Assembly (NCBI GenBank): GCA_009776305.1
Contig: WRLY01000005.1
Coordinates: 62,001 to 126,000, forward strand
DNA: 64,000 nt
Origin: Oscillospiraceae bacterium
GTDB taxonomy: Bacteria > Bacillota > Clostridia > Oscillospirales > Ruminococcaceae
Direction of reading: 5' to 3'
A program made the translations under genes and the position numbers. The notes under the pieces are model-generated. The model was not told where the DNA came from and ran no database searches. It saw nothing but the letters and a program-made list of their open reading frames with translations. Shown here piece after piece: positions 1 to 64,000 of the stretch; positions within the stretch are counted from its first letter, which is position 1, and every line of letters begins with the position of its first letter.

Positions 1-35
1 ATGAATAATTGATTTTTAATGTATAAAATTATGGC

Positions 36-64
36 TTGACTTTTGTTTTGTTCATGTGTATAAT
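36..64 (+). promoter_or_regulatory. Sigma-A promoter of the XRE regulator gene
   Basis: TTGACT (36-41), a 17-base spacer and a perfect TATAAT (59-64) lie about 40 bases upstream of the first gene. This is a near-consensus vegetative promoter. It is overlapped by an inverted repeat, so it is probably repressible. Confidence 0.8.
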
Positions 65-78
65 GTAAACGTGAACAA
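48..78. promoter_or_regulatory. Inverted-repeat operator straddling the -10 box
   Basis: TTGTTCATG (48-56) and CGTGAACAA (70-78) form an inverted repeat with 8 of 9 positions matching and a 13-base spacer that holds the -10 box. A dyad over the promoter of an XRE-family gene is the usual arrangement for autorepression. That the downstream protein binds here is inference. Confidence 0.6.
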
Positions 79-102
79 TTTTAAAGAAAAAGAGGCGAGA
101 AT

Positions 103-498
103 ATGTTATTAAGCGAAAAGCTTGAGGTTTTGATTCGGCGCAAGGGGATGAAGAAAACCGAGTTTGCCGAGCAAATCGGCATAACCTACCGCGCCCTTGC
201 CAATTACATTTCCGGCGCGCGCGAGCCTAAAAAGTCGGTACTTTTAAAAATTGCCGACGCCCTTGACACCGATATGGTTTTTTTAACCGATAACAGCCGC
301 GGCATAGTCCTTTCGAGTGAGGAAAGGTTTTATTTCGGCGCGACTTCAGAGGGGCGCGGGCTTTTGGACGCTATGTTTTACCTTGATAAAACCCGCGAGA
401 TTTTCGGCGGGGAAAAGCTGTCCGAGGAGGACAAGCAGGCGCTTTTCACCTGCGTTACCGAGATTTATTTTGATGCAAAAAACAGGCTCGGAAAATAG
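103..498 (+). CDS. XRE-family helix-turn-helix transcriptional regulator
   Basis: A 131-residue protein with an N-terminal Cro/C1-type helix-turn-helix at about residues 5-62 (KTEFAEQIGITYRALANYI, then a conserved REP/LLKIADAL region). The C-terminal half is a short alpha-helical region of unknown role, perhaps for dimerisation. The ATG has an AGGCGAGA-like ribosome-binding site. It is transcribed alone from a strong promoter whose -10 box lies inside an inverted repeat, so it probably represses itself. No prophage genes lie beside it, although the window begins just upstream. Target genes cannot be told from the sequence. Confidence 0.85.
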   Translation: MLLSEKLEVLIRRKGMKKTEFAEQIGITYRALANYISGAREPKKSVLLKIADALDTDMVFLTDNSRGIVLSSEERFYFGATSEGRGLLDAMFYLDKTREIFGGEKLSEEDKQALFTCVTEIYFDAKNRLGK

Positions 499-536
499 GA
501 GGGTTTTACTTCGAGAGCGGTGGAATTAAGCCGCCT

Positions 537-1247
537 CTAAAAGGGGCTTTTCTCAAACCAGCCTTGCTCTTTCCAATATCTGCTATCAGCTGTATCCGCT
601 TCGGTTTCTTTTTTGAGCATACTTCGGCTAAAATAAAACATGAATTTTGTAAGTAAATAAGGGCTACGCTTTTTGCCCGAGATGATTTCTTTATAAAACC
701 GTTCGGCTGATTTTTTGAGTTTTTTCTCGAATTTCGACCTGCGTTTTGGGTTCATGGTTTCAAAATTACCCGCTAACATGGCAATGCCCAACGAATGAAT
801 CCTGTTTACGCCCCAGAATTTCAGGTTAGTAACAATCGTTTTCATCGCCGCTTTTGTTCCCGCGCCTGCCGTGGTTGAAATCACAAACGCCTTTTTTCCG
901 AACATTTCGGGGCGCGCCCGATGTACGATAAATATAAATCCGAAGTGGTCGAGAAAAGCCTTGACCGCTCCCGTCGTCTGCAAAACGTAAACCGGCGTTG
1001 TAAAAATCAAAGCGTCGGCTTTTAACATAGCATCTAAAATCGGCATGGTGTACTCGGTGTGAGGGCAGGACTGTTCGCTTTTTTCAAAGCATAAAAAACA
1101 CCCTCTGCAAAATTCGGGCAGAGCCTGCGGCAGGAAAAACTCGGTGAATTCTATGTTCCCCGATTTTTCCATTTCTTTTTTAAAGTTTTGCGTAGCGGCA
1201 TAGGTGTTGCCTTTTCTGGGGCTGCCGTGGAATACTGTTATTTTCAT
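537..1247 (-). CDS. Flavodoxin-like NAD(P)H-dependent FMN oxidoreductase
   Basis: A 236-residue cytoplasmic protein of the NADPH-dependent FMN reductase/flavodoxin fold. The N-terminal HGSPRKGNT loop is the FMN phosphate-binding site. It is followed by CRGCFLCFE with spaced cysteines, as in multimeric iron-sulfur flavoproteins, and by TPVYVLQTTGAVKAFLDH, the second flavin-binding region. The C-terminal part is lysine-rich and not diagnostic. AGGAG precedes the ATG. It starts 11 bases after metG on the same strand and is probably co-transcribed with it. Quinone or disulfide reduction is possible; the substrate cannot be read from the sequence. Confidence 0.8.
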   Translation of the reverse strand: MKITVFHGSPRKGNTYAATQNFKKEMEKSGNIEFTEFFLPQALPEFCRGCFLCFEKSEQSCPHTEYTMPILDAMLKADALIFTTPVYVLQTTGAVKAFLDHFGFIFIVHRARPEMFGKKAFVISTTAGAGTKAAMKTIVTNLKFWGVNRIHSLGIAMLAGNFETMNPKRRSKFEKKLKKSAERFYKEIISGKKRSPYLLTKFMFYFSRSMLKKETEADTADSRYWKEQGWFEKSPF

Positions 1248-1258
1248 TGGCGTTTCTC

Positions 1259-2854
1259 CTATGTTTTCGGGTTCAGCGACTCCAAATGCTCAAGCTCCTT
1301 TGCTACGTCAAACCTTGGGAAGATGATTTCCCCCCTTTTTACAGTGACGTTTTGAGGAAGTATCCCCCATTCTCCCGATTTGGAATAAGCAAGAGAGTCT
1401 CCGTTTGCCCCTATTTGCTCCCAAACCTTAGGCATGGTTGACGGCATAAACGGCGAAAGCAGTACCGACGTGATTCTTATAGTTTCAAGCAAGTTATAAA
1501 GCACGGCGGCAAGGCGCGGCTTGTCGTCGTGGTTTTTTGCCAAAATCCACGGGGTTGTTTCGTCAATATATTTATTGGCGCGGGAAATCACCTTGAAAAT
1601 CTCGGTCAGCGCGTTGCCTAACTGCGGTATTTCAATAAGGTCGTCGATTTTTTCCTTTAAACCGGTTGCCATGCTGATTAATTCGTCATCTTGTTCACTG
1701 TTTTGCAGTTTTTGCTCGGGCAGGGTCGAAGCAAAGTATTTTTCAACCATTGCTACAGTCCGCGAAACAAGATTACCTAAATCATTGGCTAAATCTGTGT
1801 TTATGCGGTTGAGCATAAATTCGTTTGAATAATCCATGTCGCCTGAAAAGGGCATATCCCGCAACATCTGATACCTCACCGCGTCCACGCCGAAACGTTC
1901 CCCTAAAATAAAGGGGTCTACCACGTTTCCTGTGCTTTTGCCCATTTTTTTGCCGCCGAAGTTAATCCAGCCGTGGGAATAAAGCCTTTTCGGGAGCGGC
2001 AAATCTAAAGCCATGAGAATGGCGGGCCATATGATTGAGTGGAAACGCACGATTTCTTTAGCGGTCATGTGAACCGGAGAAACTTCGCACCGGGTTTCGG
2101 GATTCCAAAAGTGCATATCGTCGTGCATGTCGTTTTCATAACCTAAAAGGGTTATATAATTAGACAGCGCGTCAATCCAGACATAAACCACGTGTTCGTT
2201 GTCAAAAGGCACCTGAACTCCCCACTTGAAAGTCGTGCGAGAAACGCAAAGGTCTTCAAGACCGGGTTTAATGAAGTTATTGACCATTTCGTTTACGCGA
2301 GCTCCGGGCTGTAAGAAATCGGTTTCGGTTAAAAGTTTTTCGATTCTTTCGGCGAAAGGTTGCATTTTCATGAAATAGGCTTCTTCTTTCGCGTCAATGA
2401 CCTCGCGCCCGCACTCGGGGCATTTGCCGTCTACTAACTGCGACGCCGTCCAGAAAGACTCATCGGGGACGCAGTATTTCCCCGAATATTCGCCTTTATA
2501 AATATAGCCTTTGTCATAAATTTTCTTAAATATATTCTGAACCGCGCTTTTGTGGTAATGGTCGGTGGTACGGATATAGCGGTCATAGCTTATATTCATG
2601 TACTCCCACAGCTTTTTGAATTGAGCCACGATTTCATCTACATAGTCTTGCGGGCTCATGCCTGATTTTTTTGCGGTTTCCTCAATTTTCATGCCGTGTT
2701 CGTCTGTTCCCGTGGCGAACATCACATCATAGCCCTGCATACGCTTATACCGGGCAATCGAATCGCATGCGACCGTGGTATAACAATGCCCGATATGCGG
2801 ATTCCCCGACGGGTAATAAATAGGCGTGGTTATATAAAATGTTTTGTTTGACAT
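1259..2854 (-). CDS. metG: Methionyl-tRNA synthetase
   Basis: Class I aminoacyl-tRNA synthetase that charges tRNA-Met. The HIGH signature appears as PHIGH at about residue 19, after ITTPIYYPSG. The KMSKS loop is KMGKS (...GGKKMGKSTGNVVDP). A zinc-knob region with CVPDE and CPECGRE is present. Length is 531 residues from this ATG. The protein ends after the anticodon-binding helical domain, so the C-terminal EMAP/Arc1p-like tRNA-binding domain of longer forms is absent. An upstream in-frame TTG would add five residues, but AGAGGA sits just before the ATG at 2854, so that start was chosen. It heads a two-gene unit with the flavoprotein gene. No T-box leader was seen. Confidence 0.97.
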   Translation of the reverse strand: MSNKTFYITTPIYYPSGNPHIGHCYTTVACDSIARYKRMQGYDVMFATGTDEHGMKIEETAKKSGMSPQDYVDEIVAQFKKLWEYMNISYDRYIRTTDHYHKSAVQNIFKKIYDKGYIYKGEYSGKYCVPDESFWTASQLVDGKCPECGREVIDAKEEAYFMKMQPFAERIEKLLTETDFLQPGARVNEMVNNFIKPGLEDLCVSRTTFKWGVQVPFDNEHVVYVWIDALSNYITLLGYENDMHDDMHFWNPETRCEVSPVHMTAKEIVRFHSIIWPAILMALDLPLPKRLYSHGWINFGGKKMGKSTGNVVDPFILGERFGVDAVRYQMLRDMPFSGDMDYSNEFMLNRINTDLANDLGNLVSRTVAMVEKYFASTLPEQKLQNSEQDDELISMATGLKEKIDDLIEIPQLGNALTEIFKVISRANKYIDETTPWILAKNHDDKPRLAAVLYNLLETIRITSVLLSPFMPSTMPKVWEQIGANGDSLAYSKSGEWGILPQNVTVKRGEIIFPRFDVAKELEHLESLNPKT

Positions 2855-2892
2855 AGCGTTTCCTCTCAAAAATTATTAATTATTCATTGTTT

Positions 2893-2921
2893 AGTATACC
2901 ATTTTATTACCTTTTTGGCAA
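2893..2921 (-). promoter_or_regulatory. Sigma-A promoter for metG
   Basis: Read on the minus strand: TTGCCA, a 17-base spacer and TATACT, about 40 bases upstream of the metG start. Both hexamers are close to consensus. The 235-base region between metG and the divergent regulator gene otherwise holds AT-rich sequence. A weak candidate (TTGATT at 2970, TAAGAT at 2993) may serve the plus-strand gene. Confidence 0.7.
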
Positions 2922-3089
2922 TATAACAAAAAAAATAGATGAAAAATTTACATATTTCATAAAAAAGGCTTGATTTTTTCGCCGTTTTCTTGTAAGATAT
3001 ATATATTATAGTCTGTTTTTAAGTTAATCGGCTGTAATAATCGTTTAAAATAAAAACACTGAGTGTTTTGCGGGATAAGGAGACGTATT

Positions 3090-4175
3090 ATGTCAAACAG
3101 ATTATTTCAAGGGGTTATTCATCAAATGAAAGACACGGTAGGACGTGTTATCGGTGTTATCGACGAGAACGCAACTGTGGTTGCCTGCAGTGAAACGCCT
3201 AAATTAGGTACCAGCACGGACTTTTTTTCTATCGAAATCGGTGATTCGCATGATATTTTCATAAGGGACGGCTATACATATAAGCCGTTCGGCATACATT
3301 CAAAGCCTGATTACGCCGTTTTTGTCGAGGGCATTGATGAAGCTGCGGGTAAATACGCCTCTATTCTGGCGGTCACCCTTTCAAGCATTAAGCAATATTA
3401 CGATGAAAAATACGACCGTAATAATTTTATCAAGAACATAATTCTTGACAACGTTTTACCGGGCGATATAAGCATAAAGTGCAGGGAACTGCATTTTAAC
3501 GCCGATATTAACCGGGTGGTTTTTCTAATCAGCATAATTTCGTCCAACGACGTTTCGGCTTATGATGTAATCCAAAATCTTTTCCCTGATAAAAATAAGG
3601 ACTTTGTTTTCAGTATAACCGAAAGTGATATTGTTCTTGTAAAGGAAATAAAGCTCAACATAGATGTGAAAGACCTTGAAAAGTTAGCGCGCTCTATTTC
3701 GGACACCCTTTCGAGCGAATTCTTCACCCGCGTAAATGTAGGTATTGGCACGCCTGTCATGGGGGTAAAGGATTTGGCGCGGAGCTTTAAGGAAGCGCAG
3801 ATTGCCTTAGAGGTCGGGAAGGTTTTCGACACCGACAAAACCATTGTAAGCTACGACAATCTCGGCATAGCGCGGCTGATTTACCATCTGCCGACAACGC
3901 TTTGCGATACTTTTTTGAGAGAAGTTTTCAAAAAAGGCTCAATAGAATCCCTGGACCATGAAACCTTATTTACCATTCAAAGATTTTTTGAGAATAATCT
4001 CAACGTTTCGGAAACGTCAAGAAAGCTTTTTGTACATAGAAATACATTGGTTTACCGCCTTGATAAAATAAGAAAACTGACGGGGCTCGATTTGCGGGAA
4101 TTCGACCACGCGATTATATTCAAAATCGCCCTCATGGTTAAAAAATACCTGTCGGCAGACCCCGTGAAGTTCTAA
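3090..4175 (+). CDS. PucR/CdaR-type helix-turn-helix regulator
   Basis: A 361-residue protein. The N-terminal ~270 residues are a probable sensory region without a named motif. The C-terminal ~60 residues (NLNVSETSRKLFVHRNTLVY, then RLDKIRKLTGLDL) match the PucR C-terminal helix-turn-helix domain (HTH_30) of CdaR/PucR regulators. The ATG at 3090 follows AAGGAGA; a GTG 27 bases upstream lacks a ribosome-binding site. The gene sits 15 bases before ftsE in the same direction, so it may belong to the division operon or regulate it. CdaR members sense sugar diacids, but nothing here supports that ligand; the position next to ftsEX suggests envelope control. This is inference. Confidence 0.8.
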   Translation: MSNRLFQGVIHQMKDTVGRVIGVIDENATVVACSETPKLGTSTDFFSIEIGDSHDIFIRDGYTYKPFGIHSKPDYAVFVEGIDEAAGKYASILAVTLSSIKQYYDEKYDRNNFIKNIILDNVLPGDISIKCRELHFNADINRVVFLISIISSNDVSAYDVIQNLFPDKNKDFVFSITESDIVLVKEIKLNIDVKDLEKLARSISDTLSSEFFTRVNVGIGTPVMGVKDLARSFKEAQIALEVGKVFDTDKTIVSYDNLGIARLIYHLPTTLCDTFLREVFKKGSIESLDHETLFTIQRFFENNLNVSETSRKLFVHRNTLVYRLDKIRKLTGLDLREFDHAIIFKIALMVKKYLSADPVKF

Positions 4176-4190
4176 GAATCTGGAGTAAAA

Positions 4191-4880
4191 ATGGTAGAAT
4201 TAAAAAACGTTGATGTGCATTATAAAGAAGGTTCGGTGGACGCCCTCAACAATGTAAATCTAAGAATTAACGACGGCGAATTTGTTTTTATAGTGGGGAG
4301 TTCAGGCGCGGGCAAAAGTACGCTTCTGAAACTTTTGACGCGGGAAAAAATTCCGACAAGCGGACGGGTCTTTGTCAACGGTTATAACTTGTCTAATTTA
4401 AAAGGCAATAAAATTCCTAAGTTTCGTCGCTCTATAGGCATGATTTTTCAGGACTTTCGTCTTATACCGAACCTTACGGTCTATGAAAACGTTGCATTTG
4501 TACTGCGGGTTACCGACCGCTCCAGCCGTTTCATAAGGCAGAGGGTACCTTATGTGCTTAATTTGGTGAGGTTAAGCGATAAAGCGCGCGCCTTTCCCTC
4601 CCAGCTTTCGGGCGGGGAGCAGCAGAGGGTGGCAATTGCGCGGGCTTTCGCTTCCGACCCGGGGCTGATTATAGCCGACGAGCCTACCGGAAATATCGAC
4701 CCTGAACTTTCTTATGAAATCGTCGAGCTGTTGAAGGATATAAACAAGTGCGGAACCACGGTTATAATGGTTACCCACGAGCATGATTTGGTAAAATATT
4801 TCGGCGGGAGAATCATAAGCCTTAGAAAAGGCAACATTGATTTCGACGATTATATTGGAGGAAACAATGAAAGGCAGTAA
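4191..4880 (+). CDS. ftsE: Cell division ATP-binding protein FtsE
   Basis: A 229-residue ABC ATPase. Walker A is GSSGAGKST, the Q-loop lies in [19 protein letters not shown] (typical of FtsE), the signature is [14 protein letters not shown], Walker B is [12 protein letters not shown] and the switch histidine is in VTHEHD. With FtsX it forms the membrane complex that couples division to activation of cell-wall hydrolases. The start follows GGAGTAAAA. Its last 14 bases overlap ftsX, as expected for an obligate partner pair. Confidence 0.96.
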
Positions 4881-5775
4881 CTTTTCATATTTATTAAAGC
4901 AAGGGCTGGTTTCAGTCTGGCATAATCGTTTAATGTCGTTTGCCGGCTTTTGCATACTTATGGTCAGCCTGTTGCTTGTAGGGGTATCAGTGCTTTTTGC
5001 ACTCGACATCGGCATAATAATAGGCAACATTGAGGATACCAATGAAATAGTGGTTTTTGTATATAATGAAACAGAGGAGTCTGAATTAAGCCATATTTCC
5101 GACGTGCTTAACAACTACAGTTATGTTGACACGGTCAGTTACATCTCGCCGGACCAAGCTTTGGAAATTACGCGGGGGAGTTACGGCTTAGATGGAATAG
5201 AAGAGCTTTTCGACCGCATGGGCGAAAGCCCGCTCCCCCACAGTTATGTTGTTTCGCTTAACGACATTACCAAAATAAACGAGGCGGCGGCGGCTTTTGC
5301 AAGAATCAGCGGCGTTGAGGATGTTCGCGCTCCGTATGATTTCGCGAGTTTCCTAATCAGCATACGCACCACTTTCACGGTAATAGGCAGTGCGGTTTTA
5401 TTGGCTCTCATCGTGGTTTGTCTTGTAATTATTTATAACACTGCCCGAACCAGCGTCTTTGCCCGCAGAATGCAAATAAGTATTATGAAACATGTCGGCG
5501 CGACCAACTCCTTTATAAAATTCCCGTTTTTTATAGAGGGCATGTTTATCGGGATTGTCGCGGGGGTGGCTTCATGGTTTTTGACCAAGCTCGCATACGA
5601 ATCGGTGGTTCATCTGTTCATGGAGGACATACAGATTTTGGAGGTTTTGGGGCTTAGAAATATTATCGACTTTCGGGAAATAACCTGGTATGTATTAGCC
5701 GCAAACTGTCTTGCGGGCGCTTTAATCGGCGCGGTGGGGACGGTCTTTAGCATGGGTAAGCATTTAAAGGTTTAA
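4867..5775 (+). CDS. ftsX: Cell division permease-like protein FtsX
   Basis: A 302-residue membrane protein with an N-terminal cytoplasmic segment, one transmembrane helix (about residues 20-45), an extracellular domain of ~115 residues and three further helices in a FtsX/MacB-like C-terminal half. It relays FtsE ATP hydrolysis to extracellular peptidoglycan hydrolases. The longer reading frame begins 30 bases earlier, but GGAGG at 4856-4860 places the start at this ATG, inside the end of ftsE. The neighbouring M23 endopeptidase is its likely effector, as with EnvC, PcsB or CwlO in other bacteria. Confidence 0.95.
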   Translation: MKGSNFSYLLKQGLVSVWHNRLMSFAGFCILMVSLLLVGVSVLFALDIGIIIGNIEDTNEIVVFVYNETEESELSHISDVLNNYSYVDTVSYISPDQALEITRGSYGLDGIEELFDRMGESPLPHSYVVSLNDITKINEAAAAFARISGVEDVRAPYDFASFLISIRTTFTVIGSAVLLALIVVCLVIIYNTARTSVFARRMQISIMKHVGATNSFIKFPFFIEGMFIGIVAGVASWFLTKLAYESVVHLFMEDIQILEVLGLRNIIDFREITWYVLAANCLAGALIGAVGTVFSMGKHLKV

Positions 5776-5791
5776 TTTCCGTTCCGGAAAT
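5775..5791 (+). other. Short perfect hairpin at the ftsX stop codon
   Basis: ATTTCCG (5775-5781), TTC, CGGAAAT (5785-5791) form a perfect 7-bp stem beginning in the ftsX stop codon. There is no T-tract, so it is not a convincing terminator; it could set mRNA stability or differential expression between ftsEX and the hydrolase gene. Confidence 0.4.
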
Positions 5792-5843
5792 AACATTTTA
5801 AGAAATTGACATAATACTTTATAATTAAAGGAATTATGTTAAA

Positions 5844-7169
5844 ATGAGAAAATCGCAAAAATCGAAAATATTCACGTTGCTTTTTGTTTTTATTTGTGTT
5901 ATAATTTATTCATTGTGTCCCGCATTAACCGAAAACCGCGCTAACGCCTACTCCCGTTATTCAAGAGCAGAGTTAGAAGAAAAAATCAGGGAAATTAACG
6001 CAGAAAATCTGAGGCTTGACAATCTCATAGCCCAAACCGATAAAGACCTCGCCCAAAACAGTGAAATTATGGCGCTTTATGCCGAGAAAATAAACGCCGA
6101 AATGCTCAGAATTGACTATTACCATAACCTGCTTTATAATTGTGAAAATGAAATAGAGATGCGCGAGGAGGATATAAGTCAGACAAAGGGCAGGATTTTA
6201 GAAAAAGAAAACCAAATCAGCGCGAATTTAAAGGAAATCGAGGCGCTTGACAAAAAGAACAGCGAAAATCTGCAAGACTTTGCACAACTTATAGTTAAAG
6301 TATATAAAAGCGGCAGTATGGGGAATATCGCGTTTTATGATGAAGCGGGTAGTTTTGCCGATTTGGCAATCGGTCATAAAACAATGGACAATATCAGCCG
6401 TAAAAATCTCGAATTTATGAATGCGTTGCTTGAGTCTATAAGAGAGCATGAGCAAAAGAGCCAAGCCTTGAACGGCGAAATTGAGGCGCTGGAGCAAACA
6501 AAATTAAGGCTTGAGATGGAATACGGTGAGCTTAATCTGAAAAAGCTTGAACTTGAAAAAACCGCAAAAGAGTGCAAAGATTTAAACGAGAATTATAACC
6601 GAATTTATGAAAAATACGCCGATGACGCGTTGAATCTTGAAATTCGTAAAAGTAATTATTATAACAAAAAACGCATAAACCGCGCCGAAGCCGATGAATT
6701 TGACAAAAAGCTGAGAGCGCTTATTATACAAAACCAAAGCAATTCAGAGCTTACCGCAGGGACGTGGCAAAGACCGCTTGATGCGCGGTTTGGCAGGATT
6801 ACTACATATTTCGGTTTTGACGCTTGGCGAAACGGTCAGCATAACGGCATAGACATAGCCGGCGACAGTAGAAATGATATAAATAGGGCGAATATATATG
6901 CCGTCAGAGACGGAACCGTTCTCGTGGTCAAAAATACGTACATATCCGGATACAGTTACGGGAAATATATCGTGGTAGACCACGGCGGGGGTTATATCTC
7001 GCTGTATGCCCATTGCAATGACATTTACGTTTACGCGGGGCAGAAAGTAAGCGGGGGACAGGTTATAGGTTCTGTGGGTTCAACCGGCTGGTCAACCGGA
7101 CCGCATCTCCATTTTGAAATTCGGTTGAACAGTGTACCGCAAAATCCCATGAATTTTATAAATTTTTAA
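5844..7169 (+). CDS. Secreted coiled-coil M23 (LytM-type) peptidoglycan endopeptidase
   Basis: A 441-residue protein. Residues 1-35 are a signal peptide (KSK, then a hydrophobic core FTLLFVFICVIIYSL). Residues ~40-290 form long Glu/Lys/Leu-rich coiled coils, as in EnvC, PcsB and CwlO. Residues ~315-440 are an M23 domain with the metal ligands in HNGIDIAG (HxxxD) and the HLH motif in GPHLHFEI. The HxxxD and HLH motifs are intact, so unlike degenerate EnvC this one should cut cross-links itself. It lies 68 bases after ftsX, which supports a role as the FtsEX-activated hydrolase. The start was chosen because signal-peptide architecture begins there; AAAGGA upstream is at a long spacing. Confidence 0.92.
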   Translation: MRKSQKSKIFTLLFVFICVIIYSLCPALTENRANAYSRYSRAELEEKIREINAENLRLDNLIAQTDKDLAQNSEIMALYAEKINAEMLRIDYYHNLLYNCENEIEMREEDISQTKGRILEKENQISANLKEIEALDKKNSENLQDFAQLIVKVYKSGSMGNIAFYDEAGSFADLAIGHKTMDNISRKNLEFMNALLESIREHEQKSQALNGEIEALEQTKLRLEMEYGELNLKKLELEKTAKECKDLNENYNRIYEKYADDALNLEIRKSNYYNKKRINRAEADEFDKKLRALIIQNQSNSELTAGTWQRPLDARFGRITTYFGFDAWRNGQHNGIDIAGDSRNDINRANIYAVRDGTVLVVKNTYISGYSYGKYIVVDHGGGYISLYAHCNDIYVYAGQKVSGGQVIGSVGSTGWSTGPHLHFEIRLNSVPQNPMNFINF

Positions 7170-7288
7170 ATTTATTACCGGAGTAATATAATAAATACGC
7201 ATATTGTAAGGGGCTGAACTCGGCGTAATGCACAGTTCGCCCACTTTGCGGTAATAAAACAAAAACAAATGATGCGAAAGGACAATAG

Positions 7289-8485
7289 ATGAACAAAAAA
7301 TTTTCACTCGGCGTTTGCATAAGCCTGATTGCAATTGCCTGCGCCGTTACATTTGTGCTGACTATGACGCTTTCCTTAAATATTTATAACACCAAAATCG
7401 CGGGGGTGGAGGAACGCGGTGCGATTTACACAAAATTGCAGGATATAGATTCTTATGTAAGGAATAACTTTTTGTGGACAATAGACGAGGACAAGCTTTC
7501 AGCGGGCGTAATGAGCGGCTATATGGTGGGCTTGGGAGACCCTAAGTCAAGGTACATAACCGCTTCGGAGTATTATGAAGCCCAACAGTACGTCGCGGGC
7601 AAAATCGTTACGGCAGGTCTTGAGACGGCGCGGGACGAAAGCGGTTATATCATTATAACGGAAGTGTACGAAGGCTCGTCGGCGTGGTTACAGGGAATAG
7701 AGGAGGGCGATATAATCACCCAAATCGACGGCACACAGGTATTGGAAGCCGGCGCTGAAAATGCCATGAGGCTTTTAGGTGGAGATGAAGGAACCCGGGT
7801 TTCTATAACCACTCGGAGGGCAGGCGAAGAAAATCGCTTCACCCTCATAAGGCATGAAATAGAGTTGATTTCAGCTAAGGGTGTAAAACACGGGGATTTA
7901 GGGTTTATAAGGATTACAGGTTTTGCCGAGAATACGGGCAACCAGTTTGAAACGGCATTAGACGCTATTTTGGCGGCGGACGCCAAAGGGCTCATAATAG
8001 ACCTTAGAGGCGCGGAGGGCTGTCTAATTGCCCCGCAGAGACAGATTTTGGACAGGTTAGTTTTGAGGGGTGCGGTGGCTGTTGCGGAATACGGGAGCGG
8101 AAATATAAATACTATTATAGAAATAAACAATGACTCGCGGGTTATGTTGCCCATTACGGTAATAACCGACGGTAATACTGCGGAAGGGGGAGAGCTTTTA
8201 GCGGCAATGCTGAAAGATTACGCCTCGGCGCAGATTGTCGGCGTTCCCACCAAGGGTGACGCAGTATTTACAACCACTCAAATGCTCCGCGACGGAAGCG
8301 CTGTGGTGCTTTCAATAATGATGGTGCGCTCGGGCGGCGGCACTGAATTTGACGGCGAGGGCATACGCCCTGACTTCATGGTAGAGCTTACTGCCTCTCC
8401 GGAAACCGATTTGGATAATTTCGAAAACACCGTTGATGCGCAAATCAGAAAAGCAATTGAGGTAACCGAAACACGTATACCATAA
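7289..8485 (+). CDS. S41-family (CtpA/CtpB-like) protein with degenerate catalytic triad
   Basis: A 398-residue protein with an N-terminal transmembrane anchor (residues 7-31), the S41 N-terminal helical region with GLGDPKSRYITASEY, a PDZ domain (~105-190) and an S41 fold ending in the hallmark FDGEGIRPD. In CtpB-type proteases the triad is Ser, Lys at +25 and Gln at +29. Here these positions are Glu299 (TAEGGELLAA), Asp324 (TKGDAVF) and Thr328. All three are changed while the spacing is kept, so it is probably not a serine protease. The expected neighbours, ftsEX and an M23 hydrolase, are present, so a scaffold or regulator role for the division module is inferred. AAAGGA precedes the ATG. 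Confidence 0.88.
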   Translation: MNKKFSLGVCISLIAIACAVTFVLTMTLSLNIYNTKIAGVEERGAIYTKLQDIDSYVRNNFLWTIDEDKLSAGVMSGYMVGLGDPKSRYITASEYYEAQQYVAGKIVTAGLETARDESGYIIITEVYEGSSAWLQGIEEGDIITQIDGTQVLEAGAENAMRLLGGDEGTRVSITTRRAGEENRFTLIRHEIELISAKGVKHGDLGFIRITGFAENTGNQFETALDAILAADAKGLIIDLRGAEGCLIAPQRQILDRLVLRGAVAVAEYGSGNINTIIEINNDSRVMLPITVITDGNTAEGGELLAAMLKDYASAQIVGVPTKGDAVFTTTQMLRDGSAVVLSIMMVRSGGGTEFDGEGIRPDFMVELTASPETDLDNFENTVDAQIRKAIEVTETRIP

Positions 8486-8515
8486 TATAAAACAATCATA
8501 GGAGGAACATTCAAA

Positions 8516-8989
8516 ATGCCAAAACAGACGATATTAACACAAGAGGGTTTAAACAAGCTTGAAGAGGAGCTTGAAATATTAAAAACCGTAAGACGCCGCG
8601 ATATTGCCGAGAAAATCAAAACCGCACTTTCTTTCGGCGACCTTGCCGAAAACGCGGAATATGACGAGGCAAAAAATGAGCAGGGAATAGTAGAAGCGCG
8701 CATAGCCGAAATAGAAGCCACGCTTATGAACGTGGAAATTCTTGACGCTGACAGCTTGACTACCGAGCATATTCAGTTAGGCAACAAAATTAAATTAAGA
8801 AATGTAGATACTTCTAAGGAAATGAACCTGCGGATTGTAGGCTCAAAGGAAGTGGACATGAAAAAAGGGAAAATCTCCGACGAGTCCCCAATCGGGAGCG
8901 CCTGCATAGGACATCAGGTCGGTGACGTCATTACGGCAGAAGCGCCGGCGGGCACTGTAACCTATGAAATTTTGGAGATTTCCAAGTAG
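8516..8989 (+). CDS. greA: Transcription elongation factor GreA
   Basis: A 157-residue protein of normal GreA length. It has an N-terminal coiled coil with the GDLAENAEYDEAKNEQ tip that carries the acidic residues used to stimulate RNA polymerase transcript cleavage, followed by the FKBP-like C-terminal domain (PIGSACIGHQVGDVI). It rescues backtracked polymerase. A perfect AGGAGG lies 10 bases before the ATG. Its stop codon TAG is the first triplet of a palindromic repeat. lysS follows 54 bases later, a common greA-lysS pairing in Firmicutes. Confidence 0.97.
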   Translation: MPKQTILTQEGLNKLEEELEILKTVRRRDIAEKIKTALSFGDLAENAEYDEAKNEQGIVEARIAEIEATLMNVEILDADSLTTEHIQLGNKIKLRNVDTSKEMNLRIVGSKEVDMKKGKISDESPIGSACIGHQVGDVITAEAPAGTVTYEILEISK

Positions 8990-9010
8990 GGGCGAATCTT
9001 GTGTTCGCCC
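8987..9010. repeat. TAGGGGC-type short palindrome, copy 1
   Basis: GGGCGAA (8990-8996), loop TCTTGTG, TTCGCCC (9004-9010) form a perfect 7-bp stem headed by TAG. The same layout (TAGGGGC..., a CTTGTG loop and a GC stem) recurs at 10511-10534, with looser relatives at 36836 and 44736. It supplies the greA stop codon. Confidence 0.6.
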
Positions 9011-9043
9011 GCAGGCAAATAAACAACAAAAGGATATAAATAT

Positions 9044-10465
9044 ATGGACGATAATAATGTTAATTTAACTGCAGAAGAAATAACCGCCGATTTAAGCGAG
9101 CAAAACCGAATTCGCCTTGAAAAGCTGACCGAGCTTAAAAGCGCGGGTTTGAATCCTTATGAAATCACCAAATTTCCGTTAGACGCCAAAAATACCGATA
9201 TAACCGATAATTTTGAGGAATTTGAGAACAAAGACGTTTGTATTGCGGGTCGGATTATGAGCTGGCGGGATATGGGTAAGGCGAATTTCATAGATATTCG
9301 TGACGCTTCGGGCAGGATGCAGGTTTATATTAAATCTAATGAAATAGGCGAGGAAAACTTCAGACTTTTCAAGAAGTGGGATTTAGGCGACATAATAGGT
9401 GTGAAAGGCTTTGTGTTCAGGACTAAAAGGGGTGAAATTTCGGTACACGCCAAGGAAATTACCCTGCTTACAAAATCGCTGTTGCCGCTACCTGAAAAAT
9501 GGCATGGACTAAAGGATAAAGAAGAACGCTACAGAAAACGTTATCTTGACCTGATTGCCAACCCCGAAGTAAAAGATGTTTTCATGACCCGCACCAAGAT
9601 TCTGCGTGAAATACGAAATTATCTTGATGGCTTAGGATTCGCGGAGGTTGACACGCCTGTTTTGCATACCGTATCAATCGGCGCGGCGGCAAGACCGTTC
9701 ATCACCCACCACAATACCCTTGATATACAGATGTTTCTGCGGATTGAAACCGAACTTTATTTAAAAAAGCTGATAGTGGGCGGGTTTGACAAGGTTTATG
9801 AGGTCGGACGCATTTTCCGTAACGAGGGTATGGACAGTACCCACAACCCGGAATTCACCTCAATTGAGCTTTATCAGGCGTATACCGATTATTTCGGCTT
9901 AATGGATTTAATCGAGGACATGCACAGGAAACTCTGCGTTTCAATTTGCGGTAGCGATACTATTGTATACAGAGGAGTGGAAATCGCCCTCGGAAAGCCC
10001 TGGAAACGCATGACAATGCGGGAGGCAGTGAAACAATACACCGGAAAAAGCGGCGTTTCGGGCAATGAGCTGATTGCCTTGTTTGAGGAATTTGTCGAGC
10101 CTGAATTGATTCAGCCGACCATTATATACGATTATCCGATTGAAAATTCGCCGCTTGCCAAACGTAAAGCTGATGACCCTATGTTTACCGAACGGTTTGA
10201 ATATTTCATTAACGCTACGGAATTCGGGAACGCGTTTTCGGAATTAAACGACCCTATTGACCAGCGCGAGCGGTTTACAAAGCAGGTTGAGGAACGAAAA
10301 AAGCAAGGGATAAACGCGCAGTTAGATGAAGATTTTCTGACCGCGCTTGAATATGGTCTGCCGCCGACGGGAGGACTTGGGCTTGGCTTGGACAGGCTTG
10401 TAATGCTTTTAACCGACAGCGCGTCGATTAGGGATGTGCTTTTATTTCCGACGATGAAGCCGTAG
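9044..10465 (+). CDS. lysS: Lysyl-tRNA synthetase, class II
   Basis: A 473-residue class II synthetase. The N-terminal OB-fold anticodon-binding domain (residues ~50-155, with VCIAGRIMSWRDMGKANFID) is followed by the catalytic core. Motif 2 is FRNEGMDSTHNPEFTSIE and motif 3 is GGLGLGLDRLVMLL. GKPWKRMTM is a typical LysS segment. It charges tRNA-Lys in the cytoplasm. AAAGGA lies 11 bases before the ATG. The length is a little shorter than the ~490-500 of many LysS proteins. It is probably co-transcribed with greA. No T-box leader is seen in the 54-base gap. Confidence 0.96.
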   Translation: MDDNNVNLTAEEITADLSEQNRIRLEKLTELKSAGLNPYEITKFPLDAKNTDITDNFEEFENKDVCIAGRIMSWRDMGKANFIDIRDASGRMQVYIKSNEIGEENFRLFKKWDLGDIIGVKGFVFRTKRGEISVHAKEITLLTKSLLPLPEKWHGLKDKEERYRKRYLDLIANPEVKDVFMTRTKILREIRNYLDGLGFAEVDTPVLHTVSIGAAARPFITHHNTLDIQMFLRIETELYLKKLIVGGFDKVYEVGRIFRNEGMDSTHNPEFTSIELYQAYTDYFGLMDLIEDMHRKLCVSICGSDTIVYRGVEIALGKPWKRMTMREAVKQYTGKSGVSGNELIALFEEFVEPELIQPTIIYDYPIENSPLAKRKADDPMFTERFEYFINATEFGNAFSELNDPIDQRERFTKQVEERKKQGINAQLDEDFLTALEYGLPPTGGLGLGLDRLVMLLTDSASIRDVLLFPTMKP

Positions 10466-10510
10466 GACGGGGAATTTATATTTTGCAGGGTTGTAATCAT
10501 CACGCGACTG

Positions 10511-10534
10511 TAGGGGCAGACCTTGTGTCTGCCC
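10511..10534. repeat. TAGGGGC-type short palindrome, copy 2
   Basis: GGGCAGAC (10514-10521), loop CTTGT, GTCTGCCC (10527-10534) form a perfect 8-bp stem after TAG, very similar to the copy at the end of greA. The 130-base gap between lysS and the next gene consists mostly of this element and its flanks; a GCGGGCAAA-like tail at 10561 also resembles the tail of copy 1. Confidence 0.6.
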
Positions 10535-10595
10535 GAAAAAGCCAACGCCCCGTATTACCCTGCGGGCAAACACTAAAATAACAGGAAGTAAACCT

Positions 10596-11348
10596 ATGTC
10601 AACAAACGATAAACGCGAGCTTTTGAAACTAAAGCAGGGCTTGATTGAGGACAGTGAAATTATCCATAAGGAAGAACGTGAAAAGGTTAAGCTTCACGGT
10701 AAGAAGTGGGTTGAAAACTTTTTTTATCACCACAAAGTCGCTATTTTTGTTGTGCTGTTTTTAACCCTGCTCGGGACTTTATTTATAATTGAGGCTGTCA
10801 CTAAAAAAAGAGCCGATATAGATTTTTTGTTTGTGACTTCGACCAGGGAAGCCAATATTTTAATGCACGATTATAATTATATAATAGGCGAGGCGATTGG
10901 CTTATTCTGTCCTGACTTTGACAATAACGGTTATGTTTACGCGCAAAGCTTTCCTGTGAATCTTTTTGAAGATTCTGACGCAAATATGATTATTACTAAT
11001 CAGACCAAGCTTTTCGGGGAAATACAAATGGGGACGTCAAGACTCATTTTGGCTGACAGACGGGCTTTTGAAATTATTATAGGCATTGAGCATAGTTTTG
11101 AAGATGTTTTTGTTAATTTAAGCCGACTTTATCCCTACAATGACAATATAACCGACAGTGTTTTTTTTGAGGTTCGCGGAAGTGAATTTGCTACGGTGGC
11201 GGGTATTGAAGAAATCGTTCCCGATGATATGTATTTCGCGGTACTCTCGGTGAATTTGGAAAAGGATAAGGCGCGACAGGCGCACGAGCGCGCTCTCGCG
11301 GTTTTGGACAACATTGTCAACGGTAAAATTACGGCAATTGACAATTGA
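10596..11348 (+). CDS. Uncharacterised bitopic membrane protein
   Basis: 250 residues; no named family recognised. Residues 1-45 are charged and cytoplasmic, with KEEREKVKLHGKKW. One strong transmembrane helix follows (about 49-66, VAIFVVLFLTLLGTLFI). The remaining ~180 residues would lie outside the cell and show no lipobox, catalytic motif or repeat. The positive residues before the helix support an N-in topology. AGGAAG lies before the ATG. It follows lysS and a palindromic repeat and ends at a hairpin; no functional link to its neighbours is evident. Confidence 0.7.
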   Translation: MSTNDKRELLKLKQGLIEDSEIIHKEEREKVKLHGKKWVENFFYHHKVAIFVVLFLTLLGTLFIIEAVTKKRADIDFLFVTSTREANILMHDYNYIIGEAIGLFCPDFDNNGYVYAQSFPVNLFEDSDANMIITNQTKLFGEIQMGTSRLILADRRAFEIIIGIEHSFEDVFVNLSRLYPYNDNITDSVFFEVRGSEFATVAGIEEIVPDDMYFAVLSVNLEKDKARQAHERALAVLDNIVNGKITAIDN

Positions 11349-11353
11349 TGTAA

Positions 11354-11381
11354 AAAAAGCGGAACGGTTATGAACCGTTCC
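11354..11381. terminator. Bidirectional intrinsic terminator
   Basis: GGAACGGTT (11361-11369), loop ATG, AACCGTTCC (11373-11381) is a perfect 9-bp stem. On the minus strand it is followed at once by GC and seven T residues (11354-11360 on the plus strand), an ideal terminator for the small minus-strand gene. On the plus strand the T-tract is about 12 bases away and weaker. Confidence 0.8.
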
Positions 11382-11400
11382 CTGTATTGATATTTTTTGA

Positions 11401-11583
11401 TTATTTTTGGTTTTGATTAACCTCGCTTTGGGTGAATTCCGCGTCGTCATCAAGGCGGTGCATAACCGTTCCGTCGCGGGTTATATAATCGTTTACAACG
11501 TAGTTTGTAAAACGTGGGATGACGTCCTTGTCGGGTTTTATACGCGCTTTGTTCCCGTGAAGGAATTTCTTGTTATTATTCAT
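11401..11583 (-). CDS. Small conserved-looking hypothetical protein (60 aa)
   Basis: 60 residues starting MNNNKKFLHG and ending EFTQSEVNQNQK, highly charged and without membrane segments. I favour this strand over the overlapping plus-strand frame because GAGGT precedes the ATG, the stop is followed 20 bases later by an excellent minus-strand terminator, and its layout (a basic N-terminus, then IPRFTNYVV, DGT, and an acidic tail) loosely resembles the 62-residue protein at 60144-60332. Function unknown. It is divergent from the membrane protein gene at 11653. Confidence 0.6.
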   Translation of the reverse strand: MNNNKKFLHGNKARIKPDKDVIPRFTNYVVNDYITRDGTVMHRLDDDAEFTQSEVNQNQK

Positions 11584-11652
11584 AATCTACCTCAAATGCG
11601 TTTTGTCGGCGGTTTCGCCGGTGTAATTATTTTTTTCCGAAAGGTTTAATAT

Positions 11653-12177
11653 ATGCAAAGGAAATCTTTTTTAAAACTTTTTTTGGAAACCATGAGCTAC
11701 GTTCTTGCCGGAAACATATTGGCGCTTGTAGTTACAATCACATTAGCCGGCTTTTCGGCGGAAAATAATATTATAATGGGAATCGCGGCGTTTTTAAGCG
11801 TTACGCTTTTTTTAACCTTTATGTTCAGTGCGGCTCACAAGGACGGCGAGCAGGAAAGAAAGCTTATAACTCGCAATCAAATTGAAACGCCCGAACCCAA
11901 CAAATGGTTTTTTATAGGAATCATCGTTTGGCTTTTGCTGTGTATACCTTGTATTGCATTGATTTTTTCCCCGGGTTTTTTGAATATTTTCAGGTTTGTT
12001 ATGGCGTCGGTTATGGCTTTGTCGTTTTTAATTGAGGATTGGAAATTTGCGCCATTTGTCTATATGGGAGTCTATGCGCTTACGCCCGTTGCTTGCAGAC
12101 TGGGGCATTATATAGGATTTTATGAAAAATGGTCTGTTGACGGTCTTGTTTATAAAAATAAGGGTAAAGAAAAATAA
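11653..12177 (+). CDS. Polytopic membrane protein, unknown function
   Basis: 174 residues with about four hydrophobic helices: two near the N-terminus (MSYVLAGNILALVVTITLA and IIMGIAAFLSVTLFLTFMF), then FFIGIIVWLLLCIPCIALIF and a weaker FRFVMASVMALSFLI / FVYMGVYALTPVA pair after a charged loop. The C-terminus is lysine-rich and probably cytoplasmic. No family recognised. It stands alone between a divergent small gene and a strong terminator. Confidence 0.65.
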   Translation: MQRKSFLKLFLETMSYVLAGNILALVVTITLAGFSAENNIIMGIAAFLSVTLFLTFMFSAAHKDGEQERKLITRNQIETPEPNKWFFIGIIVWLLLCIPCIALIFSPGFLNIFRFVMASVMALSFLIEDWKFAPFVYMGVYALTPVACRLGHYIGFYEKWSVDGLVYKNKGKEK

Positions 12178-12218
12178 AAAGAATCGCATTATCTTTTTTA
12201 GATAATGCGATTCTTTTT
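12176..12218. terminator. Bidirectional terminator between convergent genes
   Basis: GAATCGCATTATCT (12181-12194), loop TTTTT, AGATAATGCGATTC (12200-12213) is a perfect 14-bp stem with an A-tract before it and a T-tract after it. It can terminate both the membrane-protein gene and pilT, whose stop codon lies at its edge. Confidence 0.9.
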
Positions 12219-13272
12219 ATTTTATTGAAAGTTTATTGGACATTGTAACCCTGTCGTCGGCGTAAAACAGCGCGACCTCATTTGTAATTAAGCCTCTGCG
12301 GTGGTAATCAAGTATTACGTCGTCCATTAAGCACATTCCGGCGCTTTTCCCCTGCTGAATTGCGGTTTCAAGCTGAAAGGCTTTGTTGGCACGGATTATA
12401 TTCCTTACGGCGTCTGTTCCCACTAAAATTTCTAAGGCGGCTATTCTGCCCGAGCCGTCTTTCAGCGGGAGAAGAGACTGGCTTATAACACATTCCAAAA
12501 TCTGGGAAAGCTGTACCGTTGTTTGTTGCTGAAGCTCGGCGGGACCGGCGTCAACAATTCGGTTTACAGCGCGAACAGCACCTCTTGTATGGATTGTAGC
12601 CAATACCAAGTGTCCTGTTTCCGCCGCTGTTACGGCAAGCTGCATGGTTTCATAATCGCGCATTTCACCGACTAAAATAACGTCGGGGTCTTCGCGCAGG
12701 GCACTACGCAAAGCGTCCTGAAAGGATTTTGTGTCTCTGCCGATTTCCCTTTGGTGAATAGTGGCTAACTTCGGCTCGTAGCGGTATTCCACAGGGTCTT
12801 CAAGGGTTATTATGTGACAGGGTCTGGTGCTGTTTATATAGTCAATCATAACTGATAATGTGGTGGTTTTACCGCTTCCCGTCATTCCCGTGACAAGGAT
12901 TAATCCGCTTTTTTTGCCTGCCAAATCTTTAATGACCGACGGCAATCCCAATTCCTCAATCGTCGGCACGGTATTATTAAGTAAACGAATCGCGCAGGCT
13001 ACCTTACCCATGTGGCGGTAGACATTAGCACGCTGACGGCTACCGGTGCTTAATTCAAACGCGAAATCTACATCGTTGCCGGCAATAAAACTTTCCTCCT
13101 GTTGAGCGTTCAGCAGGGATATAATCATGCGCTTGGTAATAGGTATATTATTTAGCTCTTCAATTTGGCTCAAATCTCCGTTTATACGAAACACAGGGGG
13201 CAAATCGGCGGTCAGGTGAATGTCGGAAGCGTTTTTTTCCCTTGCTATCATTATAAAATCTTCAAAAGTCAT
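12217..13272 (-). CDS. pilT: PilT-type twitching/retraction ATPase
   Basis: A 351-residue secretion-superfamily ATPase. An N-terminal PAS-like domain (SDIHLTADLPPVFRINGDL) is followed by Walker A GMTGSGKTTT, the Asp box (IITLEDPVEY), Walker B (DPDVILVGEMRD) and the His box (TGHLVLATIHT), all PilT hallmarks. It hydrolyses ATP to depolymerise type IV pili in systems that have them. No pilin, pilB or pilC gene lies in the window, so it is an orphan here; lone pilT genes occur in Clostridia and the partners may be elsewhere. GAAAGGAAA precedes the ATG. The leader holds a multi-branched hairpin element. Confidence 0.92.
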   Translation of the reverse strand: MTFEDFIMIAREKNASDIHLTADLPPVFRINGDLSQIEELNNIPITKRMIISLLNAQQEESFIAGNDVDFAFELSTGSRQRANVYRHMGKVACAIRLLNNTVPTIEELGLPSVIKDLAGKKSGLILVTGMTGSGKTTTLSVMIDYINSTRPCHIITLEDPVEYRYEPKLATIHQREIGRDTKSFQDALRSALREDPDVILVGEMRDYETMQLAVTAAETGHLVLATIHTRGAVRAVNRIVDAGPAELQQQTTVQLSQILECVISQSLLPLKDGSGRIAALEILVGTDAVRNIIRANKAFQLETAIQQGKSAGMCLMDDVILDYHRRGLITNEVALFYADDRVTMSNKLSIK

Positions 13273-13296
13273 ATATTGTTTCCTTTCTCGGTTACT

Positions 13297-13399
13297 TTAT
13301 CGGCTACACCGATAGCCCCCTTGCTTTTTAAAATTAAGTGAAAAGCAAGGAACGAATTCCTGCGGAAATTCGTTGGGGTCTTGATTAAGTGGGGGGCTA
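13297..13399. repeat. Multi-branched palindromic element upstream of pilT
   Basis: The cobU-pilT gap (13273-13396) is almost wholly palindromic. Stems: TATCGG/CCGATA (13298-13303/13309-13314); CCTTGCTTTT/AAAAGCAAGG (13319-13328/13341-13350); AACGAATT plus CC with GG plus AATTCGTT (13351-13360/13364-13374, one bulged base); and an enclosing TAGCCCCC/GGGGGCTA (13313-13320/13392-13399) that includes the cobU stop codon. ATTAAGTG occurs twice (13333 and 13384). It may be a MITE-like repeat or a structured pilT leader. Confidence 0.6.
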
Positions 13400-13945
13400 A
13401 ATCCCCTTTATTTTAAAAGGTACGCCGCTTGTCGAAAGATAAACGTCGGTGCTTATATTGGCGATTCTCTGATTGACGTTACCCAATATTTCTCTGAAAT
13501 ATCGCTGGTCTTTATCAAGGGGCGTAGGTCCGAAACCAAGCTCGGTGGATATAATAAGCAGGTTTGCGTTGGCGTCTCTCACAAAGTCAATCAACTCAGA
13601 GATGTCTTTGATTGCCTGTTTTTCAATATCCCGCTTTACCTCGTCGTCCATATCCTCAATGTTGGGGCATATTTTAGATTTAACCTTATTTACATAAGCG
13701 CCTAAGTTATCCAAAATAGTAAATTTACGCCCGGTAACCATAGAAATCAGGTCTTCCGCCCCCGTCGCTATGTCCCATGTGACGTCGTTCTTTTCGCAAT
13801 TATACTCAATCCTTTTTTTGGTTTCCTCGTCTATATGTTTGGATATAAACATATACAAAACGTTGTCGCACGAAGCGAAGTAGCTTATAGCACAGCGTGA
13901 TTTACCGCTTGCCGCTCCCCCTGTGATAAAGGTTATTTTTGACAT
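13397..13945 (-). CDS. CobU-like adenosylcobinamide kinase/guanylyltransferase
   Basis: 182 residues. The N-terminal P-loop FITGGAASGKSRCA replaces the usual GGARSGKS. The conserved C-terminal CobU tail is clear: ISTELGFGPTPLDKDQRYFR, then GNVNQRIANI. CobU phosphorylates adenosylcobinamide and adds GMP in the nucleotide-loop assembly of B12. However, the DCLTLW region is DNLGAYVNK, and the guanylylation-site histidine is uncertain (HIDEETKKR may contain it). No other cobalamin gene lies nearby. It could be a true CobU for salvage or a diverged P-loop relative. The start follows AAGGAA. Confidence 0.75.
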   Translation of the reverse strand: MSKITFITGGAASGKSRCAISYFASCDNVLYMFISKHIDEETKKRIEYNCEKNDVTWDIATGAEDLISMVTGRKFTILDNLGAYVNKVKSKICPNIEDMDDEVKRDIEKQAIKDISELIDFVRDANANLLIISTELGFGPTPLDKDQRYFREILGNVNQRIANISTDVYLSTSGVPFKIKGI

Positions 13946-14106
13946 TATATACAGTTCCTTTCTGTTAATATAATATTTGATTTGTTTTTATTATATCACA
14001 CTAATAATTATTTTGCAAGACAGAATTTATTAAATTATACCAAAAAAAACCTATTGTTGTCAAGATTTTTGTTCAAAATATTTATCGCAATCTATAAAAT
14101 ATAGCA

Positions 14107-14143
14107 AATCTGCTTTAAAATCGTGACAACTTTAAAGCAGATT
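14107..14143 (-). terminator. Probable pyc terminator
   Basis: AATCTGCTTTAAA (14107-14119) and TTTAAAGCAGATT (14131-14143) form a perfect 13-bp stem, 17 bases beyond the pyc stop. Only broken T-runs follow on the minus strand, so it may be a moderate terminator. The rest of the 214-base gap (13946-14159) is AT-rich and shows nothing else. Confidence 0.6.
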
Positions 14144-14159
14144 GACTATATTATAATTA

Positions 14160-17100
14160 TTATTTCAAAGTCGCAAGCAATTCCCCCGCTTTAACAGACT
14201 GCCCGTCACGTACAAACACCTCGTCCACAACGCCCGCAGTCATTGCTACAACGCTGGTTTCCATCTTCATGGCTTCAACAATGAACAGAAGTTGGTTTTC
14301 CTCCACAACATCGCCTTTTTTGACGTAAGTTTTGGAAACGGCGCCGGGAATACTTGAGCCGACATGTTTATTGTTGCCGATGTCGGCGTATCTCACCTGC
14401 TCTGAAGTGACCTGAATATGCTTATCTGCTACCGCCACTTCACGGCGCACGCCGTTTAACTCAAACTGCATCATTCTGGTGCCGTCGTCGTTTTCCTCAC
14501 CCTTGCCGACAAATTTTACGATTAGGGTTTTGCCCTTTTCTATGGTGATTTCGGTTGATTCCCCCTGCCTCATTCCCATGAAAAAGACGTGGGACGCCAT
14601 GCGGCTTATATCACCGAATTCTTCGCGGGCGTTGAGATAGCCGTCAAACACTTTCGGGTAAAGACACCAACTGATTGCGTCGCGCTCGGTGGGGTTTTCA
14701 ATCCTGTTTTTGAGATTTTCCTTGACTTCTTCTATGTTGATTGAAGCCAGTTCCTCTCCCGGGCGCCCTGTGAAAGGCTTTTCAGCTTTCAAAACCACCC
14801 GTTGCAAATCCTCGGGGAAACCGAATGAAGGCTGTCCCATAAGTCCCTTAAAGTAGCTTACGACCGAATCGGGGAAAGTCAGCGCTTTACCCCGTGCAAC
14901 GACGTTTTCGGAGGTCAGCTCGTTTTGGGTCATGAATATTGCCATATCGCCTACCATTTTAGAGGACGGCGTGACTTTTACGATGTCGCCGAGAATTTGG
15001 TTTACCTCGACATATTTTTTCTTTACCTCGTCAAAACGGTCGCCGAGACCGAGACTTGTAACCTGCGATTTTAGATTGGTGTATTGTCCGCCCGGTATTT
15101 CAAGCTGATAGATTTCAGTTTCGGGGGTTATAATGTCGCCCTCGAATTGGCTGTAATACTGCCGCACATCAGCCCAGTAGTCGGTGAGTTTTTGCAATTC
15201 CGAAAGGTTGAAACCGGTTTCTCTTTCACTGCCTTCCAAAGCGGCGACAAGCGAATTCAACGAGGGCTGGCTGGTAAGCGAACTCATTGACGAAATGGCT
15301 GTGTCTACAATGTCAACGCCCTCTTCCGCTGCCATAAGATACGTAGCGATTTGGTTTCCGCTGGTATCATGGGAGTGCAGGTGAATGGGCAGTGAAACCG
15401 CGTCTTTAAGGGCACGAATCAGCTTTTTAGCGGCGTAGGGACGGAGTAAGCCCGACATATCCTTAATGGTGAGAATATGCGCGCCGCGCTTTTCAAGCTC
15501 CTTTGCAAAGTCAACAAAGTAATTAAGGCTGTATTTGTCACGGTCGGTATCGAGAATATTGCCGGTGTAACAGACTGTAGCGTTGGCGACTTTGCCGCTT
15601 TTTACGACTTCCTCAATTGCCAGCTCCATGTTAGGCAACCAGTTTAGGGAGTCGAATATTCTGAATATGTCGATTCCGCCCGCCGCCGCCTCTTTAATGA
15701 AAGCTTTAATTACGTTGTCGGGGTAACTGCTGTAGCCGACGGCGTTAGCGCCTCGGAAAAGCATTTGAAACGGGATATTGGGAATTCTGCGTCTTAAAAC
15801 GTCAAGCCGCTCCCAAGGGGATTCGTTCAGGAATCTGTAAGCCGTGTCAAAGGTAGCACCGCCCCACATTTCAAGCGAGAAAAGGTCTTTTAGAATATGC
15901 GCGGTCGCCGCACCGATTGAAGCCATGTCCTTAGTACGCAGTCGGGTAGCGATAAGCGACTGTTGCGCGTCACGCATGGTAGTATCTGTGATTAACAGCT
16001 TTTTCTGTGAAAGCAACCATTTGCTGAACTTTTCGGCTCCTTCTTTATCGAGAATTTGCTTTAAGCCGCCGGGGATATTATCCTTTGTATATGCGGGTCT
16101 TTTCGGCTCGGCAAAAACCGGCTTTTTTTCATTATTCGGGTTTTCAAGGGTAATTTTGCCGATATAATTGAGAACCTTGGTTTCGCGTCCTCTTGATTTT
16201 TTAAGCTCGAACAGGGCGGGTGTTTCGTCAATAAATTTAGTATGGCAGTTCCCTGAGGTAAATGTATCGTTAGTCAAAATATTTCGTAGGAATCCCGTAT
16301 TTGTCTTTACGCCGCGAATACGAACCTCTCTTACGGCACGGAGCATTTTTCTGATTGCGCCGTCAAAAGTGCGGTCGGAGGTAATGAGCTTTACGAGTAA
16401 GCTGTCGTAATAAGGGGTAATCACCGCGCCGGTGTAAGCGTTGCCCGCGTCAAGTCTAACGCCGAAACCGCCGCCGGAGCTGTAGGAAACAATTCTGCCG
16501 GTGTCAGGGGCGAAGTTGTTGGCGGGGTCTTCAGTGGTTACGCGGCTTTGGATTGAATAGCCGTATAATTTTACGTCTTCCTGGGAGGCGATTCCGATTT
16601 CAGGGTCAGAAAGCTTTGCGCCGCCCGCTATTGCGATTTGCGACTGCACAATGTCTACGCCTGTGACCATTTCTGTCACGGTATGCTCAACCTGTATGCG
16701 CGGGTTCATTTCAATAAAGTAGTGATTTCCGTATTTGTCTACAAGAAACTCTACCGTTCCCGCGTTGACGTAACCCACGGCTTTGGCGATTTTTACTGCG
16801 TCGGCATGGATTGCCGCCCGTCTTTCGTCCGAAAGGGTAAACGCGGGGGCGTATTCGACGACTTTTTGGTAACGTCTTTGTACCGAGCAGTCGCGCTCGT
16901 ATAAATGCACGATATTGCCGTGACTGTCTGCAAGAATCTGCACTTCAATATGTTTGGGCTCTTCAAGGAATTTTTCCATAAACACATCGGAGCTACCAAA
17001 AGCTTTAAGCGCTTCGCCCTGAACCATGGTAAACGAGTTCTCAAGCTCCTCTGGTTTTAAAATCAGTCTCATACCGCGCCCGCCGCCACCTGCTGCGGCT

Positions 17101-17588
17101 TTAAGAATAACGGGATAGCCGAATTTTTCGGCACATTCTTTTGCCTCTTCCACAGAAGTCAGGGGGGATTCGGTCCCTTGTATAATCGGTACACCGGCGC
17201 TGATTGCGACTTTTTTTGCGTTGAGCTTATCACCCATTTTGTTAAGCACGTCGGACGGAGGACCTATGAAAATGATTCCCGCGTCTTCACAGGCTTTGGC
17301 GAAAGAGGCGTTCTCTGAAAGAAAGCCGTAGCCGGGGTGAATCGCGTCCGCCCCCCTGCGTTTTGCAATTTTTATAATACCGGGTATATCCAAATAAGCC
17401 CCGAGAGGACTTTTGTTTTCCCCGACAAGATAGGCTTCGTCGGCTTTGGTGCGGAAGAGGGTGTATTTGTCTTCCTTTGAATAAATCGCGACGGTTTTCA
17501 GGTGCATGTCGTAGCAGGCTCTGAATATGCGAATGGCGATTTCGCCCCGGTTGGCGACAAGAACTTTTTTAATTTCTTTTTTTCCCAT
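14160..17588 (-). CDS. pyc: Pyruvate carboxylase
   Basis: A full-length 1142-residue biotin enzyme that converts pyruvate, bicarbonate and ATP to oxaloacetate. Residues ~5-455: biotin carboxylase domain (VLVANRGEIAIRIFRA; the ATP-grasp glycine loop AAGGGGRGMR; EMNPRIQVEHTVTE). Residues ~530-1000: carboxyltransferase domain (TDTTMRDAQQSLIATR, then HLHSHDTSGN with metal ligands). C-terminus: biotinyl domain with EAMKMET, the biotinylated Lys at 1108. It supplies oxaloacetate for aspartate and C4 acids. GAGGT precedes the ATG. The promoter and an array of hairpins lie in the ~190-base leader. Confidence 0.98.
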   Translation of the reverse strand: MGKKEIKKVLVANRGEIAIRIFRACYDMHLKTVAIYSKEDKYTLFRTKADEAYLVGENKSPLGAYLDIPGIIKIAKRRGADAIHPGYGFLSENASFAKACEDAGIIFIGPPSDVLNKMGDKLNAKKVAISAGVPIIQGTESPLTSVEEAKECAEKFGYPVILKAAAGGGGRGMRLILKPEELENSFTMVQGEALKAFGSSDVFMEKFLEEPKHIEVQILADSHGNIVHLYERDCSVQRRYQKVVEYAPAFTLSDERRAAIHADAVKIAKAVGYVNAGTVEFLVDKYGNHYFIEMNPRIQVEHTVTEMVTGVDIVQSQIAIAGGAKLSDPEIGIASQEDVKLYGYSIQSRVTTEDPANNFAPDTGRIVSYSSGGGFGVRLDAGNAYTGAVITPYYDSLLVKLITSDRTFDGAIRKMLRAVREVRIRGVKTNTGFLRNILTNDTFTSGNCHTKFIDETPALFELKKSRGRETKVLNYIGKITLENPNNEKKPVFAEPKRPAYTKDNIPGGLKQILDKEGAEKFSKWLLSQKKLLITDTTMRDAQQSLIATRLRTKDMASIGAATAHILKDLFSLEMWGGATFDTAYRFLNESPWERLDVLRRRIPNIPFQMLFRGANAVGYSSYPDNVIKAFIKEAAAGGIDIFRIFDSLNWLPNMELAIEEVVKSGKVANATVCYTGNILDTDRDKYSLNYFVDFAKELEKRGAHILTIKDMSGLLRPYAAKKLIRALKDAVSLPIHLHSHDTSGNQIATYLMAAEEGVDIVDTAISSMSSLTSQPSLNSLVAALEGSERETGFNLSELQKLTDYWADVRQYYSQFEGDIITPETEIYQLEIPGGQYTNLKSQVTSLGLGDRFDEVKKKYVEVNQILGDIVKVTPSSKMVGDMAIFMTQNELTSENVVARGKALTFPDSVVSYFKGLMGQPSFGFPEDLQRVVLKAEKPFTGRPGEELASINIEEVKENLKNRIENPTERDAISWCLYPKVFDGYLNAREEFGDISRMASHVFFMGMRQGESTEITIEKGKTLIVKFVGKGEENDDGTRMMQFELNGVRREVAVADKHIQVTSEQVRYADIGNNKHVGSSIPGAVSKTYVKKGDVVEENQLLFIVEAMKMETSVVAMTAGVVDEVFVRDGQSVKAGELLATLK

Positions 17589-17631
17589 TTTCGTACCTCG
17601 TTAAAAAGATTTTTTATTATATAAATCAGCT

Positions 17632-17822
17632 GTAAAATCGAAGATTTTACTCCGGCGCAACCGCGCCGGGTTTTGCGTGTACGCAAAACAGCCGTTTCCG
17701 TTGAAATAAAATCACCGTTTCGGCTTGCCGAAACCGACCGCTTTGCGGTCGTCAAACGCTAAAGCGTTTGGGTGAGTGATTTTATTATAACACAAAATAC
17801 TTTCTAAAGCAAGTATTTTGTG
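17632..17822. other. Ladder of perfect hairpins in the pyc upstream region
   Basis: The 335-base gap between pyc and the next gene holds eight perfect inverted repeats nearly end to end. Stems: GTAAAATC/GATTTTAC (17632-17650); CCGGCGC/GCGCCGG (17652-17669); GTTTTGCG/CGCAAAAC (17670-17689); GTTTCGGC/GCCGAAAC (17717-17734); CGACCGC/GCGGTCG (17735-17751); CAAACGCT/AGCGTTTG (17753-17770); an 11-bp pair AATAAAATCAC/GTGATTTTATT (17705-17715/17776-17786) enclosing the last three; and CACAAAATACTT/AAGTATTTTGTG (17791-17822). Six would lie in the pyc leader RNA if the promoter at 17784-17812 is used. It may be a leader structure or a composite repeat. Confidence 0.75.
17784..17812 (-). promoter_or_regulatory. 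Probable pyc promoter
   Basis: On the minus strand TTGCTT, a 17-base spacer and TATAAT. It overlaps the distal hairpin (17791-17822), whose arms cover the spacer and -35 box. This would give a leader of about 190 bases before pyc. Confidence 0.6.
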
Positions 17823-17883
17823 CTTCAGGGTTTATTTAACCGCCACCGTTTGTTATACCCTTTCTTTTATGTTCATTCAATAA

Positions 17884-17913
17884 AAAAAGGCGTTTTATTT
17901 TAAACGCCTTTTT
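17884..17913. terminator. Intrinsic terminator after the HEMEH-motif gene
   Basis: AAAAAGGCGTTT (17884-17895), loop TATTTT, AAACGCCTTTTT (17902-17913). A perfect stem with A/T flanks on both sides, so it works in either direction; here it closes the minus-strand gene ending at 17924. Confidence 0.88.
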
Positions 17914-17923
17914 AAAATTTAGT

Positions 17924-18613
17924 TTACGCCGTTGCGCTGAATTTATTTCCCTTTTTGAACATATCATCCGCCCCAACTCTGAAAAGGTCTATAAAATCGG
18001 GGTCGCTGTGCTTGGTGTGCGTCCTTGTAGTGCCGCCCGAAACGTATGACTTCCCACATTCGGGACAGGAGCTTGTATGAATTTGCACACTCTGCGATAT
18101 AATGCGGCTGTTGCTTCCCTTAGCTTTAAACTGCTCGCGGCGGACATGCTCCATTTCATGTGCTTTAACCCTGTGTACGGCTTCCTCCGGTTTCATTCTT
18201 GTAGCCTGCTGGAATGAAACGCCCGAATCGTTAGATTGGTCTTGATAACGCCTGTTTTTACAGGTTTCACATTCGCAAAGAGGACAGTCGCCGTTAAAGC
18301 CGTCGTGCTTGTTCTTAATATGGTCGCTTGTGATTTGCTCTTTGCTCTTAAACGCTTCTGCCTTGGCGTTTGCGCCGCCGACATTGAACATTTTTTCAAT
18401 ATGTTCTTTATGGGCTACTTTTCGCGCTTGGTCATTAGAAATTCCATCGGGGTCATATCCGGTTTGCTTCTTCGCGGAAGGATTTATCCTTTGGAAATCT
18501 TCCAACCCTATGTCCGCGCCATGATTTTTAAGCTTGGAAAAAACCGCAGGCTGGGCAAATTTGTTGGAATTGTCAACATGATTAAACCTGTATCCATAAG
18601 AACCTGCAAGCAC
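17924..18613 (-). CDS. Putative zinc-binding protein with HExxH and CxxC motifs
   Basis: About 229 residues. The second half holds CPLCECETCKNRRYQDQSND, then a helix with AHEMEHVRRE (an HExxH zincin-type motif) and CPECGKSYVSGG near the C-terminus. I recall this CxxCE...AHExEH...CPECG layout from conserved clostridial hypothetical proteins but cannot name a family with certainty. There is no signal peptide or membrane segment. The frame extends to a TTG at 18658, but AAAGGGGTG is correctly spaced for the GTG at 18613, so that start was chosen. Zinc binding is a fair inference; proteolysis is not shown, since no third zinc ligand was identified. Confidence 0.7.
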   Translation of the reverse strand: MLAGSYGYRFNHVDNSNKFAQPAVFSKLKNHGADIGLEDFQRINPSAKKQTGYDPDGISNDQARKVAHKEHIEKMFNVGGANAKAEAFKSKEQITSDHIKNKHDGFNGDCPLCECETCKNRRYQDQSNDSGVSFQQATRMKPEEAVHRVKAHEMEHVRREQFKAKGSNSRIISQSVQIHTSSCPECGKSYVSGGTTRTHTKHSDPDFIDLFRVGADDMFKKGNKFSATA

Positions 18614-18775
18614 ATCTGTCACCCCTTTCCGAAAATTTTGTGAATAATCTTTAAACAATATAGAAATATCGACAATTACACACTATAATAATAACATATT
18701 TAATTTAAAATTGCAATAGAATATATAAAAAAACAAAAATTTTGTAAGAAAATACAAAAATATGTTGAAATTTTA

Positions 18776-18804
18776 TTGACTTAGTATAAGTTTTTATGTA
18801 TAAT
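18776..18804 (+). promoter_or_regulatory. Sigma-A promoter of the CAP-domain gene
   Basis: TTGACT (18776-18781), exactly 17 bases, TATAAT (18799-18804), followed 42 bases later by the start codon. The surrounding 18659-18846 gap is otherwise AT-rich and empty. Confidence 0.8.
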
Positions 18805-18846
18805 TTTAATATAGGGATTAAACATTTAAGGGAAAGGCAGAAGCTT

Positions 18847-19755
18847 ATGAAAAAAACAGCCGTCTTTTTATTAACGTTAATAATAATGATTGCGGCGTTG
18901 CCGTGTTCGGTTTCTGCCGAAACGGAGTTTCGTCTTAACAGGGCTTCAATTACCTTAGCTGTCGGCGAAGAATTCAGGTTGCGCGCTTTGGGTGACATCG
19001 GCGCGATAAAATGGGAGCTTTCAGACTATGACGTCATCTCTATTTCCTTGCCCGACAGAACAGTTTTCGGGGAAATGCCGGGCACTTCTATTATTACCGC
19101 GACTAACAACGGCAAAGATTTTATTGTACATGTCACGGTGAAGAATTTAAGATTCAAGGAAAGACAAGACAGTATCAGCGTAAATGAAAGCATGAGCCTG
19201 ACCGTGATAGGTGAAACAGGCGGCGCGTCTGTAGTATGGTCGTCCTCTGACGCGGGCGTTGCGTCGGTTGACAGCAAGGGCGTAATCACGGGAATTAAAG
19301 AGGGTAAAGCAAGAATTACGGCGGCAGTAAGCGATGATTTACAGATTTCACGCGATGTTACCGTAACGCCTGATTTTGACGCGCTTGTTGCGGAGGCTGT
19401 GAGGTTGACCAATCAGGAAAGGGCAAAACACGGCTTACCGCCGTTGTCAGGGGAAAACCTGCTCTTAAACCAAGCCGCGAAGATTCGGGCAGAGGAGATA
19501 ACAACCTTATGGTCGCATACCCGTCCCGACGGGAGAACGGCATTTTCTGTTTTAACCGATGTGGGCTTAAAAAGCGGTTTTGTGGCGGAAAATATTTATG
19601 CCGGTTTCTCCGCGCCGAATTCGGTAATATCAAGCTGGATGAATTCGCAAGGACACCGAAATAATATATTAAATGCGGATTATAAATACTTGAGCGTGGG
19701 CGTTGCGATGGGCGGCGACGGTAAGTTTTATTGGGTTCAATTATTTTGCGGTTAA
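18847..19755 (+). CDS. Secreted CAP-domain protein with Ig-like repeats
   Basis: 302 residues. Residues 1-24 are a signal peptide ending CSVSA. Residues ~25-180 contain two BIG2-type Ig-like modules, recognisable from LAVGEEFRLRALG and the second copy's SVNESMSLTV, VWSSSDAGVASVDSKGVITG and KEGKARITA. Residues ~185-302 are a CAP/SCP (YkwD-like) domain: LTNQERAKHGLPPL, WSHTRPDGR, AENIYAGF, SWMNSQGHRNNILN and a final WVQLFCG. CAP proteins of this type are exported in spore-forming Firmicutes and some are spore-associated. The biochemical role is unknown. A longer frame starts 51 bases earlier, but the ATG with the signal peptide and GGGAAAGG is preferred. Confidence 0.9.
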   Translation: MKKTAVFLLTLIIMIAALPCSVSAETEFRLNRASITLAVGEEFRLRALGDIGAIKWELSDYDVISISLPDRTVFGEMPGTSIITATNNGKDFIVHVTVKNLRFKERQDSISVNESMSLTVIGETGGASVVWSSSDAGVASVDSKGVITGIKEGKARITAAVSDDLQISRDVTVTPDFDALVAEAVRLTNQERAKHGLPPLSGENLLLNQAAKIRAEEITTLWSHTRPDGRTAFSVLTDVGLKSGFVAENIYAGFSAPNSVISSWMNSQGHRNNILNADYKYLSVGVAMGGDGKFYWVQLFCG

Positions 19756-19788
19756 AAATCAGTTAAAGCCGTAAAGGCTCGCAATAAA

Positions 19789-19831
19789 GAAAACAGGGCG
19801 GGACTATGAAAATAGTCGCCGCCCTGTTTTC
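19789..19831. terminator. Terminator after the CAP-domain gene
   Basis: AAAACAGGGCGG (19790-19801) pairs with CCGCCCTGTTTT (19819-19830), with an inner GACTAT/ATAGTC stem. Long GC-rich stem with A and T flanks; bidirectional. Confidence 0.88.
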
Positions 19832-19869
19832 GTTTAATGAGGAAAAATTTTGAAGAAAAAGCTGTAATT

Positions 19870-20112
19870 TTATTTACGTTTGCGGACAAATACTGCAACG
19901 CCTGTCGCGAAGAGCGCCAAAGCGCCAACGCCTGCCAGCGCGTTTGTCGCGCCTGTGCCGGGGTTGTCTTCTTTTGCGGTGCCTACGGGTGCAGTGTCAG
20001 ACAGTACGTAGAATGACGCGTGGTCGAACGAAATTTCAATCGTTCCGTCAGCCTTGCAGATTACGCCGCCCATAACTTCAGAAACAACGCCGCCAACCTC
20101 ACAAACCCGCAT
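19870..20112 (-). pseudogene. Orphan C-terminal tail of a cell-surface protein (NPGTG-type anchor)
   Basis: 80 residues. The last ~35 are a surface-anchor signature: DNPGTGATNALAG, a hydrophobic stretch (VGALALFATGVAVF) and VRKRK. The preceding FDHASFYVL resembles the end of long secreted adhesin or dockerin-type proteins. There is no signal peptide, and the ATG has no good ribosome-binding site. The frame stays open for only ~17 codons upstream before a stop. It is boxed in by terminators on both sides with no promoter seen. Most likely it is the residue of a larger surface-protein gene whose front has been lost; a recombination donor cassette is possible. Confidence 0.6.
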
Positions 20113-20155
20113 TAAACCACGGTTTAGACAACAAGCATTGTAATATTGTATAAAT

Positions 20156-20190
20156 AAAGCACTTCACTTTGAGGAATGAAGTGCTTTTTT
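20156..20190 (-). terminator. Terminator downstream of the 337-residue hypothetical gene
   Basis: AAAGCACTTCA (20156-20166) and TGAAGTGCTTT (20177-20187) form an 11-bp stem with A/T flanks. Placed to end the minus-strand gene that stops at 20302; it could also work on the plus strand (six T residues). Confidence 0.8.
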
Positions 20191-20301
20191 ATTGAAGATA
20201 TTTGCTGAGAAAGGGAAAGCGAGAGTGTAGGAGGAAATGCTTATAACACACTTTTCTTTTTTTCTAATTTTTATGTAAAATATCGCCATCTGCACTGCAT
20301 T

Positions 20302-21315
20302 TTAACCTTCATCCAACATAGCCCGCAACTCCGCAGACAACCCCGGATTACTATTAAACCAATTGTTATTATTGTTCCGCGCTATAATGTTTCCGGCTTT
20401 TGTTGAGAGGTCAGCATCGCCGTAATTCGGCGTTTGAAGCAACATAAAATCACTGAAAGACAAATTGTTCACGGAAGTGGTTTTTCCAAAAGCGTTATTC
20501 ATAAAATCTGTCGCATTTTTGAGCGCATCGCCAAAATTAAAGCCGCCGTTTACTTGCTTTAAAAATGACTGCGCGAATTGTTTCATCATATCAACTGCGT
20601 GTGTTTCAAATACTTTCTCGTTAAAATTCTTATTAGTAGCTAACTTATTTGATTCCCATTTATGATTAGATGTTCCGGTTTCATTTTTTGCATATTCCCT
20701 TTCAAACTCCAACTGACTTGCGGTAGAGCGTGCCACCTTGACCAAAGTTAATTCAAACGCTTTGTCAAGCGAATCAAGGTTTTTGGATAATAATTCTTCA
20801 TTATCCCCGAATGTGTTAATGATTTGCTCCCGCAGTTCTTGGTATCGGGTAATAGAATTATCAGCTGTTGCAATCCAGTCTGGCGACCATGAACCGCCGC
20901 TTTCTCTTTTTGAGTCAAACACACCGTTAATTGTGTCGGCATTTGATTCAAACAGAGAGCGATAATAGGCGTTTCGGTGTTCATCGTCATTAATATTCAA
21001 CAAATTTGAAGTGCCATATTTTCCGTATACTGTTCCCATTGGGTCACTTTGTGCAGATGTAGCAAACGAACTCGCACTTGATGTATTTTGCGGTAACGGT
21101 TCAGATACATTTAATGGTCTCACATTTTCTCGTTGAGCAATCGAAATTTTATCAGACAGTGTAACTAATTTTACATTTTCATTTGAGGTAGTTTCAAATT
21201 TATCGGTTCGCGGCAGTTTCCCTGCGGAATCTTTCGGGGGTTGCTTTTGAGCCGCATTTTTGACAGTATGATTGTGATGTGATTGCGTAGCGTTGTTTTG
21301 TACTTTCAGTGACAT
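20302..21315 (-). CDS. Hypothetical protein, Asn/Ser/Lys-rich
   Basis: 337 residues; family not recognised. The N-terminal ~100 residues are polar and low in complexity (SHHNHTVK, PLPQNTSSASSFATSAQ), probably disordered. The rest looks helical, with ADNSITRYQELREQIINTFG, a central DKAFELTLVKVARSTASQ helix and MMKQFAQSFLKQVNGGF. There is no signal peptide, membrane helix or cysteine. The layout (disordered head, helical body) resembles proteins coded beside flagellar or type III secretion genes, but none is present. A strong AGGAGGG precedes the ATG. It is monocistronic with its own terminator. Confidence 0.65.
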   Translation of the reverse strand: MSLKVQNNATQSHHNHTVKNAAQKQPPKDSAGKLPRTDKFETTSNENVKLVTLSDKISIAQRENVRPLNVSEPLPQNTSSASSFATSAQSDPMGTVYGKYGTSNLLNINDDEHRNAYYRSLFESNADTINGVFDSKRESGGSWSPDWIATADNSITRYQELREQIINTFGDNEELLSKNLDSLDKAFELTLVKVARSTASQLEFEREYAKNETGTSNHKWESNKLATNKNFNEKVFETHAVDMMKQFAQSFLKQVNGGFNFGDALKNATDFMNNAFGKTTSVNNLSFSDFMLLQTPNYGDADLSTKAGNIIARNNNNNWFNSNPGLSAELRAMLDEG

Positions 21316-21463
21316 GGGGTTACCCTCCTTGATATTTTAACGCTTAGTCTTTTATTAAATTGCCTACTTATTTATATCGTCAAAAACAAGTAAATCTTTA
21401 AATGTTTTGAAAAAACATCATAAAACATTTATCCTTATAGGCATTGCATTATCTTTGTTTTGT

Positions 21464-21580
21464 TCCGAAATAGAACAGGAGTATATAAAAAAATTCAGAA
21501 AGCTTGACGAACATGGGGGCAGAATTGTTTCAGCCGTGCTTGATTTAAAGTATGCGAGGGTGGCAGAGGCAGGCTGTTAG
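21464..21580 (+). pseudogene. Remnant of an XRE-family regulator (C-terminal end only)
   Basis: In the 340-base gap 21316-21655 one frame codes for SEIEQEYIKKFRKLDEHG followed by GRIVSAVLDLKYARV and a stop at 21578-21580. This looks like the end of XRE-type repressors, which often finish with a (Y/L)RxLDExG(K/R)xIV helix. No helix-turn-helix or start lies upstream in any frame I could follow, so only a decayed tail remains. The rest of the gap shows nothing. Confidence 0.45.
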
Positions 21581-21622
21581 GCATTTGACGATAAATATTT
21601 ATATTGATATAAAAACAAAAGA

Positions 21623-21649
21623 AAAAATCCGCCGTTTTGGCGGATTTTT
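21623..21649. terminator. Bidirectional terminator
   Basis: AAAAATCCGCC (21623-21633), loop GTTTT, GGCGGATTTTT (21639-21649). It ends the minus-strand HPt gene (stop at 21656) and probably once ended the decayed plus-strand gene. Confidence 0.9.
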
Positions 21650-21655
21650 GTTTTT

Positions 21656-22030
21656 TCAGAAGATTAATTCTCCGTAATTCATCAAATCGCTGATATTATC
21701 TTCATACATTTTTTTAGCGTTATAAAATTCTTTGCGAAGTTTTTTTAAGTCGCCGGAAATAGAATTAAATTCCTCCCGCTCCTTAATTTTTTCAGACACA
21801 AGCACCGTCTGCTCCCGAACCTTTACTACAGAAAGATTTGCCGCCGTACCTTTAAGTTTGTGCAGAGCGTTTTCGGCGGCGACGTAATCCTTATTTTTAA
21901 AAGCCTCGTCTACCGGCTCAAGGCTTTCGTCGTTAAAAAAGGCGTCAAGCCAGCCCTTATACAAATCCTTGCGCCCCATAACTCGGGTTAATGCATCGTC
22001 CAAATTAATAATGTCCGTGTCCCACGCCAT
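21656..22030 (-). CDS. HPt (histidine phosphotransfer) domain protein
   Basis: A 124-residue four-helix-bundle protein. ALHKLKGTAANLSV (about residues 56-69) carries the phosphorylatable His of HPt domains in its usual HxLKG setting. Otherwise it is helical and charged, without receiver, kinase or membrane parts. It should shuttle phosphate between a hybrid kinase receiver and a response regulator. The hybrid kinase at 61233-63938 ends in two receivers and lacks its own HPt, so it is one candidate partner; this is inference. AGGAG precedes the ATG, and a perfect 16-base palindrome sits directly upstream of that site. Confidence 0.85.
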   Translation of the reverse strand: MAWDTDIINLDDALTRVMGRKDLYKGWLDAFFNDESLEPVDEAFKNKDYVAAENALHKLKGTAANLSVVKVREQTVLVSEKIKEREEFNSISGDLKKLRKEFYNAKKMYEDNISDLMNYGELIF

Positions 22031-22046
22031 AACACCAACTCCTTTT

Positions 22047-22062
22047 CCGGAATTAATTCCGG
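22047..22062. promoter_or_regulatory. Perfect 16-base palindrome at the HPt gene leader
   Basis: CCGGAATTAATTCCGG (22047-22062) lies just upstream of the AGGAG of the HPt gene. It could be a dimeric protein binding site or an RNA hairpin next to the ribosome-binding site. A second stem, TACATAAAGC/GCTTTATGTA (22085-22094/22103-22112), follows. The remaining 22113-22163 is AT-rich. Confidence 0.5.
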
Positions 22063-22163
22063 CTTGAATAAAGAGGAATCCGACTACATAAAGCTTTATA
22101 AGGCTTTATGTAATTTATTTTACTTCTACTTTACTTTTATATTAACACAAGGGAGGGTGAAAT

Positions 22164-22217
22164 ATGTTTTATATTTATGAACTGAAAATTAACAAATTGT
22201 TAATAATAAACCTTTAA
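22164..22217 (+). CDS. Possible 17-residue leader peptide upstream of spmA
   Basis: ATG at 22164 opens 17 codons (starts MFYIYELK, ends LLIINL, TAA at 22215-22217). GGGAGGG at 22151-22157 is an excellent ribosome-binding site with six-base spacing. The stop falls just before the GAGGAGG of spmA, an arrangement that suits translational coupling. The peptide is hydrophobic and has no recognised relative; the ORF could be fortuitous. Confidence 0.4.
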   Translation: MFYIYELKINKLLIINL

Positions 22218-22234
22218 CGAGGAGGAGCATAACT

Positions 22235-22864
22235 ATGATGAAGTGGGTTTTTGCGGGGCTTATCGCTTTTTCGCTGATTTTCGGGAGTATTAACGGCGAC
22301 GTCGCTTCAGTGACGGAGGCGGCGCTTTCGGAAAGTCAAAATGCCGTTACGCTGAGTTTGACGTTGTGCGGGGTTATTTGCCTGTGGAGCGGAATCATGC
22401 GGGTGGCGCAGACGGCAGGTTTAACCGAGCAGTTAGCAAAGGCATTTAAGCCTATTCTCGTAAAATTATTCAAAGGCATAGAGCCAAACGGCAAAGCAAT
22501 CGGGTACATAGTCCTTAATATAACGGCAAATCTGCTGGGTCTCGGTAATGCCTCCACGCCTTTCGGCATAGCGGCAATGCGGGAGCTTGAGAAAGAGGAA
22601 TCGAATAGCCCGAATCAGATTGGCAGTGAGTACGCAACCGATAATATGGTCATTTTCGTGGTGCTGAATACCGCCAGCCTGCAAATTATCCCCACAACGG
22701 CGGCGGCTCTGCGCCTGAAAAACGGCTCTGCCGCCCCTATGGAAATCCTCCCTTGCGTGTGGGCGGCGTCACTGGCGGCTTTGACGGTTTCGGTTATAAC
22801 CGCGAAAATTTTATCGAAGAAACGAAGACGGCTTACCGCGGGCAGAATTCCTAAAAATAAATAA
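22235..22864 (+). CDS. spmA: Spore maturation protein SpmA (nucleoside-recognition family)
   Basis: A 209-residue membrane protein with several helices and the Gate/nucleoside-recognition signature around GLGNASTPFGIAAMREL and EYATDNMVIFVVLNTASLQ. In Bacillus, SpmA and SpmB act together in spore core dehydration. The start follows GAGGAGG. spmB begins 15 bases downstream, the standard pairing. The C-terminus is strongly basic. Relatives occur in some non-sporulating Clostridia, so presence alone does not prove sporulation. Confidence 0.93.
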   Translation: MMKWVFAGLIAFSLIFGSINGDVASVTEAALSESQNAVTLSLTLCGVICLWSGIMRVAQTAGLTEQLAKAFKPILVKLFKGIEPNGKAIGYIVLNITANLLGLGNASTPFGIAAMRELEKEESNSPNQIGSEYATDNMVIFVVLNTASLQIIPTTAAALRLKNGSAAPMEILPCVWAASLAALTVSVITAKILSKKRRRLTAGRIPKNK

Positions 22865-22879
22865 GACAGGAGGTATTTT

Positions 22880-23398
22880 ATGAGGGTTTCTGATTTCGCA
22901 GTTCCGGTTATATTCGTATTTGTGCTGATTTACGGATTATGTCGGAAAGTAGATATATTCTCTGAATTTACTCGAGGTATAAAAGAGGGGCTTCAAACCG
23001 TACTTGATATTTTCCCCGCGCTGTTCGCGTTGGTGTTGGCAGTGGGAATGTTCCGCGCTTCGGGCGGGCTGGAGTTTATCGCGTTCCTGTTCTCGCCCGT
23101 GATGAAACTTTTCGGTATCCCACAAGAGGTTGCTCCGCTACTTATAATGCGTCCTTTTTCGGGGAGCGGGGCGGTGGCGATTTACGAATCGGTTTTAGCC
23201 GAAACCGGCGCGGACAGTTATGCGGGGCGGGTGGCGAGCGTAATTCTCGGTAGCAGTGAAACGACTTTTTACACGATTGCGGTATATTTCGCCGCCACAA
23301 AGGTAAAAAAGACCCGCCACGCCCTGCCGTCGGCTATGGCGGGGGATATGACGCTGTGGATTTTGAGCGGGATTTTGGTTAGTTTGTGGTTTTATTGA
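22880..23398 (+). CDS. spmB: Spore maturation protein SpmB
   Basis: A 172-residue polytopic membrane protein. Typical SpmB segments: VDIFSEFTRGIKEGLQTVL, FRASGGLEF, MRPFSGSGAVAIYESVL and VILGSSETTFYTIAVYF. Partner of SpmA in the same operon; both belong to the nucleoside-recognition (Gate) domain family. AGGAGG lies before the ATG. No terminator was seen before the next gene, which starts 150 bases on. Confidence 0.93.
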   Translation: MRVSDFAVPVIFVFVLIYGLCRKVDIFSEFTRGIKEGLQTVLDIFPALFALVLAVGMFRASGGLEFIAFLFSPVMKLFGIPQEVAPLLIMRPFSGSGAVAIYESVLAETGADSYAGRVASVILGSSETTFYTIAVYFAATKVKKTRHALPSAMAGDMTLWILSGILVSLWFY

Positions 23399-23548
23399 TG
23401 ATTATATATGTTTAAGGCGAGGTATTGATTTCGGCGGCACGGCGATAAAAAACACTTGCATATTTTCCGCAAGTATGCTAATATAAAAGTGCGCGTGTAA
23501 AATTACCGCGATTTTCCTAATTTTCCAAGGAGTTTCATATTTAATATT

Positions 23549-24262
23549 ATGGAAATTTTTACCTATCGACCGGTCTTCAGGCTTTTCGACTGGATAGCCA
23601 GTCCGAGCCAGGCAAATGCAATAGCACTTCTTATTTCTTGTTTTTCTGTGGGCGTTATGATTTTTGTAGTTTTTCCGTTGCGCGAATATGCGCGCGGGCT
23701 TACGGCGAAGTTTCTCGGCGACGACACGCCCGAAAGACACGGCAGACTGACCCTGAACCCTTTCGCGCATATAGAATTATTAGGTGCGCTAATTATGCTT
23801 ATCGCCCCCATCGGTTGGTCAAAGCCGATGGAATTCAATATTTCCAGATGTCGTAAGGTAAATGCTAAAACAGCGCTGGTTTTGACCTCGCTTGCGGGAC
23901 CTATGGCAAATATATTAATTTCATATATTGTTTTGGTAATAGCCAAGCTTATAGCGTTTAACATAAATATGTCCTCCCAAACGCTTTATTATTTTTTGCT
24001 GTCGTTCAATTTGATAATACAGCTTAATGTATTTATAGCGGTTTTGAATCTGTTGCCCGTCCCTCCGTATGACGGCTCGAAAATTCTTTTCTCGTTTTTA
24101 AAGCCGCGCACAGTGATTAAAATAATGCAATATCATCAAATCATCACCTTGGTTTTCATCGTTTTGCTTTTCATGAGGAATTCTCCGATTCGTTTGATTA
24201 TAGAGATTGTAAGTAATTATATATTGATGGCATTAGATTTCCTTTCGGGATTTATAAGGTAA
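23549..24262 (+). CDS. M50 site-2-protease-like membrane protein lacking HExxH histidines
   Basis: A 237-residue protein with about five to six helices. It follows the M50 YwhC-type layout: a helix into the metal motif, LGDDTPERHGRLTLNPFAHI, GWSKPMEFN, TSLAGPMANI and LNLLPVPPYDGSKIL, whose Asp175 is the expected third zinc ligand. The HExxH motif reads R45-E-Y-A-R49: both histidine codons are CGC, each one transition from CAC. Without these ligands zinc binding and proteolysis are unlikely. It is three bases upstream of scpA, the usual position of this family in Ruminococcaceae-like genomes. AAGGAG lies a long 16 bases before the ATG. Confidence 0.88.
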   Translation: MEIFTYRPVFRLFDWIASPSQANAIALLISCFSVGVMIFVVFPLREYARGLTAKFLGDDTPERHGRLTLNPFAHIELLGALIMLIAPIGWSKPMEFNISRCRKVNAKTALVLTSLAGPMANILISYIVLVIAKLIAFNINMSSQTLYYFLLSFNLIIQLNVFIAVLNLLPVPPYDGSKILFSFLKPRTVIKIMQYHQIITLVFIVLLFMRNSPIRLIIEIVSNYILMALDFLSGFIR

Positions 24263-24265
24263 AAT

Positions 24266-25051
24266 ATGGAAAAAATAGAGTTAGAAGAAAAAAAACAACA
24301 GGTAACTTCAGACCAACCCGAAACGAGTGAATTGCCGCCTGAAATCAACGAGCCGTTACCGGATGACAGTCGGTTTAACTTTAAGACCGAAGTTTTTGAG
24401 GGACCGCTGGATTTAATGCTTACGCTGATTTCAAAGCATAAGCTTAACATAACCGATATAAAAATATCGGTGCTTTTAGAGCAGTTTTTGTTTTATCTTG
24501 ACGCAATGCGGGAAGCTGACATAGAAATAGCAGGCGAGTTTTTGGAAATGGCGGCGCGGCTTATATATATGAAAAGCGCGGCGCTTTTACCCAAGCACGA
24601 GCTTGAGGAGCTTAAAAAAGAGCTTCAACATTCTTTGGAGGAATATCTGCTTTATAAAAGGGCGGCGGCAAGACTGCTTGAAATTTATGAGGGCTCGGAC
24701 ATATTCACGCGGGAGCCGGAGGAATTACCGCCCGACAACGAGTATCGCGGCTGTCATACTACGGACGAGCTTTTGGAGGCGTTGAGGGGTGTTGTAGGCA
24801 GGGACAGGGCGGCGGTTGCGCCGCTTGTGTTCAAGCCTGTTTCGGAGCAGAAATACGTCAGTATTTTTTCTAAAATCATTTTTATATTAAAGCAAATCAA
24901 AAACGGCGGACAGTTCAGGATTACCCAATTCTACGCAGGCGGAACTCGCTCCGAAAAAACGGCGGTTTTCCTCGCCCTGCTGGAATTATCCGCCCATGGA
25001 CGCATTATTTTCTCCGAGGACGGGGAGACCGTTGAGGTAATAAAGAGGTAA
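24266..25051 (+). CDS. scpA: Segregation and condensation protein ScpA
   Basis: A 261-residue kleisin that binds SMC heads. The N-terminal ~30 residues are acidic. The conserved start of the domain is FEGPLDLMLTLISKHKLNITD, followed by YLDAMREADIEIAGEFLEMA and AARLIYMKSAALLP. The C-terminal winged helix ends FLALLELSAHGRIIFSEDGE. With ScpB it completes the SMC condensin complex for chromosome segregation. It begins three bases after the M50-like gene with only a weak AAGGT site, so coupling is likely. Confidence 0.96.
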   Translation: MEKIELEEKKQQVTSDQPETSELPPEINEPLPDDSRFNFKTEVFEGPLDLMLTLISKHKLNITDIKISVLLEQFLFYLDAMREADIEIAGEFLEMAARLIYMKSAALLPKHELEELKKELQHSLEEYLLYKRAAARLLEIYEGSDIFTREPEELPPDNEYRGCHTTDELLEALRGVVGRDRAAVAPLVFKPVSEQKYVSIFSKIIFILKQIKNGGQFRITQFYAGGTRSEKTAVFLALLELSAHGRIIFSEDGETVEVIKR

Positions 25052-25092
25052 CGGCGGTATGCGGATAATTAATATTAATAGGAGATTTGTAA

Positions 25093-25176
25093 ATGCAAGA
25101 AAAAATATTTTTATGGCTCATTGATGCCGGTAAAGGAATGGTGGGAAAATGGAACTACCGGAAGGAATCGCGATAA
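25093..25176 (+). CDS. Possible 27-residue small ORF overlapping the scpB start
   Basis: ATG at 25093 opens 27 codons (starts MQEKIFLWLIDAGKG) ending TAA at 25174-25176, 28 bases inside scpB in another frame. TAGGAGA ends nine bases before the ATG, a better ribosome-binding site than the one visible for scpB itself. It could be a coupling ORF for scpB or a small amphipathic peptide. No relative recognised. Confidence 0.4.
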   Translation: MQEKIFLWLIDAGKGMVGKWNYRKESR

Positions 25177-25757
25177 TCGAGGCAATCCTTTTCGCGGCGG
25201 GAGAGCCGGTCGCCTTGGACAGGCTTTCGGAGGCGGCGGAAATTGATGCCGAAACCGTAACAAAGCTTATAGGGCAGCTTGAAAGAAAATACAATGTTTC
25301 CGACAGCGGGCTTAGGGTTATACGCCTTGAAGACAGTTATCAGATTACCACGCGGGTGGAATATGCGCCATTCATAAAAACCGCCCTTGAAATAAAAAGG
25401 CACGCTCCGCTCTCGCAGGCGGCGCTTGAAGTACTGTCGGTAGTCGCCTACAATCAGCCCGTGACCAAGGCTTATGTTGAGCAAATCAGGGGGGTTGACA
25501 GCAATAGCGTGGTCAATTCACTTGCCGAGCGCGGACTTATTGAAGAGGCGGGACGTTTGGAGCTTCCCGGCAGACCCGTGACCTACAAAACGACTTCGGT
25601 ATTTTTACGTTGTTTCGGTTTAAATGACATTGAGCAACTCCCGCCTTTTCCAGACGAGGAAGGGCAGATGCGGCTTGACGAGCCTGATATGGCGGAAATT
25701 GCGGAAATACCCGAAATTGCGAAAAATATGGAAATTACGGCGGAAACGGAGTTATGA
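25149..25757 (+). CDS. scpB: Segregation and condensation protein ScpB
   Basis: A 202-residue tandem winged-helix protein that binds ScpA. Typical regions: AIIEAILFAAGEPVALDRL, ALEVLSVVAYNQPVTKAYVE, QIRGVDSNSVVNSLAERGLI and GRPVTYKTTSVFLRCFGL. The C-terminal ~30 residues contain MAEIAEIPEIAKNMEI, a small repeat of no known meaning. Its stop overlaps the next gene (ATGA), showing tight coupling. The 97-base gap to scpA contains a small ORF. Confidence 0.95.
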   Translation: MELPEGIAIIEAILFAAGEPVALDRLSEAAEIDAETVTKLIGQLERKYNVSDSGLRVIRLEDSYQITTRVEYAPFIKTALEIKRHAPLSQAALEVLSVVAYNQPVTKAYVEQIRGVDSNSVVNSLAERGLIEEAGRLELPGRPVTYKTTSVFLRCFGLNDIEQLPPFPDEEGQMRLDEPDMAEIAEIPEIAKNMEITAETEL

Positions 25758-26518
25758 TTGCTTTAATTATAATCGGCGCGATTATATTACTTGTTGCGCT
25801 TATATTATCACTGCCGCTTATTTTTGTTGTGGATTATCAAAAACAGGCAGAAATAAAAATACGCTTATTGTTTTTTGATTTACTGAAAGAAAAAAAAGAA
25901 AAAAAGAAAAAATCAAAACGCGGAGATGGAGGTTCGCCGCAGTCGGTACAACATACTGAAAAACCTGACGTTGCAAAAACAACAAAATCTGTGCAAAAAC
26001 AAAGCGGCGAGCCGCCGCGAGCAAAATTTAACCAAACCGCTAAAACAAATGAAAAGATAAAACCCGAAAAGCCTAAAAAAGCCAAAAAAAATATTCCCGA
26101 CATAGATTTCGCGTTAATCAAAATGATAGTAAACAGCTTTGCGCGGCAATTAAAGAAGCTTATGAAGAAAATTAAAATAACAGAGCTTTATATAAACAGT
26201 ATCGTCGGAGGCTCGGACGCGGCAAGGGCGGCTCTAAATTACGGGCTTCAAAGCGCGGCAATTCATTCGGCTTTAGCCTGGCTTAAATCAATTTCAAGCG
26301 TTCGGGTAGAGCAAATCAATATTCAGCCCGATTTTATGCGTGAGGATTCGGATTTTTTCCTGCATTTTAAGGCGAGAATAAAAATAGGCACAGTGATTTT
26401 ATGCGCGCTTGCTTTTCTTATAAAATTGCTGAAACATAAGGTAAAGGAACCTCGCAGTATTCAAAACAGTTCTCAAAAAAATTCTGAAAAAAGTGCCGCG
26501 AAAACAGTAAAGGCATAA
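25754..26518 (+). CDS. DUF2953 membrane-anchored protein (YtfI-like)
   Basis: 254 residues. An N-terminal helix (IALIIIGAIILLVALILSL) anchors it; a long Lys/Glu/Pro-rich low-complexity linker (residues ~48-118) follows; the C-terminal half (KKIKITELYINSIVGGSDAA, then YGLQSAAIHSALAW) is the DUF2953 domain. In Bacillus the homologue ytfI precedes ytfJ (gerW), and the same order is seen here. The start overlaps scpB by four bases. The linker is longer and more basic than I would expect. Function unknown, probably sporulation-related by context. Confidence 0.82.
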   Translation: MIALIIIGAIILLVALILSLPLIFVVDYQKQAEIKIRLLFFDLLKEKKEKKKKSKRGDGGSPQSVQHTEKPDVAKTTKSVQKQSGEPPRAKFNQTAKTNEKIKPEKPKKAKKNIPDIDFALIKMIVNSFARQLKKLMKKIKITELYINSIVGGSDAARAALNYGLQSAAIHSALAWLKSISSVRVEQINIQPDFMREDSDFFLHFKARIKIGTVILCALAFLIKLLKHKVKEPRSIQNSSQKNSEKSAAKTVKA

Positions 26519-26534
26519 CGAAAGGACAGACAAA

Positions 26535-26921
26535 ATGGCGGAACATTTACAAGGGCTTTTGAGCTCTTCTATGGAAAAAATAAGGGATTTGGTAGACGTA
26601 AACGCGATTATCGGCGACCCTATAACATCTCCCGACGGTACGATTATCATACCCGTATCAAAAGTAACTTTCGGGTTTGTTTCGGGCGGCTCGGACATTC
26701 CGGCAAAAGCGCCGAAAGACGTTTTTGCGGGAGGCGCAGGCGCGGGCGTGACGATTAAGCCCCAGGCGTTTATCGTGGTTCAAAAGGACGGAGATGTGAA
26801 ACTGCTTGAAATCGGCGGCGAAAACAGTTTTATCGACGGGCTGATTACGGGAGTGCCTGATTTGATTAATAAGGTCAAAGAGGTTTTCGGCAAAATTAAA
26901 GACAAGGACGACGAAGAATAG
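26535..26921 (+). CDS. gerW: Spore protein YtfJ/GerW
   Basis: 128 residues. Signature regions: DLVDVNAIIGDPITSPDGTI, IIPVSKVTFGFVSGGSD, GAGAGVTIKPQAFIVV and the acidic/basic tail VKEVFGKIKDKDDEE. The protein is needed for normal germination in Bacillus and is a widespread GerW-family spore protein. GAAAGGA precedes the ATG. It follows the DUF2953 gene by 16 bases. Together with spmAB it suggests the lineage can make spores or descends from one that did. Confidence 0.93.
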   Translation: MAEHLQGLLSSSMEKIRDLVDVNAIIGDPITSPDGTIIIPVSKVTFGFVSGGSDIPAKAPKDVFAGGAGAGVTIKPQAFIVVQKDGDVKLLEIGGENSFIDGLITGVPDLINKVKEVFGKIKDKDDEE

Positions 26922-27035
26922 CGGCAGGCAAAGTCCCCAAAATCGAACAAGCAGGTCATGTACGGCAGTTTTTCCGCATAAAATAGGGATAATTACAATT
27001 ACCCTGTAATTTTATTCGGAAAGGACTGACCTGTT

Positions 27036-28181
27036 TTGAAGAAACCTTTGTTTTTTATATCGGTTGTCATTTTGTTTTTGGCGTTTTCCGCATTTACTGT
27101 ATATGCCGCCGAGAACCAAGACTGGCAGCCGAGCGTTTCAGCGGCGTCTGCGATTCTTATAAACGCCGATACGGGCGCTGTTATTTTTGAGAAGAACTCG
27201 CTTGAGCAAAGGGCTATGGCAAGCACTACCAAAATCATGACCACATTGCTTACGCTTGAGGCAGGGGAACTTGACCGCAGTTTTACGGTTGACAGTTTCG
27301 CCATTCGGGTGGAGGGCTCTTCAATGGGGCTACGCGAGGGCGATATAGTGACAAGGCGGGCGCTTTGCTACGGTATGATGCTACCTTCGGGCAATGACGC
27401 GGCGCAGGCGGCGGCAGTCAGCGTAGCGGGAAGTCTGCCTGAATTTGTCAAGCTCATGAACGATAAAGCGGTGCGCCTTGGGCTTAATGACACAAGTTTT
27501 GCCAATCCGTCGGGGCTTGACGCCTACGGGCATTATTCCACAGCTTATGACCTTGCGATTTTAACCATGGAAGCCATGAAAAACCGCGAATTCTCTGAAA
27601 TTACCGCACGGCAGTCAATGCAGGTTAATTTCGGAAATCCGCCGTTTAACCGTTGGCTTTATAACAATAATCGCTTGCTTTATATGTACAACGGCACAAT
27701 AGGCACAAAAACCGGTTTTACCGACAACGCGGGGCGTTGTTTGGTTTCGGCGGCACGGCGGGACGGGGTAACGCTGATTGCGGTTACGCTGAACGCCCCG
27801 AATGACTGGAGAGACCATTCGAGCATGTTTGATTACGGCTTTTCCAAGGTGAGAAATCAGGTTGTAGACTATGATTTGTCGGCGTTTTATGTAAACGTTA
27901 TAGGCGGAGAAACGGAAAAGGCGAGCCTCGCGCTTAAAGAGCCGCCGACATTGCCTTTAAGTGATGATGAAATGCGGCTTGTGGAGGTTCGAGCAGTAAC
28001 ATCGCCATTTATTTACGCCGGGTTTGAGAAAGGCGAACGGGTGGGGAATTTGCTGTTTTATTATAACGGCAGACTTTTAAAAACAGTGCCGCTTGTGACG
28101 TCTGAAAGCACTGAATTTCCCGGGGAAAAATTGCACCCCGCTGTAGCTTTCGGGCAGTTTTGGCGCAGAAATTTGTTTTAG
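27036..28181 (+). CDS. D-alanyl-D-alanine carboxypeptidase (DacF/PBP5 type)
   Basis: A 381-residue S11 penicillin-binding protein. It has a signal peptide (KKPLFFISVVILFLAFSAF). The active-site SxxK is STTK in RAMASTTKIMTT, SxN is SGN in MLPSGNDAAQ, and KTG is in GTKTGFTDNAG. The C-terminal beta domain (~285-375) is present, but the last residues lack an evident amphipathic anchor. It trims the terminal D-Ala of peptidoglycan stem peptides. Start codon is TTG; AAAGGA lies before it, and the signal peptide begins there. The 114-base gap upstream shows nothing but short palindromes. Confidence 0.94.
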   Translation: MKKPLFFISVVILFLAFSAFTVYAAENQDWQPSVSAASAILINADTGAVIFEKNSLEQRAMASTTKIMTTLLTLEAGELDRSFTVDSFAIRVEGSSMGLREGDIVTRRALCYGMMLPSGNDAAQAAAVSVAGSLPEFVKLMNDKAVRLGLNDTSFANPSGLDAYGHYSTAYDLAILTMEAMKNREFSEITARQSMQVNFGNPPFNRWLYNNNRLLYMYNGTIGTKTGFTDNAGRCLVSAARRDGVTLIAVTLNAPNDWRDHSSMFDYGFSKVRNQVVDYDLSAFYVNVIGGETEKASLALKEPPTLPLSDDEMRLVEVRAVTSPFIYAGFEKGERVGNLLFYYNGRLLKTVPLVTSESTEFPGEKLHPAVAFGQFWRRNLF

Positions 28182-28237
28182 CGGCGATATGGCATTATTC
28201 GGATAATTATATATCGCAGGACAAGGAGAAAAATATT

Positions 28238-28585
28238 ATGTTAGAAAAAATAAATCTTAAAGAAGCCGTTAATGCTGTAGAAAAGTTGTATGTTTATGAT
28301 AAAGTCGGGAATTTGAACGGTCATATATTAAGTGTTGTAAATGTTGAAAACCGCACATTGGATTTTCATATCCATGAACAATCCGATGAACTTTTTTATG
28401 TTATTGAGGGGACTTTTCACCTCGAAACAGACGAGGGACTAATAAAAATTGATGCGGGAGAATTTATAATTGTCCCAAAAGGCATGAGGCACAGACCCGT
28501 TGTAAAAGAATTATCAAAATTTTTAATGATTGAATTGGAAGGGACGCTCAATAAGGAAAATAGCGGTGATTTATATGAGGATTAA
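28238..28585 (+). CDS. Single-domain cupin protein
   Basis: 115 residues. Cupin motif 1 is FHIHEQSDELFYVIEGTFHL with both histidines and the glutamate of the metal site, and motif 2 is GEFIIVPKGMRHRPV. Such proteins bind a divalent metal; the ligand and reaction are unknown. The start follows AAGGAGA; a longer frame overlapping dacF lacks such a site. It separates the carboxypeptidase from the biotin genes and may be independently expressed. Confidence 0.88.
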   Translation: MLEKINLKEAVNAVEKLYVYDKVGNLNGHILSVVNVENRTLDFHIHEQSDELFYVIEGTFHLETDEGLIKIDAGEFIIVPKGMRHRPVVKELSKFLMIELEGTLNKENSGDLYED

Positions 28586-28660
28586 ATAATAAAAATAAGC
28601 ATTATTCTACAATTATAGTATTAATCAAAACCTCATTTGTAAAGGAAAGGATTTTTGAAA

Positions 28661-29044
28661 ATGGCAAGCATGAAAAGATACAGCATTACCGTTAATGGTT
28701 CGGTTTATGACGTTACGGTGGAGGAAAGTGATTCCGTTTCGGATTCGGCGGTTTTGGAAACCCGGCAAATTTCAAAATCTCACACCACCGTTTCTAAGTC
28801 CCCAACCGTTTCATCGGGAAAGCAGGGCGACATTAAAATTCAATCGCCTATGCCGGGCAATATCGTTGATATAAAGTTTAACGAGGGCGACAGGCTCGAA
28901 AAAGGCGCGGTGATTGCCGTGCTTGAAGCTATGAAGATGGAAAATGACATAGTAGCGCCGTCAAGCGGCGTGATTGCAAGTATAAACGTCAGAAAAGGTG
29001 AATCGGTTAATACAGGAACGCTGATTGCAACAATGGATAAATAA
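28661..29044 (+). CDS. Biotin carrier protein (BCCP, GcdC/MmdC-like)
   Basis: 127 residues. A short N-terminal beta region (KRYSITVNGSVYDVTVEE), a Ser/Thr-rich linker (~25-60) and a biotinyl domain with PMPGNIVDIKFNEGD and EAMKMEND, whose second Lys carries biotin. This is the gamma/carrier subunit form that accompanies OadA-type carboxyltransferases. AAAGGAAAGG precedes; the ATG at 28661 was chosen over a TTG six bases earlier, but that choice is not certain. oadA follows 60 bases later. Confidence 0.9.
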   Translation: MASMKRYSITVNGSVYDVTVEESDSVSDSAVLETRQISKSHTTVSKSPTVSSGKQGDIKIQSPMPGNIVDIKFNEGDRLEKGAVIAVLEAMKMENDIVAPSSGVIASINVRKGESVNTGTLIATMDK

Positions 29045-29104
29045 TAAGATGTTGTTATAGGTCGGGAATACACATACCCGTCCTCGCAAATAATGAGGTA
29101 AAAT

Positions 29105-30502
29105 ATGTCAAAAATCAAAATCACCGAAGTTACGCTCCGCGACGCCCACCAGTCATTAATCGCCACCCGCATGACATTGGACGAAATGTTGCCGGTGCTT
29201 CCGCTTATGGATAAGGCGGGGTTCTATTCGGCGGAGTGTTGGGGCGGCGCGACTTTTGACGCTTGCTTGCGGTTTCTTGATGAAGACCCGTGGGAAAGAC
29301 TGCGGATAATTAAGCGTGAAATGCCGAATACCAAACTGCAAATGCTTTTCAGAGGTCAGAACATGCTCGGCTACAGGCATTACGCAGACGATGTTTTGGA
29401 ATATTTCGTGCAAAAATGCGTCGGCAACGGTATTGATATAATTCGCATTTTCGACGCGCTCAACGATATACGTAATATGACGACGTCCATAAAAGCGACC
29501 AAAAAAGAGGGCGCACATTTTCAGGCGTGCATTTCCTATACGCTGAGTCCGGTTCACAGTACGGCAAAATTTGTGGAATTCGCCAAACAATTGGAGAATG
29601 AGGGCGCGGACAGTATATGTATAAAAGATATGGCGGGGCTTTTAAAGCCGTTTACTACCTATGAGCTTGTAAAGGCGCTGAAAGATGCGGTGGAAATACC
29701 TGTTCAGGTACACTCACACTATACGTCGGGAATGGCGTCCATGTCCCATTTAAAAGCCATTGAGGCGGGCGCTGATGCGGTTGACACGGCTATGTCCCCT
29801 CTCGCTATGGGTACAAGCCACATGGCGACCGAAACGCTCGTGGCGGCTTTACAGGGTACAGAGTATGATACGGGATTGGATTTAGCGGTTCTGACCGAAA
29901 TAAGGGATTATTTCGAGAAACTGCGTGAAAAATACTTGAAAAACGGTCTGCTTGACCCTAAGGTTATGGGCGTTGACGCAAACACGTTGCGCTATCAGGT
30001 TCCGGGCGGAATGTTGTCGAATTTGGTTTCACAGCTTAAACAGGCGGGAAAAGCCGACAGGTTTGAAGAGGTTTTGAAAGAAATCCCACGTGTAAGGGAA
30101 GATTCGGGTTATCCGCCGCTTGTAACCCCCACATCGCAGATTGTAGGCACGCAGGCGGTGTTCAACGTGATTAACGGCGAACGGTACAAGAGCGTCACAA
30201 AAGAGTTTAAGGGACTTGTAAAAGGCGAATACGGACAAACCCCCGAAGCTATCAGCTCCGAATTCAGAAAAAAAATCATCGGCGACGAAGAACCTGTTCT
30301 TTGCCGTCCAGCCGATTTAATTCAACCCGAGCTTGAAAAACTCAAAGCCGAAGCGGCAAAATGGGCGCAACAGGACGAAGATGTATTAAGTTACGCCATG
30401 TTCGGGCAGGTGGCTGAGAAGTTTTTCGAGAAACGCAGCGACAGGCAAAACGGCATAGATAACATCAATAAAGACGCCGAAAATAAGGTTTTGACGGTTT
30501 AG
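29105..30502 (+). CDS. oadA: Oxaloacetate decarboxylase alpha subunit / carboxyltransferase
   Basis: A 465-residue biotin-dependent carboxyltransferase. Signature TEVTLRDAHQSLIATRM, substrate-pocket LQMLFRGQNMLGYRHY, metal ligands in VHSHYTSGM, the catalytic Lys region CIKDMAGLL and PGGMLSNLV. No biotinyl domain is fused; the preceding BCCP supplies it. In sodium-pump systems a membrane beta subunit completes the enzyme, but none is in the window. It may work with a beta subunit elsewhere or as a transcarboxylase. A complete pyruvate carboxylase is also present (14160-17588), so the two carboxyltransferases must differ in role. Confidence 0.93.
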   Translation: MSKIKITEVTLRDAHQSLIATRMTLDEMLPVLPLMDKAGFYSAECWGGATFDACLRFLDEDPWERLRIIKREMPNTKLQMLFRGQNMLGYRHYADDVLEYFVQKCVGNGIDIIRIFDALNDIRNMTTSIKATKKEGAHFQACISYTLSPVHSTAKFVEFAKQLENEGADSICIKDMAGLLKPFTTYELVKALKDAVEIPVQVHSHYTSGMASMSHLKAIEAGADAVDTAMSPLAMGTSHMATETLVAALQGTEYDTGLDLAVLTEIRDYFEKLREKYLKNGLLDPKVMGVDANTLRYQVPGGMLSNLVSQLKQAGKADRFEEVLKEIPRVREDSGYPPLVTPTSQIVGTQAVFNVINGERYKSVTKEFKGLVKGEYGQTPEAISSEFRKKIIGDEEPVLCRPADLIQPELEKLKAEAAKWAQQDEDVLSYAMFGQVAEKFFEKRSDRQNGIDNINKDAENKVLTV

Positions 30503-30664
30503 TTGCGGTCAGTGTTGAAAGCCAGTTAAAAACTTCTATGTCAATTATACAACGGTGTTGAAAGTTTCTTGTATATTTATTACAAATAGCAAGTATAATA
30601 TTTATGGTTATTGAACGAAAAGGGAGAATATTACGTCAAATGGAAAGAAAACTCAAAATCCCTG

Positions 30665-30693
30665 TTGACTTAATTTGAATTTCAATATATACT
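30665..30693 (+). promoter_or_regulatory. Sigma-A promoter of ptsH
   Basis: TTGACT (30665-30670), 17 bases, TATACT (30688-30693), 39 bases upstream of the HPr start. No hairpin terminator was found in 30503-30664 after oadA. Confidence 0.78.
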
Positions 30694-30732
30694 GTATAGG
30701 TGAGTAAGTACATTAGATGGAGGGATACGTAT

Positions 30733-30996
30733 ATGCTCTTTAAGGAAATTACTGTTACAAATCAAGTGGGTCTGCACGCGAGACCGGCAACTTTTTTTAT
30801 TCAAAAGGCTAATGAGTATAAGTCGTCAATTTGGGTAGAAAAAGAGGGACGCAGAGTCAACGCTAAAAGTTTGCTGGGTATTTTGTCTCTTGGTATCATA
30901 GGCAACACAGACATTCGTATTCTCGCAGACGGACCGGACGAGCAGATTGCCGTTGATGGCTTGGCTAAGTTGGTTGAAAGCGGATTCGCTGAATAA
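30733..30996 (+). CDS. ptsH: Phosphocarrier protein HPr
   Basis: 87 residues. His15 lies in GLHARPA and Ser46 in NAKSLLGILSLGI. Both the PTS phosphorylation site and the HPr-kinase site are kept, so this is HPr and not Crh. GGAGGG precedes the ATG at 30733; an upstream GTG gives a longer frame without support. It passes phosphate from enzyme I to sugar transporters and regulates catabolite control through P-Ser-HPr. No ptsI follows; the gene is monocistronic with its own promoter and terminator. Confidence 0.95.
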   Translation: MLFKEITVTNQVGLHARPATFFIQKANEYKSSIWVEKEGRRVNAKSLLGILSLGIIGNTDIRILADGPDEQIAVDGLAKLVESGFAE

Positions 30997-31051
30997 GACC
31001 CTTTGCAGGGCAAACGACAATTAAGAGAGTAAAAATGATTGCGCGTGAATG

Positions 31052-31086
31052 AAACCGCCGGCTTTCATAATAAGCGGGCGGTTTTT
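31052..31086 (+). terminator. Terminator after ptsH
   Basis: AAACCGCC (31052-31059) and GGCGGTTT (31077-31084) with an inner GGCTT/AAGC pairing, followed by T residues. Distance from the ptsH stop is 55 bases. Confidence 0.85.
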
Positions 31087-31188
31087 GACGCTCAAGTTCT
31101 AAATCACAATTACGCATATTTATGCAAATTACACAAATAATAGCAAAACAATGTTACTTTTTTCTACGCATAATTTTTGAAAAAGCTA

Positions 31189-31217
31189 TTGAAAAATGTT
31201 ATTCGTTGTAGTATAAT
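31189..31217 (+). promoter_or_regulatory. Promoter of the S10-spc-alpha ribosomal operon
   Basis: TTGAAA (31189-31194), 17 bases, TATAAT (31212-31217). Expected transcript start is near 31224, giving a ~100-base leader before rpsJ. The leader holds a hairpin CACACG/CGTGTG (31251-31256/31261-31266). This is the only strong promoter found before rpsJ, so it may drive up to 17 kb. Confidence 0.8.
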
Positions 31218-31326
31218 GAAATTTGCGCGTTGCTGTTCTGCAAAATGAAACACACGGCAGCGTGTGGATAATAAAACGCAAAACACGCCTAACTCTTCTA
31301 ATTATAGTCAGAAAGGGGAAAAAAGC

Positions 31327-31638
31327 TTGGCAGTTAAAGAAAAAGTAAGGATTAAGGTCAAGGGCTACGAGCACGGCATAGTTGACGCCGCATCCGCTAA
31401 AATAGTCGAAACGGCAAAACGCACCGGTTCACGCGTGGCAGGACCTATTCCGCTTCCCACTAACAAGGAAGTTATTACCATTCTCCGCGCCGTACACAAG
31501 TATAAGGACAGCAGAGAACAGTTTGAAATGCGGACGCACAAACGTCTTATAGACGTGATTCGTCCTACAAACAAAACAGTGGAAGCCCTTCAGAATCTTG
31601 AGCTTCCGGCCGGCGTTGAAATTTCAATGGAGTTTTAA
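31327..31638 (+). CDS. rpsJ: 30S ribosomal protein S10 (NusE)
   Basis: 103 residues, normal for S10. [37 protein letters not shown] and [10 protein letters not shown] are diagnostic. Start codon is TTG with AAAGGGG nine bases before it; the frame stays open upstream to 31264, but S10 homology begins at the TTG. First gene of the operon; S10 also acts in antitermination as NusE. Confidence 0.96.
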
Positions 31639-31671
31639 CGAACAATTGACAACTGACAATTATTCGTTTAA

Positions 31672-31744
31672 CCGGTCAAGTTGCCGAAAGTGTAAAGCAT
31701 TGCAGAACCCCGCTGTGGCGGGTAATGTGTGCCGAGGCATCCGG
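31672..31744 (+). promoter_or_regulatory. Structured intergenic region before rplC (candidate r-protein leader)
   Basis: The 137-base rpsJ-rplC gap contains nested complementary segments: CCGG/CCGG (31672-31675/31741-31744), GCC/GGC (31683-31685/31736-31738), CATT/AATG (31698-31701/31724-31727) and CCCGC/GCGGG (31709-31713/31718-31722) with a TGTG loop. This suits an RNA element at which L3 or L4 could regulate the operon. I did not match it to a known family. Confidence 0.5.
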
Positions 31745-31775
31745 TAACCAATAACCAATATAGGAGGAAACCCAA

Positions 31776-32411
31776 ATGAAAAAGGGGTTAATCGGAAAGA
31801 AAATCGGGATGACCCAGATTTTCTCCGAGACGGGGAAAGTAATCCCCGTAACGGTAGTCGAAGCCGGTCCCTGCGTCGTTGTACAAAAGAAAACCGATGA
31901 GAACGACGGTTACACGGCTTTACAACTCGGCTACGGCGACATTTCGCCTAAGGGCGTTAATAAGCCCTCGCAAGGACATTTCAAGAAAAATGACCTGCCC
32001 TTTAAGCGCCACTTGAGAGAATTCAAGCTCGCCGGCGCGGAAGAATTAAATATCGGCGATGTGCTTAAAGCCGACGTTTTCAATGAAGGGGACGTAATTG
32101 ACGTTTCCGGTGTAAGCAAAGGTAAAGGCTTTCAAGGTACAATTAAGCGCCACAACACCTCGAGAATTAAAGAAACCCACGGTTCGGGTCCTACGCACCG
32201 CCATGCCGGTTCTATGGGCGCCTGCTCCGACCCGTCAAGGATTTTCAAAGGCAAAAAGATGCCGGGGCACATGGGTTCTGAAAAAACAACCGTGCAAAAC
32301 CTTACTGTAGTAAAGGTTGACGCGGAGAATAACTTAATCGCGGTAAAGGGTGCAATCCCCGGTCCTAAGGGTGGGGTAGTCTGCATAACCGATGCGGTTA
32401 AAAACGCATAG
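31776..32411 (+). CDS. rplC: 50S ribosomal protein L3
   Basis: 211 residues. [20 protein letters not shown] at the start, [13 protein letters not shown] and the loop [20 protein letters not shown] that reaches the peptidyl transferase centre. A perfect AGGAGG lies before the ATG. Confidence 0.97.
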
Positions 32412-32431
32412 TAAGAGGGAGGGAATTTAAA

Positions 32432-33055
32432 ATGGCAAAGGTATCTGTTTATGATATGAACGGCAACGAGGTTTCCACCCTTGACCTTAAAGACGAGGTT
32501 TTTGGTATAGAGCCGAATGAGTCGATTTTGCATGCGTCGGTGGTGAATTATTTAGCTAATCAGCGGCAGGGTACACAGTCCACCTTGACAAGAACCGAAG
32601 TGCGCGGCGGCGGCAAAAAGCCGTGGAGACAAAAAGGAACCGGACGCGCAAGACATGGTTCGACCAGAAGCCCCCAGTGGAGAACCGGTGGCGTGGCGCT
32701 CGGACCCAAACCGAGAAACTACAGATATTCACTTAATAAAAAAGTAAGACGCATAGCCATGAAGTCGGCGCTTTCGTCAAAGGTTCAGGACGGGGAAATG
32801 ATGATACTCGACAATCTGAAAGTAGACGAATACAAGACCAAAACGATGGTGAATCTTATGAACGCGCTAAAGGTTGACAGAAAAGCGTTGCTTGTTTTAG
32901 ACAGCGTTGACGAAAAAATCATTAAAAGCGCCCGCAATATCCCCGGCGTAAAAACGACCCAGGTTAATACCCTGAACGTTTACGATATTTTGAATTATGA
33001 TAAATTCATAGTCGTGAAAGACGCCGTCTCCAAAATTGAGGAGGTGTATGCGTAA
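32432..33055 (+). CDS. rplD: 50S ribosomal protein L4
   Basis: 207 residues. KVSVYDMNGNEVSTLDL, then the extended loop RGGGKKPWRQKGTGRARHGS that lines the exit tunnel. L4 represses its own operon in some bacteria. Good GGGAGGG site; its last base is shared with the rplW start. Confidence 0.97.
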   Translation: MAKVSVYDMNGNEVSTLDLKDEVFGIEPNESILHASVVNYLANQRQGTQSTLTRTEVRGGGKKPWRQKGTGRARHGSTRSPQWRTGGVALGPKPRNYRYSLNKKVRRIAMKSALSSKVQDGEMMILDNLKVDEYKTKTMVNLMNALKVDRKALLVLDSVDEKIIKSARNIPGVKTTQVNTLNVYDILNYDKFIVVKDAVSKIEEVYA

Positions 33056-33354
33056 TGGAAAAAATCGCTCAGGATATAATTATACGTCCGGTAATCACCG
33101 AGCGTTCAACCGATAATTTGCAACAGCGCAAATATACGTTTCGGGTTATGAAGAGCGCCAACAAGATTGAAATTGCAAAGGCGGTTGAGGCACTTTTCTC
33201 CGGCGTAAAGGTGGAGAAAGTCAATACCATGAACGTAAGAGGCAGAAAAAGACGCCAGGGCAGAAACGAAGGTTACACGCCGAGCTGGAAAAAAGCAATC
33301 GTTACGCTTACTGATGATTCAAAGACTATTGAGTTCTTTGATGGAATGATATAG
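33055..33354 (+). CDS. rplW: 50S ribosomal protein L23
   Basis: 99 residues. IIIRPVITERSTDNLQQRKY and VNTMNVRGRKRRQGRNEGY are L23 signatures; it sits at the tunnel exit and binds trigger factor and SRP. The ATG overlaps the rplD stop by one base (TAATG), indicating coupled translation. Confidence 0.97.
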   Translation: MEKIAQDIIIRPVITERSTDNLQQRKYTFRVMKSANKIEIAKAVEALFSGVKVEKVNTMNVRGRKRRQGRNEGYTPSWKKAIVTLTDDSKTIEFFDGMI

Positions 33355-33383
33355 GCAATTTCTAATGAATTGGAGAACTAAAA

Positions 33384-34214
33384 ATGGCTATAAAAACTTA
33401 TAAACCCACCACACCCGGACGCCGGGGAATGTCGGTGGTGGATTACAGCGGTTTATCCAAGGTCGAGCCTGAAAAAAGCCTTTTGCAGACGCTGAAAAAA
33501 CATTCGGGACGCAATAGCTATGGCAGAATTACCGTTCGTCATAAGGGCGGCGGAAACCGCGTAAAGTACAGAATCATAGATTTTAAAAGAAACAAGCTCG
33601 GCATGAACGCCGAAGTTAAAACACTTGAGTACGACCCCAACCGTTCGGCGTTTATAGCGCTGGTACAGTATGAGGACGGCGAGAAAAAGTATATTTTAGC
33701 TCCCGACAAGCTTCGCGTAGGCGATGTTATAAGAGCCGGTAAGGATGCCGACATAAAGCCCGGAAACGCCCTTGTTTTAAGTGACGTACCGGTGGGTACG
33801 GTTATACACAATATTGAGCTTTATCCCGGAAAAGGCGCACAGCTTGTTCGTTCGGCGGGCGGTTCGGCGCAACTTATGGCGAAAGAAGGCAAGTTGGCGC
33901 TAATCAGGCTTCCAAGCGGGGAACTCAGAAACGTTTCTATCAAGTGCATGGCGACAATCGGCTCGGTTTCAAACCCCGACCACTCCAATATAAACTTGGG
34001 TAAAGCGGGCAGAGTAAGACACATGGGTAAGCGCCCGACGGTACGCGGTTCGGCAATGAACCCCTGCGACCACCCCCACGGCGGCGGTGAAGGTAAATCG
34101 CCAATCGGAAGACCCGGACCCGTAACCCCTTGGGGTAAGCCGACCTTAGGCTACAAAACCCGTTCAAAGAAAAAAGCGAGTAATAGTCTTATCGTAAAGA
34201 AACGCGGTAAGTAG
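33384..34214 (+). CDS. rplB: 50S ribosomal protein L2
   Basis: 276 residues, usual length. [20 protein letters not shown] at the N-terminus and the active-centre loop [20 protein letters not shown]. Required for subunit association and peptidyl transfer. GGAG lies before the ATG. Confidence 0.98.
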
Positions 34215-34230
34215 GGAAGGGAAATAGCTA

Positions 34231-34506
34231 ATGAGCAGAAGCATTAAAAAGGGACCTTATGTTTTGGATTCCCTCATGAAAAAAGTAAAAACAATGAATG
34301 AGGCGGGCGACAAAAAAGTCGTTAAGACTTGGAGTCGCGCCAGCACCATTTTCCCCGATTTTGTGGGACATACCTTTGCGGTGCATGACGGGCGCAAGCA
34401 TGTTCCCGTTTACGTTACCGAGGATATGGTAGGTCACAAATTAGGCGAATTTGCGCCGACGCGTACCTACAGAGGTCACGCCGGAAGCAAAACGACCAAA
34501 AAATAA
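34231..34506 (+). CDS. rpsS: 30S ribosomal protein S19
   Basis: 91 residues. [38 protein letters not shown] and the C-terminal [13 protein letters not shown] are canonical. It contacts tRNA and S13 in the 30S head. Follows rplB by 16 bases. Confidence 0.97.
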
Positions 34507-34522
34507 TAAGGAGTAAAAAGAC

Positions 34523-34858
34523 ATGGAAGCAAGAGCTGAACTTAAACACGTCCGTATTTCTCCGAGGAAGGTCGGAATCGTGCTTGACTTAATCAGAAAT
34601 AAACCGTGCGATATAGCGATGGCGACATTGAAGCTGACCCCTAAGGCGGCGAGCGAGCCCCTTATAAAGCTTCTGAAGTCGGCTATGGCAAACGCCGAAA
34701 ACAACCACATGATGGACATATCCTCGTGCTATGTTTCGCAGTGCTGGTGCGGAGAGGGCATTACCATGAAACGCATACGTCCCAAAGACCACGGACGCGC
34801 CCACCGCATATTAAAGCGTACTTCCAATATATATTTGGTTGTTAAGGAAAAGGAGTAA
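34523..34858 (+). CDS. rplV: 50S ribosomal protein L22
   Basis: 111 residues. ARAELKHVRISPRKVGIVLD, LKSAMANAENNH and the tunnel hairpin region RIRPKDHGRAHRILKRTSN. The stop codon TAA shares a base with the ATG of a 25-codon small ORF (TAATG). Confidence 0.97.
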   Translation: MEARAELKHVRISPRKVGIVLDLIRNKPCDIAMATLKLTPKAASEPLIKLLKSAMANAENNHMMDISSCYVSQCWCGEGITMKRIRPKDHGRAHRILKRTSNIYLVVKEKE

Positions 34859-34935
34859 TGGCTTTGAAAAATAAACCAAGTGAAAGAGGAAGCGTATTTC
34901 TCGGTTTAATGGCGTATGAAAGGGATGGTATATAA
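34858..34935 (+). CDS. Small ORF (25 aa) between rplV and rpsC, ERDGI family
   Basis: ATG overlaps the rplV stop (TAATG) and follows AAAAGGAG, as a real coupled gene would. The peptide starts MALKNKPSERG and ends LMAYERDGI. An ungapped comparison of its last 23 residues with the ORF before secY (41196-41267) gives about 10 identities, including KN, S, G, F and the whole ERDGI end; the DNA ends in the same 18 bases (GAAAGGGATGGTATATAA). The last codons double as purine-rich upstream sequence for rpsC, three bases on. Not a recognised ribosomal protein. It could be a coupling peptide or a duplicated translational-control module. Confidence 0.6.
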   Translation: MALKNKPSERGSVFLGLMAYERDGI

Positions 34936-34938
34936 AAC

Positions 34939-35901
34939 ATGGGACAAAAGGTTAATCCGCACGGGCTTAGAGTCGGTATTATAAAAGACTGGGATTCCCG
35001 TTGGTACGCGGGGAAGTCGGCGTTCGGCGATACTTTGGTAGAGGATTATAGAATCCGTGAGTATTTCGCGGGTAAAACATACCGCTCCGAAAAGTCTCCC
35101 GTTCCCTTGAAACCCGGTATTTCATTAGTGGAAATAGAGCGCGACGCGACTAAGGTGAAGGTGTTTATCCACACCGCAAAGCCGGGTATATTAATCGGCT
35201 CCAAGGGCGCGGAAATTGAACGTATGAAAAAAGACCTTGAGAAAATCACAAAGGGCAAGCCCGTAAATTTGAATATCATCGAGGTTAAGGAATTAGATAT
35301 GAACGCGCAGCTTGTGGCTGAAAACATAGCCCAGCAGCTTGAACAGCGCGTTTCATTCAGACGCGCTATGAAACAGGTAATCGGCAGAACCATGAGAGCC
35401 GGTGCTAAAGGTATTAAAACAATGGTTTCGGGTCGTCTCGGAGGCGCGGAAATAGCGCGTGCCGAAAGCTATAAAGAGGGTACGATTCCGCTTCAGACGC
35501 TTCGTGCAGACATTGATTACGGCACGGCAAGGGCAAACACGACTTACGGCGTTATCGGCGTAAAGGTTTGGATATACAAAGGCGAGGTCTTAAAAGGTGA
35601 AGTCGGCGCGGCTAAGAAAAGAATCGAGTCTATGAAACGCGAACCGACAAACAGAAAGCCGAGGGGCGAAAAACGTTTTGACGGCAGAAGTAACGACCGT
35701 TTCAGGAATGACCGTCCGGGCAACCGTGAAACAAGAGTAAGAACCGCTTCCGACAGACCGTTTGACAGAAATTCCGACAGAGCCGCAGGCGGCGCAAGAC
35801 CTGCGCCGAGAGCGGAAGTTGCACCAAGGGCGGAGGTTGCTCCTGTAGCCGCACCCGCACCGACACCCGTAGATACTAAAAAAGAGGGAGGTAACGAATA
35901 A
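34939..35901 (+). CDS. rpsC: 30S ribosomal protein S3 with long C-terminal extension
   Basis: 320 residues. Residues 1-215 are standard S3: [20 protein letters not shown], the KH domain with [20 protein letters not shown], and [20 protein letters not shown]. About 100 extra residues follow, rich in Arg, Asp, Asn, Pro and Ala ([15 protein letters not shown], repeated [14 protein letters not shown]). S3 usually ends near 210-230 residues. The extension looks disordered and RNA-binding-like; its role is unknown. No strong ribosome-binding site lies close to the ATG, which follows the small ORF by three bases, so coupling is likely. Confidence 0.95.
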
Positions 35902-36347
35902 TGCTGCTTCCTAAAAGAGTTAAATACAGAAGGCAACAAAGAGGACGCATGAAGGGTAAGGCGTCACGCGGCAACAGAGTTAGCAATGGCGATTTCGGCT
36001 TGCAGGCGTTAGAGCCGTCATGGGTGACCTCAAACCAGATTGAGGCGGCGCGTATTGCAATGACGCGTTATATAAAGCGCGGCGGTCAGGTTTGGATTAA
36101 GATTTTCCCTGACAAGCCCGTTACGCAAAAACCGGCAGAAACCCGCATGGGTTCCGGTAAAGGTTCCCCTGAATACTGGGTGGCTGTAGTAAAGCCCGGC
36201 AGAGTTATGTTTGAAATTGCAGGAGTTCCGGAGGAAACCGCGCGTGAAGCTATGAGACTTGCGTCGCATAAACTTCCGGTAAAGTGCAAGTTCATTAGAA
36301 AGGCAGAGGAGGTTTCGGGTAATGAAGTTAGCGAAGGAAATGCGTGA
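35901..36347 (+). CDS. rplP: 50S ribosomal protein L16
   Basis: 148 residues. [40 protein letters not shown] and [20 protein letters not shown]. The ATG overlaps the rpsC stop by one base. The C-terminus overlaps rpmC by 26 bases, an unusually long overlap that adds an acidic tail (GNEVSEGNA). Confidence 0.97.
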
Positions 36348-36552
36348 ATTATCTGAGCTTGAGCTTAATGAAAAGGTTTCAGACCTTAAACAGGAGCTTT
36401 TCAATCTGCGCTTTCAGCACGCGGTAAACCAGCTTGAAAACCCGCAGAGAATAAAAGCTGTCAAAAAGCATATAGCAATCATTAAAACTATACAGCGCGA
36501 ACGTGAGCTTAGTACTTCTGCCGGAAGTACTCGGGCAAGCGCGGCGAACTGA
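36322..36552 (+). CDS. rpmC: 50S ribosomal protein L29
   Basis: 76 residues. [40 protein letters not shown] and [14 protein letters not shown] are L29. The last ~12 residues ([13 protein letters not shown]) are a small extra tail. Starts inside rplP after GAGG. Confidence 0.96.
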
Positions 36553-36563
36553 GGGAGGGCAGT

Positions 36564-36821
36564 ATGAGCGATAGAAATTTACGCAAGACAAGAGTAGGAG
36601 TAGTCACCAGCGATAAGATGGATAAAAGCATCGTAATCGCTATTAAAGACAATGTTCGTCATCCCTTGTATAAAAAAATCATTAAGCGCACTATAAAGCT
36701 CAAAGCGCACGACGAAAAGAATGAATGTGGCGTGGGTGACAAGGTTGAGGTTATGGAAACCCGTCCGCTTTCCAAAGATAAGCACTGGCGCTTAGTCAGA
36801 GTTTTGGAAAAAGCAAAATAA
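36564..36821 (+). CDS. rpsQ: 30S ribosomal protein S17
   Basis: 85 residues. [40 protein letters not shown] and [27 protein letters not shown] precedes the ATG. Confidence 0.97.
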
Positions 36822-36835
36822 TCGGCGAAAAATTG

Positions 36836-36857
36836 TAGGGGCGCGTGTTAAGCGTCC
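36836..36857. repeat. TAGGGGC-type short palindrome, diverged copy
   Basis: TAGGGGCGCGTGTTAAGCGTCC: GGGCGC pairs with GCGTCC (one G-T) around GTGTTAA. It fills the rpsQ-rplN gap just before the rplN ribosome-binding site. Related in layout to 8987, 10511 and 44736. Confidence 0.45.
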
Positions 36858-36871
36858 GTGGAGGAATAATC

Positions 36872-37240
36872 ATGATACAAATGCAGTCCCGCCTGAAAAT
36901 AGCCGACAACACCGGCGCTAAAGAAATTATGTGCATAAGAGTGTTGGGCGGAACCCGTCGCAGATACGCCAATATAGGTGACGTAATAGTTGCATCGGTT
37001 AAAAAAGCCGCTCCCGGCGGTACGGCGAAAAAAGGCGAAATTGTACGTTGCGTTATAGTACGCTCAAAAACGGGCGTAAGACGCCAGGACGGCACATATA
37101 TCCGTTTTGACGAGAACGCGGCTGTTATTATCAAGGAAGACAAAAATCCCAGAGGAACCCGTATTTTCGGACCGGTGGCGAGAGAATTGCGCGAAAAGGA
37201 TTATATCAAAATTTTATCGCTCGCGCCGGAGGTTCTGTAA
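36872..37240 (+). CDS. rplN: 50S ribosomal protein L14
   Basis: 122 residues, the canonical length. [40 protein letters not shown] and [13 protein letters not shown]. The start follows GGAGG at 36860; the longer frame from 36845 adds nine unlikely residues. Confidence 0.97.
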
Positions 37241-37287
37241 GGGGGCATCGCCCTCGATGTCCCGTAAATTAAACAAGGAGCAATATA

Positions 37288-37602
37288 ATGAACACACTTC
37301 ATGTTAGAAAAGGCGACGAAGTAATAGTCATTTCCGGCAAGGATAAAGGCAAAAAGGGCAAGGTGCTGGAATGTAGCCCCAAAGAGGGTAAGGTAATTGT
37401 CGAGGGGCGCAATATCGTAAGCAAGCACGTGAAGCCTAAAAAGGCGGGTCAGCTCGGCGGTATAGTTAAAGCCGAGGGTGCACTTTACGCTTGCAAGGTT
37501 ATGCCGGTTTGTCCGAAATGCGATAAGCCTACCCGCGTAGGGCATGAGATGAAAAATGATAAGAAAATCAGGGTTTGCAAAAAATGCGGGGCGTCCCTTT
37601 AA
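37288..37602 (+). CDS. rplX: 50S ribosomal protein L24
   Basis: 104 residues. [20 protein letters not shown] (KOW motif) and a C-terminal [11 protein letters not shown]...CKKCGASL with four cysteines, a zinc-ribbon form of L24 found in many bacteria. A hairpin, GGGGCATCG/CGATGTCCC (37242-37250/37255-37263), lies upstream. AAGGAG precedes the ATG. Confidence 0.97.
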
Positions 37603-37716
37603 TTGCAAGTTCCGTTTAGGGACAAGGCGTATACACAGGTTAGCAGTCAGTAATTATCACGGAGCGGCAGGGTAAAGAAGCTCCCTGTTTCCGTAAGATA
37701 AGGAGAAAAAATAAAA

Positions 37717-38259
37717 ATGGCAAGAATGAAAACCCATTATAACGAAACCGTTGCCCCCGCTCTTTTTAAGAAGTTCGGTTATAAAAGCATAATGCAGGTT
37801 CCGAAAATCAATAAAATAGTAGTAAACGTGGCTTGCGGTGCGGCAAAGGATAACCCGAAAATAGTGGAAAGCATAACAAGCGACATTAAACAAATCACAG
37901 GGCAAAAACCCGTTATTTGTAAGGCGAAAAAGTCGGTGGCGAACTTCAAGCTCCGTGAGGGGAATATAATCGGATTGAAGGTTACCCTCAGAGATACGGT
38001 AATGTATGAATTCCTTGACAGATTTTTTAACGTTGCGCTTCCGCGCGTAAGAGACTTCAGAGGAATCAGCCCCAACGCCTTTGACGGCAGGGGGAATTAT
38101 TCGGTAGGAATAAAAGAACAGCTTATATTCCCTGAAATTGAGTACGATAAAATTGACGCGGTACGCGGAATGGACATCAGCTTTGTAACAACGGCAAAAA
38201 CGGACGAGGAAGCAAGAGAGCTTTTAAGTCTTATGGGCGCACCCTTCGCCAAGCAGTAG
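37717..38259 (+). CDS. rplE: 50S ribosomal protein L5
   Basis: 180 residues. [40 protein letters not shown] and [20 protein letters not shown]. It contacts 5S rRNA. The 114-base gap from rplX is long for this operon and holds a hairpin CAGGG/CCCTG with outer ACGG/CCGT (37659-37694). AAGGAGA precedes the ATG. Confidence 0.97.
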
Positions 38260-38283
38260 TGTTGAGAGAAAGGATAAATCACA

Positions 38284-38469
38284 ATGGCAAAAAAATCAAT
38301 GATAGCAAGCCAAAAACGTGAGCCGAAATTTTCTACCCGTTCTTACAACAGGTGCAAAATATGCGGCAGACCGCACGCCTATTTACGCAAATTCGGCGTT
38401 TGCAGAATTTGTTTCAGAGAACTTGCTTACAAAGGGCATATTCCCGGCGTAAAAAAATCAAGTTGGTGA
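38284..38469 (+). CDS. rpsN: 30S ribosomal protein S14, zinc type
   Basis: 61 residues with [20 protein letters not shown], the four-cysteine zinc site of the S14Z form, and [23 protein letters not shown] lies before the ATG. Confidence 0.97.
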
Positions 38470-38525
38470 CGATACAATTTAGTTGACGATTATAGTGGTA
38501 GCTTACTATACAAGGAGGAAAAACA

Positions 38526-38924
38526 ATGCAGATAACCGACACGATTGCGGATATGCTGACGAGAATACGTAACGCCAATTCCGCCAAGCACCAATATGTC
38601 GATATCCCGGCTTCCAATATGAAAAAGCAAATAGCGCAGATATTGGTTGACGAAGGCTATATCAAGAGTTTTCGTATAATAGAGGATAACAAGCAGGGTA
38701 TAATCAGAATTACGCTGAAATATACCGATAATAAAGCGCAGGTCATTCAAGGGTTGCGGAGGGTTTCAAAACCCGGACTCAGAATTTATGCAGGTAGCAA
38801 GGATATGCCCAAGGTGATGAAAGGTCTCGGTATCGCTATCGTTTCCACATCAAAGGGCATCATGACCGACAAACGGGCGAGAGCCGAACAAGTCGGCGGT
38901 GAAGTCCTCGCGTTTGTCTGGTAA
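38526..38924 (+). CDS. rpsH: 30S ribosomal protein S8
   Basis: 132 residues. [20 protein letters not shown] and the end [20 protein letters not shown], then VLAFVW. S8 binds its own operon mRNA in E. coli; no matching structure was sought here. AAGGAGG precedes the ATG. Confidence 0.97.
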
Positions 38925-38948
38925 GTATGGTAAGGAGGAGCTATTATT

Positions 38949-39494
38949 ATGTCCAGAATAGGTAAAATGCCCGTGGCTGTTCCTGCCGGAGTAGATGTTA
39001 AAATCGACGGGAACATGGTAACGGTAAAAGGTCCCAAAGGGACTCTTTCAAGAAATATCAAGCCGGAAATCACAGTAGTTCAGGAAGGCGCTGAACTTAT
39101 TGTCGAGCGCAAAGACGACGACAAAACCAGCCGTTCACTGCACGGTCTCACGAGAACGCTTGTAGCTAATATGGTGACAGGCGTAACCGCGGGCTTTACA
39201 AAAGAGTTGGAAATAAACGGAGTTGGTTACAGATGTGCAAAAAAAGGCAAGGACTTAGACCTTACTTTAGGTTTTTCACATCCTGTCATCGTCACCGATA
39301 CCGACGACATCAAAACCGAAGTCCCCTCGCCTAATAAGATTGTTGTAACAGGTATTGACAAGCAAAAGGTCGGGCAGTTCGCGGCAGAAATACGCAGAAT
39401 TCGTCCTGTTGAGCCTTATAAAGGCAAGGGAATCAAGTATGCCGGCGAATTTGTAGTCCGTAAGGAAGGCAAAGCGGGCAAAGGCAAAAAATAG
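38949..39494 (+). CDS. rplF: 50S ribosomal protein L6
   Basis: 181 residues. [40 protein letters not shown] and the C-terminal [27 protein letters not shown] precedes the ATG. Confidence 0.97.
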
Positions 39495-39550
39495 TTAATA
39501 ATAAATAATGAGTAATCAATGGTTATTCATTGTCTTATCGGGAGTTTATC

Positions 39551-39910
39551 ATGATAAATGTGATTAATAAAAACAAAAACAGATTAAACAGACACAAGCG
39601 TGTTCGCGGTAAAATCACCGGTACGTCTGAGCGTCCGAGGCTTTGCGTTTTCCGTTCGGCAAAAAACATATACGCGCAATTGATTGACGACACTTCAAAA
39701 GCTACCTTGGTTTCGGCGTCCACATTGGACAAGGACTTTAAAGGCAACGGCGGAAACGTCGAAGCCGCAAAGAAAGTCGGACTGACTTTGGCGACAAAAG
39801 CCAAGGCTAAAGGTTTTGAAACCGTTGTTTTTGACCGTGCGGGTTATCTCTATCACGGAAGAATCGCGGCTTTAGCCGACGGTGCGCGTGAAGGCGGATT
39901 GAAATTCTAA
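39551..39910 (+). CDS. rplR: 50S ribosomal protein L18
   Basis: 119 residues. [35 protein letters not shown] and [25 protein letters not shown] at 39540 supports this ATG; the frame could start at a TTG 21 bases earlier but that lacks a site. The gap before it is an AT-rich repeat-like stretch. Confidence 0.96.
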
Positions 39911-39963
39911 TTAATAATTAATAGTGAATAATTAATAATTAATAATTATTAATTAACATTTCT
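39911..39963. repeat. AT-rich TAATAATT-type repeat between rplR and rpsE
   Basis: This gap consists of overlapping AATTAATA/TAATAATT units. Similar stretches occur at 2868-2890, 39497-39535 and 55338-55368. It has no coding or hairpin-terminator character. Confidence 0.5.
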
Positions 39964-39974
39964 TAGGAGGAACT

Positions 39975-40475
39975 ATGGCACTTTTAGATGCAGCAAATTA
40001 TGAGCTTTCCGAGAGAGTCGTTAATATTAAGCGGGTATCCAAGACCGTTAAGGGCGGACGTATAATGAAAATTTCCGCTTTGGTCGTTGTAGGCGACGGT
40101 AACGGCGTAGTAGGTTTCGGAATGGGTAAATCTAACGAGGTTCCTGATGCGATTCGTAAAGGAATTGAGGATGCGAAAAAGAACTTAGTTAAAGTAATCA
40201 CAAAAAATTCCACCATACCGCATGAAATAATCGGCAAATACGGTGCGGGCGCGGTGCTGATGAAACCTGCCCCCGAGGGTACCGGCGTTATTGCCGGCGG
40301 AGCTGTGCGCGCTGTTGTTGAAATGGCGGGAATCAGAAACATCAGGACAAAATCCCTGCGCTCCAATAACCCGTGCAATGTCGTGCGCGCAACGGTGCAG
40401 GGCTTGCTGTCTTTGCGCGGCGCGGAAGAAGTAGCCGCCGTAAGAGGGAAGACGGTTAAAGAGCTTTTTGTATAA
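39975..40475 (+). CDS. rpsE: 30S ribosomal protein S5
   Basis: 166 residues. [40 protein letters not shown] and [20 protein letters not shown]. It shapes the mRNA entry site. AGGAGGA precedes the ATG. Confidence 0.97.
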
Positions 40476-40508
40476 ATTCGCGTAATAAAGAAAGGGAGTT
40501 ACACCGTT

Positions 40509-40685
40509 ATGGCACTTAAAATAAAATTAGTCAAATCGTTAATAGGACGTAAAGACAGCCATATCGCAACCGCACATTCGCTCGGACTGCGTAAAATCGG
40601 CGCTGTTACCGTTCAGCCGGACAACGACGCGACAAGAGGGAAAATAAATCATATTTCATACCTTGTGGAGGTTGAATCCGAGTAA
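40509..40685 (+). CDS. rpmD: 50S ribosomal protein L30
   Basis: 58 residues; ATG at 40509 after AAAGGGAG, stop 40683-40685. [34 protein letters not shown] and [10 protein letters not shown] are L30. A perfect hairpin AATTTCGG/CCGAAATT (40684-40691/40698-40705) starts in its stop codon. It lies in the standard spc position between rpsE and rplO. Confidence 0.96.
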
Positions 40686-40746
40686 TTTCGGAAACAACCG
40701 AAATTCACGAGGCAATGAGATTTCATAAAGTAAGGATGGGATTATA

Positions 40747-41193
40747 ATGAAATTACATGAATTATCCCCGGCTAAGGGTTCAAACAAAAAAACCAAACGT
40801 CTCGGGCGCGGTAACGCTTCCGGTCACGGAAAAACGTCGGGTAAAGGTCATAAGGGTCAATGGGCGCGTTCGGGTGGCGGTGTAAAGCCGGGCTTTGAGG
40901 GCGGTCAGATGAAAATCGCTATGCGTATACCAAAGCGCGGTTTTAATAATAAAGCTTTCGCTACGGAGTATGCAATCGTTAATGTCCGCGATTTGGAAAG
41001 CCGTTTTGAAACCGGCGCGGTGATTGACTGCGATGCTATTATTGAAAGCGGGCTGATTAAAAAGCCTTTAGACGGTATAAAAATCTTAGGTACGGGAGAG
41101 TTGTCCAAGGCTTTTACCGTAAAAGCGGCAAAATTTTCGGAAACCGCCAAGACCAAAATTGAAAATGCCGGGGGAAAGGCTGAGGTGGTATAG
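40747..41193 (+). CDS. rplO: 50S ribosomal protein L15
   Basis: 148 residues. KLHELSPAKGSNKKTKRLGR, GHKGQWARSGGGVKPGFEGG and MRIPKRGFNNKAF. AAGGATGG lies before the ATG. A TTG-initiated small ORF starts three bases after its stop. Confidence 0.97.
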   Translation: MKLHELSPAKGSNKKTKRLGRGNASGHGKTSGKGHKGQWARSGGGVKPGFEGGQMKIAMRIPKRGFNNKAFATEYAIVNVRDLESRFETGAVIDCDAIIESGLIKKPLDGIKILGTGELSKAFTVKAAKFSETAKTKIENAGGKAEVV

Positions 41194-41195
41194 TT

Positions 41196-41267
41196 TTGAA
41201 AAATAGAACAAGCGTAACAGGAAAACCATTTACTGATGCCTTGATGTCGGAAAGGGATGGTATATAA
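41196..41267 (+). CDS. Small ORF (23 aa) between rplO and secY, ERDGI family
   Basis: TTG start at 41196, preceded by GAGGTGG at seven-base spacing; 23 codons ending TAA at 41265-41267, directly against the secY ATG. The peptide starts MKNRTSVTGKPF and ends LMSERDGI. Both its sequence and its last 18 bases match the ORF before rpsC (34858-34935): starts in a TTGAAAAATA context, same length from there, same ERDGI end. A coupling or leader peptide for secY is the simplest reading. It is not a known ribosomal protein. Confidence 0.55.
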   Translation: MKNRTSVTGKPFTDALMSERDGI

Positions 41268-42584
41268 ATGTTTCAGATTTTCAAGAATGCGTGGAAAATC
41301 GCTGATTTACGTAAAAAGATTTTATACACGGCTCTTATAATCCTTATATTCAGAATCGGAAGTGCAATTTTCGTACCTTTCCTTGACACCGATGTGGTTC
41401 AGGGTATGCTTGCGGGTGGTGAAAATACACTTTTGGGATTCATGGATACCATGACGGGCGGTGCGCTCGGAAAAGGTACGCTTTTTGCTATGTCCATAAC
41501 GCCGTATATTAACGCCTCGATTATTATGCAGCTCTTGACTGTTGCAATTCCGGTATTGGAACGGCTCAGTAAAGAGGGCGACGAGGGGCGCAAGAAAATA
41601 AATAAAATTACTAAATTTGTGGCGCTCGGCATAGGAATGTTTCAGGCGGTCGCGTTCTACATCACACTCAGAAACAACGGTGCAGTAAGCTATACCGAAA
41701 ATTTTGACGGTTTTTTGGCTATGATTACCATTGTGGGCTGTTTCACGGCGGGCGCATCGCTTATTATATGGCTTGGCGACCAAATCAACGAAAAAGGGAT
41801 TGGAAACGGTATATCAATTATACTTTTCGCAGGTATTGTTTCAAGGCTTCCGATAGATATGATGAACCTCGGAAGGCAGATGTCAATACAGGATTCAAGC
41901 GGTTTCCACAGGAACTTTATCTTAATTCCTTTATATATCGTTTTGTATGTTGCTATGATAGGCTTGGTAGTTTTGATGACCAACGCCGAGCGCAGAATTC
42001 CCGTACAGTACGCAAAGCGGGTAGTGGGACGGAAAATGTACGGTGGACAGTCCTCGCATATTCCCATTAAAGTAGCTATGGCAGGGGTTATGCCGATTAT
42101 ATTCGCTATGTCGATTATGTCATTGCCGCAGACGATTTTATTTTTCTTCGGAATTGACGGTACGGGCGGAGGTTCGGTATTCTGGAACAACTTTTTGCGT
42201 TACTTTAATCAGGGAACTTGGCTATACGCGGTAATATACTTCTTCCTGATTATATTCTTCAACTATTTCTATATTTCAATTCAGTATAACCCTATAGAAA
42301 TAGCCAATAATTTAAAGAAAAATAACGGCGCGATTCCCGGTTATCGTCCGGGCAAGCCAACGTCGGACTTTATTCACAACTCGCTCTCGAAAATCACGCT
42401 GATTGGTGCAATCTTTCTTGGTTTTGTGGCAATCTTCCCAATCGCGTTCTCCAATATCACCGGCATAGCGGGAATGTCTATGGGTGGTACAACTATGCTG
42501 ATTGTGGTCGGTGTTGCGCTTGAAACAGTGCGCTCTCTCGAAAGCCAGATGATGATGCGTCACCACAAAGGATTCCTTGAATAA
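41268..42584 (+). CDS. secY: Protein translocase subunit SecY
   Basis: A 438-residue, ten-helix translocon channel. FKNAWKIADLRKKILYTALI at the start, FAMSITPYINASIIMQLLTV, the cytoplasmic loop NAERRIPVQYAKRVVGRKMY and the C-terminal YNPIEIANNLKKNNGAIPGY, PGKPT. It conducts secretory and membrane proteins. The ribosome-binding sequence lies in the preceding small ORF. Confidence 0.98.
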   Translation: MFQIFKNAWKIADLRKKILYTALIILIFRIGSAIFVPFLDTDVVQGMLAGGENTLLGFMDTMTGGALGKGTLFAMSITPYINASIIMQLLTVAIPVLERLSKEGDEGRKKINKITKFVALGIGMFQAVAFYITLRNNGAVSYTENFDGFLAMITIVGCFTAGASLIIWLGDQINEKGIGNGISIILFAGIVSRLPIDMMNLGRQMSIQDSSGFHRNFILIPLYIVLYVAMIGLVVLMTNAERRIPVQYAKRVVGRKMYGGQSSHIPIKVAMAGVMPIIFAMSIMSLPQTILFFFGIDGTGGGSVFWNNFLRYFNQGTWLYAVIYFFLIIFFNYFYISIQYNPIEIANNLKKNNGAIPGYRPGKPTSDFIHNSLSKITLIGAIFLGFVAIFPIAFSNITGIAGMSMGGTTMLIVVGVALETVRSLESQMMMRHHKGFLE

Positions 42585-42627
42585 TCGGCAATCAACAATT
42601 AACAATGTACAATTAAGGAGAATTGCT

Positions 42628-43260
42628 ATGAATTTAATCTTTTTAGGAGCCCCGGGAGCGGGAAAAGGAACCCAGGCGGAAAGTGCGTCGAACAAATACA
42701 AAATCCCCGCCATTTCCACGGGAAATATGCTTCGCGAAGCGGCAAAAAACGGCACCGAGGCGGGACTGAAAGCAAAAAGCTTTATGGACTCGGGCGACCT
42801 TGTACCCGATGAAGTGGTGGTAGGTATAATTAAAGAACGGATAGCCTTAGACGACGCGAAAAACGGCTTTATCCTTGACGGTTTTCCCCGTACCGTAAAG
42901 CAGGCTCAGGCACTTGAGGATATGGGAGTCAATATTGACAAGGTAATTAATATTCACGTTGCCGACGAGCGCATAACGGCGCGTATGTCGGGAAGACGGG
43001 TATGTACCGATTGCGGCGCATCCTATCATATTGAATATAAACCTACAAGTAGCGAAGGCGTTTGCGACTTATGTAAAGGCAAGGTTGCCCTTCGTGACGA
43101 CGACAAGCCTGAAACGGTACTCTCAAGACTTAAAACCTATCATGAGAAAACCGCTCCGCTGATTGACTTCTACGACAAACGCGGCAAACTCAGAACGGTT
43201 GAGGGACAGGAACAAATCGAGGAAACCACAAGACTTACGTTTGAAGCTATAGACGCGTAA
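42628..43260 (+). CDS. adk: Adenylate kinase, zinc-lid type
   Basis: 210 residues. P-loop FLGAPGAGKGTQAE, FILDGFPRTVKQAQAL and the lid with CTDCGASYHI...CDLCKGKV, four cysteines that bind structural zinc in Gram-positive Adk. Interconverts ATP, AMP and ADP. AAGGAG precedes the ATG; an upstream extension overlapping secY is not supported. Confidence 0.97.
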   Translation: MNLIFLGAPGAGKGTQAESASNKYKIPAISTGNMLREAAKNGTEAGLKAKSFMDSGDLVPDEVVVGIIKERIALDDAKNGFILDGFPRTVKQAQALEDMGVNIDKVINIHVADERITARMSGRRVCTDCGASYHIEYKPTSSEGVCDLCKGKVALRDDDKPETVLSRLKTYHEKTAPLIDFYDKRGKLRTVEGQEQIEETTRLTFEAIDA

Positions 43261-43280
43261 TCTCCTAAGTATGATATAGT

Positions 43281-44039
43281 ATGATAATTGTCAAAAACGC
43301 GGTTGAGCTTGTAAAAATTCGGAAAGCCTGCGAGCTTTCGGCAAGGGTTCTAAAGCTTGCGGGCGAAAGAATAACCGCCGGAATGAGCACATGGGAGCTT
43401 GACGGAATGATTCGCGAATTTATCGAAAGGCACGGTGCTAAACCATCTTTTCTCGGGTACCGCGGCTTTAGGGGAAGCGCATGTATTTCCGTAAACGAGG
43501 AGCTTATACACGGCGTACCCTCAAAAAAGAAAATCTTAAAAAACGGCGATATAGTTTCGATTGACGTGGGTGCGTTTCTTGACGGCTGGCACGGCGACAA
43601 TGCCGCGACTTTCGCGGTGGGCGGTTTTGAAAACGCTTCGGATGAAGCTAAAAGGCTATTAACCGTCACCGAGGACTGCCTTTATGAGGGCATAAGGGCG
43701 GCGCGCCCGGGTAAAAGAGTCGGCGACATATCAAATGCAATCCAGAACTGCTGTGAGTCCAAAGGGTTCTATGTTGTGAAAAAGTATATCGGTCACGGGA
43801 TTGGCAGGGATTTGCACGAAGCGCCCGATATTCCGAACTTCGGAAAAGCGGGAAAAGGTCCGAGGCTGACCCCGGGAATGACTATTTGTATTGAACCTAT
43901 GGTCAACTCAAGCACATCGGAGGTTAGGTTGCTTTCTGATAATTGGACGGTAGCCGAGGCAAACGGGAATTTAAGTGCTCACTTTGAACATACAATAGCA
44001 ATCACCGAGAGTGAACCGTTGATTCTTACCAAAGCGTAA
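43281..44039 (+). CDS. map: Methionine aminopeptidase, type I
   Basis: 252 residues. Metal ligands in SIDVGAFLDGWHGDNAATF, IGHGIGRDLHEAPDIPNFG, TICIEPM and the final FEHTIAITE. Removes N-terminal Met from nascent proteins. The ribosome-binding site is poor; translation may depend on adk. Confidence 0.97.
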   Translation: MIIVKNAVELVKIRKACELSARVLKLAGERITAGMSTWELDGMIREFIERHGAKPSFLGYRGFRGSACISVNEELIHGVPSKKKILKNGDIVSIDVGAFLDGWHGDNAATFAVGGFENASDEAKRLLTVTEDCLYEGIRAARPGKRVGDISNAIQNCCESKGFYVVKKYIGHGIGRDLHEAPDIPNFGKAGKGPRLTPGMTICIEPMVNSSTSEVRLLSDNWTVAEANGNLSAHFEHTIAITESEPLILTKA

Positions 44040-44049
44040 ATTAAAAAAT

Positions 44050-44334
44050 ATGATTAAAATAGGTACAATTGTAAAAAGCGTGTCGGGGCGGGATAAAGGT
44101 AGTTTTTATGCGGTCGTCGGATATGACGAAGAAGCAAATGCGCCGCTGATTGCGGACGGACGCAGAAGAAAAATTGAAAACCCCAAAAGGAAAAACCCCC
44201 GTCATATATCGGTCACTAACACAATTATTGAGCAGGGCATACTAAACGGCATTACAAACAAGAAATTGCGTAATTTTTTGCATGAATTTAATTTCCCTCT
44301 GAACCGGGAGCGCAATTTTAATACGGGAGAGTGA
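44050..44334 (+). CDS. KOW-domain RNA-binding protein (L14e/YlxQ-neighbour type)
   Basis: 94 residues. The N-terminal KOW motif [20 protein letters not shown] resembles eukaryotic-type L14e/L27e, followed by a basic loop ([19 protein letters not shown]). This gene regularly sits between map and infA in Clostridia and is annotated as a KOW RNA-binding protein; its role on the ribosome is not established. It overlaps the region upstream of infA. Confidence 0.88.
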
Positions 44335-44339
44335 TTGGC

Positions 44340-44558
44340 TTGTCAAAAGAAGACAATATTGAAGTTGAGGGTGTTATACTCGAAGCTTTACCGAATGCGA
44401 CTTTTAAAGTCGAATTGTCCAACGGACACAAGATTTTGGCGCACGTCAGCGGGAAGTTAAGAATGAATTTTATTCGTATTCTGCCGGGCGACAGGGTAAC
44501 GGTGGAGATGTCCCCTTATGACTTGACAAAAGGCAGAATTACATGGAGAGCAAAGTAA
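44340..44558 (+). CDS. infA: Translation initiation factor IF-1
   Basis: 72 residues from a TTG start, the canonical IF-1 length: [40 protein letters not shown] and [24 protein letters not shown] nine bases earlier is possible but sits one base after GGGAG, whereas the TTG has ten-base spacing. Confidence 0.96.
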
Positions 44559-44607
44559 AAACAGGATTCATGACTTAATAGGAATCGGGAATTAGGAGGA
44601 ATGAGCA

Positions 44608-44721
44608 ATGAAAGTACAACCTTCGGTTAAGCCTATGTGCGAAAAGTGCAAGGTCATTAAGCGTAACGGCAGAGTAATGGTAATATGCAAGGAACCTAAG
44701 CATAAACAAAGACAGGGATAA
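44608..44721 (+). CDS. rpmJ: 50S ribosomal protein L36
   Basis: 37 residues: [37 protein letters not shown]. Zinc ligands CxxC, C and H are present. AGGAGGA lies before the ATG. Placed between infA and rpsM as usual. Confidence 0.97.
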
Positions 44722-44735
44722 GACAGTCAATTGCG

Positions 44736-44755
44736 TAGGGCGCGTAATGCGCGTC
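44736..44755. repeat. TAGGGCGCG-type short palindrome
   Basis: TAGGGCGCGTAATGCGCGTC in the rpmJ-rpsM gap. Diverged relative of the TAGGGGC palindromes, closest to the one at 36836. Confidence 0.4.
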
Positions 44756-44783
44756 ATTAATATCAAGAAAGGGAAATAAGATT

Positions 44784-45152
44784 ATGGCAAGAATTTCAGG
44801 CGTGGATTTGCCTAAAGACAAAAGGATTGAAATAGGCTTAACTTATGTTTTCGGAATTGGCAGAAGAACGTCGGGCGATATTTTGGCGGCGGCGGGTGTA
44901 AATCCTGATACGCGGGTCAAAGACTTAACCGAAGCTGAAGAATCCAAAATCCGTGAAGTCATTGACGCTAATTACACGGTTGAGGGTGATTTGCGGCGCG
45001 AAACGGCGCTTAACATAAAGCGTTTGGTGGAAATCAACTGCTACCGCGGTCAGCGCCATCGCAAGGGTTTGCCCGTGCGCGGTCAGAGAACCAGAACCAA
45101 TGCCCGCACGCGTAAGGGTCCCCGTAAGACAATCGCTAACAAGAAGAAGTAA
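44784..45152 (+). CDS. rpsM: 30S ribosomal protein S13
   Basis: 122 residues. [40 protein letters not shown] and [26 protein letters not shown] precedes the ATG. Confidence 0.97.
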
Positions 45153-45181
45153 TACAGGAAATCAAGAAAGGTGGAAAACTG

Positions 45182-45595
45182 ATGGCAAAGCAAGGCGCGG
45201 CAAAGGGCGGCAAGAAGCCCGCAATACGCAGACGGCGCGAACGCAAAAATATAGAGAACGGTTCGGCGCATATCCAGTCCACGTTCAACAACACAATCGT
45301 TACGATAACGGATTTGCACGGCAATGCTCTATCATGGGCGTCGGCAGGCGGCTTGGGTTTCAGAGGCTCGCGTAAATCCACTCCTTTCGCGGCACAGTCG
45401 GCGGCTGAAACCGCGGCGAAAGCGGCTATTGAGCATGGTCTCAAAACCGTGGAGGTTTATGTAAAAGGACCCGGCTCGGGACGTGAGGCGGCAATAAGAG
45501 CGCTTCAGGGCGCGGGACTTGAGGTTCGCATGATTAAGGACGTTACCCCCATACCCCATAACGGATGCCGTCCCCCAAAACGCAGACGCGTTTAG
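45182..45595 (+). CDS. rpsK: 30S ribosomal protein S11
   Basis: 137 residues. [40 protein letters not shown] and [27 protein letters not shown] precedes the ATG. Confidence 0.97.
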
Positions 45596-45611
45596 GATTC
45601 AAGCGGCACAA

Positions 45612-45648
45612 TTCAGGTTTTGTTTACCTGAAGTCGGTGAAAAACCGA
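45612..45648 (+). promoter_or_regulatory. Paired hairpins before rpsD (candidate S4 leader)
   Basis: TTCAGGT/ACCTGAA (45612-45618/45626-45632) and TCGGT/ACCGA (45634-45638/45644-45648) stand side by side in the 89-base rpsK-rpsD gap. S4 often controls its own mRNA, so a regulatory structure is plausible. Not matched to a known family. Confidence 0.4.
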
Positions 45649-45684
45649 TAGTAGATTAAGAAACAATTTTTTGGAGGAAATTTA

Positions 45685-46287
45685 ATGGCTATTGACAGAA
45701 CACCTGTTTCAAAAAGGTGCAAAAGTCTTGGAATCAGCCCCGCTGTATTGGGCTACACACAAAAGAAAGAAACCAAGCGTAACAGAAACACCAACACCAG
45801 AAAAAAACTGTCGGAGTACGGACAGCAGCTTCGTGAAAAACAGAAACTGAAGTTCATTTACGGCGTTTTGGAAAAGCAGTTTTATCATTACTATGAGCTT
45901 GCCGTGCGCGAAGAAGGCGTTACCGGCGAAAATCTGCTGAAACTTCTCGAAACCCGTCTCGACAATGTAATTTTCAGAATGGGCATGGCTATAACCAGAC
46001 GCGAGGCAAGACAACTTGTAGGTCACGGGCATTTTACCGTGAACGGCAAACGGGTTGATATTCCCTCGTACAGGGTAAAAGCGGGCGACGTTGTGGCTCT
46101 TAAAGAAAAAAGTAGGAAAAGTCCTAAGTTTGAGCAGATTGCCGATGCGGTTCACGGCAGAATCTACCCCTTGTGGTTAGATGTGAACAAAGAAACCAAA
46201 AGTGCGTCAATTGTTCGGCTTCCACAGCGCGATGAACTTGATTTTGAAATTCAGGAACACTTAATAATTGAGCTTTATTCTAAGTAA
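45685..46287 (+). CDS. rpsD: 30S ribosomal protein S4
   Basis: 200 residues. RTPVSKRCKSLGISPAVLGY, KQKLKFIYGVLEKQFYHYYE and the S4 RNA-binding domain TRLDNVIFRMGMAITRREAR, QLVGHGHFTVNGKR. It has the cysteine-free N-terminal form (one Cys only, so no zinc knuckle). TGGAGGA lies before the ATG. Confidence 0.96.
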   Translation: MAIDRTPVSKRCKSLGISPAVLGYTQKKETKRNRNTNTRKKLSEYGQQLREKQKLKFIYGVLEKQFYHYYELAVREEGVTGENLLKLLETRLDNVIFRMGMAITRREARQLVGHGHFTVNGKRVDIPSYRVKAGDVVALKEKSRKSPKFEQIADAVHGRIYPLWLDVNKETKSASIVRLPQRDELDFEIQEHLIIELYSK

Positions 46288-46579
46288 ACTTGAATTAACA
46301 AAGTTTATTCAATGCGAAAAAGGCACAAAAATATTAATTGTATTCTAAATAATCATATTCCCGCATATAATGTATATAGCGCGAATATTTCAAATTTACG
46401 GCAAGGTTTTTCGGTAAAATGCGATTTTTTAATTTTTATCTGCCGTAATTTTGAATTATTCGGGCTACCCTACTTGCGACAAAGAAGCGGGCTTTCGCCA
46501 CTTTATAAAAAATCCGCCGCTTTTAAAAGCGGGGGAGAGTGGATTCAGAAGCTCGACGGCGAAAGGAATGGTTGTATAA
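46288..46579 (+). promoter_or_regulatory. Long rpsD-rpoA gap with palindrome and possible promoter
   Basis: The largest gap in the operon. It contains TATAAT (46366-46371) without a good -35, a perfect palindrome CCGCTTTTAAAAGCGG (46517-46532) and, next to rpoA, GAAAGGAATGGTTGTATAA (46561-46579), similar to the modules before rpsC and secY. A 91-codon frame spans it but looks random apart from its end, ERNGCI. An internal promoter for rpoA-rplQ is possible but unproven. Confidence 0.4.
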
Positions 46580-47539
46580 ATGCTTGAAAAAATCGAAAAG
46601 CCGGAAATAGAAACTGTTAAGCTTAAACCCGACGGAAAATACGGAATGTTCAGCTTGGAGCCGTTAGAACACGGCTACGGAAATACTCTCGGAAACAGTC
46701 TCAGACGGGTATTGCTTTCCTCACTGCCGGGCGTGGCGGTGACTTCCGTTAAAATAGACGGAATACAGCATGAATTTTCCACGATTGACGGAGTTAAAGA
46801 AGACGTCACCGAGATTATCTTAAACGTTAAGGGTCTTATTGCAAAAATGTACGGCGACGCTCCTAAGACGGTTTATATCGAGTCCGAGGGAGAATGTGCG
46901 GTTACGGCGGCAGACATCAAAACCGACTCTGAAATCGAAATACTTGACCCCGGAATGCACATAGCGACGCTTTCGGCAGGTGCTAAACTTTACATGGAAA
47001 TGACCTTTGACCGCGGACGCGGTTATGTCAGTGCTGAAAAGAATAAAGCGATTTTCTCGCCTATGCCAATCGGTGTAATTGCGGTTGACAGTATTTACAC
47101 CCCTGTAATGAAAGTTAATTACTCTGTAGAAAGTACCCGCGTAGGTCAGAGAACCGACTATGACAAGCTTATCATTGAGGTGTGGACGGACGGGACGATT
47201 TCGGCGAAGGAAGCGGTTTCTTATGCTGCGAAAGTACTTTCAGAGCATTTGGCACTGTTTGTGGACTTATCAGACGAGCCGGTGCAGCCTGAGCTAATGG
47301 TGGAGAAAGACGACAAAAACAAGGACAAGATTCTTGAAATGACTATTGAAGATTTGGATTTGTCAGTACGTTCTTTCAACTGCCTAAAGCGGGCGGGAAT
47401 CAACACCGTAGAAGACCTGATTAACAAAAGTCCTGAAGATATGATGAAGGTTCGCAACCTCGGAAAGAAATCGTTTGAGGAAGTGAGAGCAAAGCTGAAC
47501 ACTCTTGGTTTTGACCTTGCAACCAGTGAAGATATGTAA
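46580..47539 (+). CDS. rpoA: RNA polymerase alpha subunit
   Basis: 319 residues. N-terminal dimerisation domain: [35 protein letters not shown] and [13 protein letters not shown]. The C-terminal domain ([20 protein letters not shown], then [19 protein letters not shown]) contacts UP elements and activators. Preceded by GAAAGGAATGG. Confidence 0.98.
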
Positions 47540-47594
47540 CGGCGTGCCGCCGCAGGCAATACGGTGAATACGCTGAGAAAGGATTTGTGAAAAT

Positions 47595-47933
47595 ATGGCT
47601 ATGAGAAAGTTAGGCAGAGTTACCGACCACAGAAAAGCAATGCTTCGCGGTATGGTTACGTTTCTGCTTGAAAACGGTAAAATAGAAACCACCGTGACCC
47701 GTGCAAAAGAAGTGCGTAGTGAAGCGGAAAAAATAATTACACTCGGCAAAAAGCAGGATTTACATTCAAAACGTCAGGTTTTTTCTTACGTCACCAAAGA
47801 AGAGGTATCGAAAAAGCTGTTTGACGAAATCGCGCCGAAATATTCCGAACGTAACGGCGGTTACACAAGAATCGTGAAAATCGGACCAAGACGAGGCGAT
47901 GCGGCAGAAATGGCGTTAATTGAATTGATTTAA
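47595..47933 (+). CDS. rplQ: 50S ribosomal protein L17
   Basis: 112 residues. [40 protein letters not shown] and [20 protein letters not shown]. Last gene of the operon; a terminator follows at once. AAAGGA precedes the ATG. Confidence 0.97.
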
Positions 47934-47938
47934 TTAAT

Positions 47939-47968
47939 AATAATCCCGCCCCAAAGGGCGGGATTATT
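47939..47968. terminator. Terminator of the ribosomal operon
   Basis: AATAATCCCGCCC (47939-47951), loop CAAA, GGGCGGGATTATT (47956-47968), a perfect 13-bp stem six bases after the rplQ stop. Confidence 0.88.
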
Positions 47969-48018
47969 GTTTAAATCAACAATCTTTTTAATATTTCTGC
48001 AAGAATTCCAAAAACAAC

Positions 48019-48047
48019 TTGCATTTTTAGCTTTTTCGTATTATACT
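48019..48047 (+). promoter_or_regulatory. Promoter of the aminotransferase gene
   Basis: TTGCAT (48019-48024), 17 bases, TATACT (48042-48047), about 60 bases before the start codon. Confidence 0.65.
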
Positions 48048-48107
48048 ATTCTATGATGTACATATAAAGATATACATAGAAAAAATTCAGAAAAAGGGGT
48101 TTTAGAA

Positions 48108-49376
48108 ATGTACGGTGAATTGTCTAAAGGGGAGCTTTCGGCACTTAAAGAAAAGCTTTCAAAAGAGTATGAGGCGCTTAAATCAAAAGGCTTAAAGCTT
48201 GATATGTCGCGGGGGAAACCGAGTTCGGAGCAACTTGACTTGTCGAACGCCATGATGAAGATTGACCTTGGGGATTATAAAACCGATGTGGGCTTTGACT
48301 GCCGTAACTACGGGGCTCTCGACGGAATTAACGAGACAAAACGCTTTCTTATGCCTCTGCTCGGCGTTGAGGAGGAATGTGTTTTTATAGGTGGGAACTC
48401 AAGCCTGCAACTCATGTATGACGCGATTGCAAGGGCTATGCTTTTCGGGACGCCTAACGCCGCGCCTTGGGGGAAAAACGGCTCACCCGTAAAGTTTCTC
48501 TGTCCCTCTCCGGGTTATGACAGGCATTTTACCATGCTTGAGGCTTTCGGGATTGAGATGATTACTGTTCCGATGCTTGAAAGCGGTCCCGATATGGATA
48601 TGGTTGAAAAGCTTGCGGCGGAAGATAAAAATATAAAGGGGATTTTCTGCGTACCTATGTACTCTAACCCCTGCGGTATAACCTATTCCGATGAAACCGT
48701 AAGAAGATTTGCAGCGTTAAAAACTGCGGCTTTTGACTTCCGTATTTTTTGGGACAACGCCTACTGTGTGCATCATTTGACCGACGCGCCCGAAAAGCTT
48801 TTAAATATCTACGACGAGTGCGTAAAACACGGTAATGAGAACAAGGTTTACATTTTTGTTTCAACTTCAAAAATCACCTTTGCGGGGGGCGGAATCAGCG
48901 CTATAGGTTCATCTCCCGAAAATACCGAATTAGCAAGGAAACAGTTAGCTCTCCAAACTATCGGCTTTGACAGAATCAATCAGCTTAGGCATGCAAGGTT
49001 TTTCAAAGACTTAGACGGCTTGAATCAACACATGGAAAAACATCGCGCTATCGTAGAGCCTAAATTCAACGTGGTTTTTGAGGCTCTTGAACGCGAAATT
49101 TTGCCCGTCAAGCTTGGAGAATGGCATAAACCCCGTGGCGGTTACTTTGTTTCCTTTAACGGCTTAAAGGGAACAGCCAAGCGCGTCGTAGAGCTTTGTA
49201 AACAGGCGGGCGTGGTTTTGACCGGTGCGGGCGCGACTTTCCCGTACGGTGCAGACCCTTTAGACAGAAATATCAGAATCGCCCCGACTTTCCCGCCTGA
49301 AAGTGAGCTTGTAAGTGCGATGGAGGTTTTCTGTGCCGCAGTAAAATTAGCGAGTGCGGAGGTTTTGTCGGCGTAG
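48108..49376 (+). CDS. PLP-dependent aminotransferase (aspartate aminotransferase, type Ic)
   Basis: A 422-residue fold-type I aminotransferase of the PF12897-like group. KLDMSRGKPSSEQLDLS near the N-terminus, IGGNSSLQLMYDA, CPSPGYDRHFTMLEAFGIEM, CVPMYSNPCGITYS, FWDNAYCVHHL, and the PLP lysine in VSTSKITFAGGG. The family converts aspartate and 2-oxoglutarate to oxaloacetate and glutamate, which would link to the oxaloacetate made by pyc. Single gene with its own promoter; AAAAAGGGG before the ATG. Confidence 0.9.
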   Translation: MYGELSKGELSALKEKLSKEYEALKSKGLKLDMSRGKPSSEQLDLSNAMMKIDLGDYKTDVGFDCRNYGALDGINETKRFLMPLLGVEEECVFIGGNSSLQLMYDAIARAMLFGTPNAAPWGKNGSPVKFLCPSPGYDRHFTMLEAFGIEMITVPMLESGPDMDMVEKLAAEDKNIKGIFCVPMYSNPCGITYSDETVRRFAALKTAAFDFRIFWDNAYCVHHLTDAPEKLLNIYDECVKHGNENKVYIFVSTSKITFAGGGISAIGSSPENTELARKQLALQTIGFDRINQLRHARFFKDLDGLNQHMEKHRAIVEPKFNVVFEALEREILPVKLGEWHKPRGGYFVSFNGLKGTAKRVVELCKQAGVVLTGAGATFPYGADPLDRNIRIAPTFPPESELVSAMEVFCAAVKLASAEVLSA

Positions 49377-49382
49377 TACAGG

Positions 49383-49439
49383 TTTCCCGACCAACCGTCG
49401 GGAAATGGGAAAGACAGTTAAACGGGCGGACATGAAAGT
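49383..49439. repeat. Two adjacent GC-rich palindromes after the aminotransferase
   Basis: TTTCCCGAC/GTCGGGAAA (49383-49391/49397-49405) and, 20 bases on, CGGGCGGAC/GTCCGTCCG with one G-T pair. Neither has a T-tract, so they are poor terminators; the second resembles the GGGC(G/A)GA palindromes elsewhere in the window. Confidence 0.45.
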
Positions 49440-49459
49440 CCGTCCGCTATAAAAAACTC

Positions 49460-49488
49460 TTGCAAAAATTCAAATAATATGTTAAAAT
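49460..49488 (+). promoter_or_regulatory. Promoter of the tRNA-Arg gene
   Basis: TTGCAA (49460-49465), 17 bases, TAAAAT (49483-49488), eight bases before the tRNA 5' end. Confidence 0.6.
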
Positions 49489-49495
49489 AAATCAT

Positions 49496-49568
49496 CTGCC
49501 CGTAGCACAATGGATAATGCGTCGGACTCCGACTCCGAAGATTGCGCGTTCGACCCGCGCCGGGCAGG
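49496..49568 (+). tRNA. tRNA-Arg (anticodon CCG)
   Basis: A 73-base cloverleaf. Acceptor CTGCCCG (49496-49502) pairs with CGGGCAG (49561-49567), discriminator G. Anticodon stem TCGGA/TCCGA encloses CTCCGAC with anticodon CCG at 49529-49531 (codon CGG). T-arm GCGCG, TTCGACC, CGCGC. The 3' CCA is not encoded and must be added. A T-rich terminator follows. Confidence 0.95.
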
Positions 49569-49576
49569 TTTTTAGT

Positions 49577-49624
49577 ATAATCCGAATATTTTTGCTTTAT
49601 GCAAAACTATTCGGATTATTTTTA
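49577..49624. terminator. Bidirectional terminator between tRNA-Arg and folA
   Basis: ATAATCCGAATA (49577-49588) and TATTCGGATTAT (49608-49619), 12 bp, with T residues on both sides. Serves the tRNA and the convergent thyA-folA unit. Confidence 0.9.
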
Positions 49625-50122
49625 TACAGAAATGCGCTCGTTATAATATACATAGAAAGCGTATTTTATGCCGTTATAAGCTTTTTCTTCCGATACCGAT
49701 TTAATTTTCCAGTTTTCCAGTAAATTTAAATTCGGGAAAAATTTATCCGCTTTGCTTGTTTGTTTTACTTTTGTCACATGAATATCGGTACAGTAGTTTA
49801 ATAATTGTTTATATACAGCCTCGCCGCCGATTACAATAACGTCTTCGGGATTATAACAACGGGTTTGGTTCAGCAGTTCTTCGACGCAGTGACATACTGT
49901 TGCGCCCTCTGTTTTTAAATTCTTATCGCTTGACAGTATAATATTTGTTCTGTCTTTTAACGGCTTTGAGCCCGGTAAGGATTCAAGGGTAAGACGTCCC
50001 ATGACCACTACTTTGTTTTTAGTAAAATTCACAAAATACCGCATATCCTCCGGAATTGAAAAAAGCAGTTTATTATTACATCCTATTCCCCATAATTCAT
50101 CAACTGCGACAATAGCCCGCAT
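49622..50122 (-). CDS. folA: Dihydrofolate reductase
   Basis: 166 residues. AIVAVDELWGIGCNNKLLFS, IPEDMRYFVNFTKNKVVVMG, RLTLESLPG, and VIVIGGEAVYKQLL with YCTDIHVTKV. Reduces dihydrofolate with NADPH, regenerating the cofactor spent by thymidylate synthase, whose gene lies 12 bases upstream. The usual trimethoprim-target residues are not altered in an obvious way. Confidence 0.95.
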   Translation of the reverse strand: MRAIVAVDELWGIGCNNKLLFSIPEDMRYFVNFTKNKVVVMGRLTLESLPGSKPLKDRTNIILSSDKNLKTEGATVCHCVEELLNQTRCYNPEDVIVIGGEAVYKQLLNYCTDIHVTKVKQTSKADKFFPNLNLLENWKIKSVSEEKAYNGIKYAFYVYYNERISV

Positions 50123-50134
50123 GTGTTTTCCCCC

Positions 50135-50965
50135 TTATATTGCAACCGGAATTTTTACGTCTAATTTATTAAACTCATAATTTGAAAGTTTAAAACTATC
50201 CACCGAAAAATCATAAAAAGATTTAACCTTGTCATCTATGCTGAATTTAGGCGCGTCATACAGGGGAGAAGAAATTATGTCCATTACCATAGGTATATGC
50301 CTGTCGTATATATGTGCGTCGGCGATGACATGGACTAATTCGCCTGCCTGCAAGGCGCTTACCTGTGCAAACATCATGATTAAAACAGCGTATTGACAAA
50401 CATTCCAATTGTTAGCTACTAACATATCTTGTGAACGCTGATTTAAAATCCCGTTTAATTTGTTTCCGGTTACATTTAATGTTAAGCTGTAAGCGCAGGG
50501 ATATAGATTCATATACTGCAAATCAGAATGTACATATATATTAGTAACCATTCTCCTGCTTGCGGGATTATTTTTTAAATCATGTAATAATCTGTCAACC
50601 TGGTCAAATTCACCCTCGGGATAAGTATGCTTGACGCTTAACTGATACCCGTAAGCCTTTCCTATGCTTCCGCTGGAATCAGCCCATTGATTCCAGATTT
50701 TGCTGTTTAACTGACTTATATTATTTGATTTTTTTTGCCAAATCCATAAGATTTCATCGACCGCGCTTTTAAAATAGGTTTGTCTTAACGTTAAAATGGG
50801 GAATTCATCAGATAGGTCATATCTGTTAATCACCCCGAATTTTTTCACGGTATGCGCCGGCGAGCCGTCTTCCCATTTAGGACGGACATTGAATTCGGTA
50901 TCCCAAAAGCCGTTATCTAATATATCTTTGCAATTATTAACAAAAACACTATCCGCATAACTCAT
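50135..50965 (-). CDS. thyA: Thymidylate synthase, B. subtilis ThyA/phi3T type
   Basis: 276 residues. EFNVRPKWEDGSPAHTVKKF, VDEILWIWQKKSNNISQLN and the active-site Cys in NLYPCAYSLTLNV, followed by LNQRSQDMLVANNWNV and IADAHIYDRH. The motif is PCA, not the common PCH; this and the N-terminal layout match the Bacillus ThyA (phage phi3T) subgroup. Methylates dUMP using methylene-tetrahydrofolate. CGGAGAA precedes the ATG; folA is co-transcribed. Confidence 0.94.
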   Translation of the reverse strand: MSYADSVFVNNCKDILDNGFWDTEFNVRPKWEDGSPAHTVKKFGVINRYDLSDEFPILTLRQTYFKSAVDEILWIWQKKSNNISQLNSKIWNQWADSSGSIGKAYGYQLSVKHTYPEGEFDQVDRLLHDLKNNPASRRMVTNIYVHSDLQYMNLYPCAYSLTLNVTGNKLNGILNQRSQDMLVANNWNVCQYAVLIMMFAQVSALQAGELVHVIADAHIYDRHIPMVMDIISSPLYDAPKFSIDDKVKSFYDFSVDSFKLSNYEFNKLDVKIPVAI

Positions 50966-51013
50966 ATAATTCTCCGTTCTGTCGTTTTTATGGCTTGCTG
51001 ATTTTATATATTA

Positions 51014-51041
51014 ATTATATCACGAATTTTTTAAAAATCAA
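51014..51041 (-). promoter_or_regulatory. Promoter of thyA-folA
   Basis: On the minus strand TTGATT, 16 bases, TATAAT, about 48 bases before the thyA start. Confidence 0.6.
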
Positions 51042-51056
51042 GTGTCGGCATAAAAA

Positions 51057-51091
51057 GCAATTCCCCGCAACCTCGGGTTGCAGGGAATTGC
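51057..51091 (-). terminator. Terminator of the GH94 gene
   Basis: GCAATTCCC plus GCAACC (51057-51072) pairs with GGTTGC plus GGGAATTGC (51076-51091) around TCG, with one C-A mismatch; on the minus strand it is followed by five T residues. Confidence 0.9.
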
Positions 51092-51104
51092 CGAAAATTA
51101 TAAA

Positions 51105-53486
51105 TTACATATTTATCAAAATCTCATTTTTGTCTTTTAATATGTCTTCCTCTATTAAAAGTCCGTCAATTTTCGTACCGTTCACGACTACAGATTTAAC
51201 GCCGCTTTCAGCGCCGTTCGGGTTGCTGATTTTTATATTCAGCTCCCTGCCCCTGAAAGCCTTTTTGATTTCAAGTTCTTTCCACTCGGAGGGGATTGAC
51301 GGGTTTATTACAAGCCCTTTAATTTCGGGTCGAAGCCCCAAAATGCCTTCCACTGAGCCTACCATAACCGTAGAAGCCGTTCCCGTAAGCCAATGCACAT
51401 GAGAGCGTCCCGCGAAAGGACTGCCTTTGCCCTCTGTGAACTGTCCGTGGGCGTAAGGTTCAAGTATACGCTTATCAGCGTCGTCGTTCATTGTGGCGGG
51501 GCTGGAATTACGCCAGTATTCGTAAGCGCGGTTTCCGCGCCCCATAAGGGATTCAGCCAAAATCGCCCACCCTTGAGGCTGTGAGAAAATTCCCGCGTTC
51601 TCCTTGCAATAATTATTGAAACAAACCATTAACGCGCCGTCAAACGCGTGATTGCTGTAAGGCGGGTCCATGACCTGTATGCCGTAAGGGGTATTAAGCT
51701 CCCTGTAAACGCTGTCCATAGAGGTTTTGCCCTGCTCCTCTGATGAGAAACCGGAGATAACCCCCCACGATTGTGGATTAAGCCACATTGAAGCCTCTGG
51801 CTGTCCTTTTTTGCCTATTATGTCTCCGTTTTCGCGGTAGCCGCGGAACCAGCGGTCTCCATCCCAGCATTTTGAAATAATAGGCTCAAGCTTGCCGCTT
51901 ATTTCATCTAAATACTCACAGTAATTTCTATCATTTTTATACTCTGCGAATATTTTCAAGATTTTTATGGCATAAATAAGCTGAAACGCCACAAAGACGC
52001 TTTCCCCCATTTTGCCGAGCCGCAGACAGTCGTTCCAGTCGGCGTGAAGCCCGGCGGGCATACCGTGTCCGCCCAAGTTGTTCATAGAGAAGTCAACAGC
52101 GCGTTTTAAGTGGTCGTAAACCGTGCCTTTTTCGTTATTATCAGCGTAGGAAATAACCTCTTCAAGAAAATCGGAGTTACCTGTTTCGGTCACATATTTA
52201 TATATTGTTGGGAATAACCACAGCGCGTCGTCTGCGCGGTAACTCGGATGCCCCGTTTCCTTGACGTAAGCGGGGTCGTCGGGGGTGTTTTCAAAGCCCG
52301 CTTTATGCGTGTATTTCACAAGCGGTAGCCCCGCACCGTTAGTCACCTGTGCCGAGAGCATGAAACGGATTTGTTCAAGCGCCATTTCCGGGGACAAATG
52401 AATTATTCCCTGAATGTCCTGTACCGTATCGCGGTAGCCGAAACCGTTTCTCAGTCCGCAATAGTTAAAAGACGCGGCGCGTGACCAAATAAATGTAATA
52501 AAGCACTGATAAGCATTCCAGACGTTAAGCATGTTGTTGAATTTATCATCGGGGGTCTTAACCTGCAAATTATCAAGTTTTGAGTGCCAATAGTTTTTAA
52601 GCTCGTTAAGCTCATTATCTGCTACGCCGGAATCGGCGTAGCGTTTTAGCAGCGCCTCGGCGTCTTTTTCGGGCTTTTGCCCAAGCAGAAAGATGAATTC
52701 CGCGCTGTCGCCGTCATTAAGGTTTAGCTCTGTTTCAAGTGCGCCGCAGGAGTTTCCGTTATAGTTTAATTCATTGTTTAATCCTTCGGTAATGCCTACG
52801 GGGTTGTGGTAGCCGCGATATTTTCCGACAAAGCAGTCGCGGTCACCGCAGTATTTACTTATTTTCGCGCCTGCAAGCCCGAAAAACCGCTCAGATTCAG
52901 GCTTTTTGAGATTTTCGCTGTAAATTTGCTTAATATAATTACCCTTAAAATATGTACGGGAGATAAAAAGTGAATACTGTAAATTCACCTGGTCCTGTTC
53001 ATAATTCGGCTCGTTTGTGAACTCTATAAAGCCTGTCGCCGATAATTTGCGAGGCTTGCCGCTGTTGTTGGTAACTTTAACCCGCCAAACTTCATGTTCA
53101 GCATTATGAGGCACGTAATAATCAACTGTAGCTTTTACGCCTGTGTACTCCGAGCTGATTTGAGTATAAGCGGTTCCGTGACGGCACTCGTACTTAAAGT
53201 CCTCTAAAGGCTTACAGACGGGCGCCCACGAGGCAGTCCAATAATCGCCGGTTTCTTTGTCTTTCATGTAGACATAGCGCCCGGGTTGGTCCTGGGTTAT
53301 GTTGTTGAAACGATAGCGGCTGAGTCTGCCGTTCGCGCCGGACTCGACAAAGCTGTAGCCTCCCGCGTTCCCCGAAATAATCGCGCCGTAAAGCGGCGAG
53401 CCCAAGTAGTTTGCCCAAGGGGCGGGGGTGTCGGGTTTGGTAATAACGTATTCCCTGTTTTTCTCGTCAAAATAGCCGTAATTCAT
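51105..53486 (-). CDS. GH94 disaccharide phosphorylase (cellobiose phosphorylase-like)
   Basis: 793 residues. MNYGYFDEKNREYVITKPDT, PWANYLGSPLYGAIISGNAG and GGYSFVESG form the N-terminal beta-sandwich start of GH94/GT36 enzymes. The (alpha/alpha)6 barrel contains LRNGFGYRDTVQDIQG and the general-acid Asp region GLHADWNDCLRLG, and ends with SHVHWLTGTASTVMV. The family splits beta-linked disaccharides with phosphate to a sugar 1-phosphate; cellobiose is the best guess from N-terminal similarity, but chitobiose- or cellobionate-type specificity cannot be excluded. Cytoplasmic, monocistronic, with no transporter nearby. AAAAGGAGA before the ATG supports this start over one 60 bases upstream. The sugar 1-phosphate would feed the phosphohexomutase at 55443. 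Confidence 0.9.
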   Translation of the reverse strand: MNYGYFDEKNREYVITKPDTPAPWANYLGSPLYGAIISGNAGGYSFVESGANGRLSRYRFNNITQDQPGRYVYMKDKETGDYWTASWAPVCKPLEDFKYECRHGTAYTQISSEYTGVKATVDYYVPHNAEHEVWRVKVTNNSGKPRKLSATGFIEFTNEPNYEQDQVNLQYSLFISRTYFKGNYIKQIYSENLKKPESERFFGLAGAKISKYCGDRDCFVGKYRGYHNPVGITEGLNNELNYNGNSCGALETELNLNDGDSAEFIFLLGQKPEKDAEALLKRYADSGVADNELNELKNYWHSKLDNLQVKTPDDKFNNMLNVWNAYQCFITFIWSRAASFNYCGLRNGFGYRDTVQDIQGIIHLSPEMALEQIRFMLSAQVTNGAGLPLVKYTHKAGFENTPDDPAYVKETGHPSYRADDALWLFPTIYKYVTETGNSDFLEEVISYADNNEKGTVYDHLKRAVDFSMNNLGGHGMPAGLHADWNDCLRLGKMGESVFVAFQLIYAIKILKIFAEYKNDRNYCEYLDEISGKLEPIISKCWDGDRWFRGYRENGDIIGKKGQPEASMWLNPQSWGVISGFSSEEQGKTSMDSVYRELNTPYGIQVMDPPYSNHAFDGALMVCFNNYCKENAGIFSQPQGWAILAESLMGRGNRAYEYWRNSSPATMNDDADKRILEPYAHGQFTEGKGSPFAGRSHVHWLTGTASTVMVGSVEGILGLRPEIKGLVINPSIPSEWKELEIKKAFRGRELNIKISNPNGAESGVKSVVVNGTKIDGLLIEEDILKDKNEILINM

Positions 53487-53558
53487 TTTTGATTCTCCTT
53501 TTCTTATAATGTTTAATGTTTTTGTCAAAAAAGCAGTTTTCAGCATTTCTTAAATTTA

Positions 53559-53587
53559 ATTATACCATAACATTTCCAAACTCACAA
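53559..53587 (-). promoter_or_regulatory. Promoter of the GH94 gene
   Basis: On the minus strand TTGTGA, 17 bases, TATAAT, about 73 bases before the GH94 start codon. Confidence 0.6.
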
Positions 53588-53641
53588 ATGTATATTGTTA
53601 CAAATATTTGTTTTATATATTGTATGTTTTGCACAATCCCC

Positions 53642-53670
53642 TTGACAAATTACGATAAAAAATGTAAAAT
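53642..53670 (+). promoter_or_regulatory. Promoter of comM
   Basis: TTGACA (53642-53647), 17 bases, TAAAAT (53665-53670). A full-consensus -35 box, 53 bases before comM. Confidence 0.75.
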
Positions 53671-53722
53671 AATGTAAGGGCGTGTATTGAGGCTACGCGG
53701 ATTTTAAAACGGGAGAAAAACT

Positions 53723-55270
53723 ATGTTCGCTAAAATTAACGGAATGGGGCTTTACGGCATGAACGCTTTTCCCGTTTCAGCTGAAATAAGCACTTCCGGC
53801 GGTAGCGTTCCCGCTTTTGATATAGTGGGTTTAGCGGACGTGTCGGTTCAGGAAAGCAAAATGAGAATCCGCTCGGCTTTGAAAAACTCCGAAATAAAAA
53901 CAAAGCCTCTTAATACCATCGTGAATTTAGCCCCCGCCTCGGTAAGGAAAACAGGCTCGCTTTATGATTTGACGATTTTAACGGCGGTTTTAGCTGCGCA
54001 GGGATTAATCAAAATTAATACAGACGACAGCGTGTTTTTCGGGGAGGTTTCTTTAGGCGGCGACCTGAACCCCGTCAACGGTGCACTGACCATGACTATA
54101 GCTGCCCGTGAAAATGGTATAAAAAAAGTTTTTCTTCCTGCTGCCAACGCTAAAGAAGCCGCCGTTGCCCGATTTCCGGGGGTTATTGAAGTTTACGGCG
54201 TGAATAATGTACGGGAGCTTTTTCAGCACCTTGCGGGAGAAGCGAAAATAGAGCCGCAAAAAGCTTTCATTCCAGAAACGGCGGATTTTTATGACGCGCT
54301 CAATTTTTCCGATGTAAAAGGGCAGGAAAACGTCAAGAACGCGTTGGAAGTAGCGGCGGCGGGATTTCATAATATTTTAATAATCGGAACTCCGGGAACC
54401 GGCAAAAGTATGCTCGCCAAGCGTTTGCCGTCAATTCTGCCGCGAATGAGCTTTGAGGAAAGCCTTGAAACTACCCAAATCCATTCGGTAGCGGGGGTTT
54501 TGGATATAAAAAATCCGCTTGTTACCGTTCGTCCGTTCAGGAGCGTTACCCACACGGCTTCGGCGGCGGGGCTGATTGGCGGCGGGAGTATACCCAAACC
54601 GGGAGAAATTTCTTTAGCTCACAACGGGGTGCTTTTCTTGGACGAGTTTCCCGAGTTTGACCGCCGTACCTTGGAAACACTGCGTCAGCCCTTGGAAAAC
54701 GGCGAAATGAATATTTCCCGCGCTGTGGGGAAAGCCTGTTACCCTTGTAAAATAATGCTTGTAGCGGCGATGAACCCCTGCCCCTGCGGCAACTTCGGGC
54801 ATCCTGCCAAGCGATGCACCTGCACCGAAAGGCAGGTGGCGTCATACCTCGGAAAAATAAGCCAGCCTGTATTAGACAGAATAGATATACAAATAGAAGC
54901 CGCTCCCGTCGGCTACGGTGAGCTTTCGGACAGGGAAAAGGGCGAACCATCCTGTGAAGTTCTGAAACGGGTCGAAGCCGCACGGGAAATTCAGCAAAAA
55001 CGTTACGCCGGAACGGCAATCAAGTCTAATTCCGATATTCCTGCAGGAATGTTGAGCGAAATCTGCCCATTAAGCCCCGATGCGGCAGTGACCCTGAAGA
55101 ACGCTTTTGAGAAATTAGGCTTGTCGGCGCGGGCTTATGACAGGATTTTAAAAGTCGCGAGGACAATTGCGGATTTAAACGGCAGTGAAATTATCGAAAA
55201 AAGGCATATAGCCAGAGCGGTGCAATACAGAAGTCTTGATAAGAAATACTGGACGGGACGTAATAATTAA
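53723..55270 (+). CDS. comM: YifB/ComM-family AAA+ ATPase (Mg-chelatase-like)
   Basis: 515 residues. N-terminal Lon-like fold (NGMGLYGMNAFPVSAEISTS, NLAPASVRKTGSLYDLTI), Walker A GTPGTGKSMLAKRL, Walker B GVLFLDEFPEFDR, then the family hallmark MNPCPCGNFGHPAKRCTC and SQPVLDRIDIQIE. ComM is a hexameric helicase that extends heteroduplex in natural transformation; many non-competent bacteria carry it too. GGGAG precedes the ATG. Confidence 0.95.
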   Translation: MFAKINGMGLYGMNAFPVSAEISTSGGSVPAFDIVGLADVSVQESKMRIRSALKNSEIKTKPLNTIVNLAPASVRKTGSLYDLTILTAVLAAQGLIKINTDDSVFFGEVSLGGDLNPVNGALTMTIAARENGIKKVFLPAANAKEAAVARFPGVIEVYGVNNVRELFQHLAGEAKIEPQKAFIPETADFYDALNFSDVKGQENVKNALEVAAAGFHNILIIGTPGTGKSMLAKRLPSILPRMSFEESLETTQIHSVAGVLDIKNPLVTVRPFRSVTHTASAAGLIGGGSIPKPGEISLAHNGVLFLDEFPEFDRRTLETLRQPLENGEMNISRAVGKACYPCKIMLVAAMNPCPCGNFGHPAKRCTCTERQVASYLGKISQPVLDRIDIQIEAAPVGYGELSDREKGEPSCEVLKRVEAAREIQQKRYAGTAIKSNSDIPAGMLSEICPLSPDAAVTLKNAFEKLGLSARAYDRILKVARTIADLNGSEIIEKRHIARAVQYRSLDKKYWTGRNN

Positions 55271-55442
55271 TAATTTACTGCGGTTGTGTCCGTTAGACGG
55301 ATTGATAAAAAAAGCCGCCGCAGACGGCTAAAACTTTATTAATTGTTAATTATTCATTATTAATTCTCAAAAGCTATTGCATTTTTCGGTAATTATTGGT
55401 ATTATAATGTTAATAATATTTTTCCGGAGGTAAATACAAATT
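55271..55442 (+). promoter_or_regulatory. comM-phosphohexomutase gap with possible promoter
   Basis: Contains AGCCG/CGGCT (a short stem with an A-tract on its 5' side), an AT-rich TTAATTGTTAATTATTCATT stretch, and a possible promoter TTGCAT (55377-55382), 17 bases, TATTAT (55400-55405). CCGGAGG lies before the next start codon. Confidence 0.5.
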
Positions 55443-57170
55443 ATGAATAAGGAATTTCTTAATTCGTCCTACAGGCTTTGGTTGGAAAAAGCCGCCGCTG
55501 ACCCTGACCTTGTAAAGGAACTAAAGGAAATCGAGAATGATGATGAGGCAATACTTGACAGGTTCTACAGGGAGCTTGAATTCGGTACTGCCGGATTGCG
55601 CGGGGTTATTGGTGCGGGTCCCAATCGCATGAACTATTACACCGTCAGAAGAGCTACACAGGGGCTTGCCGATTACGTAAAGGAGAAGAACCCGAATCCG
55701 AGCGTGGCAATCGGTTATGACAGCCGAATAAAGTCAGACTACTTCTCTGAAAAAGCGGCGGAAGTTTTAGCGGCAAACGGTATAAAGGTATATCTTTACA
55801 AAGAGCTTGTGCCAACTCCGATGGTGAGCTATGCAGTTCGCCGCCTTGGCTGTGACGCGGGTATTAACGTAACCGCGAGCCATAATCCGGCTAAATACAA
55901 CGGCTATAAGGCTTACGGCGCGGACGGCAGTCAGTTGCCGACCGAAGCGGCGGAAGAGGTATTGAAGAAAATCGAATCGTTGGATATTTTTTCCGACGCA
56001 GATGTGAAATATTTAGATTTTAAGCAGGCACTTGAAAAAGGCATTATTAATTATATCGGAGACGATGTAACAGAAGGCTATTTTGACGAGGTCAAAAAGC
56101 AGGCGATTCACCCCGGAGTTTGCCGTACGGCAGGGCTTAAAGTTGTCTACACGCCTTTAAACGGCGCGGGAAATAAGCCGGTACGCAAAATTTTGAGCGA
56201 TATGGGAATTACTGATGTTATAATCGTTCCCGAGCAGGAAAACCCCGACGGAAACTTTCCTACCTGCCCTTATCCCAATCCTGAAATCACCGAAGCGTTA
56301 GCTTTGGGTCTTGAGCTGTGCAAAAAGGAAAAACCCGATTTATTACTTGCTACAGACCCTGACTGCGACCGCGTGGGGATTGCTGTGCCTGACGGAGACG
56401 GCTATGAGCTTTTTTCCGGTAACGAGGTAGGGGCTATGCTCCTTGAATATATAGCGCGGGAGCGCCGCGCACTCGGAACTATGCCGAATTCGCCCGTGAC
56501 GGTAAAATCAGTGGTTTCCACCACCCTTGCCGACGATATTGCAAAGGATTACGGCGTGGAGCTTATAGACGTGCTGACGGGTTTCAAGAATATAGGCGAG
56601 CAGATTGCGATTCTTGAAAATAAAAACGAGCAGGAGCGGTTTATATTCGCTTTTGAGGAAAGTTACGGCTATCTTGCGGGTACTTACGCGCGGGATAAGG
56701 ACGCGGTTGTGGCGTCTATGCTGATTTGTGAAATGGCGGCGTTTTACCGCTCAAAAGGGGTTTCGCTGATTCAGGCGCGGGCTAATATGTATAAAAGATA
56801 CGGCGCATTCCGCAATTCGGTTGACAATTTCTCTTTTGAGGGCGCGAGCGGCATGGAAAAAATGAGCAAAATTATGCAAGGCTTGCGGGATAATTACCCT
56901 AAAGAAATCGCCGGAATAAAGGTAACGGCTTTCAGCGATTACGGAGCGAGTGTTAAAACCGACCTGGTTAAAAACGAAAATTCGGCTATAAAAATGGCTA
57001 AAACCAACATGGTGGTCTTTGACTTGGAGGGTGGCGCGAAAGTAATTGTGCGCCCGTCCGGAACCGAGCCTAAAATAAAGGTTTATTATACTACCGTCGG
57101 CAAGACACTGAAAGATGCTGAGGCTATTCAGCAAAAATTAGCCGCCGAAGTAGTGGGTGTTTTTAAATAA
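55443..57170 (+). CDS. pgcA: Phosphoglucomutase/phosphomannomutase (alpha-D-phosphohexomutase)
   Basis: 575 residues, the PgcA/PGM2-like length. EFGTAGLRGVIGAGPNRMNY, the catalytic serine in NVTASHNPAKYNGYKAYG, the metal loop ATDPDCDRVGIAV, GFKNIGEQIAILE, FAFEESYGYLAG and the phosphate-binding VRPSGTEPKIKVY. Interconverts hexose 1- and 6-phosphates, linking phosphorylase products and cell-wall sugar synthesis to glycolysis. The order of all four domains is normal. Confidence 0.95.
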   Translation: MNKEFLNSSYRLWLEKAAADPDLVKELKEIENDDEAILDRFYRELEFGTAGLRGVIGAGPNRMNYYTVRRATQGLADYVKEKNPNPSVAIGYDSRIKSDYFSEKAAEVLAANGIKVYLYKELVPTPMVSYAVRRLGCDAGINVTASHNPAKYNGYKAYGADGSQLPTEAAEEVLKKIESLDIFSDADVKYLDFKQALEKGIINYIGDDVTEGYFDEVKKQAIHPGVCRTAGLKVVYTPLNGAGNKPVRKILSDMGITDVIIVPEQENPDGNFPTCPYPNPEITEALALGLELCKKEKPDLLLATDPDCDRVGIAVPDGDGYELFSGNEVGAMLLEYIARERRALGTMPNSPVTVKSVVSTTLADDIAKDYGVELIDVLTGFKNIGEQIAILENKNEQERFIFAFEESYGYLAGTYARDKDAVVASMLICEMAAFYRSKGVSLIQARANMYKRYGAFRNSVDNFSFEGASGMEKMSKIMQGLRDNYPKEIAGIKVTAFSDYGASVKTDLVKNENSAIKMAKTNMVVFDLEGGAKVIVRPSGTEPKIKVYYTTVGKTLKDAEAIQQKLAAEVVGVFK

Positions 57171-57244
57171 GAGCCTGTACTCAATACCTAAAATATAGAA
57201 GCCCTCGGTATTGAATACATGTTTCTAAGAAAGGAGTAAAAATT

Positions 57245-57364
57245 ATGGAAATGTTAGTAATGAATCCCCCGACCGGAGTTGTCTTCGCGATTATACCCGC
57301 GGGAATCGCATTGGTGGTTTTAGTCGTCATGGGAATTTTATCCGCCGCCAAGAAAAAGAAGTAA
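57245..57364 (+). CDS. Small single-helix membrane protein (39 aa)
   Basis: ATG at 57245 follows AAAGGAG; 39 residues: a short head MEMLVMNPPTG, one hydrophobic helix (VVFAIIPAGIALVVLVVMGI) and a basic tail AAKKKK. The strong ribosome-binding site and tail topology argue that it is real. A hairpin TCAATACC/GGTATTGA (57181-57188/57207-57214) sits in its leader. It lies between pgcA and nnrD and is probably co-transcribed with one of them. Function unknown. Confidence 0.6.
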   Translation: MEMLVMNPPTGVVFAIIPAGIALVVLVVMGILSAAKKKK

Positions 57365-57403
57365 TGGGTTCTGAAACCTGTAAAAATTAAAGGGGAAAAC
57401 CTG

Positions 57404-58951
57404 ATGAAGTATATTGTCACGGCGCAGCAAATGAAAAAAGCGGAGGAAAACGCCGACCGTAAGGGTCTGTCATTTTCCGCAATGATGGATAACGCGGGCG
57501 CCGCCTGTTTTAAGCAACTTATAAAGATTATTGAGGACGTAAAAGACAAAACCTTTGTGGTTTTGTGCGGTCGCGGCAACAACGGCGGCGATGGAATAGT
57601 CTTAGCCCACAAAATAAAAGAAAAAGGCGGTATGCCGCTTTGTATTTTCGTGTCGGATTTACCGAGTAGTGCTGTTGCAAGGGAGTATTATTCTAAGTAT
57701 TGCGGCAACGGCGGGCTTAACACCGCGCTTTACACCCATCATGAAGACGTTGTTAAAAAGGCGCTAACCAACTGCGACGTTATAATAGACAGCGTTTTCG
57801 GAATCGGCTTTGTGGGGGAGACCGAGCCTAAGCTTGCCTCGCTTTTCAGATTTATCAATAACAACTGCGATAATCTTAAAGTTTCAATCGACGTTCCCAG
57901 CGGTATAAACGCCACAACGGGAGAAATAACCGAATCGGCGTTTCGCCCTGATGTAACTTTTATGCTCGGCGCGGCGAAAAAAGGCTTGCTTTCTCACCCC
58001 TGCTTTGACTTTTGCGGCGACTTAGTACTGCTTGACGTTGGAATTTCCGATGAAAGTTATGAGGATTACGAGGCTGTATTTATAGGCGAGGAGGTCTTGA
58101 AACATATACCTCCCCGAAAGAAGAATTCTCATAAAGGAGATTACGGCAAACTGCTTAATATTGCAGGGAGTGAATGTTATATCGGCGCCGCACTGCTTTC
58201 AACCAAAGCGGCTTTGAAGTGCGGCACGGGGCTTGTTACCCTTGCGAGCGTGAAAAACGTCTGCCGCTCAATAGCGCCGGCTGTCCCCGAAGCTATATAT
58301 ATTCCCCTTTACGCCGATGCGGACGGTTTCGCCGACTCGGAGTCCGCCGAAACTCTCAAAAATAAGCTTGGCGGTTTCAGCGCCGTCGCGCTGGGTTGCG
58401 GGCTTGGCATTACGGCGCATACGCGGACTTTGACGGAATTTGTCCTGCGAAATTTCAACCGACCGGTTATTTTGGACGCTGATGGTATAAATCTACTCAG
58501 TCTTAATATAAATGTCTTAAAGGAAAATGACAGAGGCTCAGGTTGCAACACAGTTATTACGCCACACCCTATGGAGTTCAGCAGATTGACGGGAATGTCC
58601 TTTTCCGAGATTCAGGGCGACAGAATAAGGCAGGCGCGGGAATTCTCGGTTAAGTGGAATACCATAACAGTTCTGAAAGGCGTAAACACGGTCATAGCCG
58701 CTCCCGACGGGCGGGTATTCGTAAACATCACAGGCAATGCGGGACTTGCCAAGGGTGGCTCGGGCGATGTTTTGACGGGTATAATCGCCTCTTTCGCGGC
58801 GCAGGGAGCTGAACCCCTTGAAGCGGCTTTGCTCGGCGTCTATCTGCATGGTCTAACGGCTGATTGTTTAGCTGAAAGCGTGGCGCTCTCAGGAATTATG
58901 CCGAGCGACATTGCCGATTATCTGCCGATTGTGATGAAAAACTTACCGTAA
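57404..58951 (+). CDS. nnrD: Bifunctional NAD(P)HX epimerase/dehydratase
   Basis: 515 residues, a fusion. Residues ~1-215: YjeF_N epimerase domain (TAQQMKKAEENA, VVLCGRGNNGGDGIVLAHKI, FGIGFVGE, SIDVPSGINATTGE). Residues ~230-510: ADP/ATP-dependent dehydratase of the carbohydrate-kinase fold (HKGDYGKLLNIAGS, ALGCGLGI, VILDADGINLL, TPHPMEFSRL, GNAGLAKGGSGDVLTGIIAS). It repairs hydrated NADH and NADPH. GGGGAAA precedes the ATG. Confidence 0.96.
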   Translation: MKYIVTAQQMKKAEENADRKGLSFSAMMDNAGAACFKQLIKIIEDVKDKTFVVLCGRGNNGGDGIVLAHKIKEKGGMPLCIFVSDLPSSAVAREYYSKYCGNGGLNTALYTHHEDVVKKALTNCDVIIDSVFGIGFVGETEPKLASLFRFINNNCDNLKVSIDVPSGINATTGEITESAFRPDVTFMLGAAKKGLLSHPCFDFCGDLVLLDVGISDESYEDYEAVFIGEEVLKHIPPRKKNSHKGDYGKLLNIAGSECYIGAALLSTKAALKCGTGLVTLASVKNVCRSIAPAVPEAIYIPLYADADGFADSESAETLKNKLGGFSAVALGCGLGITAHTRTLTEFVLRNFNRPVILDADGINLLSLNINVLKENDRGSGCNTVITPHPMEFSRLTGMSFSEIQGDRIRQAREFSVKWNTITVLKGVNTVIAAPDGRVFVNITGNAGLAKGGSGDVLTGIIASFAAQGAEPLEAALLGVYLHGLTADCLAESVALSGIMPSDIADYLPIVMKNLP

Positions 58952-58982
58952 TAAAGTAATAGATTTGCTTGTAAACCTATAC

Positions 58983-59020
58983 AGCCTCCTGTCAATTGAA
59001 AAATTAACGGAGGCTTTTTT
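58983..59020 (+). terminator. Terminator whose 3' arm contains the next gene's ribosome-binding site
   Basis: AGCCTCC (58983-58989) pairs with GGAGGCT (59009-59015), inner AATT/AATT pairing, followed by TTTTTT up to 59020, directly against the ATG at 59021. GGAGG is at once the terminator stem and the Shine-Dalgarno sequence of the lipoprotein gene. Confidence 0.8.
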
Positions 59021-59581
59021 ATGAGAAAAATTTACTTGGTTTTGATAACTGTCTTTGCTTTACTAATCTGCGTTTCCTGTTACGCGGGTTTGGGAATCGG
59101 CAACCTTGACTTAAATCAGTCTTATTCCTTTACCGTAAATATGGAATATAACGGCGCGAGTTCAACCGCTGAGCTGACCCGTACTGCTATGGATAGGTGG
59201 GAGGGGGCGTTGACCGCGCCTTACGCTCTGCAAGGGGTTGGTATTGAATATACCCCGCTTGAAATGAGCATTTCATATTCAGGTTTTACGGTCAGGCATG
59301 AACTGGATTCATCGGGAGAATTTAATATTGTCGTATCTTTTATGTTCAGGGCTTTTGAACACGCCTTTAAGGACTCGGAAGAGGTGAATATTTCTTCCGG
59401 CAGGGATTTTATTGAAATCACAGGCGCTATAGACGGCGACGTTTATATTTTAACCCTTGACAAGGCGGGATTACCAACGTCGCTGGAAATTCCGAGCAGG
59501 CAATTCAGGGCGGTGTTTACAGAGGTTACGGCGGAAAGGTTTGTTGAAACGCCGCCGACGGATATTACCCCTGAGCCTTAA
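59021..59581 (+). CDS. Putative lipoprotein, unknown function
   Basis: 186 residues. Signal: KIYLVLITVFALLICVSC with a lipobox-like VSC, so Cys20 is probably lipidated. The mature part (~165 residues) is beta-rich with VNMEYNGASSTAELTRT and a run of alternating hydrophobic strands, perhaps a small barrel as in LolA/LppX-like folds, but no family is recognised. The tail PPTDITPEP is proline-rich and overlaps the convergent mpg gene by 17 bases. Its GGAGG lies within the upstream terminator, so expression needs read-through and an open hairpin. Confidence 0.75.
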   Translation: MRKIYLVLITVFALLICVSCYAGLGIGNLDLNQSYSFTVNMEYNGASSTAELTRTAMDRWEGALTAPYALQGVGIEYTPLEMSISYSGFTVRHELDSSGEFNIVVSFMFRAFEHAFKDSEEVNISSGRDFIEITGAIDGDVYILTLDKAGLPTSLEIPSRQFRAVFTEVTAERFVETPPTDITPEP

Positions 59582-60074
59582 ACCTCCACTCTATATTCCG
59601 CCAATACTCCCCCGCGTAATCAATACCGACTCTCGGCAGGGTAATTATATCCGGCTTATACCCGTCGTCTTCAAGCCAAAGCCTGTCGGAGTTTATAACG
59701 CTTTCGCGGTTGAAGTCTTTTCCTATTTGCAGTTTTTTGGTTAATTTGGCGGGACCTTCAAAATCCTCACAACAGCGTACAAGCACCGCGCCGGGAATGT
59801 CTTTTTGCCCGAAAACTACATTAAGCAAATAATGCATACCGTAAATTAAATAAACATAATAAATCCCGCCCTCTTCAAACAAAACCGAAGTGCGCGGGGT
59901 TTTGCCTTTAGAGGCGTGACAGGCTTTATCTTCCACGCCCATATAACATTCGGTTTCGGTTATGCGAAGACGTATTGTTTCGCCGTTTAAATTTCTGCAA
60001 AGCAATTTTCCGACTAATAAAGGCGCGGCTTCCAAAGGGGTTTTCAAAAAGAATTCAGGTGTTCTTATTTCCAT
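59565..60074 (-). CDS. mpg: DNA-3-methyladenine glycosylase (AAG/Mpg family)
   Basis: 169 residues. LEAAPLLVGKLLCRNLNGET, TETECYMGVEDKACHASKGK, the substrate loop YYVYLIYGMHYLLNVV and GAVLVRCCE (usually LIRA), then GPAKLTKKLQIG. Excises alkylated purines for base-excision repair. It is shorter than the ~190-200 residues typical of the family, ending soon after the DRLWLEDDG region. Its 3' end overlaps the lipoprotein gene. Confidence 0.92.
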   Translation of the reverse strand: MEIRTPEFFLKTPLEAAPLLVGKLLCRNLNGETIRLRITETECYMGVEDKACHASKGKTPRTSVLFEEGGIYYVYLIYGMHYLLNVVFGQKDIPGAVLVRCCEDFEGPAKLTKKLQIGKDFNRESVINSDRLWLEDDGYKPDIITLPRVGIDYAGEYWRNIEWRFKAQG

Positions 60075-60143
60075 ATTTTTCTCCGTTTAACTTAATTTGC
60101 AATGCTAACAATATATAGTAGTTTAAGCGAAAGGACTAAAAAA

Positions 60144-60332
60144 ATGTTAAATAATATGCCGAAAAAATATGATAAAAAGACAAAAAACAAAGCTGAAGCC
60201 GACAGAATCATGCGGATTCCCCGTCGGATAATCGCCGACTTAACCGCAGGGGAAACCGACCCCAACGGTTCTTATACCGGAGCACCTGTCAACAGGAGCG
60301 AAAAACCCGTACAGGACGCCGACGATTTGTAA
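60144..60332 (+). CDS. Small conserved-looking protein (62 aa) ending PVQDADDL
   Basis: ATG at 60144 with AAAGGA nine bases before it; the frame opens 42 bases earlier without a site. Basic N-terminus (NMPKKYDKKTKNKAEA), RIMRIPRRIIADLTAGE, then DPNGSYTGAPVN and the acidic end EKPVQDADDL. I recall similar (D)xxGSYTGxP...PVQDADDL tails in clostridial hypothetical proteins, without known function. It resembles the small protein at 11401-11583 in layout only. Confidence 0.65.
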   Translation: MLNNMPKKYDKKTKNKAEADRIMRIPRRIIADLTAGETDPNGSYTGAPVNRSEKPVQDADDL

Positions 60333-60423
60333 ATTCCGCGCTCATTCGACAGTTTTCTATTGACTTTTTCGCGGCGTTATGATAAAATTTATTAAATTCG
60401 CAAACTCATCGGAGGAATCAGAC

Positions 60424-61236
60424 ATGAAAATTGACGACGCTGTTATTGTAAAAGAGTATTATAACGCTGACCCGCAAAAGGAATGGGAGCGTCTCGCCAA
60501 TTGGCGTTTCGAGTTCAGAATAGCGGCGCATTACATGGAAAGATATATAAAGCCGGGGCAAAGCGTACTCGACATAGGCGGCGGAACAGGGCGCTATTCA
60601 CTCTGGTTAGCACATAAAGGTTGCGACGTTACCCTTTTTGACCTGTCGGAAAAAAGCATTGAATTTGCCCAAAGGAAAGCCGCCGAGTACGGCGTAAGCT
60701 TTAAAACCGTGGTCGGCGACGCCCGCTATATCACCGCCAATCCCAAGTTAGCAAAAAAATACGACCACGTACTTATTATGGGACCGCTTTATCACCTTAC
60801 CGACGAGTACGACCGTGCATCCTCCCTGCGCGGGGCGGTTACGCATTTGAAAAAAGGCGGAAAGCTTTTTGCGTCGTTTGTTTCAATTATAGGCGGCATG
60901 GTCTTTATGCTTAGGGAGTGCCCGGAGCTTGTCACAAATCAAAGCGAGCAACCGTATATAAACGCGCTTATGAACGGACATTCCTACGGAGGCGACGCAT
61001 TCACAAGGGCGTTTTTCTCTTACCCTGATGAGATTTTACCGTTTATGGAGAATTTTCCTTTGCAAAAACTGCACTTTTTAGGCCAGGAGGGAATAAGCTC
61101 GCCGTTTTTTAACAGAATGATGCCCATTCCTCAGCCTGCAATTGACAAATGGTTTGAAATAAGCCTTGCCCTTTGTGAAAAAGATGAGTTTTTATCTTAT
61201 TCCGAACACTTAATGTACATAGGGGAGAAAATTTAG
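60424..61236 (+). CDS. Class I SAM-dependent methyltransferase
   Basis: 270 residues. Motif I VLDIGGGTGRYSLWLAHKG, an acidic strand-2 end (VTLFDLSEKSIEFA), GDARYI and HVLIMGPLYHL fit the Methyltransf_11/25 group. A substrate cannot be assigned. GGAGGAA lies eight bases before the ATG at 60424; the frame extends 45 bases upstream without a site. Its stop overlaps the stop of the convergent kinase gene by four bases. Confidence 0.88.
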   Translation: MKIDDAVIVKEYYNADPQKEWERLANWRFEFRIAAHYMERYIKPGQSVLDIGGGTGRYSLWLAHKGCDVTLFDLSEKSIEFAQRKAAEYGVSFKTVVGDARYITANPKLAKKYDHVLIMGPLYHLTDEYDRASSLRGAVTHLKKGGKLFASFVSIIGGMVFMLRECPELVTNQSEQPYINALMNGHSYGGDAFTRAFFSYPDEILPFMENFPLQKLHFLGQEGISSPFFNRMMPIPQPAIDKWFEISLALCEKDEFLSYSEHLMYIGEKI

Positions 61237-63938
61237 TTATTCCAATACTTACGCGCCTTTGCCAAAACCTTGCTCATATCAAGCGGTTTGCCGAGGTGGT
61301 CGTCCATACCCGCGTCAAGGCATTTTTCTATATCGTCTTTGAAGACGTTGGCGGTCATGGCTACGATTGGAACCTGACAGCCAACTCCGCGGATAAGGCG
61401 GGTGGCTTCCAAGCCGTCCATTTCGGGCATTTGTATATCCATGAATACAAGGTCGTACTTTGCCGGATTTTCAGTTACCATGTTAAAAGCCTCGAGACCG
61501 TTTACAGCGCAGTCAATTTCTGCACCGGTCTTCTCCATGTTTACAAGGAAAATCTCGCGGTTTATTTCAACGTCCTCAGCAAGCAGAATACGGCAGCCTT
61601 TGAGTTCCATGCTCTTGACAGTGCGGCGTTGTTTTGCAGGTTCTGAGCCTTCAATGCCGAGGCAGGCGTTTATGCTGTCTAAAATATCCGAGGCGAACAG
61701 CGGCTTTGTCAAAAACTTATCAATCCCCACTTGCTTGGCTTTCTCATTAATTCTGCTCCAATCGGTAGCAGAAATCATAATGACCACGCATTTTTTGCAG
61801 TTACTTTGCTCTTTTATTTTCCTTGAAAGTTCAATACCGTCTATTCCGGGCATTTTATAATCCACAAAATATACGTCGTATCCTCCACATTCGGAAATCT
61901 TGCAGAGTGCTTCCTTGCCGCATAACGCGGTGTCGCAAACCAAACCGTAGCGCTTGAAGATTTCGCTTAGGTATAAAAGCACCTCTTCCGAATCGTCAAC
62001 CGCTAAAATTCTGACGTTTTTCCAGTTTACAGACGGGTCAAGCAGATTGGTTACGCGTTCTTTTCCCCGTGTAACCTTGAAATCAAACCTGAATTTTGAG
62101 CCTTTGCCGAATTCAGATTCAACGCTTATTTCCCCGCCCATTATCTCGGCTATGCGCTTTGAAATAGCCAAGCCTAACCCCGTCCCTCCGAATTTACGGG
62201 ACATGCCGCTTTCCGCTTGCTCAAAAACGTGGAAAAGCTTGGTCTTCTGTTCGGGCGTTATACCTATGCCGGTATCGGCGACTTCTACAGCTATTATACA
62301 AACGCCGTCCCTTTCCTCCGCGAGGAATGCGTTAAGGCTAATACTCCCGCCCTCGGGAGTGAATTTTACGGCATTGCTTAAAAGATTTATGATAACCTGG
62401 GTAATCCGCTGGTCGTCCCCTACCAAAATGTGCGGGATTTTACCGTCTATGGATACGCTTAGTTTCTGGTTTTTTTCCTCACAGCGGAAACATATAGCGT
62501 TGACGGTTTTTTTCAGCGTTTTCTCAAAAGAGAATTCGGTTAATACAAGCTCAAGCTTATTTGCCTCTATTTTTGACATGTCGAGAATGTCGTTGATTAC
62601 CCCTAAAAGGTGCGACGACGCCTCCTCAATTTTTCCGAGGGCATAATCCTTTCTCTCGGAATCGGTAGAGTTTAAGCCGATTGAAGCCATTCCCATGATT
62701 GTATTGAGCGGTGTACGCATTTCGTGAGACATGTTTGAAAGAAATGCGCCTTTTGCCTTAGACGCGGCGGTGGCATGTCTTAAAGCTTCGGTCAATCTCC
62801 TGTTATAGGCAGAACGTATAATAGCCCCCGAAATTACGGTAGTCATGTTTTCAACGAATACTACTTCGCTTTCGGTCCAGGCGCGTTTTCTGTCGCATTG
62901 CTCCGCGCCTAAAATGCCCCACATTCTTCCGTCAATATAAAGTGGCGCACTTGTAAACGCTAATATATCCTTTGATACAAAGTTTTTAAAATTAGGGTCG
63001 TTTGGCACGTCGCAAGAAAAGAAAACAGGCGTCACGACGCTTTCGGTAAGGATTTCAGGAAAAGCGGTTTTTATAAAATCAAAAAGCCCCGTGAATTCAG
63101 GATTCGGTTTCGGAGCATTTTCATCATGCCAGCTATAGGCAAGAAAAGTTTCTCCTTTTTCGTAATCCATAACGTAAATAACGATTCTAGACGCTTCAAG
63201 GTGCTGACCTAATTTTGCGAGGGTTTCTTTGATTAGCTTGTCGGATTCGCTGGATATTACAAAACTTTTTGTTATTTCGCTTATGAATTCCTGCTGTCTG
63301 AGCTTTGAAATAAGCAGTTCATTGGTGTTGGCTATATCCTGTTCCATTTCGGCGCGAATCACGGCGTTAGCGCATAAAAATGCCGTCGAACGCATAATTT
63401 CGGCGCAGTCGTTATCGAAATAGCGCTCATTCCTATGGTCTTCAAACAGCACGAATCCCCAAAATTCACTGTCGAGAAATACAGGCGTGACAAACACCGA
63501 AACAGCGCCGACCGCTTTTAATGTAGCCTGTTCTCTTTCGGGCATTGTGCCGACGGGACTGTTTACCGAATTCCCTTTATCGAAAAGCTCCTGCCATCCC
63601 GGCGCGTATTCGGTGTATGTAACGTCTACAAATTTTTTTAACGGTTTTGTAGTACCGCCCGATTTTCTCTCCCACCGGTAAACCTGGGAGGTATGCAGAC
63701 CGTCAGGCTGTTTAAAATTACGGAAAATCGACATTCTGTCAAGGTCAACCATTTCTACAACCAATCTTATCCCGTCGGTCATCATGTCCTCGAAAGTTCC
63801 TTCGCCCAACGAGAGAAAGGTTATTGCCGTTTGGCTTAAAGTATCCAGCATTTTTTCACGGCGTTTGACGTTTTCAAATTCGCTGTTTGTGCGGTTTTCC
63901 GTATACGAAACATTGCCGTTATTTGGGTTAATAGCCAT
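61233..63938 (-). CDS. Cytoplasmic hybrid histidine kinase (GAF-GAF-HisKA-HATPase-REC-REC)
   Basis: 901 residues without a transmembrane segment. Two GAF-like domains (~25-205 and ~215-380; the second has the telling LYIDGRMWGILGAEQ). HisKA with the phospho-His in FLSNMSHEMRTPLNTIMGMA (about residue 408), HATPase with NLLSNAVKFTPEG (N box), VADTGIGI (G1) and GGTGLGLAIS (G2). Two receivers follow: REC1 with FVDYKMPGIDG and REC2 with FMDIQMPEMDG, both keeping the Asp. No HPt domain is fused; a free HPt protein is coded at 21656-22030. The stimulus and final target are unknown. The ribosome-binding site (AGTAGGT) is modest. Confidence 0.95.
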   Translation of the reverse strand: MAINPNNGNVSYTENRTNSEFENVKRREKMLDTLSQTAITFLSLGEGTFEDMMTDGIRLVVEMVDLDRMSIFRNFKQPDGLHTSQVYRWERKSGGTTKPLKKFVDVTYTEYAPGWQELFDKGNSVNSPVGTMPEREQATLKAVGAVSVFVTPVFLDSEFWGFVLFEDHRNERYFDNDCAEIMRSTAFLCANAVIRAEMEQDIANTNELLISKLRQQEFISEITKSFVISSESDKLIKETLAKLGQHLEASRIVIYVMDYEKGETFLAYSWHDENAPKPNPEFTGLFDFIKTAFPEILTESVVTPVFFSCDVPNDPNFKNFVSKDILAFTSAPLYIDGRMWGILGAEQCDRKRAWTESEVVFVENMTTVISGAIIRSAYNRRLTEALRHATAASKAKGAFLSNMSHEMRTPLNTIMGMASIGLNSTDSERKDYALGKIEEASSHLLGVINDILDMSKIEANKLELVLTEFSFEKTLKKTVNAICFRCEEKNQKLSVSIDGKIPHILVGDDQRITQVIINLLSNAVKFTPEGGSISLNAFLAEERDGVCIIAVEVADTGIGITPEQKTKLFHVFEQAESGMSRKFGGTGLGLAISKRIAEIMGGEISVESEFGKGSKFRFDFKVTRGKERVTNLLDPSVNWKNVRILAVDDSEEVLLYLSEIFKRYGLVCDTALCGKEALCKISECGGYDVYFVDYKMPGIDGIELSRKIKEQSNCKKCVVIMISATDWSRINEKAKQVGIDKFLTKPLFASDILDSINACLGIEGSEPAKQRRTVKSMELKGCRILLAEDVEINREIFLVNMEKTGAEIDCAVNGLEAFNMVTENPAKYDLVFMDIQMPEMDGLEATRLIRGVGCQVPIVAMTANVFKDDIEKCLDAGMDDHLGKPLDMSKVLAKARKYWNN

Positions 63939-64000
63939 AATTACCTACTTTGTTTTAACTAAATAAACTTTTACACATTATATTTTATCACAAAGACAAA

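Follow-up and report, generated by a model that had tools for sequence, protein, structure and literature searches.

Described systems and the segments upstream of rpsC and secY

REP/REPIN elements are associated with the RAYT (Y1) transposase and, like the element described here, are short hairpin repeats present in tens of copies per genome. The byps, which are mobile translational bypass elements of yeast mitochondria, share with it the character of short hairpin-bearing mobile inserts encountered by the ribosome; byps lie inside reading frames, whereas our element lies before the start codon. Closer in position are the direct repeats of the heptamer TAACTGA of marine Beggiatoaceae, some Cyanobacteria and Bacteroidetes, for which a role at translation was proposed (PMC4679880). 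They are reported to be lineage-specific and, like the element, located a few nucleotides 5′ of the starts of many unrelated genes, including ribosomal protein genes. They differ in that they form heptamer arrays of little Shine-Dalgarno (SD) character that overlap the expected ribosome-binding site (PMC4679880), whereas the element is a 65–110 nt unit with an SD of its own, located 3′ of the native SD. With a unit of about 72–79 nt in place of heptamer direct repeats, it was not assigned to the TAACTGA type. The BOX, RUP and SPRITE repeats of Streptococcus pneumoniae are also small, dispersed and probably non-autonomous mobile, and some form ORFs; unlike the element, they are reported to lie between convergent genes (PMC3049150).

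The window, i.e., the whole stretch of 64,000 nucleotides that was analyzed, comes from a genome (G000) with an assembly that is 71% complete. The initial annotation reported two related micro-ORFs of 25 and 23 codons before rpsC and secY, and both were found at 34858..34935 and 41196..41267 (+ strand), respectively. The identical 18-base end of the two segments, shortly before the two genes, was also verified. The window holds two exact matches to GAAAGGGATGGTATATAA and one further match at 3 mismatches, and the mean number of matches with up to 3 mismatches in 100 shuffles was 0.10. A gap-free side-by-side fit was obtained over 73 bases of each segment, from TTTGAAAAATA to the last A (manual count).

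The native SD of rpsC, AAGGAG, is at 34850..34855 (+), now about 80 nt 5′ of the start of the gene (34939..35901, +; TIGR01009 rpsC_bact, match from residue 1). Copy 1 of the repeat element occupies positions 34862..34938 (+) between both (profile match at 34863-34937, 59.3 bits, E 1.2e-16). Its last hairpin is weak (3/5 positions pair) and its predicted ribosome-binding site, GAAAGGGATGG, is at 34918..34928 (+). The native SD of secY (41268..42584, +; TIGR00967) is GAGGTGG at 41182..41188 (+), inside the end of rplO. In most of the relatives compared from L109-L130 the upstream gene ends next to the secY start or a few bases away from it, after a similar GAGGTG or GAGGTA. Copy 2 lies between this SD and the secY start at 41193..41267 (+) (profile match at 41195-41268, 63.3 bits, E 6.8e-18), and includes a weak last hairpin, GATGC-CTTG-ATGTC, at 41235..41248 (+) (4/5 positions pair in a count over 92 distinct segments) and a predicted ribosome-binding site, GGAAAGGGATGG, at 41249..41260 (+). 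A third, diverged copy at 25091-25148 precedes scpB (ATG at 25149, +; ScpB TIGR00281); together with an upstream AGGAG it spans 25080..25148 (+), and the profile match (25091-25143) scored 27.9 bits, E 7.4e-7.

The statement that neither rpsC nor secY has another close SD was wrong. The common end GAAAGGGATGG pairs with the 16S tail with duplex energies of -10.7 kcal/mol in the region before rpsC and -11.4 kcal/mol before secY, compared to a mean of -10.5 kcal/mol at 23 other starts in the window, where the gene names are assumed from the usual content of the operon. All anti-SD energies were computed against an assumed Firmicute 16S tail. Visual inspection also raised a -35/-10 promoter reading, TTGAC(A/G)...TATAA(A/T), which was discarded since its transcripts would start within the gene.

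Dispersal of the element and its position at start codons

A profile search found 46 element matches in the source genome (E ≤ 0.01). The unit was about 72–79 nt in this genome and about 76 nt in G006, where units of ~76 nt form tandem arrays. At the same threshold 11 of 60 genomes had matches; those in G005 and G043 look like coding sequence and not elements and, therefore, 9 of the 60 were judged true carriers. The pattern GGAAAGGNATGGTN{2,9}ATG was present in 34 of 71 genomes of the genus, up to 40 times in a single genome, and the reversed-pattern control produced 1 match over all 71. The 3′ module of the element is shared by members of the genus and the family; low-copy matches at the family level may be ordinary SDs. 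The host is a gut bacterium, and the repeat is also scattered through its relatives.

Copies precede pyrF, efp, dnaN, accC, purL, secF, phoB, srtB and other unrelated genes. When 40 downstream genes were scanned, 34 belonged to a family at E ≤ 1e-10; their functions were varied and not restricted to ribosomal operons, and no common function was found among the 40. The rpsC/secY pair is beyond chance because a genome-wide family exists, and the proposal of a module duplicated within the ribosomal operon was rejected, as was a ribosomal-protein leader. In line with the initial annotation, which recognised no described family, no known structured RNA family was matched: the Rfam 15 covariance models gave no gathering-score match in 12 and 17 loci, only weak ones (E 0.33 to 4.7). 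A phage origin was rejected; the strict 3′ motif was found in 2 viral contigs.

Forty of 47 matches in the source genome ended at most 3 nt from a start that opens 50 or more codons, with no gap at all in 27, and ATG was the start in 38 of these 40; 4 more matches ran into another unit. Among random positions 638 of 20000 lay so close to such a start (3.2%; ATG only). Both profile and pattern end in ATG, a bias toward starts, though not toward long ORFs behind them. The family models of dnaN, accC, efp and rpsC match from residue 1–2 and, therefore, these starts look true. In 28 of the 40 cases the copy was at most 40 nt from the end of a same-direction upstream ORF and abutted the next start.

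The native SD usually lies just 5′ of the element, which has an SD-like sequence of its own, GGAAAGGnATGGT. The flank was assessed in the 26 of 47 copies that are single or first, the remainder having no recognisable 5′ end or being located behind another unit. An SD-like 4-mer was present upstream in 23 of the 26, a figure without control, and a strong SD 5-mer in 13, compared to 0–4 of 26 in five shifted windows. The anti-SD energy in 25 copies was -11.8 for the element end (shuffled, -7.3), -9.0 for the upstream flank (shuffled, -5.4) and -3.3 for a control window.

The occupied sites vary between relatives. Copy 1 is missing in the nearest relative found, the sister L108, where the same SD sequence, AAGGAAAAGGAGTAAT, directly precedes the rpsC ATG; G027 (L059) also carries an element before rpsC, and the secY site of L108 is occupied by a diverged one. 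In 400 kb sampled from the roughly 2.0 Mb genome of the sister G054, 8 of 40 sites were matched, two of which (38% and 44% identity) were set aside as paralogues. The other six comprised four empty sites, one with another subfamily and one ambiguous. At rplP of G017 the TTG of the element is found at the place of the sisters' ATG, 8 nt behind GGGAGGT. When filled and empty rpsC, secY and rplP sites were compared by eye, neither a clear target-site duplication nor terminal inverted repeats, the marks of a MITE, were seen. Many similar copies and filled and empty sites between relatives are the general characteristics of small dispersed mobile repeats, and the segments are probably copies of short (about 65–110 nt) non-autonomous mobile elements that enter between the native SD and the start codon while still allowing the gene to be translated.

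Secondary structure, reading frames and alternative explanations

The short hairpin before the SD of the element shows compensatory changes. Pairing in this last hairpin exceeded column shuffles in each of three groups (0 of 500 reached the observed value), in a count that retained some mis-anchored rows and in which the shuffles overstate independence, since copies within a genome are related. When the 3′ arm was slid by one the value in the source genome was 0.53 versus 0.56 observed, so its copies alone hardly prove the hairpin; slid controls were at most 0.48 versus 0.68 in G006 and at most 0.43 versus 0.63 in the others. The stem score was equaled or exceeded by 0 of 200 shuffles for G000, G006, G027 and G003, by 10 of 200 for G060, and by 18 of 200, i.e., it was not above shuffles, in 72 pattern loci of relatives that are not all real elements. 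RNAalifold on 26 copies of the source genome returned no consensus structure; only the short last hairpin is supported, by the pairing count. Such pairing, the two strong hairpins found in G015, G016, G017 and G047, the strict placement against start codons and the wide occurrence of the 3′ module would all suit a cis-regulatory RNA of a regulon, in which hairpin and GGAAAGG form an operator through which an RNA-binding protein or a small RNA controls the translation of dozens of unrelated genes, and copies were duplicated because they conferred regulation. An analogous proposal exists for the TAACTGA repeats in Beggiatoaceae (PMC4679880). However, four of the six comparable sites are empty in a sister, the downstream genes have no common function and subfamily structures differ greatly among relatives, strong in several and weak in the source genome. 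We consider this explanation unlikely.

A TTG lies at the correct spacing from the native SD, and a translation-coupling role would have ribosomes loaded by that SD on the TTG, the hairpin unfolded and reinitiation at the next start, so that openness of the frame matters and the peptide does not. Of the copies with TTG, 19 of 27 in the source genome (resampled expectation, 27%), 29 of 36 in G006 (35%) and 14 of 15 in seven other genomes had the TTG frame open as far as the start, and the last two counts suit coupling better than a functional peptide. Against coupling, another frame was also open in 17 of 27 and 20 of 36 copies, respectively, further copies in the source genome have no TTG, the frame was open in 8 of 17 copies from structured relatives, a set limited to copies in which a start could be recognised and the flank was SD-like, and the element carries an SD itself. 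Coupling is, for these reasons, rather improbable. A functional leader or coupling peptide duplicated in the ribosomal operon, as initially proposed, is hardly credible in view of the copies before unrelated genes, even though the peptides can be aligned gap-free and both end in ERDGI. Among in-frame copies (15 from the source genome and 23 from G006), those of exactly 23 codons differed evenly over the three codon positions, at 0.31/0.36/0.29 in 10 copies from the source genome and 0.196/0.195/0.210 in 19 from G006. With no third-position excess, nothing points to selection on the amino acids, and this result together with the frame counts led us to reject a peptide under selection. Across copies and relatives the nucleotide end was kept and the frame was often broken, largely the outcome that the initial annotation had named as refuting its peptide, and both micro-ORFs, although present, look incidental. 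What stands of the proposed leader module is that the segments are homologous and tied to translation initiation.

Proposed insertion mechanism and candidate mobilisers

In the mobile element explanation that we favor, the unit would open with GTTTGAAA, followed by one or two stem-loops, and close with its own SD and the spacer GGAAAGGnATGGTnATAAAA, directly abutting the start codon. It would insert 3′ of a gene's native SD and 5′ of its start codon. That SD would be left facing the TTG of GTTTGAAA, from which alone chance micro-ORFs could arise. After insertion, ribosomes would use the SD of the element to translate the downstream gene, as the anti-SD energies suggest; we propose that essential genes tolerate the insertion for this reason. 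The copies would have spread by transposition, and their insertion would be targeted and not just selected. A tentative extension, possible but doubtful, is a start-codon-homing element with a machinery that recognises the SD/AUG junction, perhaps via mRNA or an initiating ribosome; by bringing in a ribosome-binding site to replace the native one, the element would colonise even essential operons at little cost. To our knowledge, the SD/AUG junction is not a target of any described transposon or repeat family, and a literature search that covered few subscription papers found neither such a family nor a description of the element.

If the mobile element explanation is correct, a mobile repeat has taken over the role of the ribosome-binding site in dozens of genes per genome, here including rpsC, secY, dnaN, efp and accC, at sites that vary between sister species, and translation initiation regions are a target of mobile DNA. 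Gene callers would be led to report short ORFs and to misplace starts, and natural pairs with and without the insertion would serve for measuring the effect of an inserted 5′ element on expression.

Neither the Y1 transposase nor reverse transcriptase was supported as the mobiliser, because several copy-rich genomes lack the one or the other, although some have it. No Y1 transposase was found in G000 (71% complete), G006, G063, G003, G017, G047 or G015, and the element was accordingly not assigned to the REP/RAYT type. Reverse transcriptase PF00078 was absent from the copy-rich G000, G006, G003 and G047, and membership in the reverse-transcriptase retroelements was likewise rejected. The Y1 transposase was found in 20 of 71 genomes, including the copy-rich G037, which has two, and PF00078 was present in the copy-rich G063, G017, G015, G016 and G037.

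A dispersed repeat at start codons

Two micro-ORFs precede rpsC (34858-34935, 25 codons) and secY (41196-41267, 23 codons), and their coordinates, their TTTGAAAAATA opening and the identical 18 bases at their ends were all confirmed in the window. The shared end occurs exactly twice there, versus a mean of 0.10 in shuffled sequence with as many as three mismatches allowed; therefore, the resemblance of the two segments is real. The initial annotation regarded them as a module duplicated within the ribosomal operon. They belong instead to a genome-wide family, copies of which (34862..34938 and 41193..41267 for this pair) lie before unrelated genes. With up to two mismatches allowed, the 18-mer has nine occurrences in the host assembly, which measures 1.54 Mb and is 71% complete; a 79-base consensus gave 32 matches at E<=10, and a sequence profile made from 26 copies gave 46 matches at E<=0.01, several copies being arranged in tandem.

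Among 47 distinct matches in the host genome, 40 have a start codon (38 ATG, 1 GTG and 1 TTG) that opens at least 50 codons within three bases of the model end, 27 of them exactly at it; the profile ends in ATG and is biased toward starts, yet not toward long ORFs behind them. Four matches run into another unit, and three (one before a 36-codon ORF and two weak matches) show neither start nor unit. In a control, 638 of 20000 random positions were within three bases of an ATG opening at least 50 codons. At 28 of the 40 sites the element overlaps, or lies within 40 bases of, the end of a same-direction upstream ORF. A scan of the 40 downstream genes, truncated at 330 residues, against NCBIfam placed 34 in a family at E<=1e-10 and showed no common theme. 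Those above the curated cut-off include pyrF, efp, miaA, glyS, secY, secF, rpsC, phoU, dnaN, rsmH and scpB; phoB, accC, purL and srtB fell below it, in some cases because of the truncation. RpsC (34939-35901) has 320 amino acids, and about 100 of them, charged and repetitive, form a C-terminal extension beyond the S3 model, which spans residues 1-219.

Native and element-borne Shine-Dalgarno sequences

The claim that rpsC and secY have no other close Shine-Dalgarno (SD) site was wrong. Anti-SD duplex energies, calculated with a Firmicute 16S tail, average -11.8 kcal/mol at the element end (-7.3 when shuffled) and -9.0 kcal/mol in the upstream flank (-5.4 when shuffled); a control window of the same 25 copies gave -3.3 kcal/mol, and 23 native starts in the window average -10.5. 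Therefore, the element holds an SD of normal strength. Directly upstream, an SD-like 4-mer is present in 23 of the 26 single or first copies of the host genome, a count without control, and a strong SD 5-mer in 13 of 26 versus 0-4 in five shifted windows. In Oscillospiraceae bacterium Pal332_bin5 (L108), the nearest relative found, rpsC reads AAGGAAAAGGAGTAATAGA-ATGGGACAAAAGG and the element is absent, while in the window the element separates an identical AAGGAAAAGGAGTAAT from ATGGGACAAAAGG. At rplP of G017, a relative, the element's TTG lies eight bases 3′ of GGGAGGT, at the position of the sisters' ATG. At secY, the upstream gene reaches into or near it in most of the relatives compared from among L109-L130, and L108 has a diverged element. 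The best explanation, and a probable one, is that mobile repeats were inserted downstream of the native SD and upstream of the start codon, and supply a replacement SD.

Eight of the 40 host sites were matched in 400 kb sampled from the sister (L108), two of which (38% and 44% identity) were set aside as paralogues. The sister is empty at four of the six comparable sites (rpsC, secF, a KH-protein gene and rsmH), has a different subfamily at secY, and is neither clearly empty nor clearly filled at miaA. It has its own subfamily, sited at other genes.

Reading frame and RNA structure

A peptide under selection would show an excess of differences at codon position 3. The leader or coupling peptide of the initial annotation, checked as codon-position divergence, showed none: differences per site at positions 1/2/3 are 0.31/0.36/0.29 among 10 in-frame host copies of equal length and 0.196/0.195/0.210 among 19 copies of the related genome G006. 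Since they are even, without a position 3 excess, the micro-ORF looks incidental. Translation coupling through a micro-ORF started at the TTG by the native SD draws its strongest support from seven other genomes, where 14 of 15 copies have an open TTG frame and 3 of 15 an open third frame. In the host genome, however, the third frame is open nearly as often (17 of 27 TTG-bearing copies) as the TTG frame (19 of 27, resampled expectation 27%); the second frame is nearly always closed because TTGA contains TGA. Of 17 copies from structured relatives, 8 are open in the TTG frame. The counts in G006 are 29/36 for the TTG frame (expectation 35%) and 20/36 for the third. We consider coupling improbable.

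RNAalifold gave no consensus structure for the host copies. The 14 bases 5′ of GGAAAGG, which lies in the element-borne SD, fold into a hairpin with at most five pairs. When the anchor was fixed, pairing in this last hairpin was 0.56 in the host (40 distinct segments), 0.68 in G006 (38) and 0.63 in other genomes (14); in no group did any of 500 column shuffles reach the observed value. With the 3′ arm slid, pairing did not exceed 0.48 in G006 or 0.43 in the other genomes; in the host, where some rows are mis-anchored, it was still 0.53 versus 0.56. The stem score exceeded 200/200 shuffles in the host, G006, G027 and G003, and did not exceed all of them in G060 (10/200 shuffles at or above it) or at 72 pattern loci of relatives (18/200 at or above it), a set including ordinary SDs. 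Two strong hairpins are present in relatives such as G017, G015, G016 and G047; one instance reads GTTTGAAAGAT-aa-ATCTTTCAAAC, then GGAATTTTAC-cct-GTAAAATTCC, then GGAAAGGTATGG. At L245 and L246 (G015), L225 (G025) and L210 (G016) the first hairpin starts GTTTGAAA and the second is of the type TTTGTGCC...GGCACAAA. Different members of the genus share these hairpin types, so forms with strong structure are widespread and the weakly structured host form may be derived.

Spread, mobilisation and related repeats

The same profile search at E<=0.01 found matches in 11 of 60 genus genomes, of which two (G005 and G043) were discounted since they resemble coding sequence. G006 has 52 matches, many within arrays of about 76-base units whose last unit directly adjoins a start codon; 28 of 50 have a start that opens at least 50 codons, 26 of these within three bases, and another unit follows 19. 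At four G006 loci (L090, L094, L102, L105) the most upstream unit is truncated, sometimes to barely more than GAAAGGnATGGTGTAAAA, a picture suggestive of decay in upstream units with retention of the SD part. At L063, L067, L091, L100, L101 and L106 of G006, before several genes, an alternative 5′ half (AGCGGGTCGAAGCTCCGCTTCGAGCAGGCTGTTAGACACGGCGAATC or a close variant) precedes the same 3′ module of hairpin and ribosome-binding site, as if 5′ halves were exchanged between subfamilies. The pattern GGAAAGGNATGGTN{2,9}ATG is present in 34 of 71 genus genomes (maximum 40 per genome; one match for the reversed control over all 71). Of 396 genomes sampled across the family, 121 have it, from 63 of 126 genera (seven control matches), although low-copy matches may be ordinary SDs. 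The full element plan with GTTTGAAA hairpins occurs at loci of two family genomes, G103 and G167. The strict 3′ motif is also found behind similar leaders on two viral contigs (L301:8940-8962 and L302:9922-9944), its ATG opening 134 codons in L301 and only 5 in L302.

Two candidate mobilisers were not supported. A Y1 transposase is encoded in 20 of 71 genus genomes, including copy-rich G037, and was not found in seven copy-rich genomes (G000, the host, and G006, G063, G003, G017, G047 and G015). Reverse transcriptase occurs in 24 of 71, including copy-rich G063, G017, G015, G016 and G037, and is absent from copy-rich G000, G006, G003 and G047. Since each is missing from several copy-rich genomes, neither accounts for the family.

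The element was filed as a new variety of small dispersed mobile repeat; it was not assigned to REP/RAYT, MITEs, leader peptides or any Rfam family. According to the portion of the literature consulted, the nearest described likeness is the TAACTGA repeats of Beggiatoaceae, which also adjoin start codons of unrelated genes (PMC4679880); however, those repeats consist of heptamers and have little SD character, whereas the element carries an SD. BOX, RUP and SPRITE repeats share its mobile nature but not, in the portion consulted, its start-codon position (PMC3049150). Seven imperfect TAATTAA heptamers fill the rplR-rpsE gap of the window (39908-39956), directly before the rpsE SD, and recall the TAACTGA heptamer arrays; the gap is short and plain in L108 and the other relatives compared.
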